DNA of 48,855 bases from Pseudofulvimonas gallinarii (GTDB lineage Bacteria; Pseudomonadota; Gammaproteobacteria; Xanthomonadales; UBA2363): contig NZ_SMAF01000017.1 of the NCBI RefSeq assembly GCF_004343305.1, positions 13,043 through 61,897 of the forward strand. The letters are read 5' to 3'. The translations under genes and the position numbers were made by a program. Numbering within the stretch: position 1 is the first letter of the stretch; each line of letters opens with the position of its first letter. The notes under the pieces are model-generated. The model saw only the letters and a list, made by a program, of their open reading frames with translations. It ran no database searches and was not told the origin of the DNA. This document shows, one piece after another, positions 1 to 48,855 of this stretch.

Positions 1-520
1 GAGGTCACGACTTCGCGGGCATGACCGGCTTCGGGACCGCGGGCGATTTCGTCTCCGACCGAGCCAGCCGCTGATTCCGTCATACCCGCGAAGGCGGGCA
101 TCCAGCGGAACTCGCGTTGAGCCTGACTCACTGCATGCCTTGGTGGGCATGACGTGTGTAGGGATTGCGGAGGTCACGACTTCGCGGGCATGACCGGCTT
201 CGGGACCGCGGGCGATTTCGTCTCCGACCGAGCCAGCCGCTGATTCCGTCATACCCGCGAAGGCGGGTATCCAGAGGAACTTGCGTTGAGCCTGACTCAC
301 TGCATGCCGCCTTGGCGGGCATGACCGGCCTTCGGGACCGCGGGCGATTTCGTCTCCGACCGAGCCAGCCGCTGATTCCGTCATACCCGCGAAGGCGGGT
401 ATCCAGCGGAACATGCGTTGAGCCTGAACTCACGGCATGCCGCCTTGGCGGGCATGACGTGTGTAGGGATTGCGGAGGTCACGACTTCGCGGGCATGACG
501 ATCCGTTGTGGCGTTTTGGC
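1..520. repeat. REP-like repeat array, block A
   Basis: This stretch holds three imperfect copies of a unit of roughly 120-170 bp. Each copy carries the palindromic core CCCGCGAAGGCGGG flanked by GTCATA on the left and (T/C)ATCCAG on the right, at about 78-105, 248-274 and 380-406. A second weaker half-palindrome containing GGGCATGAC follows each core. Shared filler such as GATTTCGTCTCCGACCGAGC and GGGATTGCGGAGGTCACGAC recurs between cores. Reading frames across it are repeat translations (for example MPAKA, RRRVS) and are not genes. The array continues past the left window edge. Such elements are common between genes in Xanthomonadales. Confidence 0.85.
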
Positions 521-583
521 TGCCGGAACAGTCATCGGAGTGGACTTTGGACTGCCAGCCGTGCCTACTCAACGCGGCCCAAC

Positions 584-922
584 ATGTCCGTTGATATGGC
601 AATGGAAAAGCAGCCAGCGGTTTACATCCTCGCCAGTGACAGGAACGGGACGTTGTATGTCGGCGTGACCAGCGATCTGGTCAAGCGGATCTGGCAACAC
701 CGGCAACATGCCGTCGAAGGTTTTACGGCGAGATACGGCGTTACGCGGCTGGTCTGGTACGAGCTGCACGGGGATATGGTGTCAGCGATTTCCCGGGAAA
801 AGCAGGTCAAGAAGTGGCGCCGGTCATGGAAGCTGCGATTGATCGAGGAACTCAATCCGGATTGGACCGATCTTTGGGGCGAAATCTGCGGGTTCGAGAC
901 CGGGGCACCGCGGTCGGATTGA
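584..922 (+). CDS. GIY-YIG nuclease family protein (small, YhbQ/UPF0213-like)
   Basis: A 112-residue protein that is almost entirely one GIY-YIG endonuclease domain. The two defining strands are VYI at residues 13-15 and YVG at 25-27. The candidate catalytic Arg is R35, the metal-binding Glu is E72 in REKQVKKW, and a conserved Asn is N91 in the NPDW motif. Known GIY-YIG domains cut DNA; the small stand-alone bacterial members have poorly known roles. The start at 584 is the first ATG outside repeat sequence, but no clear Shine-Dalgarno site precedes it and the ATGs at 596 and 602 are alternatives. An upstream in-frame extension would only translate repeat DNA. The gene sits between two REP-like arrays, with its stop at the edge of the second, which suggests but does not prove a functional link. 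Confidence 0.85.
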   Translation: MSVDMAMEKQPAVYILASDRNGTLYVGVTSDLVKRIWQHRQHAVEGFTARYGVTRLVWYELHGDMVSAISREKQVKKWRRSWKLRLIEELNPDWTDLWGEICGFETGAPRSD

Positions 923-1252
923 GCAGGAGTCGGCTCGGCCACGCCGCTGCGGAGCCGGCTGAACCGGCACTGCCGGACCCGAAACTTGCGCTGAGGCTGA
1001 ATTCGCTGGATGCCCGCCTTCACGGGCATGACGGGTTTCGGGATTGCGGAGACCGCGACTTGGCGGCATGCCTGGATTCCGGGTGGGAATGCCCTTGCAG
1101 GCTCTGCGGAGGGCGGGTCTTCGAACCCGGCGGACGTTTGCGTTTTCCAAGCTGACCAGGTCAGTCGCTGGCGTCCCCCCTGATTTCATCTCTGACAAGT
1201 CGCTGCGGTCACCTTTCCGATTTCGTCTCTGCGAACACGAGCCCCTGATTCC

Positions 1253-1333
1253 GTCATACCCGCGAAGGCGGGTATCCAGCCGGTCTTGCGCTGAGGCTGA
1301 GTTCGCTGGATGCCCGCCTGCGCGGGCATGACG
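1253..1333. repeat. Convergent REP pair (BIME-like), copy 1
   Basis: The palindrome at 1253-1279 (core CCCGCGAAGGCGGG) faces an inverted element at 1306-1333 (core CCCGCCTGCGCGGG) across a 26-nt spacer. The outer sequences GTCAT and ATGAC are complementary, so the whole segment can fold into one long imperfect hairpin as well as two small ones. The arrangement resembles the paired REPs (BIMEs) of enterobacteria. Confidence 0.75.
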
Positions 1334-1761
1334 ACCATTGGGACCGCGGACGCCACACCTGCGCAGGCATGACGACCTTCGGGCTTGCGGACGCCGCGCC
1401 TGCGCGGGAAAGGCGGGCTTCGGGACCGCGGACGCCGCGCCTTCACGGGCGTGACGGGCTTCGGGGCTTGCGGGCGCCGCGCCTTCACGGGCATGACGGG
1501 CATCGGGGCTTGCGGGCGCCGCGCCTTCACGGGCATGACGGGTTTCGGGATTGCGGAGACCGCGACTTGGCGGCATGCCTGGATTCCGGGTGGGAATGCC
1601 CTTGCAGGCTCTGCGGAGGGCGGCTCATCGCATCCGGCGGACGTTTGCGTTTTCCACGCTGCGGAGGTCAGTCGCTGCCGTCCCCTCCCTGATTTCATCT
1701 CTGACCAGTCGCTGCGGTCACCTTTCCGATTTCGTCTCTGCCAACACGAGCCCCTGATTCC

Positions 1762-1842
1762 GTCATACCCGCGAAGGCGGGTATCCAGCCGGTCTTGCGC
1801 TGAGGCTGAGTTCGCTGGATGCCCGCCTGCGCGGGCATGACG
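1762..1842. repeat. Convergent REP pair (BIME-like), copy 2
   Basis: A near-identical second copy of the pair at 1253-1333, carried by the ~509-bp duplication. It has a GTCATA-type element at 1762-1788 and its inverted partner at 1815-1842, with the same spacer sequence. Its high similarity to copy 1 points to recent duplication. Confidence 0.75.
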
Positions 1843-2034
1843 GCCATTGGGACCGCGGACGCCACACCTGCGCGGGCATGACGACCTTCGGGCTTGCGGA
1901 CGCCGCGCCTGCGCGGGAAAGGCGGGCTTCGGGACCGCGGACGCCGCGCCTTCACGGGCGTGACGACCTTCGGGCTTGCGGATGCCGCGCCTGCGCGGGC
2001 ATGACGGGCGTCCCGGTGCTCGCCGGGGATTGCC

Positions 2035-2042
2035 TGTATCCT
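2035..2042 (+). promoter_or_regulatory. rnpB: Possible -10 element of rnpB
   Basis: TATCCT at 2037-2042 with TG just before it lies 7 nt upstream of the first paired base of the RNase P RNA at 2050, the right spacing for a -10 box. No good -35 hexamer is seen. The repeat array ends immediately upstream. Confidence 0.35.
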
Positions 2043-2048
2043 TGCCGC

Positions 2049-2400
2049 TGGAGTCGGCCGGGCGGTCGCTGTCGCGCAAGCGGCAGAGGAAAGTCCGGGC
2101 TCCGCAGGGCAGGGTGCCAGGTAACGCCTGGGCGGCGCGAGCCGACGGAAAGTGCAACAGAGAGCAGACCGCCGAACGGTTCCTCCGGGAATGCGTGGCA
2201 AGGGTGAAACGGTGCGGTAAGAGCGCACCGCGAGTCTGGCAACAGACCGGCACGGCAAACCCCACCTGGAGCAAGGCCGAATAGGGATCCCATGACGTGG
2301 CCCGCGTCGGATCCGGGTTGGCCGCACGAGGCGCGTGGTGACACGCGTCCCAGAGGAATGACCGTCCTCGACAGAACCCGGCTTACAGGCCGGCTCCAAT
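2049..2400 (+). ncRNA. rnpB: RNase P RNA, bacterial class A
   Basis: The catalytic RNA of ribonuclease P, which removes 5' leaders from pre-tRNAs. Conserved blocks appear in order: AGGAAAGTCCGGGC at 2087, CAGGGTGCCAGGTAACGCCT near 2108-2127, GTGCAACAGAGAGCAGACCG near 2152, GGTGCGGTAAGAGCGCACCG near 2211-2230, GGAGCAAGGCCGAATAGGG near 2269, and the closing GACAGAACCCGGCTTA near 2370. The terminal P1 helix pairs GGAGTCGGCC at 2050-2059 with GGCCGGCTCC at 2389-2398, which sets both ends. At about 350 nt it is slightly shorter than the E. coli RNA. Any protein reading through this region is spurious. Confidence 0.97.
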
Positions 2401-2647
2401 CCATCGAATGCCAGCCGGCGCGCCTCCGGGCGCGCCGGGCTGTGCCCCGTCGCTCGTCGCCTCAACCGCCGCGCGATGCTTTCCGGCGCCCGGCTTTGGC
2501 GTCAGCCCGCTACACGTTCTGTCCGTCCGCGCGACCATTGCCCGTCGCCGGTCTGTGCCGAGGCCGCGCCGCTATGATGGTTCCGTCGGCGCCCGACTGG
2601 TTGCGCCGGCGAACGGATGCTCTGGCCGGGACTGCCTGACGAACCGC

Positions 2648-3262
2648 ATGCGACGCGATTTCAATTTCCCGCTTCCACGCTGGCTGGCCATCGCCGTGCT
2701 GGCGCTGCTGGTGCTGGTGCAGGTCTGGAAGCACTACGACGCGCCGTCGATTGCCGGAACGGCCGGGCGGCCGGACGTTTCAGCACCGGCGCCATCGTTG
2801 CCGGCGCCATCGGAACCCGGGCGATCCAGTCCCGCGCCACCGGGTCCTGCGCCATCGAATGCCGGGCGGTCGAAGTCCACGTCGTCGAATCCCGCGCCCT
2901 CGCACCCCGGGGGATCGAAGTCCGCGCAATCGAATCCTGCGCCGTCGAATCCCGCGCCCGCGACATCGTCGACGCCGGCGCGGTCTTATCCGTCTTTCCT
3001 GCCGCCGGAGGCGCCGGCGGTCGTCGAACGCATCCTGCGCGGGGGGCCGCATCCGCATCGCCAGGATGGCGCCGTGTTCCAGAACCGCGAGCGCCGTCTG
3101 CCTTCGCGGGCGCGCGGCCATTACCGCGAATACACCGTGCCGACGCCAGGTTCGCGCGACCGCGGCGCGCGCCGCATCGTCACTGGCGGCGACCCCCCGA
3201 CCGAGTTCTGGTACACCGCGGACCACTACCGCACGTTCCGATCCTTCGAGGTGCCGCGATGA
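2648..3262 (+). CDS. Membrane-anchored barnase/RNase Sa-type ribonuclease (N1/T1 family)
   Basis: A 204-residue protein. Residues 13-27 form one hydrophobic segment after a short basic N-terminus, read as an uncleaved signal anchor. Residues about 35-110 are a Pro/Ser-rich linker encoded by short DNA repeats. The C-terminal 85 residues are a microbial ribonuclease domain. The general base is E161 in YREYTV, R175/R176 sit in ARRIV, and the general acid is H193 in TADHYR, matching the Glu-Arg-His triad of barnase and RNase Sa. These enzymes cut single-stranded RNA at guanine. Its stop overlaps the barstar start by 4 bp (ATGA), so toxin and inhibitor are coupled. The start at 2648 is chosen because the upstream in-frame part overlaps the rnpB flank. 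Whether the domain ends up in the periplasm is inferred from the anchor. Confidence 0.85.
   Translation: MRRDFNFPLPRWLAIAVLALLVLVQVWKHYDAPSIAGTAGRPDVSAPAPSLPAPSEPGRSSPAPPGPAPSNAGRSKSTSSNPAPSHPGGSKSAQSNPAPSNPAPATSSTPARSYPSFLPPEAPAVVERILRGGPHPHRQDGAVFQNRERRLPSRARGHYREYTVPTPGSRDRGARRIVTGGDPPTEFWYTADHYRTFRSFEVPR
2814..2965 (+). repeat. Pro/Ser linker-encoding short tandem repeats
   Basis: Degenerate repeats containing TCGAATCCCGCGCC and GGGCGATCGAAGTCC occur several times and encode SNPAPS/PGRSKS-type peptides in the linker of the ribonuclease. In-frame repeat units suggest that linker length can vary between strains. Confidence 0.6.
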
Positions 3263-3684
3263 CCTTTGGCGAATGGACGGCCTGGCTGCGGCAGCATGGC
3301 GAGGCCGGCGTGTTCTTCATCGAACCGGGCGAGCGGCCGGACCTGTTCGCGGCGGCGCGCGGCCTGGACTTCGCGACCGTGCGCCTGGACCTGGCCGATT
3401 GCCGACGCAGCGATGACCTGTTCGCACGCATGGCTGCGGTGTTCCGTTTCCCCGAGTGGTTCGGCGACAACTGGGACGCGCTGGCCGACTGCCTGGCCGA
3501 CCTGTCGTGGTGGCTGGCGCGCGGTTACGTGCTGGTGATCGGCAACAGTGGTGCCTTCCGGGAGGCCGATCCGGCGTCGTGGCGGATGCTGCTGGACGTG
3601 CTGGCCGACACCGCCGACAGCTGGCGCGACGCCGCCGTGCCGTTCTGGAGTTTCGTCACCGACCCGCCCGCGGACGATGCCTGA
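3259..3684 (+). CDS. Barstar family ribonuclease inhibitor
   Basis: A 141-residue cytoplasmic protein of the barstar family, which plugs the active site of barnase-type RNases. The family hallmark is FPEWFGDNWDALADCLADLSW, containing the helix with the conserved Trp and Asp residues that bind the RNase. It starts in the ATGA overlap with the ribonuclease gene, so the two proteins are made together. A cytoplasmic inhibitor beside an exported or anchored RNase is the classical self-protection arrangement. The last ten or so codons (VTDPPADDA) lie in a 140-bp unit that is duplicated just downstream. Confidence 0.93.
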   Translation: MTFGEWTAWLRQHGEAGVFFIEPGERPDLFAAARGLDFATVRLDLADCRRSDDLFARMAAVFRFPEWFGDNWDALADCLADLSWWLARGYVLVIGNSGAFREADPASWRMLLDVLADTADSWRDAAVPFWSFVTDPPADDA

Positions 3685-3934
3685 TCGCCTGCTGCTGGCG
3701 ACCATCCGGTCGCCGGCGACGATCGCCTGCGGGCGATAAGGCGGGGATAGGCAGCGCGACCGCTGGCCGTCCGGGTGCATCGAAGCCCCGGCTCGTCACC
3801 GACCCGCCCGCCGACGATGCCTGATCGCCTGCTGCTGGCGACCATCCGGTCGCCGGCGACGACCACCTGCGGCCGATACGGAGCGCATAGGCGGCGCGAC
3901 CGCTCGCCGTTCGGGCGCATCGAAGCCCGGCTAG
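3655..3934 (+). repeat. 140-bp tandem duplication including the barstar 3' end
   Basis: The segment 3655-3794 is repeated at 3795-3934 with an exact 140-bp offset. The first copy contains the last codons and stop of barstar plus about 110 bp downstream. The second copy keeps the same coding tail (GTCACCGACCCGCCCG onward) with point differences, mostly in its second half. A further short match (GGCGCGACCGCT) occurs near 3961. No gene is seen in 3685-4043. Confidence 0.85.
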
Positions 3935-4043
3935 CCCGCTTGCCGGGCCTGTAGTTGGTGCGGCGCGACCGCTGCGGACAACCCGGCGGACATCGCCCCC
4001 GGCGCGGCACGGGACGTGCCACGCCGGCGAAGCGTCCGCGCGA

Positions 4044-5261
4044 TCAGCGCGGGACGGTGCTGACCACCTGGCCGTTGATCACCACGGCGGTGACGTGGCT
4101 GGTGTACTCGAATGGATCGCCGTCGAACAGCACGAGGTCGCCGTCCTTGCCGGCTTCCAGTGAACCGACGCGGTCCTCGATGCCGAGGATGCGCGCGGCG
4201 TCGAGGCTGATGCTGGCCAGCGCGGCGTCGAAGCCAAGGCCATTCGCGGCGGCGATCGCCGCTTCCCACAGCACCACGCGGGTCTTCGGCACATAGCCCT
4301 CATAGCCGCTCTGCAGCGCGAAGGGAATGCCGGCCTGATGCAGCGCCGCCGCCGTGGTGAAGCTGGCGTTCTCCAGCTCGCCGTACTGGCGCGCCATGGT
4401 CGGATGCAGCAGCACCGGCACGCCTGCGGCCTTGATCTGGTCGACGACGAGATAGGCTTCGGCGGCGCCATCAAGGACGAGGCGGAAGTTGAACTCCTGT
4501 GCCAGGCGCAGCGCCGACAGGATGTCCTGTTCGCGCCATGCCGTCACCAGCAGCGGGCGCTTGCGGTCGAGCACCTCGACCAGCACTTCCAACTCCAGGT
4601 CGCGCGGGGGCGCCGAGTCGGCCTTGGCGCGGGCGAGCTTGTCGCGGTACTCGCCGGCCTTGACCAGTTGCGCGCGCAGCATCGCCACCTGCTTGCTGCG
4701 GTTGCCCGGGCTCTTGCCCTCGGCGCCGAAGGCGCCGCTGCCCAGCTGCGCGGCGATCATCGCCGGCGACTGCAGCGTCGCCGCCTCGGCGGAATTGCCC
4801 CAGGTCTTGGCGATCAGCGTCTGGCCGGAGACCAGCGCACCGGTGCCATGGCCGGTGTGCACGGTGGTGATGCCGTGCTCGCGCAGCCAGCCGACCAGCG
4901 TCTCGCGCGGGTTGTAGGCATCGATGGCCCGCAGCTGCGGCTGGATCGGCGCCGACGATTCCAGCTGGTCCTGGTCGTGTGGCTGGTTGAGATAACCGGC
5001 CAGCCCGACGACGCTGCGGGCGTCGATCAGTCCGGGCGTGACGACGCGCGCTTCCAGCGTCTGCACGCCATCGGGAATGCGCACGCGATCGGCCGGGCCG
5101 ACGCGCTCGATCCTGCCATTGCGGATCAGGACGACGCCGTTGTCGATGGCCGGACCCGCCACCGGATAGAGGCGTTCGGCGCGGACGGCGAGATCCTGCG
5201 CGACGGTGGCCTGGGCGGCCAGCAGCAGGCCCAGGCCGGTGGTGACCAGTGCGCGCTTCAT
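4044..5261 (-). CDS. Amidohydrolase-like protein lacking metal ligands (secreted pseudoenzyme candidate)
   Basis: A 405-residue protein with an N-terminal signal peptide (residues 1-21, cleavage near AQA/TVAQD) and the fold of imidazolonepropionase-like amidohydrolases. The family landmarks SGQTL, LEAGKDGDLVLFDGDP and the final VVINGQ strand are kept. The ligands are not: the HxH after the first strand is R82-S-V84 (DARSVV), the beta-5 His site reads LVTAWREQD, the beta-6 site reads LDGAAEAY, and the beta-8 Asp region reads LQSGYEG. Hydrolase activity is therefore unlikely. Its start overlaps the stop of the upstream active-looking paralogue by 4 bp (ATGA), so a partner or scaffold role in a heteromer is plausible. 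Confidence 0.88.
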   Translation of the reverse strand: MKRALVTTGLGLLLAAQATVAQDLAVRAERLYPVAGPAIDNGVVLIRNGRIERVGPADRVRIPDGVQTLEARVVTPGLIDARSVVGLAGYLNQPHDQDQLESSAPIQPQLRAIDAYNPRETLVGWLREHGITTVHTGHGTGALVSGQTLIAKTWGNSAEAATLQSPAMIAAQLGSGAFGAEGKSPGNRSKQVAMLRAQLVKAGEYRDKLARAKADSAPPRDLELEVLVEVLDRKRPLLVTAWREQDILSALRLAQEFNFRLVLDGAAEAYLVVDQIKAAGVPVLLHPTMARQYGELENASFTTAAALHQAGIPFALQSGYEGYVPKTRVVLWEAAIAAANGLGFDAALASISLDAARILGIEDRVGSLEAGKDGDLVLFDGDPFEYTSHVTAVVINGQVVSTVPR

Positions 5262-6556
5262 ACTCCGCCCTCCATTTCCAGCACATCCGTTTCCATGGCA
5301 TCGCGGCTGCCGCCGTAACCGCCGGTCGCGCGCAGGGCGTCGTCGGGGTCGGCACGGTTGAAGGTCTGCGCGCCTTCGACCCAGGTTTCCAGCACCTGCG
5401 TGTACACGCTCAGCGGATCGCCGCTGAGGATGATGAAGTCGGCATCCTTGCCCGCCTCCAGCGAACCGGTGCGGCGGTCGAGGTCGAGCATGCGCGCACC
5501 GTTGATCGTCAGCGCCTTCAGCGCGCCTTCGCGCGACATGCCGGCACGGACGGCCATTGCCGCCTGGCGCAGCAGCAGGCGCGAGTCGATGATCGGATCG
5601 TCGGTATGGAAGCCGGTGGGCACGCCGGCCCGTTCGAGGATCGCCGGCGCCGCGCTGTTGACGTTGAGCGTCTCCAGCTTGCCGCCCGGGCTGTCGAGCA
5701 GCAGCGTCGAGACCGGCGCGCCGCTGGCGGCGATCTCGTCCACCACCAGCCAGGCATCGACGGCGTGCTGCAGGACGACGCGCAGCTTGAATTCCTCGGC
5801 CAGGCGCAGCACGGTGAGGATGTCGTCGTGGCGGTGCGTGTGGTGGTGCACGATGCGCCGGCCGTCCAGTGCCTCGCACAGCGCTTCCTTGCCGAGATCC
5901 CGCGCCGGCTTGCGTTCGGCGGCCAGGTTGCGGTCGGCCATCTTCGCGCAGTACTCCTGCGCCGCGACCAGCTGTGCGCGCATCAGCGCCGCCGACTTCG
6001 CGCGCGTGCCGGGGAACGGGGCGGCGGGGCGGATGGGATTGGTGCCGTTGGCCATCTTGATGCCGCCGGCGAGGCTGCCATCGTCGAGGCGGATCGAGAG
6101 GTCATCGACCGTCGTGCCGCGACGCAGCTTCAGGTACAGCGTCTGGCCGCTGAGCAGATGCCCCGAACCGGGCATGACGTTGACCGTGGTGATGCCGCCG
6201 GCGCGGGCCTTGGCGATGCCGGCATGGCGCACGTTGATCGAATCCAGCACGCGCACGTCCGGCTGGATCGGCGCGCTGCGGTCGCCGCCGGCGGCCTGGC
6301 CGATGTGCGAATGGGTATCGACCAGCCCCGGCATGATGACCTTGCCGGAGACATCGCGGTGTTCGGCACCGGAAGGAATGCGGACATCGGTGCCGACGGC
6401 GACGATACGGCCGCGCTGCACCAGCAGCGTCCCGTTCTCGATGGCGTCGCCGCTGACCGGCAGGATGGTGGCGCCCGTGAAGGCAATGGGCCGCTCCTGG
6501 CCAACCGCGCTCAGCGGCAGGCAACAGAGCAGCGCGAGGACATGGCGTCGCAGCAC
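5258..6556 (-). CDS. Secreted imidazolonepropionase-like amidohydrolase
   Basis: A 432-residue metal-dependent hydrolase with a signal peptide (residues 1-20, ending AVGQ). The zinc motif H82-S-H84 (DTHSHIG) is intact, as are later candidate ligands: His residues in VHHHTHRHDD, His in LQHAVDAW and the beta-8 Asp in FHTDDP. The C-terminal signature SLEAGKDADFIILSGDP closes the barrel. The substrate is unknown; periplasmic members act on cyclic amides or dipeptides. The chosen start is GTG at 6556, preceded by GGGAG about 10 nt upstream and giving a proper signal peptide. It is the first gene of a two-gene unit with the ligand-less paralogue at 4044-5261. Confidence 0.9.
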   Translation of the reverse strand: MLRRHVLALLCCLPLSAVGQERPIAFTGATILPVSGDAIENGTLLVQRGRIVAVGTDVRIPSGAEHRDVSGKVIMPGLVDTHSHIGQAAGGDRSAPIQPDVRVLDSINVRHAGIAKARAGGITTVNVMPGSGHLLSGQTLYLKLRRGTTVDDLSIRLDDGSLAGGIKMANGTNPIRPAAPFPGTRAKSAALMRAQLVAAQEYCAKMADRNLAAERKPARDLGKEALCEALDGRRIVHHHTHRHDDILTVLRLAEEFKLRVVLQHAVDAWLVVDEIAASGAPVSTLLLDSPGGKLETLNVNSAAPAILERAGVPTGFHTDDPIIDSRLLLRQAAMAVRAGMSREGALKALTINGARMLDLDRRTGSLEAGKDADFIILSGDPLSVYTQVLETWVEGAQTFNRADPDDALRATGGYGGSRDAMETDVLEMEGGV

Positions 6557-6740
6557 GGCGTGGACTCCCTGGACAGTGTGCGGAACCGTCCGGCGCCAAC
6601 GGCCGGACGGATGGCGGTGCCGGCATCCGGCCGGCGACCGCTGTCGGGAGCATAAACGCAGGTCACGGCCCGCCACCGGACCCCGGCGGCCAGTGGACGA
6701 AACCGTGCGATGCACGGATGGGCCTTCGCTGCCGCCCAGA

Positions 6741-6773
6741 CGACGATGGCCTGCACAGGGCAGGCCATCGTCG
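6741..6773. terminator. Strong hairpin, likely transcription terminator
   Basis: CGACGATGGCCTGC and its exact complement form a 14-bp perfect stem with a 5-nt loop (ACAGG). It lies 34 bp after the stop of the minus-strand helicase gene and before the amidohydrolase unit on the same strand. There is no U-tract, so termination is inferred from position and stem strength. Confidence 0.6.
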
Positions 6774-6806
6774 GCGAACGCTTGCCGGCGGGCGCCGGCA
6801 GGGTTG

Positions 6807-8180
6807 TCAGGAACCGCGTGCGGCGCGGGCCGGATGCGAACGGCGGCTGCCGTCGGCCGGCTTGGCGGCGGCGTGGCCGTGGCCATGCGGGCGACCGTTG
6901 CCACCCCCGTCACGACCGCGGCCACGCGGCGCCTGGCCGTTGGGGCGCGGGCGCTGCTGGTTGCGACGCGACGGCTGGTTGCCGGCCGGGCGACGCTGCG
7001 CGTTGCCGCCACCGCCATGACCCATGCGCAGCGCTTCAAGCGGTTCGAAGCCTTCGACGACTTCGCTGTCGATTTCGCGACCGAGAAGGCGCTGGATGTC
7101 ACGCAACTGGCCGGCCTCGGCGGCGCAGACCAGCGAGATCGCCTGGCCGTCGGCACCGGCACGGCCGGTGCGGCCAATGCGGTGCACGTAATCCTCCGCG
7201 ACCATCGGCAGCTCGTAATTGATGACCGCGGGCAGCTGGTCGATGTCGATGCCGCGCGCGGCGATATCGGTGGCGACCATGACCGTGGCGCGGCCGTCCT
7301 TGAAGTCCTTCAGCGCGCGCGTGCGCGCACCCTGGCTCTTGTTGCCGTGGATCACCGCGCAGCGCACGCCATGCGCTTCAAGGTGCCGCGCCAGCTTGTC
7401 GGAGCCGTGCTTCGTGCGTGCGAACACCAGCGTCTGCCGGCGGCTGTCGCGGCTGAGCAGCTCCAGCAGCACGTCGCGCTTGCGCGCGGCATCGACCGGA
7501 TGGACGCGGTGGGTGACGGTCGCGGCGACGCTGTTGCGCGCGGCGATCTGCACCTGCGCCGGGTTGCGCATGAACTGCTGCGCCAGCGCCTTGATCTCGT
7601 CGGCGAAGGTCGCCGAGAAAAGCAGCGTCTGGCGGTTCTGGCGCGGCAGCACGCCGAGGATGCGCTTCATCGCCGGCAGGAAGCCCATGTCGAGCATGCG
7701 GTCGGCTTCGTCGAGCACGAGGATCTCGATGCCGGACAGGTCCACCGTGCGACGTTCCATGTGGTCGATGAGGCGACCCGGCGTGGCGACGAGGATGTCG
7801 ACGCCGCGACGCAGCGTGTCGATCTGCGGCTGCATGCCGACGCCGCCGAAGATCACGCCGGTGCGCACGCGCAGGTGGCGGCCGTAGGCGCGCAGGCTTT
7901 CATTGACCTGGGCAGCCAGCTCGCGCGTCGGCGTCAGCACCAGCGCACGCGGCTTCTTGCCGGCGACGGCCGGGCGGCCGCTGCCCGTGAGCAGGCGCTG
8001 CAGCACCGGCAGCGAGAACGCGGCCGTCTTGCCGGTGCCGGTCTGGGCGCCGGCCATCAGGTCGCGGCCTTCCAGCACCAGCGGGATGGCTTCGGACTGG
8101 ATCGGCGTCGGCGTCGCGTAGCCCAGTTCGTTGAGCGCGCGCGAAAGTTCGGGCGCGAGCCCGAGGGAATCGAATGTCAT
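6807..8180 (-). CDS. rhlE: DEAD-box ATP-dependent RNA helicase, RhlE-like
   Basis: A 457-residue helicase. The Q motif is TPIQSEA near residue 25, Walker A is AQTGTGKT at 45-52, and then come PTRELA, TPGRLIDH, DEAD in VLDEADRML, and SATFA. The second RecA domain carries VFARTK, TDIAARGIDI and HRIGRTGRAG. From about residue 370 the protein is a Gly/Arg/Asn-rich basic tail, typical of RhlE-group helicases and used for RNA binding. The likely role is RNA remodelling in ribosome assembly, decay or cold adaptation. The start at 8180 opens with the family's MTFDSLGL. A leader of more than 400 bp without a gene precedes it. Confidence 0.93.
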   Translation of the reverse strand: MTFDSLGLAPELSRALNELGYATPTPIQSEAIPLVLEGRDLMAGAQTGTGKTAAFSLPVLQRLLTGSGRPAVAGKKPRALVLTPTRELAAQVNESLRAYGRHLRVRTGVIFGGVGMQPQIDTLRRGVDILVATPGRLIDHMERRTVDLSGIEILVLDEADRMLDMGFLPAMKRILGVLPRQNRQTLLFSATFADEIKALAQQFMRNPAQVQIAARNSVAATVTHRVHPVDAARKRDVLLELLSRDSRRQTLVFARTKHGSDKLARHLEAHGVRCAVIHGNKSQGARTRALKDFKDGRATVMVATDIAARGIDIDQLPAVINYELPMVAEDYVHRIGRTGRAGADGQAISLVCAAEAGQLRDIQRLLGREIDSEVVEGFEPLEALRMGHGGGGNAQRRPAGNQPSRRNQQRPRPNGQAPRGRGRDGGGNGRPHGHGHAAAKPADGSRRSHPARAARGS

Positions 8181-8614
8181 GTCGGTAACTCCAGTGCACA
8201 CCGGCAGTGGCTGCTGGCGTGTCGGTCCGGAGCGTTCCTGGATGAAGCCGCGCTGCGGACGCAATGATCGGTAGCAGCCGGGACACGTATTGTCCGGGCT
8301 GGCGTGGCGGCGGTAACCGATCGGCGGGACGGCGGTCGAAGGACCGCGTCGACAAGGAAAGTCGGAAGACGACGCTACTGACGCGACGCAGCATAGGGCA
8401 GCCGCCCGCCTGGCGCCAGCAATTCCGCATTGTCCATTCAGTTTCATCCCGGGTGCGCGCGTGTCGTCCAGACCTTCGGTGACGCTTCCTGCATCCAGGG
8501 GCAGCGTGGGGACTGAATGGTCGCGAGCGGCAGCCCGGGGCGGTGACCTTCGGCACGTGCGCGCCCGGACCCGGCCCTGCAGGCTGGTGCCGTGACTGCA
8601 CAGGAGAACGAGCG
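8181..8614. other. Divergent intergenic region between the helicase and a membrane protein gene
   Basis: 434 bp without a credible gene. It must hold both divergent promoters; no confident -35/-10 pair was found. An imperfect inverted repeat (AGCCGGGACA / TGTCCGGGCT around CGTAT) lies at 8276-8300. A long leader upstream of an RhlE-type helicase could be regulatory, but nothing in the sequence proves this. Confidence 0.5.
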
Positions 8615-8950
8615 ATGAGAGACGTGGCGATCGTGATCGGCCTGATTCTGGGCGGCATCGTGCTGTCGGCGCTGGCCTGGCCGCTGCTCGTCCTCGCCGG
8701 CATCGGTGTCGGCGTGGCCGGCCTGTTCGGCGGACGCACCGCCGCCCTGGTCCCGGCCGCCTTCGTGGCGGGTGCGCTCGGTGTCGTCGGACTGCTGTTC
8801 CGTGTCGTCGGTGCCGTTGCCGGCGCGGTCCTGTCGGTGGTGGTCGGCATCGTCTCGTCGCTGCTGCCGCTGCTGCTCATCCTCTTCGGTGGCTGGTGGC
8901 TGCTGCGCGGTTCGCGCCGCGGTCGCCGTCCGACCGCATCCGTCGCCTGA
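8615..8950 (+). CDS. Small integral membrane protein of unknown function
   Basis: A 111-residue, very hydrophobic protein with three to four predicted membrane segments (about residues 5-25, 30-47, 50-75 and 78-97) and an Arg-rich cytoplasmic tail (RGSRRGRRP). The ATG at 8615 has a good Shine-Dalgarno site (AGGAGA, 8602-8607). I do not recognise a family. It resembles the small Gly/Val/Leu-rich membrane proteins often annotated as hypothetical in Lysobacterales. It is not obviously in an operon with the next gene, which starts about 160 bp downstream. Confidence 0.75.
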   Translation: MRDVAIVIGLILGGIVLSALAWPLLVLAGIGVGVAGLFGGRTAALVPAAFVAGALGVVGLLFRVVGAVAGAVLSVVVGIVSSLLPLLLILFGGWWLLRGSRRGRRPTASVA

Positions 8951-9113
8951 TGGCGCGGGTCGACGACGGCGGCTGCATCATCGCAGCGGCCGTTGCTTTG
9001 TGTGCCGTTTGCTGATTGTGGACAGGGCGGGGTCGCGGGTTTCCGGCGTGACGAATCGTTAACGGTGGGCCGGCTAGGCTTCGCCACCTTTTCGAGTGGA
9101 GCGGAGCGGGGTG

Positions 9114-9836
9114 GTGGATCGCGGGCGTCTGCTGATCGCATCGACGGTGGTGGCGGGCCATGTGCTCATGGCCATGCTGTTCGCGCATGCGATGCGCCCG
9201 GCGCCGCGGCCGGTGTCGGATGGCGAGGCGATGGTGGTGATCGATCTGTCGCTGTGGCCGCAGCCAGAGCCCGAACCCGAACCGGCAGTCGTTGCGGCGC
9301 CGGAAGAGGCGTCGCCCTCGGCCACCGATACGTCGACTGGACCTGAGCCTCTCGCCGCGCCGGCGGTGCCTGCGCCGGCGCGTGCGCAGCGCGCACCAGC
9401 GTCGGCAGGCATGGAGGCGGTGATCGCCGGTCCGGAAGAACCGGCGCCGGCGCAATGGCGCGTGGCGCCGTCGGAGGATCCGTTCGCGCGGCCATCCGAT
9501 CCGGTGGAACGGGGTTTCGGTCGACGCGGGCAGCCCGCGTTGCCGTCGGTGACGCGTCCGCGAATCGCCGGCGAAGCGCCACCCAATCCGGTGATTCCGC
9601 AGCAGCGGATGCGTCGGCGGATGGGGCCCGGCGAGGTGGTGCAGGTCCTTGGCAGCCTGATCGGCGGCGGACCGGATGCCCCGGTGGAAGCGCCCTGCGG
9701 TGGGCGCTTGAATGGCGGTGAAAACGTCGGGCGCGCGTTCTCGCCAGCCTGGAACAAGCATTACGGCTGCAGCGAAGATCGCGATGCGGACGACTTCGAC
9801 GGCACCTTCGCGCAGCCACCGGGAACGGTGCGCTGA
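9114..9836 (+). CDS. Single-pass, Pro/Glu-rich TonB-like hypothetical protein
   Basis: A protein of about 240 residues with an N-terminal membrane segment (LLIASTVVAGHVLMAMLFAHA), then a periplasmic region rich in Pro, Glu and Ala (PQPEPEPEP, PAPARAQ) like the stalk of TonB. The C-terminal part (residues about 190-240, with GGRLNGGENVGRAFSP and KHYGCSEDRD) contains two Cys residues and does not look like the TonB C-terminal domain. The start is uncertain: GTG codons at 9096, 9111 and 9114 are in frame, and 9114 has the best spacing to GGAG at 9103-9106. Function unknown; a stalk-like envelope protein is the cautious reading. Confidence 0.7.
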   Translation: MDRGRLLIASTVVAGHVLMAMLFAHAMRPAPRPVSDGEAMVVIDLSLWPQPEPEPEPAVVAAPEEASPSATDTSTGPEPLAAPAVPAPARAQRAPASAGMEAVIAGPEEPAPAQWRVAPSEDPFARPSDPVERGFGRRGQPALPSVTRPRIAGEAPPNPVIPQQRMRRRMGPGEVVQVLGSLIGGGPDAPVEAPCGGRLNGGENVGRAFSPAWNKHYGCSEDRDADDFDGTFAQPPGTVR

Positions 9837-9843
9837 ACGCGAA

Positions 9844-9870
9844 CGTCGGGACGGCATGGCCGTCCCGACG
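9844..9870. terminator. Bidirectional hairpin between convergent genes
   Basis: CGTCGGGACGGC and GCCGTCCCGACG form a perfect 12-bp stem with a 3-nt loop, placed in the 49-bp gap between the convergent TonB-like gene and the M3 peptidase gene. It probably ends transcription from both sides. Confidence 0.65.
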
Positions 9871-9885
9871 GCGCATCATCAGGGC

Positions 9886-12048
9886 TCAGTCCCTGAGGCC
9901 GCGATACTCCAGCAGCGCATCGACCTTGGCGTCGCCGCCACGGAAAGCGCGGTACAGCTCGGTCAGGTCGCTGGTGTGGCCGCGTGACAGGATGCCGTCA
10001 CGGAAGGCCTGGCCGGCCTTGCGCGACAGGCCGCCGTTCTCGGTGAACCAGGCGAAGCCGTCGCGCGCCAGTACTTCGGCCTGGAAGTAGGCGTAGTAAC
10101 CGGCCGAGTAGCCGCCGCCCCAGATGTGCGCGAAGTACGGCGTGCGGTAGCGCGGCGGGACTTCGGCCAGGTCGATGTTGTAACGCTTCAGCGCATCGGC
10201 CTCGAAGGCCTCGACATCGGCGATGTCGGCGGCGTCGGCCGGCAGCGCATGCCAGGCCTGGTCGAGCAGCGCAGCGGCCAGGTACTCGGTGGTCGCGTAG
10301 CCCTGGTTGAAGCTGCGCGAAGCCATCAGCTTCCCGAGCAGGTCGGCCGGCAGCGGTTCGCCGGTCTGGTGGTGGCGCGCGTAGTTCGCCAGCACGGTCG
10401 GGTGCGTCGCCCACTGCTCGTTGATCTGCGACGGGAACTCGACGAAATCGCGCGGCACGTTGGTACCGGCCAGCGACGGATAGCGCGTGTTCGAGAACAT
10501 GCCGTGCAGGGCGTGGCCGAACTCGTGGAACGTCGTGATGACGTCGTCGAAGGACAGCAGGGCCGGCTGGCCGGCAGCCGGCTTGGTGTAGTTGCAGACG
10601 TTGTACACGACCGGGATGGCGCCGGTCAGGCCGTTCTGCTCGACGAAGTTGCCCATCCAGGCGCCGCCGCTCTTGCTCGGGCGGGCGAAGAAGTCGGCGT
10701 AGAACAGCGCCAGCTGCTTGCCGTCCTCGTCAAGCACGTCGAACACGCGCACGTCGGGATGATAGACGGGAATGTCGCTGCGCTCGCGGAAGGTGATGCC
10801 GTAAAGCTGCGTGGCGGCGAAGAAGACGCCGTCATTCAGCACGCGATCCAGCTCGAAATACGGCTTGACCTGGTTCTCGTCGATCTGGAACTCGGCCTGG
10901 CGGACCTGCTGGGCGTAGAAGTCCCAGTCGGACGCGGCCAGCTTGAAGCCGCCGCCCTGCTGGTCGATCAGCGCCTGGATGCGCGCAGCCTCGGCGCGCG
11001 CCTTGGCGGTCGCCGCCGGCACGGTGTCGGTGAGCAGGCGGATCGCGGCTTCCGGCGTGCCGGCCATCTGGTCGGCGAGGCCATAGGCGGCGTAATTGTC
11101 GAAGCCCAGCAGCCGGGCGCGTTCGGCGCGCAGCGAGGCCAGCTCGCGCACCAGCTCGCGGGTGTCGTTGCCGTCGCCGCGGCTGGCACGCTGCTCCGAC
11201 GCCGCCAGCACGCGGGCACGCAGCTCCCGGTTCTTCAGCGACACCAGCACCGGCTGCTGCGTGGTGTTGAGCAGCGGCAGCAGCCACTTGCCTTCATGGC
11301 CGGCGGCCTTCGCGGCTTCGGCAGCCGCGGCGATGTCGCCTTCGTCGAGGCCGTCGAGCTGGGTGACGTCATCGACCAGGACGCCGCCGGCATTGCTGGC
11401 GGCCAGCAGGCGCTGGCTGAACTGCGTGGACAGCGCCGATTCGCGCTGGTTGATCTCGCGCAGGCGGGCCTGGCTGGCGTCGTCGAGCAGCGCGCCGGCG
11501 CGCTCGAAGCGGCGCTGGTAGTGTTCGATCAGCGCGACCTGCTCGGCGTCGAGGCCGAGCTCGTTGCGCTGCGCGTACAGCGTCTTCACGCGCTCGAACA
11601 GCGCCTTGTCGAGGAAGATCTCGTCCTGGTGGCTGGCCAGTTTCGGCGACATCTCGGCGTCGATGGCCTGGCGCGTCTCGTTGGTGTCGGCGCCGACCAG
11701 GGAGGCGAATACGGTGTAGGCCCGGGTCAGGGTCTCGCCGCTGCGCTCCAGTGCCTCGATCGTGTTGGCGAAGGTCGGCGCTTCGCTGTTGCCGGCGATC
11801 GCGGCGACTTCCTGCAGGTGCTCGCGCATGCCCTGCTCGATGGCGGGCTTGAAATGCTCGTCGCGCAGCAGGTTGAACGGCGGCGCCTGGAACGGCAGGG
11901 TCGAAGCGGTCAGCAGCGGGTTGGCCTGGACGGCTTCGGTGCCGGTCGCGGTCGGCGTGGTCTCGGTCATGGTCGGTGCGGAGTCGGGGCTTGAACAGGC
12001 GGCCAGGGCAACGGCCACGGCCAGGACGATGGGACGGATTCGGCTCAC
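9886..12048 (-). CDS. dcp: M3 family peptidyl-dipeptidase, lipoprotein (Dcp-like)
   Basis: A 720-residue zinc metallopeptidase of the thimet oligopeptidase family (M3). The lipobox is AVALAAC (Cys18), so it should be a lipid-anchored envelope protein. The zinc motif HEFGH is at about residues 508-512, with the downstream Glu helix supplying the third ligand. NLLRDEHFKPAIEQGM near the N-terminus is typical of the Dcp/OpdA branch. Dcp removes C-terminal dipeptides from peptides. It is a single gene, convergent with the TonB-like gene and divergent from the molybdoenzyme gene across a 130-bp promoter region. Confidence 0.93.
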   Translation of the reverse strand: MSRIRPIVLAVAVALAACSSPDSAPTMTETTPTATGTEAVQANPLLTASTLPFQAPPFNLLRDEHFKPAIEQGMREHLQEVAAIAGNSEAPTFANTIEALERSGETLTRAYTVFASLVGADTNETRQAIDAEMSPKLASHQDEIFLDKALFERVKTLYAQRNELGLDAEQVALIEHYQRRFERAGALLDDASQARLREINQRESALSTQFSQRLLAASNAGGVLVDDVTQLDGLDEGDIAAAAEAAKAAGHEGKWLLPLLNTTQQPVLVSLKNRELRARVLAASEQRASRGDGNDTRELVRELASLRAERARLLGFDNYAAYGLADQMAGTPEAAIRLLTDTVPAATAKARAEAARIQALIDQQGGGFKLAASDWDFYAQQVRQAEFQIDENQVKPYFELDRVLNDGVFFAATQLYGITFRERSDIPVYHPDVRVFDVLDEDGKQLALFYADFFARPSKSGGAWMGNFVEQNGLTGAIPVVYNVCNYTKPAAGQPALLSFDDVITTFHEFGHALHGMFSNTRYPSLAGTNVPRDFVEFPSQINEQWATHPTVLANYARHHQTGEPLPADLLGKLMASRSFNQGYATTEYLAAALLDQAWHALPADAADIADVEAFEADALKRYNIDLAEVPPRYRTPYFAHIWGGGYSAGYYAYFQAEVLARDGFAWFTENGGLSRKAGQAFRDGILSRGHTSDLTELYRAFRGGDAKVDALLEYRGLRD

Positions 12049-12178
12049 AACAGGCTTCCGGATGGGATTGGAACTGCCAACGATAGCGCCAGCCGCGTCC
12101 AGGCGTATTCGTTATGGCGGCGCCAGACTTCGCTTGGGCGGCGTTACACTGCCGCCGTTTAGGCAGGAATCACACTGG

Positions 12179-14914
12179 ATGGCGCGCGTTCCCCCAGCTT
12201 CCGCGACCGGCGACCAGGTCAGGACCACGACCTGCTACATGTGCGCCTGCCGATGCGGCATCGACGTCCACCTGCGCGACGGCAAGGTCCGCTACATCCA
12301 GGGCAATCCGCGCCATCCGGTGAACCGCGGCGTGCTCTGCGCCAAAGGCAACGCCGGCATCATGCAGCACAATTCGCCGGCGCGGCTGCGCAAGCCGCTG
12401 CTTCGCGTCGGCGAGCGCGGCGAACGTGCCTTCCGCGAAATCGAATGGGACGAGGCGCTGGCCATCGCCAGCGGCTGGCTGTCGCGCGTGCGTGCCGAGG
12501 ACCCGGACCGGTTGGCCTTCTTCACCGGCCGCGACCAGAGCCAGGCGCTGACCGGCTGGTGGGCGCAGCAGTTCGGTACCGTGAACTACGCGGCGCATGG
12601 CGGCTTCTGCTCGGTGAACATGGCCGCCGCCGGCATGTACACCTACGGCGGTTCGTTCTGGGAGTTCGGCGAGCCGGACTGGGCGCACACGCGCTACCTG
12701 ATGATGTGGGGCGTGGCCGAGGACCACGATTCCAATCCGATCAAGCTCGGCCTGGGACAGCTGAAGGCGCGCGGCGCCAAGATCGTCGTCGTCAATCCGG
12801 TGCGCAGCGGTTATGGCGCCGTCGCCGATGAATGGATCGGCATCCGGCCCGGCACCGACGGCCTGTTCGCGATGGCGCTGATCCACGAGCTGCTGCGTGC
12901 CGACCGCATCGACCTGGATTACCTGGTGCGCCACACCAACGCGCACTGGCTGGTGATCGACGATCGCGGTGCGCCGGACGACGGCATGATCGCGCGCGAC
13001 AGCGAGGGCCGGCCGCTGTGCTTCGACCGCGGCAGCGGCACGCTCGCCGATGCGCTGGGCTGTGGCATCCAGCCGGCGGTGGTCGGCGACTTCACGCTGG
13101 CGGATGGACGGCGCGCACGACCGTCATTCCAGCTGCTTGCGCAGCGCTACCTGGATCCGCAGTACGGGCCGGATGCGGTCGCCGAACGCTGCGGCATCCC
13201 GGCCGACACCATCCGCCGCATCGCCGCCGAACTGGCACACGCCGCATTCGAGCAGAGTTTCGTGCTGCCGCAGTCGTGGACCGATGTGCATGGCCGCCGC
13301 CATGAAGGCTTCGTCGCGCGTCCGGTGAGCATGCACGCGATGCGTGGCATCGCCGCGCACGCCAACGGCTTCCACACCTGTCGCGCGCTGCATGTGCTGC
13401 AGATGCTCCTGGGCAGCATCGATGCGCCCGGCGGCCACCGTTTCCAGCCGCCGTACCCGAAGGGCACGCCGCCGGGCAACCGCCCGGGCAAGACGCGACG
13501 CCCCGACGGCACCCTGGATGCGGCGCCATTGGGATACCCGCAGTCGCCGCAGGACCTGCTGGTCGACGCCGACGGCCAGCCGCGACGCCTCGACAAGGCG
13601 TTTTCCTGGCAGCATCCGCTGGCCGTGCACGGGATGATGCACAGCGTGATCCGCAACGCCTGGGCCGGCGATCCGTATCCCGTCGATACGCTTTTCATGT
13701 TCATGGCGAACATGAGCTGGAACTCGGCGATGAACACGCGGCAGACGCAGAAGATGCTCGCCGACCGCGATCCCGCCACCGGCGAGTACCGCATCCCGCG
13801 CATCATCTACGTCGATGCCTACGATTCGGAGATGGTGGCCTGGGCCGACCTGGTCCTGCCCGACACCACGTACCTGGAGCGTTACGACTGCATCTCGGTG
13901 CTGGACCGTCCGATCTCGGAAGCCGACGCCGCCATCGATGCGATCCGCCAGCCCGTGGTCGCGCCGGACCGCGACGTGCGGCCGTTCCAGGACGTGCTGC
14001 TGGATCTCGGTGCCCGCCTCGGCCTGCCGGGCATGGTGCGCGAGGATGGCAGCGCGCGTTATCCGGGCGGCTATGCCGACTACATCGCCAACCACGAGCG
14101 CGCGCCGGGCGTCGGCCTGCTGATCGGCCATCGTGGCGAGCAGGGCGACACGGTCGGCAAGGGCGCGCCGAATCCGGCGCAGCTGGAGGCCTATGCGGCC
14201 GACGACTGTTTCTTCTCGGCGCCCGTTCCCGAGGCCGGCCTCTACTACAAGATGGCGAACCGGGATTACCTGGACTGGGCGCAGCAACTGGGTTTCCTGC
14301 CGCCGGCCAAGGGCCGGGGATCGCGCGAGGAACTGGTGTTCCAGCTCTACGGCGAAACCCTGCAGCGCTTCCGCCTTGCGGCGCGTGGCCACGGCGAGGT
14401 GCAGCCGCCCGACGCCGAACGCGCACGCGTCGAACGCTTCTTCGATCCGCTGCCGTTCTGGTACGCGCCGTTCGAACACGTCGATGCCACGGCCGACGAC
14501 TATCCGCTGTCGGCGCTTACGCAACGACCGATGTTCATGTACCACGCCTGGGGTTCGCAGAACCGCTGGCTGCGCCAGATCGCCGCGCGCAACGTCTTGT
14601 ACGTGCATCCGGACACGGCGGCCGAACACGGCGTGCAGCCCGGCGAGCGCGTGCGCGTCGAGAGCGCGCATGCGGCCATCGAGGCCGAGGTCGGCCTGCA
14701 CGAAGGCGTCGAGCCGGGCACCGTCTGGACCTGGAACGCCATCGGCAAGCAGAAGGGTGCGTGGAAACTCGCCGGCAACGCGCCGGAGTTCCGTCGCGGT
14801 TTCCTGCTCAACCACCTGATCCCGGAACGACGCGCCGACGGCTACGCCCATGCCGATCCGGTCACCGGCCAGGCGGCGTGGTTCGACCTGCGCGTGCGCC
14901 TGCGCAAGCTCTGA
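12179..14914 (+). CDS. Molybdopterin oxidoreductase, SoeA/PhsA-like catalytic subunit
   Basis: A 911-residue enzyme of the DMSO-reductase superfamily. The N-terminal [4Fe-4S] ligands are C19, C22, C26 and C54 (CYMCACRCG...VLCAKG). The probable molybdenum ligand is C144 in GGFCSVNMAAAG, as in thiosulfate/polysulfide reductases. The stretch GGSFWEFGEPDW followed by GVAEDHDSNPIK closely recalls SoeA, the cytoplasmic sulfite dehydrogenase. The C-terminal part (from about residue 770) is the molybdopterin-dinucleotide-binding domain (VLYVHPDTAAEHGVQPGERV). There is no Tat signal, so it is cytoplasmic. No SoeB-like ferredoxin or SoeC-like membrane subunit lies beside it. ATG 12179 is taken because the Fe-S motif follows at once; longer in-frame starts overlap dcp. 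The substrate is inferred only by similarity. Confidence 0.88.
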   Translation: MARVPPASATGDQVRTTTCYMCACRCGIDVHLRDGKVRYIQGNPRHPVNRGVLCAKGNAGIMQHNSPARLRKPLLRVGERGERAFREIEWDEALAIASGWLSRVRAEDPDRLAFFTGRDQSQALTGWWAQQFGTVNYAAHGGFCSVNMAAAGMYTYGGSFWEFGEPDWAHTRYLMMWGVAEDHDSNPIKLGLGQLKARGAKIVVVNPVRSGYGAVADEWIGIRPGTDGLFAMALIHELLRADRIDLDYLVRHTNAHWLVIDDRGAPDDGMIARDSEGRPLCFDRGSGTLADALGCGIQPAVVGDFTLADGRRARPSFQLLAQRYLDPQYGPDAVAERCGIPADTIRRIAAELAHAAFEQSFVLPQSWTDVHGRRHEGFVARPVSMHAMRGIAAHANGFHTCRALHVLQMLLGSIDAPGGHRFQPPYPKGTPPGNRPGKTRRPDGTLDAAPLGYPQSPQDLLVDADGQPRRLDKAFSWQHPLAVHGMMHSVIRNAWAGDPYPVDTLFMFMANMSWNSAMNTRQTQKMLADRDPATGEYRIPRIIYVDAYDSEMVAWADLVLPDTTYLERYDCISVLDRPISEADAAIDAIRQPVVAPDRDVRPFQDVLLDLGARLGLPGMVREDGSARYPGGYADYIANHERAPGVGLLIGHRGEQGDTVGKGAPNPAQLEAYAADDCFFSAPVPEAGLYYKMANRDYLDWAQQLGFLPPAKGRGSREELVFQLYGETLQRFRLAARGHGEVQPPDAERARVERFFDPLPFWYAPFEHVDATADDYPLSALTQRPMFMYHAWGSQNRWLRQIAARNVLYVHPDTAAEHGVQPGERVRVESAHAAIEAEVGLHEGVEPGTVWTWNAIGKQKGAWKLAGNAPEFRRGFLLNHLIPERRADGYAHADPVTGQAAWFDLRVRLRKL

Positions 14915-15006
14915 GCGTTTCGGCACCTTTAGGCGGCGGGCGTGGCCTGCCCGCGAATTGCCACAAGTGCCGGCGATGATGTCGGCGCCATAGCCTGAGT
15001 CCCGCC

Positions 15007-15930
15007 ATGAGAAGCCTGAGCCGCCGAGATGTCCTGAAAATGCTGCTGGCCGTGCCGGTCATCGTTTTGCCGGCCTGTGCAACGGGACGCACGAGTCCGC
15101 AACGCGATCATGGCGACGCGCTTGCCAAGCTGGAGCGGCAGCACGGCGGCCGCCTCGGCGTCTGCATCCTCGACACGGCGACCGGCGCCGAACTGCGCTG
15201 GCGCGGCGACGAACGCTTCGCCCTGTGTTCGACCTTCAAGCTGCCGCTGGCGGCGACGGTGCTGCGCGCGGTCGAGCTCGGCGAACTGGATGGCAACGCG
15301 CCTGTTCCGTTCGGGCCGGCGGATCTGGTGCCACATGCGCCAGTCGTCCAGGCGCGCCTCGACGCCGGGGTCACGTCGATGACCGCGCTGGAGCTGGCTG
15401 AAGCGGCGCAGCTCACCAGCGACAACGTCGCCGCCAACCTGCTGCTGCGCCAGCTCGGGGGACCGGCTGGCGTCACGGAAAGCTGGCGCGCGCGTGGCGA
15501 CGACGTCACCCGGCTGGACCGTTTCGAGCCAGCAATGAACCACGTCCTGCCCGGCGAGGAACACGACACCACCACGCCCTGCGCGATGGCGCGCCATGTC
15601 GCCGCGCTGGTGACCGGCGATCTGCTGTCCGCCGACTCGCGCGACCTGCTGCGGCAATGGCTGGTCGCCACGGACACCGGCCTGCGGCGCCTGCGCGCCG
15701 GCCTGCCACCCCACTGGCCGGCGGGCGACAAGACCGGCACCGGCATTGCGCCGACGATGGCGAACAAGCTCAACGACGTCGCCGTGGCCTGGCCGCCGGG
15801 GCGCGCGCCGCTGGTCGTCGCCGCCTACTACGAATCACGCGGGCACAGCCCCGGCACCTGGCGCGACGAGGAAAGCATCTTCCCGCCGATCGCCCGCATC
15901 GCGGCCGCCTGGCTCGACGGCCTGGACTGA
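15007..15930 (+). CDS. bla: Class A beta-lactamase, Tat-exported (L2-like)
   Basis: A 307-residue serine beta-lactamase. All class A elements are present: S75-T-F-K78 (nucleophile and Lys), S138-D-N140, E174 in RFEPAMN (omega loop), and K242-T-G244. The N-terminus carries a full twin-arginine motif (S5-R6-R7-D-V-L-K) and then a possible lipobox ending at C24 (VLPAC), so it may be a Tat-exported lipoprotein. C74 directly before the active Ser recalls L2 of Stenotrophomonas and KPC/SME enzymes, but no Cys follows the KTG motif to make the KPC-type disulfide. No AmpR-type regulator lies next to it. The substrate range cannot be read from the sequence. The Tat genes needed for export are in this window at 29766-31116. 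Confidence 0.93.
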   Translation: MRSLSRRDVLKMLLAVPVIVLPACATGRTSPQRDHGDALAKLERQHGGRLGVCILDTATGAELRWRGDERFALCSTFKLPLAATVLRAVELGELDGNAPVPFGPADLVPHAPVVQARLDAGVTSMTALELAEAAQLTSDNVAANLLLRQLGGPAGVTESWRARGDDVTRLDRFEPAMNHVLPGEEHDTTTPCAMARHVAALVTGDLLSADSRDLLRQWLVATDTGLRRLRAGLPPHWPAGDKTGTGIAPTMANKLNDVAVAWPPGRAPLVVAAYYESRGHSPGTWRDEESIFPPIARIAAAWLDGLD

Positions 15931-15996
15931 GGGCGCGCCGGCGCCATTGCACAGCCCACTGACGCCGGCCGTGGGGCCACCCGCCTGCGTCTTGGC

Positions 15997-16017
15997 GTAT
16001 ACTCCACCCCAGTATCA
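15997..16017 (+). promoter_or_regulatory. Putative FrmR operator overlapping the frmRA promoter
   Basis: TATACT (15998-16003) and AGTATC (16011-16016) form an imperfect inverted repeat around the C-rich centre CCACCCC. This matches the architecture of FrmR/CsoR-family operators, with AT-rich arms flanking a G/C tract. TATACT is also the best -10 candidate, so repressor binding would block polymerase. It lies 16 bp before the frmR start at 16033. Confidence 0.65.
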
Positions 16018-16032
16018 TAAACGGGGTGGCGC

Positions 16033-17440
<1,408 letters not shown>

Positions 17441-17444
17441 GCAG

Positions 17445-17476
17445 GCGGGCCGGGCGCATTCGGCGACCCGGCCCGC
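17445..17476 (+). terminator. Putative terminator after frmA
   Basis: GCGGGCCGGG and CCCGGCCCGC form a 10-bp perfect stem with a 12-nt loop, 5 bp after the frmA stop. It lacks a T-run, so it is a weaker intrinsic terminator or a Rho-assisted end. Confidence 0.5.
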
Positions 17477-17528
17477 TAAAGTGGCACGGTAGTGGTCGCC
17501 TCCGCGACCATGCGGGCGCGGAGACGGC

Positions 17529-18584
17529 ATGGACCGGGACGATCATCGCGACGACCTTCCTGCGGCCGATCTGGATCGGCTGCGGCGGGCGTCGCGCCTG
17601 GACCTGGTTGCCGACATCGGCGGCACCAATTCGCGCTTCGCGCTCAGCGATCCGGATGCCGACACGCTGGCGCTGCTGGCACCGCGCTCGCTGCGCAATG
17701 CCGGCTTCGACAGCCTGGAGTCGGCGCTGGCGTCCTATCTCCAGGACCTGCCGCGACGGCCGTCGCGTGCCGCCATCGCGGTGGCCAGCCCGGTCGATCG
17801 CGATCACATCCGGCTGACGAACCTGCACTGGTCGTTCCGCCGCAGCACGCTGGCGCAGCACACCGGCCTGGACGAAGTGCGGCTGCTGAACGACTTCGGC
17901 GCCGTCGCGCATGCGGTTCCGGTGCTCGCTGCTGCCGATCGCAGGCACATCGCCGGGCCGGAGCGCGACGGATTGTCGGGGCCGGTCAGCGTGATCGGTC
18001 CGGGCACCGGGCTGGGCGTGGCGCTGCTCGCCGGTGGCCATCGCCAGGGCTGGCAGGTGGTGGAAACCGAAGGCGGACATGCCAGCTTCGCGCCGCTCGA
18101 TGAAATCGAGCGCGACATCGAACGTTCACTGCGCGAGCGCCACGGACGCGTCTCCATCGAACGCGTGCTGTGTGGCGACGGGCTGGCGCATATCGACCAG
18201 ATGCTGCGTGCGCGCGCGGCCGGCGGCGAAGCGGCGGACGTCGAACGCCGGCAGCCGGCCGAGGTCACGCGCGCCGCTGTTGCCGGTGGCGATGCATGGG
18301 CGGGCGCCGCACTGGCGCGATTCTGCGCCATCCTCGGCAGCGTCGCCGGCGACATCGCACTGACCCATGGCGCACGCACGCTGGTGATCGCCGGTGGCAT
18401 CGTGCCGCGTTTCGTCGAGGTCCTGCGCGCCAGCGATTTCCCGGCGCGCATGATCGACAAGGGGCGCATGCGGGACTACCTGCGTGAGGTGTCGGTGCAT
18501 GTGGTGACGCATGCGCATCCGGGCCTGCTGGGTGCGGCGCAACTGCTGCGCGGCCGCGGGCACAGCGGGTGTCCGGCCGCCTGA
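17529..18584 (+). CDS. glk: Glucokinase
   Basis: A 351-residue glucokinase of the bacterial Glk family (PF02685 type), which phosphorylates glucose to glucose-6-phosphate with ATP. The phosphate-1 motif is VADIGGTNSRFAL near residue 28, LLNDFGAVAHA holds the catalytic Asp, GPGTGLGVA is the second nucleotide loop, and ETEGGHASFAP is a family signature. The tail VIAGGIVPRF (adenosine motif) is also clear. The protein is slightly longer than E. coli Glk because of a polar 25-residue N-terminus. The gene stands 88 bp after frmA and is separated from it by a hairpin. Confidence 0.93.
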   Translation: MDRDDHRDDLPAADLDRLRRASRLDLVADIGGTNSRFALSDPDADTLALLAPRSLRNAGFDSLESALASYLQDLPRRPSRAAIAVASPVDRDHIRLTNLHWSFRRSTLAQHTGLDEVRLLNDFGAVAHAVPVLAAADRRHIAGPERDGLSGPVSVIGPGTGLGVALLAGGHRQGWQVVETEGGHASFAPLDEIERDIERSLRERHGRVSIERVLCGDGLAHIDQMLRARAAGGEAADVERRQPAEVTRAAVAGGDAWAGAALARFCAILGSVAGDIALTHGARTLVIAGGIVPRFVEVLRASDFPARMIDKGRMRDYLREVSVHVVTHAHPGLLGAAQLLRGRGHSGCPAA

Positions 18585-18687
18585 GGGCGGCATTGCAGCG
18601 CAACAACCGGATCCACCGTTGTCGGTCTAGACTCGACCCGGCAAGCGCGGCCGGCGCGACCGGCCAGCCAGCAACGGGAGGGTCGCA

Positions 18688-20505
18688 GTGCAGCCGACCG
18701 ACATCCGTCATCCGGACACGTTCCATCGTGTCGTCGATTGCCAGTGGGCCTGTCCGGCGCATACGCCGGTTCCCGAATACATCCGCCTGATCGCCGCCGG
18801 CCGCTACGACGACGCCTATATGCTGAACTGGTGGTCGAATGTGTTCCCGGGCATTCTCGGGCGCACCTGCGACCGTCCCTGCGAACCGGCCTGCCGGCGC
18901 GGTCGCGTCGAGGAAAACAACGGCGGGCATCCGGAACCGGTGGCGATCTGCCGGCTCAAGCGCGTCGCCGCCGACAACAAGGGCGAGGTGCGTTCGCGCA
19001 TGCCACGACCGGCGGCGCAGTGGAACGGCCGACGCATTGCCTGCGTCGGCGCTGGGCCTTCGGCACTGACCGTCGCGCGCGACCTGGCGCCGCTGGGCTA
19101 CCGCGTCACGATCTTCGAGGCGGAAGCCAAGGCGGGCGGTTTCATGCGCACGCAGGTGCCACGCTTCCGGCTGCCCGAGGAAGTCATCGACGAGGAAACC
19201 GGATACATCCTCGATCTCGGTGTCGATTTCGTCGCCGGCCGGCGCATCGGGTCGATGCGCGCGCTGCTGGCGGAAGGCTACGACGCCATCTTCGTCGGCA
19301 GCGGGGCGCCGCGCGGTCGCGACCTCGACCTGCCGGGACGCCAGGAGGCCGCTGGCCAGATCCACGTCGGCCTGGACTGGCTGGCGAACGTTTACTTCGG
19401 ACACGTCACGCAGGTCGGCAAGCGCGTGCTCGTCCTCGGCGGCGGCAATACCGCCATGGACTGCTGCCGCAGCGCGCGTCGCCTCGGTGGCAGCGACGTC
19501 AAGGTGCTGGTGCGTTCGGGTTTCGATGAGATGAAGGCCAGCCCGTGGGAAAAGGAGGATGCCATGCACGAAGGCATTCCCATCCTCGACTGCCGCGTGC
19601 CGAAGAGCTTCGTCCACGCCAGCGGACGGCTCACCGGCATGACCTTCGGGAAGGTGCGCGTGGAGTACGACGACAACGGGCGCCGCCAGCTGGTGCCGAC
19701 CGGCGAGCCGGACGAGTTCCATGCCTGCGACGAAGTGCTGATCGCGGTGGGCCAGGAAAACGCCTTCCCCTGGATCGAGCGCGACATCGGCATCGAGTTC
19801 GACCCGTGGGGTCTTCCCGTCGTCGATGCCGTCACCCACCAGTCCACGCTGCCGCATGTGCTGTTCGGTGGCGACGCCGCGTTCGGGCCGAAGAACATCA
19901 TCTGGGCCGTCGCGCACGGCCACGCCGCCGCCATCAGCATCGACCTGCTGCTGCAGGGCCGGGATCCGGCGCAGCGGCCGCCGCCGGAGACGCTGCTGGC
20001 CTCGCAGAAAATGGGCATCCACGAGTGGCGCTACGACAACGCGGTGTCGCCGGACGAGCGTTACGCCGTGCCCTGGTCGGAAGCGGCCAGGAAGCTCGAC
20101 AGCATGCATGTCGAGGTCGAGCTGGGTTTCGATCCGGCGACCGCCTGGGCGGAGACGCAGCGCTGCCTGAACTGCGACGTGCAGACCGTGTTCACCGACA
20201 GCAAGTGTATCGAATGCGATGCCTGCGTCGACATCTGTCCCACCGACTGCATCACTTTCACCGCGAATGGCGAGGAAGAGGATGTGCGGCAGCGCCTCAC
20301 CGCGCCGGCGCTGAACACCGCGCAGCCGCTTTATGTCTCCGGCCCGCTGAAGACGCAGCGCGTGATGGTCAAGGACGAGGACGTCTGCCTGCATTGCGGC
20401 CTGTGCGCGGAACGCTGCCCGACCGGGGCCTGGGACATGCAGAAGTTCCTGCTCCAGGAAGCCCATGCAGGCGGTTGCCGATCGAAACGCAAGGAGGCGG
20501 CATGA
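18688..20505 (+). CDS. FAD-dependent NAD(P)H oxidoreductase fused to Fe-S domains (GltD-like)
   Basis: A 605-residue flavoprotein resembling the small subunit of glutamate synthase (GltD). The N-terminal Cys-rich domain (CQWACPAHTPVPEY, RTCDRPCEPACRRG) binds [4Fe-4S]. The FAD site is CVGAGPSALTVARDL near residue 115, the NAD(P) site is VLVLGGGNTAMDCC near 250, and GDAAFGPKNIIWAVAHG closes the FAD site. The C-terminus adds a two-cluster ferredoxin domain (CIECDACVDICPTDC and CLHCGLCAERCPTGA). The start is GTG 18688 with GGGAG 7 nt upstream. It overlaps the next gene by 4 bp. In this operon it most likely passes electrons between NAD(P)H and the oxoacid oxidoreductase. Confidence 0.92.
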   Translation: MQPTDIRHPDTFHRVVDCQWACPAHTPVPEYIRLIAAGRYDDAYMLNWWSNVFPGILGRTCDRPCEPACRRGRVEENNGGHPEPVAICRLKRVAADNKGEVRSRMPRPAAQWNGRRIACVGAGPSALTVARDLAPLGYRVTIFEAEAKAGGFMRTQVPRFRLPEEVIDEETGYILDLGVDFVAGRRIGSMRALLAEGYDAIFVGSGAPRGRDLDLPGRQEAAGQIHVGLDWLANVYFGHVTQVGKRVLVLGGGNTAMDCCRSARRLGGSDVKVLVRSGFDEMKASPWEKEDAMHEGIPILDCRVPKSFVHASGRLTGMTFGKVRVEYDDNGRRQLVPTGEPDEFHACDEVLIAVGQENAFPWIERDIGIEFDPWGLPVVDAVTHQSTLPHVLFGGDAAFGPKNIIWAVAHGHAAAISIDLLLQGRDPAQRPPPETLLASQKMGIHEWRYDNAVSPDERYAVPWSEAARKLDSMHVEVELGFDPATAWAETQRCLNCDVQTVFTDSKCIECDACVDICPTDCITFTANGEEEDVRQRLTAPALNTAQPLYVSGPLKTQRVMVKDEDVCLHCGLCAERCPTGAWDMQKFLLQEAHAGGCRSKRKEAA

Positions 20506-22358
20506 CCCCGGCCGTATCGCCCCTGCGGGCCGTCAACGATTTCGTCGTCAAGTTCGCCAACGTCAACGGCTCCGGTTCGGCATCGGCGAACGAGCTGTTC
20601 GCGAAGGCGATCCTGCGCATGGGCGTGCCGGTCAGCCCGCGCAACATCTTCCCGTCGAACATCCAGGGGCTGCCGACCTGGTACGAGGTGCGCGTGACCG
20701 AACGCGGCTGGCTCGGCCGTCGCGGTGGCGTCGACCTGATGGTGGCGATGAATCCGCAGACGTGGGACGCCGACATCGCCGAGATCGAGCCGGGCGGCTA
20801 TCTGTTCCATGACGGCAGCAAGCCGCTGCCGAAATCGAAGTTCCGTGACGACATCACCGTGATCGCGGTGCCGTTGACGGAGCTGTGCAACGCCGCCTGG
20901 GAAGATCCGCGGCAACGCCAGCTGTTCAAGAACATCATGTATGTCGGTGCGTTGAGCGCACTGCTCGACATGGATGTCGCGACCCTCGAGGCGCTGGTCG
21001 CCGAGCAGTACCGTGGCAAGGAAAAGCTGCTGCCGCCCAACCTCAAGGCGCTGCATCTCGGCCGCGACTGGGCCTTGCAGAACCTGGCCTGCCCCATTGG
21101 CCTGACCGTGCGACGGGCCGATGCGGTCGGCGATCGCATCTTCGTCGAGGGCAACGCCGCCGCCGCGCTGGGCTGCGTCTATGGCGGCGCGACCGTCTGC
21201 GCCTGGTATCCCATCACGCCGTCTTCGTCGCTGGCGGAAGCGTTCCAGAAGTATTGCCAGAAATACCGCGTCGACGAGGCGGGGAACGCACGCTTCGCGA
21301 TCCTGCAGGCCGAGGACGAGATCGCCTCCATCGGCATGGTCGTCGGCGCCGGCTGGAACGGCGCGCGTGCCTTTACGGCGACCTCGGGTCCGGGCATCTC
21401 GCTGATGAACGAATTCATCGGCCTGGCCTATTTCGCCGAGATTCCGGCCACCATCATCAACGTGCAGCGGGGTGGGCCGTCGACCGGCATGCCGACGCGC
21501 ACGCAGCAGTCTGACGTGCTGGCCTGCGCCTATGCCTCGCACGGCGACACCCGCCACGTGCTGCTGTTCCCGGAGGATCCGCACGAGTGCTTCGCCTTCT
21601 CGGCGGCGGCACTGGACCTGGCGGATCGCCTGCAGACGCCGGTGTTCGTGATGACCGACCTGGACATCGGCATGAACCAGCGCCTGTGCGCGCCGTTCGA
21701 GTGGGGCGAGTCGCGGCGATACGACCGCGGCAAGGTCATGACGGCAGGTGACCTGGAATCCGGACGCGAGTTCGCGCGCTACAAGGACGTCGATGGCGAC
21801 GGCATTCCCTGGCGCACCTGGCCGGGCACGCATCCCGACAAGGGCGCGTATTTCACGCGCGGCACGTCGCGCAACCCGCAGGCGCAGTATTCCGAGCGCG
21901 GCCCTGACTACGTCTACAACATGGAGCGGCTGCTGAAGAAGTTCGACAACGCGAAGTCGCTGGTCCCGCAGCCGGTGATCGTGCAATCCGGTCCGCCTGC
22001 GCGCCATGGCGTGATCTTCTACGGTTCGACCAGTCCGGCCATGGCCGAGGCCATCGAACTGCTGGCCGGACAGGGCATCGCGCTGGATACGTTGCGCGTG
22101 CGTGCCTATCCGTTCCCGGACACGGTGCGCGACTTCATCGAGGCGCACGCGCGCGTCTTCGTCGTCGAGCAGAACCGCGACGGCCAGCTGCGCACGCTGC
22201 TGGTCAACGAGTTCGATATGGACCCGGCGCGCCTGGTGGCGGTGCTGCACTACGACGGCACGCCGATCACCGCACGATTCATCGCCGGCGCCATTGCCGA
22301 TGCGTTGGCGCAGTCGGCAGCGGCAGCGAAGACGGCGCAGATGGAGAACGTGGCGTGA
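20502..22358 (+). CDS. 2-oxoacid:acceptor oxidoreductase, fused gamma-alpha subunit
   Basis: A 618-residue protein joining two parts of the ferredoxin-dependent 2-oxoacid oxidoreductase. Residues about 15-190 are the gamma domain (NGSGSASANELFAKAILRMG, SNIQGLPTWYEVRV). From about residue 200 comes the alpha domain that binds the TPP pyrimidine (EGNAAAALGCVYGG, YPITPSSSLAE, QAEDEIASIGMVVGA, TSGPGISLM, RGGPSTGMPTRTQQSD). These features match KorA-type enzymes for 2-oxoglutarate or a related acid. The ATGA overlap with the flavoprotein gene and AAGGAGG before the ATG show translational coupling. The substrate cannot be fixed from sequence. Confidence 0.93.
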   Translation: MTPAVSPLRAVNDFVVKFANVNGSGSASANELFAKAILRMGVPVSPRNIFPSNIQGLPTWYEVRVTERGWLGRRGGVDLMVAMNPQTWDADIAEIEPGGYLFHDGSKPLPKSKFRDDITVIAVPLTELCNAAWEDPRQRQLFKNIMYVGALSALLDMDVATLEALVAEQYRGKEKLLPPNLKALHLGRDWALQNLACPIGLTVRRADAVGDRIFVEGNAAAALGCVYGGATVCAWYPITPSSSLAEAFQKYCQKYRVDEAGNARFAILQAEDEIASIGMVVGAGWNGARAFTATSGPGISLMNEFIGLAYFAEIPATIINVQRGGPSTGMPTRTQQSDVLACAYASHGDTRHVLLFPEDPHECFAFSAAALDLADRLQTPVFVMTDLDIGMNQRLCAPFEWGESRRYDRGKVMTAGDLESGREFARYKDVDGDGIPWRTWPGTHPDKGAYFTRGTSRNPQAQYSERGPDYVYNMERLLKKFDNAKSLVPQPVIVQSGPPARHGVIFYGSTSPAMAEAIELLAGQGIALDTLRVRAYPFPDTVRDFIEAHARVFVVEQNRDGQLRTLLVNEFDMDPARLVAVLHYDGTPITARFIAGAIADALAQSAAAAKTAQMENVA

Positions 22359-22413
22359 CGCGGGCGCGGCGATTGAACGCCTTCCCGCATCCGTCCTTCG
22401 TGGAGGTTCGACC

Positions 22414-23469
22414 ATGACCTACCTTGCCAAGCCGCGCCTGCACCACCCGACGTTGGCCTGCAACGCCATCGGTTTCACGCGTCGCGACTACGAAGGCAAG
22501 ATCAGCACGCTCTGCGCCGGCTGCGGCCACGATTCGATCTCGGCCGCCATCATCCAGGCGTGCTGGGAACTGGACATCGAGCCGCATCGCGTGGCCAAGC
22601 TCTCCGGCATCGGCTGCAGCTCGAAGACGCCGGACTATTTCCTCGGCCAGGCGCATGGATTCAATACCGTGCATGGGCGCATGCCCAGCGTGCTCACCGG
22701 CGCCAATCTCGCCAACCGCGAGCTGATCTATCTGGGCGTCTCCGGCGATGGCGATTCCGCATCGATCGGCATCGGCCAGTTCGTGCACGCGATCCGTCGC
22801 GGCGTGAACATGACCTACATCGTCGAGAACAATGGCGTCTACGGACTGACCAAGGGCCAGTTCTCCGCCACCGCTGACCAGGGTTCGGTGTCGAAGAAGG
22901 GCGTGGTCAATGCCGACAGTCCGCTGGACATGGTGACCATGGCGCTGCAGCTCGGCGCCACCTATGTCGGCCGGGGATTCTCCGGCGACAAGAAGCAACT
23001 CGTTCCGTTGATCAAGGGTGCACTGAACCATCGCGGTGCCGCGTTCCTCGACGTCATCAGTCCCTGTGTCGCCTTCAACAACCACGCCGGCAGTACGCGC
23101 AGCTACGACTGGGTGCGTGAACACAACGCCGCGGTCAATCGTCTGGACGTCATGCCGGCACGCGCGCAGATCGTCGCCGACTACGCGCCGGGCGACACCA
23201 TCGACGTGGAGCAGCACGACGGCGGCGTCCTGCGCCTGCACAAGCTGGACGCGGCCTGGGATCCGCGCGACCGCATCGCTGCATTGAACCTGGTGCAGCA
23301 GCGCCAGGCGCGTGGCGAACTGGTGACCGGCCTGCTCTTCGTCGATCCGCAGGCGCGCGACCTGCACGGCCACCTGGGCACCGTGCAACAGCCGCTCAAC
23401 ACACTGTCCGAACGTGAACTGTGCCCGGGCACGACAGCGCTGGCGAAGATCAATACCGCATTGCGCTGA
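22414..23469 (+). CDS. 2-oxoacid:acceptor oxidoreductase, beta subunit
   Basis: A 351-residue TPP-binding subunit. The Fe-S/TPP region starts with STLCAGCGHDS, followed by GIGCSS, and the TPP-Mg site is GVSGDGDSASIG with ENNGVYGLTKGQ. It pairs with the gamma-alpha protein to decarboxylate a 2-oxoacid to its acyl-CoA with transfer of electrons to ferredoxin. GGAGG at 22402-22406 precedes the ATG at 22414, 55 bp after the upstream stop. A small GC-rich palindrome (23477-23492) follows the gene, which is convergent with the next one. Confidence 0.95.
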   Translation: MTYLAKPRLHHPTLACNAIGFTRRDYEGKISTLCAGCGHDSISAAIIQACWELDIEPHRVAKLSGIGCSSKTPDYFLGQAHGFNTVHGRMPSVLTGANLANRELIYLGVSGDGDSASIGIGQFVHAIRRGVNMTYIVENNGVYGLTKGQFSATADQGSVSKKGVVNADSPLDMVTMALQLGATYVGRGFSGDKKQLVPLIKGALNHRGAAFLDVISPCVAFNNHAGSTRSYDWVREHNAAVNRLDVMPARAQIVADYAPGDTIDVEQHDGGVLRLHKLDAAWDPRDRIAALNLVQQRQARGELVTGLLFVDPQARDLHGHLGTVQQPLNTLSERELCPGTTALAKINTALR

Positions 23470-23523
23470 AACGCCGCGGCGGCGCGCCGCCGATGAGGCA
23501 CGCCGCTGCTGCGCGGGTGGGCC

Positions 23524-25044
23524 TCAGGGCTCGAAGCCGTCCGCGAACAGCAGGTCGCCCAGCGGGAAGCAGGGCGAGAACTCCGATGTGGGGCCGATGA
23601 TCGCCGGTCCGGCCGTGGCGGTCGCCGTGGCGAAACCGGTGTCGACAATCTCATCGATCACGAACTCGAACTGGCCTTCGCCGCTGCCGTCCGTGCTCAG
23701 CGAAACGAAACCCAGGTAGCTCGATGAGCCGCCATGACCGCTGTCGTGACAGCTGGCGGCGCGATAGATGTCGACGTAGTACAGGCGGCTTGGCTCGGCG
23801 GACAGCCTGCCGGCAAGCCGGGTCTGCGTTGCCGTATACGTCAGGCCGGTCAGCACCGGAAAATTGGTCAGCTGGTTCGGCCCTTCATCGGCATCGAGTG
23901 GATCGTTCGGTGTCACGCCTTCAGCGCTGACCGCCAGGTCTATCGCCAGGCCGCCGTTGCCGAAGATCCCGTTGCCGACCACCATGACACCCTGGGGCGC
24001 CGTCGCATTGTCTGCAGGCCCGGAGATCAGCACGCCCGCGCCGCTGTTTCCGGCGATGATGTTGCTGATTTGTCCGGCCTGCACGGAGCCGATCACCGTG
24101 TCGCTGCCGCGGCTGACATGGATTCCAGGGCCCTCGTTGGGGACGGCGGCCAACGGCAGCGAGGCCAGGCCGATGATGTTGCCTTCGATGCGGTGGCCGT
24201 TGCCGGAGATCACCTCGATACCGAGCACGGTGTTGCCGGAGACGACATTGCGCGGCGTCTGCACGCCGACATTCTCGCCGCCGATCAGGGCGTTCTGTGT
24301 GACCACCATCGTGTTCGAGGCGCCGACGACGATTCCCCTCCGGTTTCCCAGCGCTGCCGTGCCATTCGCATTCGTGCCGACCAGGTTGCCCTGGACCGTC
24401 ACATTGCTGCCGGTCACCGCAATGCCGGTATGGCTGAGCCCGGAGACGAGGTTGCGCTCAGCGCGCGTCGGGCCACCGATGCGGCAGCCGTTGCTGGCGG
24501 CCGTGATGCCGATGCGGGTGCCGGGACTGCCCGGATAGCCGATGGTTCCAGTGGGATCGGTGCCGATGAAGTTGCCGGTGATGAGGCAATCGTGGCCGGC
24601 AGTGGCGGAAATCTGCACGCCGTTGAAGCGGTTCACCACCAGCCCGCGGATGGTGCTGCCATTGCTGCCGACCAGCAGCATCAGGCCGGATCCGGTTCCG
24701 GAATAGGTCGGGCTGGGACGCAGCTCGATCATCAGGTCGGCATTGGTGCCCAGTGCGGCGGTGTTCATGCCACTGCCGGGTTGGGAGTAGCCATCGATGT
24801 ACACCGGGCTGGAGATGCCAGGCAGGGGCGTGTCGACGCGGATCGTGTGGGGGCCGGTCCCGGGGATGTTGAACCGGATCGTGTCCATGCCAGTCAATGC
24901 ATTGGCGTTGAGGATCGCCTGCCGCAAGGAGCCCAGGCCGCTGTCATCCGTATTCGTGACCGTGAAGACCGCGGCGTCGGCGGAAAAAGCGAATGTCGCG
25001 CCGAGCGCGGCAGACAGGCGCAGCAAGGTGTGGCTCGCAGGCAT
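23524..25044 (-). CDS. Secreted right-handed beta-helix protein with C-terminal DGFE motif
   Basis: A 506-residue extracellular protein. The signal peptide is residues 1-23 (LRLSAALGATFAFSADA). VFTVTNTDDSGLGSLRQAILNAN is the opening seen in many CSLREA-type and beta-helix surface proteins. The middle contains repeated parallel beta-helix rungs with NxI/V and GN-I-G patterns (VQGNLVGTNANGTAALGN, RIEGNIIGL). A beta-sandwich-like part follows, and the protein ends in LLFADGFEP, a tail motif also seen in the protein at the right window edge. Function unknown; a structural or adhesin role is possible. ATG 25044 has GGAGGG upstream and is the start that gives the signal peptide. Confidence 0.85.
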   Translation of the reverse strand: MPASHTLLRLSAALGATFAFSADAAVFTVTNTDDSGLGSLRQAILNANALTGMDTIRFNIPGTGPHTIRVDTPLPGISSPVYIDGYSQPGSGMNTAALGTNADLMIELRPSPTYSGTGSGLMLLVGSNGSTIRGLVVNRFNGVQISATAGHDCLITGNFIGTDPTGTIGYPGSPGTRIGITAASNGCRIGGPTRAERNLVSGLSHTGIAVTGSNVTVQGNLVGTNANGTAALGNRRGIVVGASNTMVVTQNALIGGENVGVQTPRNVVSGNTVLGIEVISGNGHRIEGNIIGLASLPLAAVPNEGPGIHVSRGSDTVIGSVQAGQISNIIAGNSGAGVLISGPADNATAPQGVMVVGNGIFGNGGLAIDLAVSAEGVTPNDPLDADEGPNQLTNFPVLTGLTYTATQTRLAGRLSAEPSRLYYVDIYRAASCHDSGHGGSSSYLGFVSLSTDGSGEGQFEFVIDEIVDTGFATATATAGPAIIGPTSEFSPCFPLGDLLFADGFEP

Positions 25045-25287
25045 AGGTGGCCCTCCCCGGGTTGGCAATAATCTCCAGAGCGCAAAAGCGGGCGCATTCC
25101 CGCCAGCTCTGCAAAGGCCATGAGGATCGTCGGCGATTGCGCCGGCCTGATGGTCCCCGGCATCCGGATCGGCAGGAGAACACCTCCGGCCGGCATGCGG
25201 GCCGCGGACGCACCCGCAGGTGCGCGACGCCGCTGCAGGCGCGCGCATGCTGGCCGTGGCGCCCGATCCGGGGGCGCCGGGCCGGAC

Positions 25288-27489
25288 TCAGCCCGTCGCG
25301 AGGCGTCCGATGTCGGCGATGCGCAGGAACTGCTGCTGCAATCGGGCCAGCAGTGCGAGGCGGTTGCCGCGCACGGCGGGATCGTCGGCCATCACCATCA
25401 CGCCATCGAAGAAGGCGTCGACGGCCGGACGCAGCTGCGCCAGCCGGGCCAGCGCGGCGACGTAGTCGCGACCTTCGAACAACGGGGCGGTCGCGGCTTC
25501 GGCAGCGGCGAGCGCGTCGCCCAGCGCGCGCTCGGCATCGCCTTCGAACAGGCTGCTGTCGACGGTGGCGGGAATGGTTTCCCCCGATTCGCCGGCCTTG
25601 CGCAGCAGGTTGCCACAGCGTTTGTTGGCGGCGGCCAGCGCCTGGCCGTCCTCGCTGCCTGCGAACGCCTTCAGGTCGCGCAGGCGCCTGTCGAAATCGA
25701 CCAGCGAGACGGGTTTGACGGCGGCCACCGCCTCGAAACGGTTGGCGTCGTAGTCACCGCGCTGCTCGTAATAGCCGCGCAGGCGTTCAGTGATGAAGTT
25801 GAAAAGGTCATCGGCTATCCGTTCCGCTGCTGGAATCAGATTGTTCTCTATGACGACCAAGACGGATGGACCATCAGCATGGCCGGCTTCGCTCGCGATG
25901 CGTTGGCGCTCGACAGCTGCCAGTGGCTTGAGCGTTGCCATGGCAAGCAATGCGCGTTCGTCCAGCTCGAATCCGCTTTCAATAATTGTGCGGGCCAGTC
26001 CGAGCGCATTGCGGCGCAGGGCGAAGGGATCCTTGTTGCCGGTCGGCTTGAGGCCGGCCGCGAAACCGCCGGCCAGCGTGTCCAGGCGCTCGGCGATCGC
26101 CAGGACCTGGCCCAGCTTCGAGGTGGCGATGTCGTCGCCGGCATTGCGCGGCATGTAGACCTCGTCCAGGGCCAGCGCGAGTTTCGCGCGGCTGGTGTCG
26201 TCGAGGTCGTTCAACGCGGTATCTTCGTAGGCGTAGTAGCGGCCGGCGATGCCCTGCAGTTCCGGGAACTCGTTGACCATGCGCGACTGCAGGTCGGCCT
26301 TCGACAGCCTGGCCGCGCGCTCCGCCAATGCCGGGTCGACATCAGCACCCTGGGACGCGATGGCGTACGCCAGCTTGGCGACGCGTTCGATCTTGTCGGC
26401 GATGCTGCCGAGCTTCGCATGGTAGGTGACCTGGGCCAGGCCGGCATTCATCGACGCCAGGCCCTGCTTGCGGTCCTCGTCGTAGAAGAAGCGCGCGTCG
26501 GCAAAGCGTGGCCGGATGACGCGCTCGTAGCCCTTGCGGATTTCCGCCGGGTCCCGGGACTCGATGTTGGCGATGCCGATGAACCGTTCGGTCAGCCGGC
26601 CTTCGTCATCCAGCACCGGGAAGAACTTCTGGTTCGTTTCCATGGTGAGGATCAGCGCCTCCTGCGGCACGCGCAGGAAGTCGCTCTCGAAGGAGCAGAG
26701 GATGGGCACCGGCCATTCGACCAGGCAGTTCACCTCGTCGAGGATGCCTTCGTCGATGCGGGCGGTGCCACCGGCTTCCGACGCGGCCTGTTCGACCATG
26801 GCGGCAATGGCGCTGCGGCGCACGACCGGATCGACGATGACGCGCGCCTGGTGCAGGCGGGCCTCGTAGTCGGACGGTGCGGCCAGCTCGATGGCGGCCG
26901 GCGCATGGAAACGGTGGCCGCGGCTGAGGCGTCCGCTGCGCACGCCCAGCACGTCGCAGTCGATGACCTCGTTGCCGAACAGCAGCACCAGCCAGTGCAC
27001 GGGTCGCACGAAGGCGTAGTCGTGATCGCCCCAGCGCATCGGTTTCGGAATCGGCAGGCCGTTGATCGCTTCCTCGACGAGCTGTGGCAGCAGTTCGGAG
27101 GTGGCGGCACCCGGCTTCACGCTGCGATGGACGAAACGCTCGCCCTTGCCGTCGGTGGTGCGTTCCAGTGTCTGCCAGTCGATGCCGGCCTTGGCGGCGA
27201 AGCCTTGCAGTGCCTTGGTCGGTTGGCCGTCGGCGTCGAGGGCGATGTTGAGGTACGGGCCGAGCACTTCGCTGGCCTGGTCGGGTTGGCGGATGGCGAC
27301 GGCGTCGATCTGGACGGCAAGGCGGCGCGGCGTATACAGCAGGCGTGCCTGTTCGCGGTCGAAGGACACGCCGCGCCTGTCGAGCCCGTCGCGGACACCG
27401 TCGAACAGGGCCTGGGCCAGGCCGGGCAGGGCCTTGACCGGCAGTTCCTCACAGCCGAGTTCGATCAACAGGGGCAGATGCTGGCTCAT
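25288..27489 (-). CDS. glyS: Glycine--tRNA ligase beta subunit
   Basis: A 733-residue beta subunit of the alpha2-beta2 glycyl-tRNA synthetase, which charges tRNA-Gly together with GlyQ. Typical landmarks are LLIELGCEELPVKAL at the N-terminus, YTPRRLAVQ, LVEWPVPILCSFE and FDGVMVMADD near the end. It is about 30-40 residues longer than the E. coli protein. A stretch at about 25800-25990 is visibly poorer in GC than the rest of the gene and corresponds to a segment (ERQRIASEAGHADGPSVLVV onward) that may be an insertion. It starts 63 bp after glyQ and forms one operon with it. Confidence 0.97.
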   Translation of the reverse strand: MSQHLPLLIELGCEELPVKALPGLAQALFDGVRDGLDRRGVSFDREQARLLYTPRRLAVQIDAVAIRQPDQASEVLGPYLNIALDADGQPTKALQGFAAKAGIDWQTLERTTDGKGERFVHRSVKPGAATSELLPQLVEEAINGLPIPKPMRWGDHDYAFVRPVHWLVLLFGNEVIDCDVLGVRSGRLSRGHRFHAPAAIELAAPSDYEARLHQARVIVDPVVRRSAIAAMVEQAASEAGGTARIDEGILDEVNCLVEWPVPILCSFESDFLRVPQEALILTMETNQKFFPVLDDEGRLTERFIGIANIESRDPAEIRKGYERVIRPRFADARFFYDEDRKQGLASMNAGLAQVTYHAKLGSIADKIERVAKLAYAIASQGADVDPALAERAARLSKADLQSRMVNEFPELQGIAGRYYAYEDTALNDLDDTSRAKLALALDEVYMPRNAGDDIATSKLGQVLAIAERLDTLAGGFAAGLKPTGNKDPFALRRNALGLARTIIESGFELDERALLAMATLKPLAAVERQRIASEAGHADGPSVLVVIENNLIPAAERIADDLFNFITERLRGYYEQRGDYDANRFEAVAAVKPVSLVDFDRRLRDLKAFAGSEDGQALAAANKRCGNLLRKAGESGETIPATVDSSLFEGDAERALGDALAAAEAATAPLFEGRDYVAALARLAQLRPAVDAFFDGVMVMADDPAVRGNRLALLARLQQQFLRIADIGRLATG

Positions 27490-27552
27490 GGGCGGATTCG
27501 CTTGGGGCGTCCCGCAGTTCGCGGGGGCGCAGGGTGGACCGGAAATTCGGGA

Positions 27553-28452
27553 TCAGGCGGCCTGGCGCTTCACGCCGGGGAAGCCGAGCTTTTCACGCTG
27601 TGCGTAATAGGCTTCGGCCACCGCCTTGGCGATCGTGCGTACGCGCAGGATGTAGCGCTGGCGCTCGGTCACCGAAATGGCACGGCGGGCATCAAGCAGG
27701 TTGAAGCTGTGGCTGGCCTTGCAGACCTGGTCGTAGGCCGGCAGCGGCAGGCCGGCTTCGACCAGCTTCAGCGCCTCGGCCTCGCAGACGTCGAACCAGT
27801 GCAGCAGCTCGGGGACGTTGGCGTGCTCGAAGTTGTAGGTGCTCTGCTCGACTTCGTTCTGGTGGAAGACGTCGCCGTAGGTCACCGGACCCTGCGGACC
27901 GACGGTCCACACCAGGTCATAGACGTTCTCGACGTTCTGCAGGTACATGGCCAGGCGTTCCAGGCCGTAGGTGATCTCGCCCGTCACCGGCCGGCATTCG
28001 ATGCCGCCAGCCTGCTGGAAATAGGTGAACTGCGTGACTTCCATGCCGTTGAGCCAGACTTCCCAGCCCAGGCCCCAGGCGCCCAGGGTCGGAGACTCCC
28101 AGTTGTCCTCGACCAGGCGCAGGTCATGCACCAAAGGATCGACGCCGAGGGCGCGCAGGGAATCGAAATACAGCTCGACGATGTTGTCCGGGTTCGGCTT
28201 CATCACCACCTGGTACTGGTAGTAATGCTGCAGGCGGTTCGGATTCTCGCCGTAGCGGCCGTCGGTGGGGCGGCGCGAGGGCTGGACGTAGGCGGCGTTC
28301 CAGGGCTCGGGGCCGAGGGCACGCAGGAAAGTGGCGGGATGGAAGGTGCCGGCGCCGACCTCGGTGTCCAGCGGCTGCAGCAGGACGCAGCCCTGCTTCG
28401 CCCAGTAGGCGTTGAGTGTCTGGATGATGTCCTGGAAGGTGGGGGCGTTCAC
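27553..28452 (-). CDS. glyQ: Glycine--tRNA ligase alpha subunit
   Basis: A 299-residue alpha subunit of glycyl-tRNA synthetase, which holds the class II catalytic core for glycine activation. Signature segments are [55 protein letters not shown] and [19 protein letters not shown]. The start is placed at GTG 28452, which aligns with the family N-terminus. An upstream TTG at 28485 lies in the promoter -10 box and would add a non-conserved extension. It is followed by glyS. Confidence 0.96.
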
Positions 28453-28484
28453 GCGCGCTGCAGGCCAGGTGGAAAGGGCCGGCA

Positions 28485-28490
28485 ATTATA
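28485..28490 (-). promoter_or_regulatory. glyQS -10 box
   Basis: The minus strand reads TATATAAT here, including a perfect TATAAT, in an otherwise very GC-rich region 33 bp before the glyQ GTG. No strong -35 hexamer is visible. Confidence 0.55.
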
Positions 28491-28555
28491 TAGCCACGCG
28501 CGCCCCGACTTGAGGCGCAGGCCGGACGCAGGTGCGCCCGGCCCGGATTCGCTGC

Positions 28556-28807
28556 TCAGCTGCGGCGCGTGGCCTTCTTGGCGGCGCGCTTCTTCGGGGC
28601 GGCGGTGCCGGAACCGCCGGAGCGGGAACGGATCGCCTTGCTGAGGTCGCCGTAGCCCTGCATCTTCAGGTAGGCCTCGATGGCTTCGTTGGTCACGTCG
28701 TACAGCGGGCGGCTGTGGATGGCGGCGTAGGCCTTCAGTGCGTCGCGGTAGCTCTTGGCGACGCGCAGGCTGGCGTCGCGGATGTCGTCGGCGGGTTGAT
28801 TGCTCAT
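28556..28807 (-). CDS. Small protein with CopG-like helices and a basic Lys/Ala/Arg tail
   Basis: An 83-residue protein. Residues about 10-50 (RVAKSYRDALKAYAAIH, VTNEAIEAYLKMQGYG) look like two helices reminiscent of ribbon-helix-helix or DNA-associated proteins. The tail (PKKRAAKKATRRS) is strongly basic, like histone-H1-type or nucleoid proteins. I do not recognise a named family. AGAGAG upstream of ATG 28807 is a usable Shine-Dalgarno site. An extended -10 promoter lies about 95 bp upstream, leaving an AT-rich leader. A role in DNA or RNA binding is inference from the charge pattern. Confidence 0.75.
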   Translation of the reverse strand: MSNQPADDIRDASLRVAKSYRDALKAYAAIHSRPLYDVTNEAIEAYLKMQGYGDLSKAIRSRSGGSGTAAPKKRAAKKATRRS

Positions 28808-28899
28808 TTCAATACTCTCTATTTTTGTGTACTGGCTAAGAAATTTCGTCTACCCATTGCAGCCTTGTCACCACTGTTCAGGACCCGGCGTGCGGTGAA

Positions 28900-28908
28900 T
28901 TTATAGCA
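28900..28908 (-). promoter_or_regulatory. Extended -10 promoter of the small basic protein gene
   Basis: The minus strand reads TGCTATAAA, an extended -10 element, with TTGTCA further upstream at 28925-28930 (19-nt spacing, longer than ideal). The surrounding 200 bp are clearly AT-richer than the rest of the window, consistent with a promoter region shared with the divergent membrane protein gene. Confidence 0.5.
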
Positions 28909-29039
28909 CATGTTATGCCCAGTTTGACAAGCTTGACGACTTGTGCGTTTGGCCTGTTGACGCGGTTCATGTCACCATGGCGACCAAGGCGGGACAGGCC
29001 GAAATTAACCATCGACGAAGCGAAATTCCGGGGGGAATC

Positions 29040-29753
29040 ATGAGCGACAGGACGACGCCGGCGCAGGCCGGTCTGGAGTGGTTGTGGTCGGGCGCGCAGG
29101 TGTGGACATCGCGTCCGAAATCCATGGCGGCGGTGGCGATCGCCTGTGCGGTGGCGGCGCTCGTGCCCTGGATCGGTGGCCTGCTTTCGGCATTGGTGGC
29201 GCCGGTGTCCTATGGTGGACTGATCCACTGGCTTGAACAGACGCGGCAGGATTCGATCCGCGGTCCGGTCGATGCTGCGATCGGATCTGGACGCTGGCAG
29301 CGGGCGCTCGTCCTGTCCGCGCCGCTGCTGGTGCTCTGGCTGTTCAGCCTGATGGTCGGTGCCCTGTTCGCGGGCGATGGCCAGACCAGCGCGGTCGCCG
29401 GCAGCAACCTCGCCCTGGCGCGCCTGGGCATCGGGACGCTGCTGCTGCCGGTGCTCATGGTCGCGGTGCTGGTCGGGGTGCTGATGGCCTTGTTCTTCAG
29501 CGTGCCGGACGTCGCGCTGCGGGATGTCGAGCCGGTCAAGGCGATTCGCGATGGTTGGCGGACCAGCATGCAGAACCTGCCGGCGCTGCTGGTTCTGGCG
29601 GGCGCGCTGATCCTCGTGATGCTGCTGTTTTCGATGCTGCTGGTGAGCCTGGGCGCCGGACTGCTGACCGGTGCGCTGGTCGCCGTCCTGGTCCATCCGT
29701 GGCTGGCGGCGTCGATGTGGGCGGCCGATCGCGACCGGCGCCGCGACGACTGA
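29040..29753 (+). CDS. Multi-pass membrane protein (BPSS1780-like)
   Basis: A 237-residue integral membrane protein with about five to six hydrophobic segments (residues ~30-55, 83-105, 122-150, 178-200 and 203-222). FFSVPDVALRDVEPVKAIRDGWRTSMQNLPAL is the kind of motif seen in the BPSS1780 group of proteobacterial membrane proteins of unknown function, but this match is from memory and tentative. GGGGGAA precedes ATG 29040. It is convergent with tatC, with only 12 bp between them. Confidence 0.8.
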   Translation: MSDRTTPAQAGLEWLWSGAQVWTSRPKSMAAVAIACAVAALVPWIGGLLSALVAPVSYGGLIHWLEQTRQDSIRGPVDAAIGSGRWQRALVLSAPLLVLWLFSLMVGALFAGDGQTSAVAGSNLALARLGIGTLLLPVLMVAVLVGVLMALFFSVPDVALRDVEPVKAIRDGWRTSMQNLPALLVLAGALILVMLLFSMLLVSLGAGLLTGALVAVLVHPWLAASMWAADRDRRRDD

Positions 29754-29765
29754 GCCTCGCTGCCG

Positions 29766-30527
29766 TCAGTGCCCGGCCTGGGCCTCGCGGCGGCGGACCA
29801 GCGCCGTCGCCGCGACGATGCCCAGTTCGTAGAGCAGGCACATCGGCACCGCCAGCATCACCTGTGAGAGCACGTCGGGCGGCGTGACGATGGCGCCGAC
29901 GACGAAGGCGCCGACGATCACATAGGGTCGGCTGCGCTTGAGCGCGCCGACATCGAGCCAGCCGGTGGCGACGACGATCACCGTCGCCACCGGTACCTCG
30001 AAGCACATGCCGAAGGCGAAGAACAGCATCAGCACGAAATCCAGGTAGCGGCCGATGTCGGTCATCATCGCCACGCCATCGGGCGTGATGCTGGCGAGGA
30101 AGCCGAACACCACCGGCATCACCAGGTAATAGGCGAAGGCGCAGCCCAGGTAGAACAGCAGCGTGCTCGACACCAGCAGCGGGATCGCCAGCTGCTTCTC
30201 GTTGCGGTACAGCGCCGGGGCCACGAAAGCCCATGCCTGGTAGAGCGAAAACGGCATCGTCACCATCAGCGCGGTGAAGAACGCCAGCTTCAGTGGCGTC
30301 AGGAACGGGCCGGCCACTTCGATCGCGACCAGCTGGCCACCGGCGGGCAGGCGGCTGAGCAAGGGTTCGGCCAGCCAGGCGTACAGATCGGTGGCGAACG
30401 GGATCAGCGCAAGGAAGACGATCAGGATCGCCGCCACCGCCCGCAGAAGACGGTTGCGCAACTCCGTCAGGTGTTCGATGAAGGTCTGTTCCGGCGCCGG
30501 GTCCGGATCGGTCTCAGGAGCGGCCAT
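29766..30527 (-). CDS. tatC: Sec-independent protein translocase TatC
   Basis: A 253-residue, six-pass inner-membrane protein that recognises twin-arginine signal peptides. Family motifs are FIEHLTELRNRLLRA at the N-terminus, FLTPLKLAFFTALMVTMPF, YQAWAFVAPALYRNEK, and the conserved Glu in GMCFEVPV. It starts inside the tatB coding end (14-bp overlap), the usual tatABC layout. Substrates likely include the Tat-signal beta-lactamase at 15007-15930. Confidence 0.97.
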   Translation of the reverse strand: MAAPETDPDPAPEQTFIEHLTELRNRLLRAVAAILIVFLALIPFATDLYAWLAEPLLSRLPAGGQLVAIEVAGPFLTPLKLAFFTALMVTMPFSLYQAWAFVAPALYRNEKQLAIPLLVSSTLLFYLGCAFAYYLVMPVVFGFLASITPDGVAMMTDIGRYLDFVLMLFFAFGMCFEVPVATVIVVATGWLDVGALKRSRPYVIVGAFVVGAIVTPPDVLSQVMLAVPMCLLYELGIVAATALVRRREAQAGH

Positions 30528-30873
30528 CGCTTGCCGGGTCGGTTGTCGTGTCCGAAGGCGCGGCGTCGCCCGCGGGCGGCGCGCTGTCGTCCCTGCTCAG
30601 GGAAAGGTCGTTTTCGATGCGGCGCCGGGTCCTGGCGAGGTCGTCGCGCAGGGCGTCGACATCCAGTTCCTGCGCGCTCTGCCGCAGCTCGCGCTTGAGT
30701 TCATCCGCGGCGAGTTCGCGCTCGATGTCCGCGCGCAGTCCGGCCCAGCTGCGCTGCATGCGGCGCACGAGGGCGCCGGCGGTTCGCGCGGCGCCAGGCA
30801 GGCGGTTGGGGCCGAGCACCAGCAGCGCGACCACGGCGATGACCGCCAGTTCGGGCAGGCTCAGGTCGACCAT
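30514..30873 (-). CDS. tatB: Sec-independent protein translocase TatB
   Basis: A 119-residue protein with one short N-terminal membrane helix (LPELAVIAVVALLVLGPNRLPGAAR, with the Glu and the GPxxLP hinge of TatB), an amphipathic helix, and an acidic, disordered C-terminal tail. It forms the substrate-receptor complex with TatC. It lies between tatA (24 bp upstream) and tatC (overlapping). Confidence 0.95.
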   Translation of the reverse strand: MVDLSLPELAVIAVVALLVLGPNRLPGAARTAGALVRRMQRSWAGLRADIERELAADELKRELRQSAQELDVDALRDDLARTRRRIENDLSLSRDDSAPPAGDAAPSDTTTDPASDGRS

Positions 30874-30897
30874 GTCACCGGCACGCGAAGGCGGCGG

Positions 30898-31116
30898 TCA
30901 GTCCTGCCGCTTGCTGCTGGGTTCCTGCTGCTTCTCCGCTTCGGCAGCGGTCCTGTCGGCTTCGAGCTTTTCCGTCTCGTCACCCGCCAGGCCCTTGCGG
31001 AAGCCACGGACGGCCTCACCCAGGTCGCCACCGAGGTTGCGCAGCTTCTTGGTGCCGAAAAGCAGGACGACCACCAGCAGCACGATCAGCCAGTGCCAGA
31101 TGCTGAATGTACCCAT
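30898..31116 (-). CDS. tatA: Sec-independent protein translocase TatA
   Basis: A 72-residue protein with a single membrane helix ([16 protein letters not shown]), the [20 protein letters not shown] hinge and amphipathic helix, and a charged tail. TatA oligomers form the translocation pathway. GGAGAA lies 7 nt before the ATG at 31116. It is the first gene of the tatABC operon. Confidence 0.97.
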
Positions 31117-31151
31117 GATGTTCTCCAGTGCGGGTGGATGCGGGATGGTAA

Positions 31152-31184
31152 CGCATGCCGCGCGGAGGCGGCGTCCGGCATGCG
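31152..31184 (-). terminator. Hairpin between the SYLF gene and tatA
   Basis: CGCATGCCG and CGGCATGCG form a 9-bp stem with a 15-nt GC-rich loop, in the 75 bp between the end of the SYLF-domain gene and tatA. It may separate the two minus-strand transcripts; there is no T-run. Confidence 0.4.
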
Positions 31185-31191
31185 CGGCCGG

Positions 31192-31869
31192 TCAGCGCTG
31201 CGTGTATTCCTCGAGCGCGTCGCGGAAATCAACGACAGGCGCCGGGACATTGCTGACGCCGCCGGCGAACACGCGCCTCGGCGTGATGCCGCGTCCGTAG
31301 ATCGCCTCGTTGGCGCGGTGGTCGATGCGGATCACGCTGCCGTCGAGGGCAACACCGGCGAAAAGGCCGCGGCTGCGCGAATAGGAATAGATTTCCGCCT
31401 TGAGGTTGCCGTCAGTGGCGGCGGAGGCGTTGCGGCCCACCGGACCGGCGGCGACGGAGGCGTCGGCGCCCATGGTGAACTTGCCGTTGACCAGCGTGTC
31501 CAGGCCGCGTTCGGTGCGGAACACCAGGATCACGTCGGTGGCCTGCACGCCCGCCTGCCAGCCGACGCTGCCGCCGGTGATCTTGATGAACACCGGATTG
31601 CTCCACACGCCTTCGGGCGTCTTCACCGAGATCAGGCCCTTGCCATGGCGGCCGCCGATGACCAGGCCGGCCTTCACGACGTCGGGAATCACCGCGATCG
31701 CATGGGCGTCGCGGAGCATGTGCGAGGGCAGTGCGCTTTCCGGCATCTGCATCACCTCGTTGAGGACCCGCACGGCATCCTGGCTGCGTTCGTGCAGCTT
31801 GGGATTGGCCTGCGCGGTGGTCGCGGCAAGCAGGGTCAGGCAGAGGGCGAGCAGGGTGTGTCGGAACAT
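31192..31869 (-). CDS. SYLF-domain (Ysc84-type) lipid-binding protein, secreted
   Basis: A 225-residue protein with a signal peptide (residues 1-21, ending TTAQA). The SYLF/Ysc84 domain covers most of the rest: SHMLRDAHAIAVIPDVVKAGLVIGGRHGKGL, SNPVFIKITGGSVGWQAGVQATD, DLVL-like LVFRTERGLDTL, and YSYSRSRGLFAGVALDGSVI. Eukaryotic members bind phosphoinositides; the bacterial periplasmic ones have no settled role. GGAG lies 7 nt before the ATG at 31869. It is a single gene flanked by hairpins or gaps on both sides. Confidence 0.92.
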   Translation of the reverse strand: MFRHTLLALCLTLLAATTAQANPKLHERSQDAVRVLNEVMQMPESALPSHMLRDAHAIAVIPDVVKAGLVIGGRHGKGLISVKTPEGVWSNPVFIKITGGSVGWQAGVQATDVILVFRTERGLDTLVNGKFTMGADASVAAGPVGRNASAATDGNLKAEIYSYSRSRGLFAGVALDGSVIRIDHRANEAIYGRGITPRRVFAGGVSNVPAPVVDFRDALEEYTQR

Positions 31870-32006
31870 GGAGGCACTCCGTGGCAGATGAACGACACTA
31901 TCGCTGGGACAGCGTGGATGCAGGGTTAATGGCGGAACGGCGGCACGCGCCTGCAAGCGGATTGCCTCGTGACGACGGCGGGTGGATGCAGGGAAGCGGA
32001 ACGGGC

Positions 32007-32978
32007 TCAGTCCGTGCGGACCGGTGGCAGTCGCCGCGAGGCCAGGCCGCCCAGGCCAAGCGCCAGCAACAGCAGCATCCAGGTCGATGCGAAGGGCACC
32101 CCTGCCGGGTCGGGCGTGCCGCCCGGACTGCCGGGGTTGGGCACGTTGCAGCGCGGCGGCGTGATCGCCAGGCTCTTCACGCCGGTTTTCGTGGTCGCGC
32201 CCAGTTCCACGGCACCGGTATCGCGGTCGATGCGGAGAATCCGGCTGGGCTGCGGCTGGCCGCTGTTGTCGATGACGTGGCCGATCGCCCACAGCCGCCC
32301 GGAACTGTCGAAGTCCATGCCGGCATTGGCCAGCCGGATGGTGCTGCCGAAGCTGCTGATGCGCTGCGCCGTGCCGGCCTGCGCATCGATGCGGTACAGG
32401 CCTTCGTCGCCGTCGATGCCGATGCCATAGACATCGCCGCCACGCACGGCGATGTCGGCGATCTTCGCATTGAGACCGCCTTCGCGACCGATCACGGTGG
32501 CCTGGCCGGTTGTCCTGGAAAGCCGGTACAGGGTGCGCCGGGTGGCCGAGGACATCAGCAGGTTGCCGTCGCAGTCGAAGGTCAGCCCCGGGTCCAGCGG
32601 AGAGCCGGACAGGCCGAGGCGCAGGTTGTCGCTGCCCCGGTCGAAGGGAACCGCAAGGCCGTTGTGCGGACTGATCGACAGCAGCGCGTCGATGGCGTCG
32701 TCGATGCCATACAGCGCATTGGCGGATTCCAGCGCCAGCCCTTCGACGTCGGAATTGATGACGGAACTGTTGACGCGGATGTCCAGGGGCCCGATCCGGG
32801 TCGCGCTGCCGTCCGACAGGTTGACCCGCCAGAGGTTGTCGTGCGTGCCATCGCTGGTGGGATCGGCGGCATTGACGATGTAGCCGCTCTGGGCGACAGC
32901 AGGCGCTGCGACCGCTCCGAGGAACGCGCAGGCAAGACAACCGGCCACCAGCCGGCGTTTAACTGTCACCCAATACAT
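32007..32978 (-). CDS. Secreted beta-propeller-like protein with IPTL-CTERM-like C-terminus
   Basis: A 323-residue protein. Residues 1-29 are a signal peptide (ending APAVAQ). The body has repeated short strands (LWRVNLSDGSATRIG, LYGIDDAIDALLSIS, LYRLSRTTGQATVIG, LYRIDAQAGTAQRIS, ILRIDRDTGAVELG) with the spacing of a beta-propeller. The C-terminus is VPFASTWMLLLLALGLGG followed by SRR, which resembles the IPTL-CTERM sorting signal (short motif, membrane helix, basic cluster). Processing by an exosortase-like system is inferred; no sorting enzyme is in the window. The ATG at 32978 lacks a clear Shine-Dalgarno site, so the exact start is uncertain. Confidence 0.82.
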   Translation of the reverse strand: MYWVTVKRRLVAGCLACAFLGAVAAPAVAQSGYIVNAADPTSDGTHDNLWRVNLSDGSATRIGPLDIRVNSSVINSDVEGLALESANALYGIDDAIDALLSISPHNGLAVPFDRGSDNLRLGLSGSPLDPGLTFDCDGNLLMSSATRRTLYRLSRTTGQATVIGREGGLNAKIADIAVRGGDVYGIGIDGDEGLYRIDAQAGTAQRISSFGSTIRLANAGMDFDSSGRLWAIGHVIDNSGQPQPSRILRIDRDTGAVELGATTKTGVKSLAITPPRCNVPNPGSPGGTPDPAGVPFASTWMLLLLALGLGGLASRRLPPVRTD

Positions 32979-33211
32979 CGCAAGGCATTGCTTTTAGTAG
33001 TGCTGACAGCCTAACAGGGCGCAAACGAAAATCAAGCGCCGCATGAACGCCCAGGCCCGCCGGGCCGTGGCGGCGCCCGGTCCGGCTGTAATTGGTCGGG
33101 AGCGGCCCGTAAACTGCCCGGTCCAGCGCAGTCGGGACGGCGACCATCCGGGGTGGCTGGCCGGGCTGTTCCAGGCACCCGGGGCGCATCACGCCCGCTC
33201 AGGAGTATCCG

Positions 33212-34243
33212 ATGTACCGATCCATCCCGGTTGCAGACCCCGCCGGCGCCGGCCGCAGTGCCGTGGTGCTGGTCAACCTGGGCACGCCGGATGCGCCGAA
33301 GACCGCCGATGTGCGCCGTTACCTGCGGCAGTTCCTGTCTGATCCGCGGGTGGTCGAGCAGCCGCGCTGGCTCTGGCTGCCGATCCTGCACGGCATCATC
33401 CTGCCGCTGCGTTCGCGCCGCAGCGCCCATGCCTATTCGACGGTGTGGAGCGACAGGGGCTCGCCGCTGGCCTTCCACACCCGCGCGCTCACCGATGCGG
33501 TGCGCGATCGCTTGCCCGCCAGCGTGGAAGTGGAGATGGCGATGCGTTACGGTCAGCCGTCCATCGCGGACGTGTTGCGCCGGCTGGACCATGACGGCTG
33601 TCTGCAGCGCCTGCTCGTACTGCCGCTGTATCCGCAGTATTCGGCGACCACCACCGCCAGCGTCTTCGATGCCGTTATGGCCGAGCTGGCGACATGGCGG
33701 CGGATTCCTGCGGTGCGTTTCGTCGACGAGTACTGCTCGCTGCCGGACTGGCAGGCCGCCGTGGCCGGCAGCCTGCAACGCCACTGGCAGGCGCAGGGGC
33801 GGGGTGACCACCTGCTGTTCTCCTTCCACGGCATCCCGCAACGCTACGTCGACGCCGGTGATCCGTATTACGGGCAGTGCCGGGCCAGCGCCGCCGCCAT
33901 CGCGGCGCGGCTCGGGCTGGCCGCGGACCAGTGGTCGATATCGTTCCAGTCGCGGGTCGGCCGCGAGCCCTGGTTGCAGCCCTACACCGACGCGCGCATT
34001 CCCGAACTGGCCGCCGCCGGCGTGCGCCGCCTCGACGTCGCCTGTCCCGGATTCGCGGCCGACTGCCTGGAAACGCTGGAAGAAGTCGCCATGCAGTATC
34101 GCGACCTGTTCCTCGGCTCCGGCGGCGAGCGCTTCGACTACGTGCCGGCCCTCAATGACGATGCCGGACACGCCGATGCGCTGGCGGAACTGGTGCGCGC
34201 GCAATGTGCCGACTGGCCGCCGTTCGCGGATCGCACGGCGTGA
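33212..34243 (+). CDS. hemH: Ferrochelatase
   Basis: A 343-residue enzyme inserting Fe2+ into protoporphyrin IX, the last step of haem synthesis. Key parts are VVLVNLGTPDAP at the N-terminus, RYGQPSI, LPLYPQYSATTTASV, the catalytic His206 in LFSFHGIPQRY, FQSRVGREPWLQPYTD and the conserved Glu in FAADCLETLEEV. AGGAG precedes ATG 33212. It overlaps the following hydrolase gene by 4 bp (GTGA), so both are co-translated. Confidence 0.97.
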   Translation: MYRSIPVADPAGAGRSAVVLVNLGTPDAPKTADVRRYLRQFLSDPRVVEQPRWLWLPILHGIILPLRSRRSAHAYSTVWSDRGSPLAFHTRALTDAVRDRLPASVEVEMAMRYGQPSIADVLRRLDHDGCLQRLLVLPLYPQYSATTTASVFDAVMAELATWRRIPAVRFVDEYCSLPDWQAAVAGSLQRHWQAQGRGDHLLFSFHGIPQRYVDAGDPYYGQCRASAAAIAARLGLAADQWSISFQSRVGREPWLQPYTDARIPELAAAGVRRLDVACPGFAADCLETLEEVAMQYRDLFLGSGGERFDYVPALNDDAGHADALAELVRAQCADWPPFADRTA

Positions 34244-35094
34244 CGCCGGTCGAGGAACGCCGCTTCACGCTGGCCTCCGGCCTGGCGCTGGCGGCGCGCG
34301 TCCACCATCCCGGGGCGCCTCGCCGCGTGCTGGCGGTGCACGGCTGGCTCGACAATGCCGCGAGCTTCGACGCCATCGCGTCGCTGCTGCCGGATTGCGA
34401 GATCGTCGCGCTGGACCTGGCCGGGCATGGTCGCTCCGATCATCGACCGCCCGGCGCCTGGTACCACTATGTCGATTACCTCGACGAACTGCTTCAGGTG
34501 CTGGACCAGTTGCAGTGGACCCGGAGTACCTGGCTCGGCCACTCGCTGGGCGGCGCGCTGCTGTCGCTGCTGGCGTCGGCATGTCCGGCGCGCGTCGAAC
34601 ACCTGCTGTTGATCGAGTCGGCGGGTCCGTTGTCGGGCGAAGCGACAGACGCGCCCGGACGCCTGCGCGATGCACTGGACGAGCGCATGGCCTTCGCCGC
34701 GGGCAAACGCCTGCGCGTATTCGAAGATCTCGACGCCGCCGTACAGGCGCGCCGGCAGGCCGGCGGGCTGTCGGAACGGGCGTCGCGCTCCCTGGTCGAC
34801 CGGGGCGTCGAAGCTGTCGCCGGCGGCTGGCGCTGGTCCAGCGATCCACGGCTGCGCCTGGCCAGCCCGTTCCGCGTCGACGCGGCGCATGTGGATGCCA
34901 TCCTTCGCCAGATCGAATGCCCGACGCTGATGCTGCTCGCCGATCCACCGCTGCCGTTCATGGACGCCGCGCAGCGGGCGGCGCGGCTGGCCGCGCTGGC
35001 GAAGGCGGAACGCCGCGATTTCCCCGGCCACCATCACCTGCACATGGAAACGCCGGCGCCGCTGGCGGAAGCGATCCGCGCGTTCCTCGGGTAG
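34240..35094 (+). CDS. Alpha/beta-fold hydrolase
   Basis: A 284-residue alpha/beta hydrolase. LAVHGWLDNAASF holds the oxyanion-hole strand, LDLAGHGRSD follows, and the nucleophile elbow is G-H101-S102-L-G-G. The C-terminal His is in FPGHHHLHME. The substrate is unknown; the overall pattern is close to MEST/serine-hydrolase-like proteins. Translation is taken from GTG 34240 in the GTGA overlap with hemH; an ATG at 34204 lies inside hemH and is less likely. Same order (hemH then hydrolase) is common in Lysobacterales from memory, not checked. Confidence 0.88.
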   Translation: MTPVEERRFTLASGLALAARVHHPGAPRRVLAVHGWLDNAASFDAIASLLPDCEIVALDLAGHGRSDHRPPGAWYHYVDYLDELLQVLDQLQWTRSTWLGHSLGGALLSLLASACPARVEHLLLIESAGPLSGEATDAPGRLRDALDERMAFAAGKRLRVFEDLDAAVQARRQAGGLSERASRSLVDRGVEAVAGGWRWSSDPRLRLASPFRVDAAHVDAILRQIECPTLMLLADPPLPFMDAAQRAARLAALAKAERRDFPGHHHLHMETPAPLAEAIRAFLG

Positions 35095-35322
35095 CCGGAG
35101 GTGGCGGTGTCAATGGTCTGACCGCCACGCGTCCGATCCGCCGCGACGGTCTTGAACAGGCGCCGCGCCACTCAACCCGGAACAGCGAACCGCCTTGTCC
35201 GCGTGCGCTCGACCGTCGGCAACCGGCGGATTGCACCGCTTCAGCCAGCCGTGCGAATCCGCCTGGGGCGGCGAATCGCGGTGGTGATAGCCGACCGCGC
35301 ACGCAACAAAGGGAAGGCGTAG

Positions 35323-36096
35323 TCAGCGTGCCAGCGCCAGCGCGAGCGCCGACTTCACGCGCTCGCCTTCGCTGCGCAGCAGCTGCTGGCGGTCGCGGAA
35401 ATCGGGCAGCAGCCGGGCCACCAGTGCCCAGAAATCGGGGCCGTGGTTGCGTTCGAACAGGTGCGCCAGTTCGTGCACGAGCACGTATTCCAGCGCCGCC
35501 GGCGCCGCCATGACCAGCGCGAGATCCAGCGACAGATGGTCTCGCGCCGACAGCGAACCCCACAACGAACGCAGTGGCCGGATGCGCAGGTGCGTCGGTG
35601 CCCGGCCGAGCCGTTCGACATAGGCCGGCATCATCGCGGCGACATCGGCGCGCATCTGCGCTTCCAGGAACGTGCGCAGCTGGCCAGCCGCGATGCGCTG
35701 GCGCTGCGCCGGCAGGCGCGGTGGCAAGGCCAGGTGCAGGCCGTCGCCGCGCAGCACGACCGACGGCCGTGGCGCATCGGCCAGGTGCAAGGGGATCAGT
35801 TCACCGCGCAGCGGCAGGTTCGCGGGCGCGCCTGCGGGCAGGCCCTGCGGCCAGTCGATGGGCGGGCGCCGCTGCGCCTGCTCGGAGATCACCGCCTCCA
35901 GCCATTCGCGCTTGTGCTCGGCGAACGCGGCCGCTTCGTACAGCGGCACCCAGCGCGGCTTGGTGAGGCGCGGTCCGTCGCGTCCAAGGCTCAGGCGCAG
36001 GTGGCGCGTGCGCGCGACATCGATGATGCGGATCAACAGCGGCTGTCCGTTGCTGCCGGCCAGCTCCAGCCAGCGTTCCTTGACCAGGCGGCTCAT
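35323..36096 (-). CDS. SprT/YgjP-like zinc metalloprotease
   Basis: A 257-residue protein of the YgjP (DUF45, M48-related) family. The zinc motif HELAH is at about residues 208-212 in VLVHELAHLFERNHGPDFW, and RPLRSLWGSLSARDHLSLD is the family block containing the RxxRxxWGS signature. The 228 bp downstream (35095-35322) hold no gene. It overlaps rdgC by 4 bp, so the two are co-translated. Cellular role unknown. Confidence 0.9.
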   Translation of the reverse strand: MSRLVKERWLELAGSNGQPLLIRIIDVARTRHLRLSLGRDGPRLTKPRWVPLYEAAAFAEHKREWLEAVISEQAQRRPPIDWPQGLPAGAPANLPLRGELIPLHLADAPRPSVVLRGDGLHLALPPRLPAQRQRIAAGQLRTFLEAQMRADVAAMMPAYVERLGRAPTHLRIRPLRSLWGSLSARDHLSLDLALVMAAPAALEYVLVHELAHLFERNHGPDFWALVARLLPDFRDRQQLLRSEGERVKSALALALAR

Positions 36097-36989
36097 GACA
36101 GGTCGAACAGTTCTCCGAGACGCGCCTGCAGGCGCGTGATCTCGCCGGTAAGCAGCGCGAAGCGGGCGTCCAGCTCGGCGATGGCGTCATCGCCGCCGAT
36201 ATCGCCGAGCTGTTCGTTGACGACGTCGCTGAAGCGCAGTTTGCGCAGGCAGAGGTCTTCGCCGATGACGAACTGCATGCGCTCGTCGTAGCTCACCGCC
36301 AGCTGTGCGACCTGCTTGCCGGCGTTGATGTGCTCGCGCACTTCCTCGGCTTCCAGGTCCTGGCGGCGGCAGCGCACGATTGCGCCATCGTCGGCCGGGT
36401 CGCGCAGTTCGCATTCGTCGCCGAGCGCGAAGTCCTCCGGCAGCGCGTCGCCGGTCAGCCACGCGGTGAGCACCAGGCGCGCCGAGGTCTGTGCCGACAC
36501 CGGCGTGGCCGGGAAACTGCCGAGCGCTTCGCGCAATCCCTGGACGAAGGATTCGCAGACCTTCTTGCTGGCGCTGTCGATGGTCAGCCAGCCGGTGCCG
36601 TGGTCGAGCCAGGCATCGGTGCGCGACGGCTTGATGAACGCGCGCGGCATCAGTTCGGTGAGGACTTCGTCCTTGATGCGCGCGCGCTCCTTGCCACCCG
36701 GACGACGTCCGCGTTCGGCTTCGATGCGGTCGAGCTTTTCTGCGACGGCGTCGTTCACCACCTGCGCCGGCAGGATCCGGCTTTCGCTGCCGAAGGTGAC
36801 CAGCGAATGCTGCCCGAGGCCGTGGCCGAGGACTTCGTGGTTGCGTCCGTAGGGTGAAACGAAGCCCTGCGTGCTCAATTCCAGCGGTCCGGGCGGGCGC
36901 AGGCGCGCGCCTTCAAGCGCGGCGACCAGTTCGCTGTGGCCGGGCAATGCATCGGCGGGGATCTGGAACAGGGTCAGGTTTCGGAACAT
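36093..36989 (-). CDS. rdgC: Recombination-associated protein RdgC
   Basis: A 298-residue nucleoid-associated protein that forms a ring on double-stranded DNA and modulates RecA. The N-terminus MFRNLTLFQIP, the segment STQGFVSPYGR and ILPAQVVNDAVAEKLDRIE are diagnostic. It starts at ATG 36989 and ends overlapping the metalloprotease start by 4 bp. Confidence 0.96.
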   Translation of the reverse strand: MFRNLTLFQIPADALPGHSELVAALEGARLRPPGPLELSTQGFVSPYGRNHEVLGHGLGQHSLVTFGSESRILPAQVVNDAVAEKLDRIEAERGRRPGGKERARIKDEVLTELMPRAFIKPSRTDAWLDHGTGWLTIDSASKKVCESFVQGLREALGSFPATPVSAQTSARLVLTAWLTGDALPEDFALGDECELRDPADDGAIVRCRRQDLEAEEVREHINAGKQVAQLAVSYDERMQFVIGEDLCLRKLRFSDVVNEQLGDIGGDDAIAELDARFALLTGEITRLQARLGELFDLS

Positions 36990-37081
36990 GCGTTGCGTGG
37001 TTGTCCATCGTGATGGCGCGTGACTGTAGCGCCATAGCGTCGCGTTGCGCGAGCCGCTGCGAGTGTGCTTGCGATGCGATT

Positions 37082-37960
37082 CTACGCTGCGTCGCCGGGC
37101 GCGTCGTCGCCGCGATCGGCGAGCCAGTCATGGGCCGTCAACGTTGGGCCGGCGGCTTCGCGTCCGAGTCCGACGAAATCGAACAGGTTGCGATCGGCCA
37201 GTTGCGCCGGCCGCACGTCGGTGAGCGCGCGCGCGATGTTCTCGACGCGACCGGGAAAGCGGCGCTGCCATTCCTGCAGCATGGATTTCACTGCCTGCCG
37301 CTGCAGATGGTCCTGGCTGCCGCAGAGGTTGCAGGGCAGGATCGGGAAACCGCGCATGGCGGCATAGTTCGCCAGGTCGGTTTCGTTGCAGTAGGCCAGT
37401 GGCCGGATCACCACGTGCTGTCCGTCGTCGCTCAGCAGCTTCGGCGCCATCGCGCCCAGGCGGGCGTGGAAGAACAGGTTCAGGAACAGCGTCTCGACCA
37501 TGTCGTCACGATGGTGGCCGAGCGCGATCTTGGTGAATCCCTGCGCGGTCGCGTGGTGGTAGAGCGCGCCGCGGCGCAGGCGCGAGCACAGGCCGCACAT
37601 CGTCTTGCCTTCCGGCACCACGCGCTGCACGACGCTGTAGGTGTCCTGTTCGACGATCGTGAACGGGATGCCGTTGTCGCGCAGGTAGGTGGGCAGCAGG
37701 TCGGCGTCGTAGCCCGGCTGCTTCTGGTCAAGGTGCACGGCATGCAGTTCGAAGCACACGGGTGCCTTGGCCTGCAGGCGCAGGAGGATGTCGAGCAGGG
37801 CGTGGCTGTCCTTGCCGCCGGAAAGGCAGACCATGACCCGGTCGCCTTCCTCGATCATCGCGAAGTCGGCGATCGCCTGGCCGACCTGGCGACGCAGCCG
37901 CTTGGCGACCTTGTGGTCCTGGCGCGGCTGCGATCGGGCGATGCTGGACGGCTGGCTCAT
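37082..37960 (-). CDS. ttcA: tRNA 2-thiocytidine(32) synthetase TtcA
   Basis: A 292-residue PP-loop ATPase that thiolates cytidine 32 of tRNA. The PP-loop SGGKDS is at residues 47-52. The Cys pairs that hold the [4Fe-4S] cluster are [11 protein letters not shown] and CNLCGSQD. The family block [16 protein letters not shown] is also intact. It follows the SulP gene on the same strand by 20 bp, so co-transcription is possible. Confidence 0.96.
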
Positions 37961-37980
37961 GTTTCGAAGTATTTTTCGGG

Positions 37981-39672
37981 TCAGGCCACAAGCTGGCGGG
38001 CAAGGATCAGCGCCGCTTCGAAATCACGCGCCATGCCGGCGACCGCCGGGTGCGCGCTGATGCCCATGTCGCGCAGCACCCGCGACGGCTGCGGCTGGAT
38101 GCCCGACAGCAGCACGCGGATCTTCAGGCGGTGGCAGCGGTCGAGGAAGCTCTCCAGCGCCTGCGCACCGGAGGCATCGATCAGCGGCACCAGTCGCAGG
38201 CGCAGGATGAAGGCACGGGGCGGATCGGCGAACTGGTCGAGCACGTTGTCGAGGCGGTTGGCGACGGCGAAGAAGAGCGGCCCGCTGATCCGGAATGCCG
38301 CCACGCCACCGGGCAGCACGTCACGCATGTCCGGCTGGCGATCACCGGCGAGATCGTCCTGGTCCTCGTCGACCAGTGACACGTCCCGGTCCAGCGCCAC
38401 CACTTCGCTCATGCGGTGCATGAACTGGAAGGCCGCCAGCAGCACGCCGACCTGGATCGCGACCGTCAGGTCGAACATCACCGTCAGGCCGAAGGTGGCA
38501 AGCAGTACGACGCGGTCGCCGACTGGCGCCTTCATCAGGTGCCGGAAGCGCTCGATCTCGCTCATGTTCCAGGCGACGACGAGTAGCACCGCCGCAAGCG
38601 CCGGCAGCGGCACCCAGCGCATCAGCGGCGCGAGGACCAGCATGAAGACGAGCAGGAAGACTGCATGCATCATGCCGGCCACGGGCGAACGCGCCCCGGC
38701 CCGCACGTTGGTCGCCGTGCGCGCGATCGCGCCGGTCGCGGGCAGGCCACCGAACAACGCCGATCCGACGTTGGCGATGCCCTGCGCGACCAGCTCGCAG
38801 TTGCTGCGGTGGCGGCCGCCGATCATGCCGTCGGCGACGACCGCCGACAGCAGCGATTCGACGCCGGCAAGGAAGGCGATGGTGAGGGCGCTCGGCAGCA
38901 GTTCGCCGATGCGCGAGAACGGCAGCTCCGGCAGGGCGAACGCCGGCAGTGTCGAGGGGATGTCGCCATAGGCCGAGCCGATGGTTGCCACCGGCAGCGT
39001 CAGGCCCAGGGCGAACAGTGAGCCGGCGATGACGGCGATCAGGAAGCCCGGCCAGGCCGGGCGCCAGCGCCGCAGTCCGATGATCAGCGCCAGGCAGCCG
39101 ACCGTCAGCGCGATGCTCCAGGGATTGAAGGTGCCCAGGTGTTGGCCGTAGGTCTGCAGGCGCTCGAAGAACTCGCCCGGCAGGCGTTCGATCTCCAGGC
39201 CCAGTGCGTCCTTCACCTGGCTCAGGAAGATCGTCACGGCGATTCCGGCGGTGAATCCGGTGATCACCGGTTGCGGCATGTAGCGCATCAGCGCGCCGAC
39301 GCGCATCAGGCCGGCGGCGATCAGGACCAGGCCGGCGATCAGCGTGCACAGCAGCAGTCCGCCGTAGCCGAAACGCTCGATGACGTTGAAGACGACCGGG
39401 ATGAATGCCGCCGTCGGACCACCGATCTGGACGCGCGAACCGCCAAATGCCGAAATGAGAAAGCCGGCGATGATCGCCGTATGCAGGCCTTTCTCGGGCG
39501 TGGTGCCGGACGCGATGGCCAGTGCCATCGCCAGTGGCAGGGCGACCACCGCGACGGTCAGTCCGGCGAGCAGGTCACGGCGCAGGTCCTGCACGCTGTA
39601 GCCATGGCGCAGCACCGTAACCAGCTTGGGCAGGTACAGGTGCCAGGACGGGGTGGCGTTGCGCGAGTACAT
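37981..39672 (-). CDS. SulP family inorganic anion transporter with STAS domain
   Basis: A 563-residue secondary transporter. Residues about 25-420 form the multi-pass SulP core, with [50 protein letters not shown] and VSTGGAIART-like [18 protein letters not shown]. The C-terminal STAS domain (about 440-555) ends with [20 protein letters not shown]. Substrates may be sulfate, bicarbonate or other anions; sequence alone does not decide. No carbonic anhydrase lies next to it. Start ATG 39672. Confidence 0.94.
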
Positions 39673-39764
39673 GGTGAGGTGCCCATTGTAGGCGATCGCC
39701 GCTTCCCCGGGGCGCCGGGCGCGGCGACGCTGCGCTATCCTGCGGCCATCGACGGAGCGCGTCC

Positions 39765-39971
39765 ATGGACCAGTTCGATCCCGCGACGATCGCGCGCAGG
39801 CTCATCGAGCTGCGTACCGAGCATCGCGACCTCAACCTGCTGATCGACCGCCTCAATGACGAACCGGGCGTCGACCAGGTCGCACTGACGCGCATGAAGA
39901 AGCGCAAGCTCCGGCTCAAGGACGAGATCAGCCGCCTTGAAAGCCTGCTGATCCCCGACCTCGGCGCGTAA
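39765..39971 (+). CDS. YdcH family (DUF465) small protein
   Basis: A 68-residue, fully helical and highly charged protein. RRLIELRTEHRDLNLLIDRL and MKKRKLRLKDEISRLESLL are the two helices of the YdcH/DUF465 family, likely a short coiled coil. Function is not established for the family. It is divergent from the SulP gene across 92 bp. Confidence 0.88.
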   Translation: MDQFDPATIARRLIELRTEHRDLNLLIDRLNDEPGVDQVALTRMKKRKLRLKDEISRLESLLIPDLGA

Positions 39972-39989
39972 ACCGCGGGCGTCCAACGC

Positions 39990-40178
39990 CCGTGCCTGCA
40001 CCCCATGCAGTCGCGCCCAATGGCGGCAAGGTGTCTGCTCCTCGCAGTCGCGCCAGGTGGCGGCGAAGCGCCTGCTACCCGCAGTCGTGCCTGGGCGCGA
40101 CGAAGACGTTGCGCCTCGCGGTCGCGCCAGTGACGGCGAAGTCTCTGCTCCGTCATGCCCGCGAAGGCGGGCATCCAG
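39990..40178 (+). repeat. Short repeat cluster ending in a single REP element
   Basis: About four degenerate copies of a 37-40 bp unit (GCAGTCGCGCCAG followed by TGGCGGCGAAG and TCTGCTC or CCTGCTAC) lie between 40004 and 40150. They are followed by one REP palindrome of the same type as in the first 2 kb (core CCCGCGAAGGCGGG, 40152-40178). The remaining 40179-40429 shows no gene. The whole region 39972-40429 is non-coding. Confidence 0.75.
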
Positions 40179-40429
40179 TGTCTTAGTGCAGCGCTGCGAC
40201 GGGCGCCCGCCGGCTGGCGGATGACGGGCGCAATTCGCCGCCCGCCACGTCGTCGGCAGCGGCGGCTCGACACTCCGAGGACGTGGATGAGGACCCCGCG
40301 CCGGCGCAGGTCCAGACGTTGAGTCGTGTGCCCTGGCGGCTTGAACACGCACGGTGCCGGTTGCATTGCCGACGCCGGCTTCGTCGCCGATGCGGGGATG
40401 CCGGTGAACCGGTGTTCGGGCGCCGTGAC

Positions 40430-42937
40430 TCAGTCTTCGCTGGCGGCGGCTTCGCGGGCTTCCGGCGTGAGCTTGAGGATGCCATGGCGGATTTCCCGCG
40501 ACAGGATCAGGCGGGCATCCTCGAGCGCGTCGGTGAGCTGTTCGCCGAATACCAGCCGCGACTGTTCGTTCGTGGTCACCACGCCGAGCGCGCGCAACTG
40601 CTGGATGAAGCCGCGGAACAGCGCCTTGTCGAAGAACTCCGGACCCGACAGTTCCTGCAGCAGGCTCAGCCGCTGTGCGGTGAGGTGGCAGACGTTTTCC
40701 AGTTCGCCGGCGGTAAGCGTGCCGGAACCGGAGCGCGCCAGCACGGCGGCGCAGATGTAGTAGCGCTCGATGGTCTGCAGCAGCGTGTGCCCGAGTAGGC
40801 GCAGCTGGTACTGGCCCAGCGTGCCACCACCGGGACGGCGCACGATGCGGTCGTCCTCGCGGGCGTCCAGCGTGCCTTCGGCGATCAGCACGTCGATGGT
40901 GCGTTCCAGTTCCTGCGCGAATTCGTCGGCGCTCCAGGGCAGGAACAGCTCGGCCTTCAGGAACGGATAGACGATGCGGCCGGCACGCGCGACGCTGGCG
41001 CGGCTCATCTCGCGGTTGTTGAGCAGGCAGCAGCCGATCCAGCCGGCGCAGACCGCCAGGTGCAGGACGTTGTTGCGGAAATAGCTGAGCAGGATGCCCT
41101 GGTCGCCTTGCGCACTGAGCACGTCGCCGAGCGGATGGCTGGTCCGGACCAGCCAGCCGAGTTTCTCGCCATGGGCGACGATGTCCTCGGCGCTGTCCTG
41201 GCAGACGCGGACACGCGAGGAATACGGAACGCGCGTGAACAGGGTCTGGTAGAGCCGGATCTGCGCCAGCAGGTCGCTTTCGCCGAGGGCGTGCTTTGGT
41301 GCCGCCAGGATCGACAGCGCGATGAGGTTGACGGCGTTGACCTCGGCGGTGCGGTTGACCTCGGTCTGAATCCGCGTCGCCAGGCTGTCGACGGCGGGGT
41401 TGAGCCATTCCGCGCGCGGCGACAGGCGTTCGGCCTGCCACTGTGGCGCGTGCGCGTCCATGTGCGCGCGCAGCTCGATCGGCTCGCCGAAGCTGACAGC
41501 GGCCTGGCCGTACTTGTTGCGCAGCACGCGCCAGGAACGCAGCAGGCCGCCGATGCTTTCCTTGCGCTTGGCCTGTCCGGCCAGTTCGCCAAGATAGGAA
41601 TTACCCTCCATCAGCTTTTCGTAGCCGATATAGACCGGCAGGAACACGGCCGGCTGCTGCGGCGTGCGCAGGAAACTCTTCACCGTCATCGCCAGCATGC
41701 CGGCCTTCGGCGCCAGCAGCCGGCCGGTGCGGCTGCGGCCGCCTTCGATGAAATATTCGATGGCGGTGCCGTTCGCGTAGAGCGTGTCCACGTATTCGGC
41801 GAAGACTGCCGGATACAACGCATTGCCCTTGAAGCTGCGACGCAGGAAGAAGGCGCCGCCGCGACGGAGGATGCCGCCGATCACCGGCAGGTTGAGGTTC
41901 ACGCCGGCGGCGATGTGCGGCGGCACCAGGCCGTTGTGGTAGAGCAGGTACGACAGGATCAGGTAGTCGATGTGGCTGCGGTGGCACGGCACGTAGATCA
42001 CCGAGGCGCCATGCGCGGCCTGTTTCACCGTGTCCAGGTGGTGCATGCGCACGCCGTCGTAGGTGCGGTTCCAGAAGCGGTTCAGGATGAACGACAGCGA
42101 GCGCACGAACGGATGCGAGTAGTCGGCGGCGATTTCGCGTGCGAACTTTCGCGCCTGTTTCTGTGCCGCCTCGATGCTGGTGTTGTCGCGTGCGGCCTGG
42201 GCCACGATGGCGTCGCGCACGGCAGGCGATGCCAGCACCGTGTCGATCAGCATGCGCCGGTGCGACAGGTCCGGCCCGATCATGGCGGTGCGCACGCGGC
42301 GGAAGTGCATGCGCAACACGCGCGCCAGCTTGCGGGTCGCCTTCGCCGGCACGGTGCCGTCGTCGAGCAGTTCGCGCACGGACACCGGGCGCGCGAAGCG
42401 GACCCAGGTATTGCGACCGTTGAGCAGCAGCGCGAGCAAGCGGTGGAACCAGCCGGTCACCGCCCAGTGTTCGGAAAACAGCACGCGGAACCAGCCGGTG
42501 CTGCGGTCGGGGGCGCGGCCGACGAAGATCGACACCGGCACCAGCTGGCAGTCGAAGTCCGGATCGGCGGCGGCACGCAGGACCAGGGTGTCGAGCTCGG
42601 CCGTGTCGGCCACCGCGCGGTCGCGGCGCACGAAGGGCATGCTGCGTCGACGCGAGACGTACAGCGTCGAGCGCGTGCGTTCCAGCGCCGGCTGCGGCTC
42701 GAACGGACCGGGCAGCCCGCTTTCGCGGCAGGCGCGGTCGAGGATCAGCTGGTAGCTGGTGCCCTCGCGTTCGAGCACGTAGCACCACGGGCGCGACGGA
42801 TCGAAGCCCCCGTCGGCCTCGGGCTGCTCGATGCGCAGCTTGAGCCAGGGCTTCTGCAGGGCCGAAAGCAACCGCGCCCACAGCGGTGGGCGGTGGGCGC
42901 GGGGATGTTCGAGCGAAGACAGGCCAGACGAAGTCAT
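40430..42937 (-). CDS. plsB: Glycerol-3-phosphate 1-O-acyltransferase PlsB
   Basis: An 835-residue membrane-associated enzyme making lysophosphatidic acid from glycerol-3-phosphate and acyl-ACP or acyl-CoA, the first step of phospholipid synthesis. The acyltransferase motifs are CHRSHIDYLILSY (HX4D, near residue 315), GAFFLRRSFKGN, FIEGGRSRTGRLL and FLPVYIGYEKLMEG. Length is close to E. coli PlsB (about 807). The start ATG at 42937 leaves a basic N-terminus; longer in-frame starts overlap the next gene. Confidence 0.96.
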   Translation of the reverse strand: MTSSGLSSLEHPRAHRPPLWARLLSALQKPWLKLRIEQPEADGGFDPSRPWCYVLEREGTSYQLILDRACRESGLPGPFEPQPALERTRSTLYVSRRRSMPFVRRDRAVADTAELDTLVLRAAADPDFDCQLVPVSIFVGRAPDRSTGWFRVLFSEHWAVTGWFHRLLALLLNGRNTWVRFARPVSVRELLDDGTVPAKATRKLARVLRMHFRRVRTAMIGPDLSHRRMLIDTVLASPAVRDAIVAQAARDNTSIEAAQKQARKFAREIAADYSHPFVRSLSFILNRFWNRTYDGVRMHHLDTVKQAAHGASVIYVPCHRSHIDYLILSYLLYHNGLVPPHIAAGVNLNLPVIGGILRRGGAFFLRRSFKGNALYPAVFAEYVDTLYANGTAIEYFIEGGRSRTGRLLAPKAGMLAMTVKSFLRTPQQPAVFLPVYIGYEKLMEGNSYLGELAGQAKRKESIGGLLRSWRVLRNKYGQAAVSFGEPIELRAHMDAHAPQWQAERLSPRAEWLNPAVDSLATRIQTEVNRTAEVNAVNLIALSILAAPKHALGESDLLAQIRLYQTLFTRVPYSSRVRVCQDSAEDIVAHGEKLGWLVRTSHPLGDVLSAQGDQGILLSYFRNNVLHLAVCAGWIGCCLLNNREMSRASVARAGRIVYPFLKAELFLPWSADEFAQELERTIDVLIAEGTLDAREDDRIVRRPGGGTLGQYQLRLLGHTLLQTIERYYICAAVLARSGSGTLTAGELENVCHLTAQRLSLLQELSGPEFFDKALFRGFIQQLRALGVVTTNEQSRLVFGEQLTDALEDARLILSREIRHGILKLTPEAREAAASED

Positions 42938-42959
42938 GGCCGGATTGTGCCTCGTCCGG

Positions 42960-43850
42960 TCAGTTGGCGGCAGCTGCGCCGCTTTCGTTGAGCTTGTCCA
43001 GGGTGTCCTTGCCATACCAGCGGCCATCGACACGGACCATCTGGGTGTCGAACTCCAGCGGCGCACCCAGGAGCTCCATCTTCACACGGACATTGGCGTT
43101 GTCGCCGTCCTGGCTGACGGTTTCGGCGCGGACGGTGGACAGCGTGCGGTCGAGGTCGATGTCATAGGCCTTGAAGATGTCCTTGACACCGGTGAAGGCG
43201 GTGGAGAACAGGCCCATCATGCCGTTGAAGTCGAGGGCATAGACCTCGTCCAGGGTCTTCACCGGCAGCGAGCGGGCGGTGCTGACGATGGCGGCAACGG
43301 CGCGTTCGGCGCGGTTGATCTCGGCGAACTGCCCGGTTTCGGCCCAGCTGGCGATGGCATTGAGGATGCCGGAGGCCTGGGCCTTCTGCGTCGCCGTCAT
43401 GTCCTGGTCTTCATTGATCGCCTGCAGCGCGAAGCCCTTGCCCATCGCGATCATGGCCGGCAGCTGCGCCTTCATTTCCGGCGCCTGCAACTGTTCCAGC
43501 TGCGGACGGATCTCGGCCATCATCTCGGCCTCGGCGTTCGGGCCGGTCAGGCGCTGCATGGTCTGTGCGAATTCGGCGCGGCGCTCTTCGGTGATCTCTT
43601 CCGACTTCAGGTCGGCCATGAAGCGCTGCTTGGCCTGCTCCAGGCGGGCCGGCGGCACCGAGGCGTTGACGAGCGCCACGAAATCGCCCTTGCGCAGCAG
43701 TTCGGCGGAGCCGAGCACCGCGCCGTGCGGCGTGTCACCCGACGTGGCTGCAGCAGAAGACGATGCGCCGCCATTGTCGCCGCCACAGGCGGCCAGCAGT
43801 GCAACGGCGCCGAACAGGGCAAGGCGCGGAACGAGGTTGAGGCGGGACAT
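42960..43850 (-). CDS. Lipoprotein of unknown function
   Basis: A 296-residue protein with a lipoprotein signal (lipobox LLAAC, Cys22) and a Gly/Ser/Ala linker. The remainder is mostly helical, with two repeated-looking parts (LLRKGDFVALVNASVPPA, MKAQLPAMIAMGKGFALQAI) and a beta-rich end (VRVKMELLGAPLEFDTQMVRVDGRWYGKD) that resembles NTF2-like or DUF4878-type lipoproteins. No named family was recognised. GGAGAA precedes ATG 43850. It lies 22 bp upstream of plsB on the same strand, so they may share a transcript. Confidence 0.82.
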   Translation of the reverse strand: MSRLNLVPRLALFGAVALLAACGGDNGGASSSAAATSGDTPHGAVLGSAELLRKGDFVALVNASVPPARLEQAKQRFMADLKSEEITEERRAEFAQTMQRLTGPNAEAEMMAEIRPQLEQLQAPEMKAQLPAMIAMGKGFALQAINEDQDMTATQKAQASGILNAIASWAETGQFAEINRAERAVAAIVSTARSLPVKTLDEVYALDFNGMMGLFSTAFTGVKDIFKAYDIDLDRTLSTVRAETVSQDGDNANVRVKMELLGAPLEFDTQMVRVDGRWYGKDTLDKLNESGAAAAN

Positions 43851-44207
43851 GGCGTTCTCCAGTCGGAAGTTGGGCAAGGTGGGCGTCCCCGTGATCGGCA
43901 CGGGCGTTGTCGGTCTCGTAATGGGCCGGGCGCAACAGCGCGGGGACTGACGTCCGGATGGCGAGCTGTCTGGGCCGGGCTGTGGACGTCGGGCGGCACT
44001 GTAGAGCCGGAATGCCCTGCAGGCAAGCCGGACTGATGGCATGGGCGCCACCGCCGCGAACGTGCTGTGATGGGCGATTGCCTAACCGGGTGTCGGCCAC
44101 CGTGGCAGATCGGTCGGGTCGGGCGGCGGAATCCGGCAGTGCCGGATCGGCAGCATCGGCAGGCCGTTGCAGTCGCCGGCAACCGCTGCGTGGGGCACAC
44201 AGCCGGT
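43851..44207. other. Intergenic region between hemW and the lipoprotein gene
   Basis: 357 bp without a credible gene. It should hold the promoter of the minus-strand lipoprotein gene and the 3' end of the hemW transcript. No clear promoter, terminator or repeat was recognised. Confidence 0.5.
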
Positions 44208-45392
44208 TCAGGGCAGGAACAGCGTCAGCAGGTCGTTGAGGAACCGGCGGCCGCGCTCGCTGGCGAAGATGCGTTCGCCCTCGCGCTCTAGCAGCCCGCG
44301 TGCATCCGCGCGCCGCAGCGTTTCCCCGATGGCAGCCGCCGGGAGGCCCGTGGTGGCCGTGAACTGCGCCAGCGTGAAACCCTCATGCAGCCGCAGCGCA
44401 TTCATCGCGAACTCGAAGGGCAGGTCGACCGCCGCGACCGCATCGTCGCCACCGATCCCGGCCGCACTGCCAGCGTGCTGCAGCCAGTGCCGAGGATGGC
44501 GGTGTTTCCAGCGCCGTCGTGCGACGCCGTCAATGGTCAGCTTGCCGTGCGCGCCAGCGCCGATGCCCAGATAGTCGCCGAAGCGCCAGTAGGTGAGGTT
44601 GTGCCGGCAGGCGTGGCCCTCTCGGGCATAGGCAGAGGTCTCGTAGTGGCGGAAGCCGGCGGCGGCGAGGCGCTGCTGGCAGGCTTCCATCATGGTGAAG
44701 GCAAGGTCGTCGTCCGGCAGCACGGGCGGGCGCGCGGCGAATTCGGTGTGCGGTTCCAGTGTCAGCTGGTAATGCGACAGGTGGGTCGGTGCCAGCGCGA
44801 TCGCCTGCTCGACATCGGCGGTCGCGCCGTCGAGATCCTGTTGCGGCAGGGCGTACATCAGGTCGAGGTTGAGCTCGGGAATGCCCGCGGCATGCACTTC
44901 CGCGGCAGCCTGCAGCGCCTCGGCGCGGCCGTGGATGCGGCCAAGCCGCTGCAGCATGGCGTCGTCGAAGCTCTGCACGCCGAGGCTGACCCGGTTGACG
45001 CCGCCTTCGCGGTAGCCGACGAAACGGCCGCGTTCGGTGGTGCCGGGATTCGCTTCCAGCGTCACTTCGGCATCGTCGCTGAAGGCCAGTCGCGCGTTGG
45101 CGCCGGCGAGGATGTCGGCGATGGCCGCTGGCGGAAACAGGCTGGGCGTGCCGCCGCCGAAGAACACCGAGCCGATGCGACGGTGACGCAGTGATGGATA
45201 GTCGTCCAGATCGCGGTCGAGGTCGGCCATCAGTGCGCCGACCGTTTCCGCCACCGGCAGGTCGTCGGGGGCACGGTGCGAATTGAAGTCGCAGTAGGGA
45301 CATTTGCGCACGCACCACGGCAGGTGGATGTAGAGCGCCAGCGCCGTCGCCGGCTGCATGCCGGATTCCGCTGCCAGGCCGGTCGCGTTCAC
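44208..45392 (-). CDS. hemW: Radical SAM family haem chaperone HemW
   Basis: A 394-residue radical SAM protein that binds haem and helps deliver it to respiratory enzymes; formerly annotated as oxygen-independent coproporphyrinogen oxidase-like. The cluster motif is C27-V-R-K-C31-P-Y-C34. Also present are FFGGGTPSLF, LEANPGTTERG and GVNRVSLGVQSFDD. HemW-type length and the GAGAHGK block fit. GTG 45392 overlaps the rdgB stop (GTGA), so the two are coupled; ATG 45359 is an alternative. Confidence 0.94.
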   Translation of the reverse strand: MNATGLAAESGMQPATALALYIHLPWCVRKCPYCDFNSHRAPDDLPVAETVGALMADLDRDLDDYPSLRHRRIGSVFFGGGTPSLFPPAAIADILAGANARLAFSDDAEVTLEANPGTTERGRFVGYREGGVNRVSLGVQSFDDAMLQRLGRIHGRAEALQAAAEVHAAGIPELNLDLMYALPQQDLDGATADVEQAIALAPTHLSHYQLTLEPHTEFAARPPVLPDDDLAFTMMEACQQRLAAAGFRHYETSAYAREGHACRHNLTYWRFGDYLGIGAGAHGKLTIDGVARRRWKHRHPRHWLQHAGSAAGIGGDDAVAAVDLPFEFAMNALRLHEGFTLAQFTATTGLPAAAIGETLRRADARGLLEREGERIFASERGRRFLNDLLTLFLP

Positions 45393-45985
45393 CGCGGCAT
45401 CGACGCCAGGCGTTCGCGCAGCGCGGCGACCGCGCGGCCGCGATGGCTGATGCGGTTCTTCAGCGCCTCGGCCAGTTCGGCGGCGCTGGCATCCTGCGCG
45501 GGATCGAAGAACACCGGGTCGTAACCGAATCCCCCTGCGCCGCGGGGTGCCTGCAGGATACGCCCGGGCCAGGTGCCTTCAGCGATCAGCGGCACCGGGT
45601 CCTCGCCGTGGCGCAGAAGCACGATGCAGGCGTGGAAGCGGGCTGCACGCCGGTCATCGGGCACGCCTTCCAGCGCCTGCAACAGGCGGGCGATGTTGTC
45701 GGCGGCGGTCGCCCGGGGACCGGCGTAGCGCGCCGAATACAGGCCGGGTGCGCCACCAAGGGCATCGACCAGCAGCCCGGAGTCGTCGGCGAGGGCGGGC
45801 AGTCCAGCCGCGCGCGCGGCGTGCCGGGCCTTGATGATCGCGTTCTCGACGAAGGTCGTCCCGGTCTCATCCACCTCGGCGATGCCCAGTTCGCTCTGTG
45901 CAACCAGCTCCAGGCCGGCGTCGCCGAGCAGGTCGCGCAGTTCGGCGAGCTTGCCGGGGTTGCCGGTGGCGACGACGACGCGCAC
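45389..45985 (-). CDS. rdgB: RdgB/HAM1 family XTP/dITP diphosphatase
   Basis: A 198-residue house-cleaning pyrophosphatase that removes non-canonical purine nucleotides (dITP, XTP). Signatures are VVVATGNPGKLAEL, TGTTFVENAIIKARHAA, ALADDSGLLVDALGGAPGLYSARYAG and GGFGYDPVFF. It starts 3 bp after the rph stop and overlaps hemW by 4 bp, giving an rph-rdgB-hemW operon. Confidence 0.97.
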   Translation of the reverse strand: MRVVVATGNPGKLAELRDLLGDAGLELVAQSELGIAEVDETGTTFVENAIIKARHAARAAGLPALADDSGLLVDALGGAPGLYSARYAGPRATAADNIARLLQALEGVPDDRRAARFHACIVLLRHGEDPVPLIAEGTWPGRILQAPRGAGGFGYDPVFFDPAQDASAAELAEALKNRISHRGRAVAALRERLASMPR

Positions 45986-45988
45986 GGA

Positions 45989-46720
45989 TCAGCCGCGGCC
46001 CAGCGCCGCCCGTTGCGCCGCCAGCAGGGCGGTGATGCCGCTGCGCGCCAGCGCGAGCAGCGCATCCAGTTCGTCCTGGCGGAACGCGTGCCCTTCGGCG
46101 GTGCCCTGCAGTTCGATGAATCCCAGCGCGTCGTTCATCACCACGTTCATGTCGGTTTCGCAGGCGGAATCCTCTGCATAGTCGAGGTCCAGCACCGGCA
46201 TCCCCTGCCAGATGCCGACGGAAACCGCGGCGACCTGGCCGAACAGCGGGTTCTTCGCGATCGCGCCGCTCTGGAGGAGCTGGTCGACGGCATCGGCGAG
46301 GGCGACATAGGCGCCGGTGATGGCCGCCGTTCGCGTGCCACCATCCGCCTGCAGCACGTCGCAATCCAGTGTGATGGTGCGTTCACCGATCAGTCGGCGG
46401 TCGATGCAGGCGCGCAGTGAACGACCGATCAGGCGCTGGATTTCCAGCGTGCGTCCGCCCTGCTTGCCGCGCGCCGCTTCGCGGTCGCTGCGCGTGTGCG
46501 TGGAGCGCGGCAGCATGCCGTATTCGGCCGTTACCCAGCCTTCTCCCTTGCCGCGCAGGAAGCCGGGCACGCGGTCCTCGACGCTGGCCGTGCACAGCAC
46601 GCGGGTATCACCGAAGCTGATCAGTACCGAACCTTCGGCGTGGCGGGTGAAGCCGCGCTCGATGGCCAGCGGGCGCAGCTGGTCGGCGGCGCGGCCGCTG
46701 GGGCGGGAGGGCAGGGGCAT
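45989..46720 (-). CDS. rph: Ribonuclease PH
   Basis: A 243-residue phosphorolytic 3'-to-5' exoribonuclease that trims tRNA 3' ends. Landmarks are [51 protein letters not shown] and [18 protein letters not shown]. The start at ATG 46720 has AGGA upstream and matches the family N-terminus. The gene is first in the rph-rdgB-hemW unit and divergent from yicC across 65 bp. Confidence 0.96.
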
Positions 46721-46785
46721 CGCCGGTCCTTGGGAATCGGGGGTCGCGGAGTTTACCATTGCCGTTTTCCCGGGTTGGACGCGCC

Positions 46786-47652
46786 ATGATCCGCAGCATG
46801 ACGGGCTTCGCCGAAGCCGAACGAAATACGCCCTGGGGCACCCTCACCTGGGAGCTGCGCTCGGTGAACCACCGGTTCCTGGAGGTCGCGCCGCGCCTTC
46901 CGGAAGACCTGCGCGCGCTGGACGGCCCGGTGCGCGAACGCGTCGCCGCCCGCGTCGCGCGCGGCAAGGTGGACGTGACGCTGCGCATCAAGCGCGGCCA
47001 GGGCGACATGAAGCTGGTGCTCAACGAACCGATGGTGCTGGCACTGACGCAGGTCGTGCGCCGTCTTGGCGAACACCTGCCCAGCACGTTGCAGCGCCTG
47101 TCGCTCACCGACATCCTGGCCTGGCCGGGCGTCCTCGCCGAGCCGGATACCGACCAGGCCGCGCTGCAGGCGCAGGCCCTGGAAGTGCTGGACCAGGCCA
47201 TCGACGCCTTCATCGCCGCCCGCGAACGCGAGGGTGGGCGCCTGGCCGCACTGCTGGAAGAGCGCCTGGTTGGCATCGAATACCAGGTGTCGGTCGTGCG
47301 CGACCTCCTGCCGGACATCCGCAAGGCGCTGCGGCAGAAGCTGGAAGCGCGTCTCGCCGACCTCAAGCAGCCGCTTGATCCGGGCCGGCTGGAACAGGAA
47401 GTGGTGCTGTCGCTGTCGAAACTCGATGTCGACGAGGAGCTGGACCGCCTTGCCGGGCATGTCACGGAAGCGCGGCGCACACTGGGGCTGGCGGAAGCGG
47501 TCGGCCGGCGCCTGGATTTCCTGATGCAGGAGTTCAACCGCGAAGCCAACACGCTGGGCAGCAAGTCGGTCGATGGCCGCAGCACGCAGGCGGCCGTCGA
47601 ACTGAAGGTCCTGATCGAGCAGATGCGCGAGCAGGTCCAGAATATCGAGTAG
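46786..47652 (+). CDS. yicC: YicC family endoribonuclease
   Basis: A 288-residue protein of the YicC family, recently shown in E. coli to be an endoribonuclease acting on small RNAs. [24 protein letters not shown] and the C-terminal [21 protein letters not shown] are diagnostic. ATG 46786 gives the family N-terminus. In many proteobacteria yicC neighbours rph, as here. Confidence 0.95.
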
Positions 47653-47794
47653 GGCCGCACCGCCCGCCCGGCGGCGCTGTGGATTTCCCGTTGACGATTG
47701 CGGGCGCCACCCGGTCCCGGAGTCCGCCCCGGCGCCCTGCTTGTGAGGGACTGCGAACCCGCGCCACACACTGCGCCAGGCCCGGCCTGTTACT

Positions 47795-47898
47795 GTCGCC
47801 CGTCGCCCGTCGCCCGTCGCCCGTCGCCCGTCGCCCGTCGCCCGTCGCCCGTCGCCCGTCGCCCGTCGCCGATAGCTGATAGCTGATAGCTGACAGCT
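47795..47898 (+). repeat. Heptanucleotide tandem repeats, (GTCGCCC)11 then (GATAGCT)3-4
   Basis: Eleven consecutive copies of a 7-nt unit (GTCGCCC) run from 47795 to 47870. They are followed without a break by three copies of GATAGCT and one variant GACAGCT up to 47898. Both units have the same 7-nt period. The region 47653-48023 around them has no credible gene; frames across it are repeat translations. Confidence 0.9.
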
Positions 47899-47950
47899 GC
47901 GGCTTCCAGCAGACAAAGCCGTGGCCTGCCGCGCCGCTTTTCCCGCGCAC

Positions 47951-47981
47951 ACAAAAAAGGCGGAGGATTGGCCTCCGCCTT
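47951..47981 (-). terminator. Intrinsic terminator of the choice-of-anchor-J protein gene
   Basis: AAGGCGGAGG and CCTCCGCCTT form a 10-bp stem with a 5-nt loop (47957-47981). On the minus strand the stem is followed directly by a T-run (six A at 47953-47958 on the plus strand). It lies 43 bp after the stop of the minus-strand gene at 48024. This is the clearest intrinsic terminator in the window. Confidence 0.85.
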
Positions 47982-48023
47982 GGAAACTCCGGCCGCGCCT
48001 TCGCGCGACCGGAGGTCAATGGC

Positions 48024-48855
48024 TCAACGGTCGCCGCCGGAAGCCGGCCGGGAAGCGCCGCGATTGTTGCCCGCAGCCGGTGCAGCCAGGACGCCGGCCG
48101 ACTGGATGCTGACGCTGTCGATGCCGATGTAGCTGCCGTTGTTGCCATCCGGCCCCGAGTCGGTGACGTAGTAGCGGAAGGCGATGCGGCCCTGGCCGCT
48201 GGTGGGCAGGCCATGCGACTGGTCGTACTGGAAGTTGCCCCAGGCATTGAACGGGTAGCCGTTCTGGCCGGTCGGGTCGTCGCCGGGCTGCAGGTCCGGG
48301 TTCACCGTGCCCAGCAGGATGGTGAAATCACCCACCGCCGCGGCGCCGCTGCCCACGTTGGTGCAGGTGGCACCCGAGCAGGCGCGGATTTCCAGGCGGT
48401 CCGGATAGGTCGCCGTTCCCGACGTCCGCGTCCACAACGACACCGAGGAAGCGTCATCGAAGTTCAGCAGCGGCGACACCAGCCAGTTGCTGATGGTGCC
48501 GACGCCAGCGGCGTTGTTGAAGTTGGCGGCGATGAACGAGTCCGGACCGCCGGCCTGTGCCGGAATGTTGAGCGAGTCGCCCTGCATCCAGTCCGTGGAG
48601 CCCAGCGGCTGGCTGTTGTTCTGCAGGATCCAGCCGGCGCCGGGCAGCGTGCTGATGTCCTCGAAGCCCTCGTTCAGCGTGACCGGCACACTGCACCCGT
48701 CAAGCCCCCCCGCGCATTCGAAGTCGTTGCGGAAGATGAGGTCGACCACGCCGCCGGTTGCGCAGGCCTGGACCTTGATGTCGTCCAGGTGCCAGCCGTT
48801 GGCCGCGACCGACGAGTCGGTGCCGACGCGCCAGCGGAACTGCACCGTCTGGCCG
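48024..48855 (-). CDS. Secreted protein with choice-of-anchor J-type domain, 5' end outside the window
   Basis: The last 277 or so residues of a protein that begins beyond the right edge. FRWRVGTDSSVAANGWHLDDIKV is the end of a jelly-roll domain of the kind found in immune inhibitor A-type peptidases. Then comes VVDLIFRNDFECAGG, an internal form of the (D/N)xFE motif, and a second domain (LNEGFEDISTLPGAGWILQN, SNWLVSPLLNF, IAFRYYVTDSG, YIGIDSVSI) matching the choice-of-anchor J or cleaved-adhesin type. The end is a Gly/Ala/Arg-rich tail. The missing N-terminal part may be a secreted protease; this cannot be seen here. Confidence 0.8.
   Translation of the reverse strand, partial: GQTVQFRWRVGTDSSVAANGWHLDDIKVQACATGGVVDLIFRNDFECAGGLDGCSVPVTLNEGFEDISTLPGAGWILQNNSQPLGSTDWMQGDSLNIPAQAGGPDSFIAANFNNAAGVGTISNWLVSPLLNFDDASSVSLWTRTSGTATYPDRLEIRACSGATCTNVGSGAAAVGDFTILLGTVNPDLQPGDDPTGQNGYPFNAWGNFQYDQSHGLPTSGQGRIAFRYYVTDSGPDGNNGSYIGIDSVSIQSAGVLAAPAAGNNRGASRPASGGDR

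Follow-up and report, generated by a model that had tools for sequence, protein, structure and literature searches.

The window analysed here, a 48,855-nucleotide stretch of the Pseudofulvimonas gallinarii genome, contains at positions 1-2010 an array of short palindromes that encloses one small gene coding for a GIY-YIG nuclease. Very probably, nuclease and palindromes belong together as one dedicated unit. The arrangement palindrome (+), GIY-YIG gene, palindrome (-) probably represents a compact type of mobile element whose nuclease acts on the ends, and the nuclease is fairly likely to mobilise the palindromes. The preliminary description had put forward the hypothesis that the nuclease recognises or mobilises the palindromes; it survives the genomic tests reported below and is the best explanation. 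This reading rests on the genomic behaviour of the unit, namely its orientation, its presence/absence polymorphism and its multiplied deletion derivatives.

The nuclease gene and the palindrome array

The gene lies in an open reading frame at 584-922 whose product matches the Pfam GIY-YIG domain (PF01541, E 7.4e-16). As the homologues begin near MEKQP, the ATG at 602 is a likelier start than the ATG at 584. Counted from ATG 602, the candidate catalytic residues previously numbered R35, E72 and N91 become R29, E66 and N85. They are indeed intact: together with Y8, Y19, G21, H33 and K70, they are invariant across 50 aligned homologues, and thus the enzyme looks active. With both the domain and the catalytic residues, the protein belongs to the GIY-YIG superfamily; it consists of this single domain with little besides and matches no NCBIfam family at E up to 0.001. 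Its AlphaFold model (pLDDT 93.6, pTM 0.85) has UPF0213 BH0048, Slx1 and the nuclease domain of UvrC as the nearest solved folds, by sequence and structure, with weak Foldseek E-values (best 1.6e-3). Two other attributions were rejected, namely a defence gene, the sole PADLOC match being marginal (UzuA, E 0.001 over 33 residues), and a phage origin, as tblastn with the window protein gave no match in the phage collection at E up to 1e-5.

As was stated in the preliminary description, the gene is flanked on both sides by one palindrome family. Eight palindromes in 1-2010 were picked out by a strict detector (GTCAT-stem-ATCCA), which found a single further copy elsewhere in the window (40152); as controls, the reversed and the complemented window gave none. 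The array is composed as follows.

79-104, + strand: CGTC-type palindrome of the upstream array (strict detector)
248-273, + strand: CGTC-type palindrome of the upstream array (strict detector)
380-405, + strand: CGTC-type palindrome, closest full copy upstream of the gene (strict detector, fold)
482-500, - strand: degenerate half palindrome, closer to the gene than 380-405 (inverted repeats)
602-922, + strand: GIY-YIG nuclease gene, likely start ATG 602 (PF01541, invariant catalytic residues in 50 homologues, AlphaFold pLDDT 93.6)
1007-1032, - strand: CGTC-type palindrome, closest copy downstream of the gene (strict detector, fold)
1015-1974, no strand: downstream array duplicated in tandem (period of 507-509 bp, 95-98% identity between copies, sub-repeats of 41-42 bp)
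1253-1278, + strand: palindrome 1 of a +/- dimer (strict detector, fold)
1307-1332, - strand: palindrome 2 of this dimer (strict detector, fold)
1762-1787, + strand: palindrome 1 of the second, tandemly duplicated dimer (strict detector, repeat families)
1816-1841, - strand: palindrome 2 of the second dimer (strict detector, repeat families)

Much of the array is filled by tandem duplications and degenerate half copies, and half palindromes resembling 482-500 also lie at 8-25 and 177-194. The RNase P RNA (2050-2401) comes next after the array. The palindrome has the form CGTC, AT-N-CCCGC, a 4-nt loop, GCGGG-N-AT, CCA and folds with an 8-bp stem, while the dimer at 1249-1336 folds as a single long hairpin (z -6.9).

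The window's genome (3.45 Mb, 57 contigs) contains 78 exact matches to the 27-base palindrome, vs 0 for the reversed pattern. They fall, by reading of the listing, in about 18 clusters, and +/- pairs with the CGTC outward are common. The variable stem pair N/N' is complementary in 75 of the 78 (hand count); the stem is therefore maintained via compensating change. Among the palindrome gaps shorter than 2 kb, the one occupied by the GIY-YIG gene is, by reading, the only gene-sized one. Since the genome carries one close GIY-YIG copy, a single cluster of the 18 or so bears the gene, and this genome alone cannot separate chance from association.

Association of the palindromes with one GIY-YIG subfamily

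A first set of 74 homologues was picked by protein patterns alone from one-per-species genomes. According to record titles and taxonomy, their taxa include Alpha-, Beta- and Gammaproteobacteria, Myxococcota, Thermodesulfobacteriota, Chloroflexota, Bacteroidota and Balneolota, and many come from metagenome bins. With a generic detector (GTCAT, inverted repeat, ATCCA, one mismatch), the DNA up to 250 bp away from the gene gave 95 palindromes (2.61 per kb), two of which (in L070 and L078) look spurious. At 5-10 kb, 28 palindromes were found in 512 kb (0.055 per kb, with 0.04-0.09 per kb over 0.5-10 kb and about 0.05 per kb past 2 kb), so that the density near the gene is about 50-fold above that far from it. 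The complement control gave 1 palindrome for the 74 loci, all distance bins taken together. In a comparison restricted to intergenic DNA, delimited by a crude ORF mask with an identical filter near and far, the densities were 3.30 vs 0.25 per kb, a 13-fold enrichment (11-fold without the filter).

Strict palindromes lie within 1 kb of the gene in 44 of the 74 loci. The union of two detectors and the inverted repeats of ten loci chosen by eye gives a palindrome at 57 loci, or 54 after removal of the spurious ones in L070, L078 and L055. The relaxed detector (43/74 loci, 20/26 inverted) performed no better than the strict one and served for the union only. At 17 of the 74 loci, none of the detectors found a palindrome, and some alphaproteobacterial and balneolotan loci (e.g. 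L064, L081, L101, L108) have longer stems or loops.

A second set, made of 59 distinct family genes from genome searches, behaved similarly, with a palindrome within 300 bp at 38 of them and densities of 3.79 vs 0.07 per kb. The enrichment around homologues, which the preliminary description had named as a check, is thus found in both sets. Furthermore, only one of 40 other GIY-YIG loci, several of them from genomes that also carry family members, had a match within about 500 bp vs 35 of the 59 family loci; the distance window of this control presumes flanks of 1.5 kb and is only approximate where contigs end. The one match among the controls (L194) does not resemble a real palindrome and was still counted. 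The association of gene and palindromes is strong, and it is specific to this GIY-YIG subfamily.

Repeat number was compared with gene presence in a class sample of 369 genomes, 74 of which are gene-positive at a profile E of 1e-20 or better. At least three palindromes occur in 40 of these 74 vs 35 of the 295 other genomes (odds ratio 8.7, p 1e-13). As these genomes are not independent, a comparison was also made within the 42 families that contain genomes both with and without the gene: the mean palindrome count was higher with the gene in 24 families, lower in 9 and tied in 9 (p 0.014). In an order sample of 101 genomes, any match was found in 18 of 33 genomes with the gene vs 8 of 68 without it (odds ratio 9.0); the gene-positive cuts, by profile in the class and at a single-protein E of about 1e-15 in the order, were placed by eye at gaps in the E-values. 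Neither of the two genomic findings that the preliminary description named as refuting the hypothesis was obtained, although a minority of genomes lacking the gene are as rich in repeats: 19 of the 295 gene-negative genomes carry at least 10 palindromes. Moreover, 23 of the 74 gene-positive genomes have no palindrome pattern, and in most genomes with the gene the palindrome matches number from one to a few.

Twelve repeat-rich genomes were searched with PF01541, which gave 21 matches, many of them in UvrC-sized frames, and no full member by profile. Five of these 21 loci have a detector match (L255, L260, L266, L267, L269), and L255, a small frame with a good palindrome nearby, may be a diverged family member. 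One of the twelve genomes, G358, contains a 41-residue family fragment, and truncated as well as multiple family members occur within single genomes. It is possible that repeat-rich genomes lacking the gene hold relics, have assembly gaps or rely on another enzyme.

A RAYT as the partner of these palindromes was rejected, in agreement with the non-RAYT context proposed earlier. Indeed, Y1_Tnp (PF01797) has no match in the window's genome, and its presence is not associated with repeat number (odds ratio 0.92). In the window's genus, G001 and G002 carry Y1_Tnp and have neither the GIY-YIG family gene nor palindromes.

Orientation, syntenic sites and multiplied derivatives

Two-sided loci, defined by a palindrome within 300 bp on both sides of the gene, revealed a preferred orientation. 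In 26 of 33 such loci of the first set (binomial p 1e-10 vs one quarter) and in 18 of 31 of the second (p 9e-5 vs one quarter), the palindrome closest to the gene on its upstream side is + and the closest one downstream is -. The remaining 7 and 13 loci deviate; in Azospirillum and in the gonococcal record, where the gene sits between dimers or array units, the closest copies have the opposite arrangement, - upstream and + downstream. Inverted flanking is thus a preference, not a law. The broad pattern matches only twice in the whole of G165, on either side of the gene and at 21 and 27 bp from its matched part; in this genome, the palindromes are therefore part of the unit and not of an array into which the gene landed. 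The annotated family loci that were inspected are intergenic, and the unit showed no sign of an intron, an intein or a reverse transcriptase.

Gain or loss of the unit was followed at one intergenic site in a genus of 20 genomes, 18 of which were resolved (in G477 and G479 the left flank alone was found). Five of the 18 carry the gene in 480-663 bp, with strict palindromes in four and none in G468. Eleven have neither the gene nor a strict palindrome, six of them with 9 bp at the site and five with 90-195 bp, and the other two have a single palindrome without the gene. A match to the gene at another place (71-73% DNA identity) was also seen in several species of this genus, whether or not they carry the gene at the site. 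At this syntenic site, gain or loss thus concerns the gene and its ends jointly, as is expected of a mobile element. Similarly, in Azospirillum lipoferum 4B, sufB and sufC are separated by 617 bp that contain the gene, bordered left and right by a +/- dimer, while the sufB-sufC gap of A. oryzae, A. ramasamyi and B510 measures 87-129 bp and is without the unit. At both the genus site and the Azospirillum one, the junctions are too diverged for exact boundaries or a target duplication to be read. The surroundings of the copies in Rhizobium CIAT894 and Shinella, and of the gonococcal array, gave partial matches or array variation.

Palindrome-bounded gene fragments are multiplied in one draft genome, G281. 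Together with one full unit (L128), it contains many palindrome-bounded pieces of the 3' end of the gene. Their common form of about 170 bp is made of a palindrome, about 120 bp of the gene end and an inverted palindrome, with the deletion joint, by reading, at a 4-base match. A search of G281 with this form gave 184 aligned pieces on many contigs, many of which are single palindromes. Thirty of these loci yielded 21 distinct palindrome-led copies, one of them being the end of the full unit; 14 of the 21 are two-ended, with sizes of 117, 169-170, 178, 185 and 203 bp. These pieces look like internal-deletion derivatives of an autonomous element, and array duplication may contribute part of them in this draft genome with mosaic arrays. 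In G126, a segment of 341-378 bp that includes a palindrome and the 3'-terminal two thirds of the gene is present in three copies (99.4-99.7% identical) in unrelated contexts, the shared part extending about 30 bp beyond the left palindrome. The G418 units were set aside as evidence of mobility, as the G418 unit lies inside another inverted-repeat element.

The palindromes also co-vary with the nuclease, though resolution of the protein tree is weak and tests of this kind are inflated by close relatives. Over 37 loci with a 26-base palindrome, the stem core requires 5 changes on the protein tree vs a shuffled mean of 10.2, with 0 of 300 shuffles as low. The palindrome length class requires 12 changes vs 15.9 (2 of 300), and the tail type, with 10 changes, tracks the tree weakly (9 of 300 shuffles no higher).

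Proposed mechanism, alternatives and known systems

In the proposed mechanism, the CGTC palindromes would be the ends of the unit and the nuclease its only encoded enzyme. The palindromes would extrude as hairpins or cruciforms, and the nuclease could cut at or beside the stem adjoining the CGTC tag. Repair of the break, by whichever route, would then copy or move the unit, or any stretch between two such ends, and the gene-less dimers and arrays would be its non-autonomous derivatives, as REPINs are for RAYTs. Owing to the fold kinship with Slx1, a structure-specific cut is plausible, at most. GIY-YIG enzymes hydrolyse DNA and are not known to join strands; therefore, the joining step must come from elsewhere.

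The most probable of the alternatives, although unlikely, is that of a domesticated caretaker, i.e. a host nuclease that processes cruciforms or hairpins at the palindromes during repair or array contraction and is kept beside them by selection without being the agent of their spread. The nearest solved folds do include the structure-specific repair nucleases UvrC and Slx1, in most genomes with the gene the matches are few or even single, and arrays of at least 10 palindromes persist gene-less in 19 of 295 genomes. On the other hand, the gene is patchy within one genus and its site is empty in sister species, palindrome-bounded gene fragments are multiplied, and truncated and multiple members coexist in single genomes, all of which is unlike a stable repair gene.

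It is quite unlikely that the gene is a passenger carried between two palindromes that another enzyme moves, such as a host transposase or, as has been proposed for dRS3 in Neisseria, a phage integrase. One study describes phage integration at dRS3 and suggests that the phage's integrase recombines copies of this repeat (PMC3898611), and the G418 unit lies within an element having other terminal repeats. Nevertheless, the palindromes accompany this subfamily in several phyla vs 1 of 40 paralog loci, and Y1 transposases, the only transposase family compared, are not associated with them (odds ratio 0.92). Furthermore, the phage collection has no match to the window protein (tblastn, E up to 1e-5), and the GIY-YIG gap is the only gene-sized palindrome gap below 2 kb in the window's genome. 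Chance location, raised in the preliminary description, with arrays acting as a hot spot of long unconstrained intergenic stretches where any foreign gene lands, fits the position of the gene in one of about 18 clusters and that of the gonococcal copy, likewise in a large array, but is very improbable: random landing would not produce the preferred inverted orientation (26/33 and 18/31), and it is contradicted by array-less units such as that of G165 with two matches in the genome, by the 11-13 fold enrichment vs intergenic DNA and by the paralog control (1/40).

A mobile unit made of nuclease and palindromes is closest in design to the RAYT/TnpA-REP systems (REPtrons, REPINs). In both, a small nuclease gene is flanked by short palindromes, which also occur as dispersed inverted dimers and clusters; the gene is patchy, and repeats are possible without it. 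The nucleases differ, with an HUH/Y1 tyrosine enzyme in RAYTs and a PF01541 GIY-YIG domain here, as do the repeats, GTAG-tagged REPs there and CGTC palindromes here. Moreover, no catalytic tyrosine that would transfer strands is known in the GIY-YIG unit. UPF0213 (BH0048), the N-terminal domain of UvrC and Slx1 share the single GIY-YIG domain and the same fold, but a palindrome within 500 bp was found at 1 of 40 paralogous GIY-YIG loci. GIY-YIG nucleases are present in other selfish elements, namely homing endonucleases (I-TevI) and Penelope-like retroelements. The present unit differs from these in its ends, which are palindromes also found in many gene-less copies.

To our knowledge, no DNA mobile element has a GIY-YIG nuclease as its sole enzyme. 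If the nuclease does mobilise the repeats, a hydrolytic GIY-YIG enzyme would stand where transposases or HUH nucleases are expected, and the joining step would be new too. The search covered open-licence PMC full text, preprints and most subscription journals lying outside it, and among the works listed none was found to link GIY-YIG nucleases with REP-type repeats. Three works that name the title of the CGTC catalogue (PMC12306157, PMC6006769, PMC5896051) do not contain 'GIY' by term search.

The CGTC-tagged REP superfamily was described in five phyla and, in the accessible part of that paper, is said to "apparently lack" a dedicated transposase (Di Nocera 2013, PMC3733652). The features given there for CGTC-1 REPs, i.e. 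the CGTC tag, an 8-bp stem starting with AT, a 4-nt loop and a CCA tail, are all found at 1249-1282. CGTC-1 REPs are further characterised as being for the most part head-to-head dimers. A difference is that this portion of the paper associates no transposase gene with the repeats, while a dedicated nuclease gene is proposed here. The latter is the best candidate so far for the enzyme behind the CGTC repeats. We lean towards the view that a GIY-YIG-only DNA element with CGTC ends gave rise to the CGTC REP superfamily in several phyla, including the dRS3/NIME arrays, and represents a second, unrelated invention of a REP-plus-nuclease system. With a named candidate enzyme, the origin and spread of CGTC/dRS3 repeats become testable.

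The dRS3 repeat of Neisseria, ATTCCC(N8)GGGAAT, is present in 646-725 copies per meningococcal genome and tied to recombination and variation at surface-protein loci, as reported in the accessible part of PMC3898611; there, a phage integrase alone, and no enzyme of its own, is named for dRS3. The dRS3/NIME repeats share the palindrome core with the window, and a GIY-YIG gene 72% identical to that of the window lies among them. Indeed, the best match to the window protein in the plasmid collection, where two gonococcal records alone matched, was found in a 2.17-Mb record of Neisseria gonorrhoeae, at a place with no annotated feature in that collection. The matching frame is open over 95 aa (Pfam GIY-YIG, E 4e-19) and sits amid 16 palindromes of the CGTC type within 1.6 kb. 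By tree path, this homologue is the nearest row to the window protein, in a fork drawn open. The copies around it conform to ATTCCC(N8)GGGAAT, and those of the window have ATACCC or ATGCCC.

Arrays and copy number of the family gene

The array surrounding the gonococcal homologue of the GIY-YIG nuclease gene (locus L241, 3112-4691) is composed of mixed palindrome types in both orientations. This array differs among strains, since the other gonococcal record aligns to just 71% of a 2.4-kb query, split over 7 separate pieces. The draft genomes G281 and G386 each contain 13 matches to the GIY-YIG family, several of which are located near contig ends, as would be expected if near-identical copies interrupt a short-read assembly. 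Copy numbers of the family gene in draft genomes may be underestimates.

Repeated unit of genome G418

According to our reading of the sequence, the repeated unit of G418 (L170, L171 and L172) lies within a palindrome, accompanied by a 10-bp duplication, and itself carries a GIY-YIG gene fragment together with two further palindromes, an arrangement of elements nested in palindromes. At these three loci, the unit bears 18-bp terminal inverted repeats.

Palindromes and family gene found separately

Palindrome counts range from 84 to 190 in G463, G406, G169 and G072. Profile and Pfam searches found no GIY-YIG family gene in G463, G169 and G072, nor in G406 apart from L255, possibly a diverged member. 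The pattern in these repeat-rich genomes could reflect relics, gaps or another enzyme. No strict palindrome was detected in the 6.3-kb locus L248 around the family member of a Planktothrix plasmid (2998-3282), which is flanked by an MmeI-type restriction enzyme on one side and the DISARM gene drmA on the other.

Genes downstream of the palindrome array

In the window, the array is followed, after approximately 40 bp, by the start of the RNase P RNA and then by two adjoining genes whose coding frames overlap.

2050-2401: class A bacterial RNase P RNA (Rfam RF00010, 309 bits)
2408-3684, + strand: barnase-type ribonuclease (PF00545, E 2e-19) and barstar (PF01337, E 2e-28)
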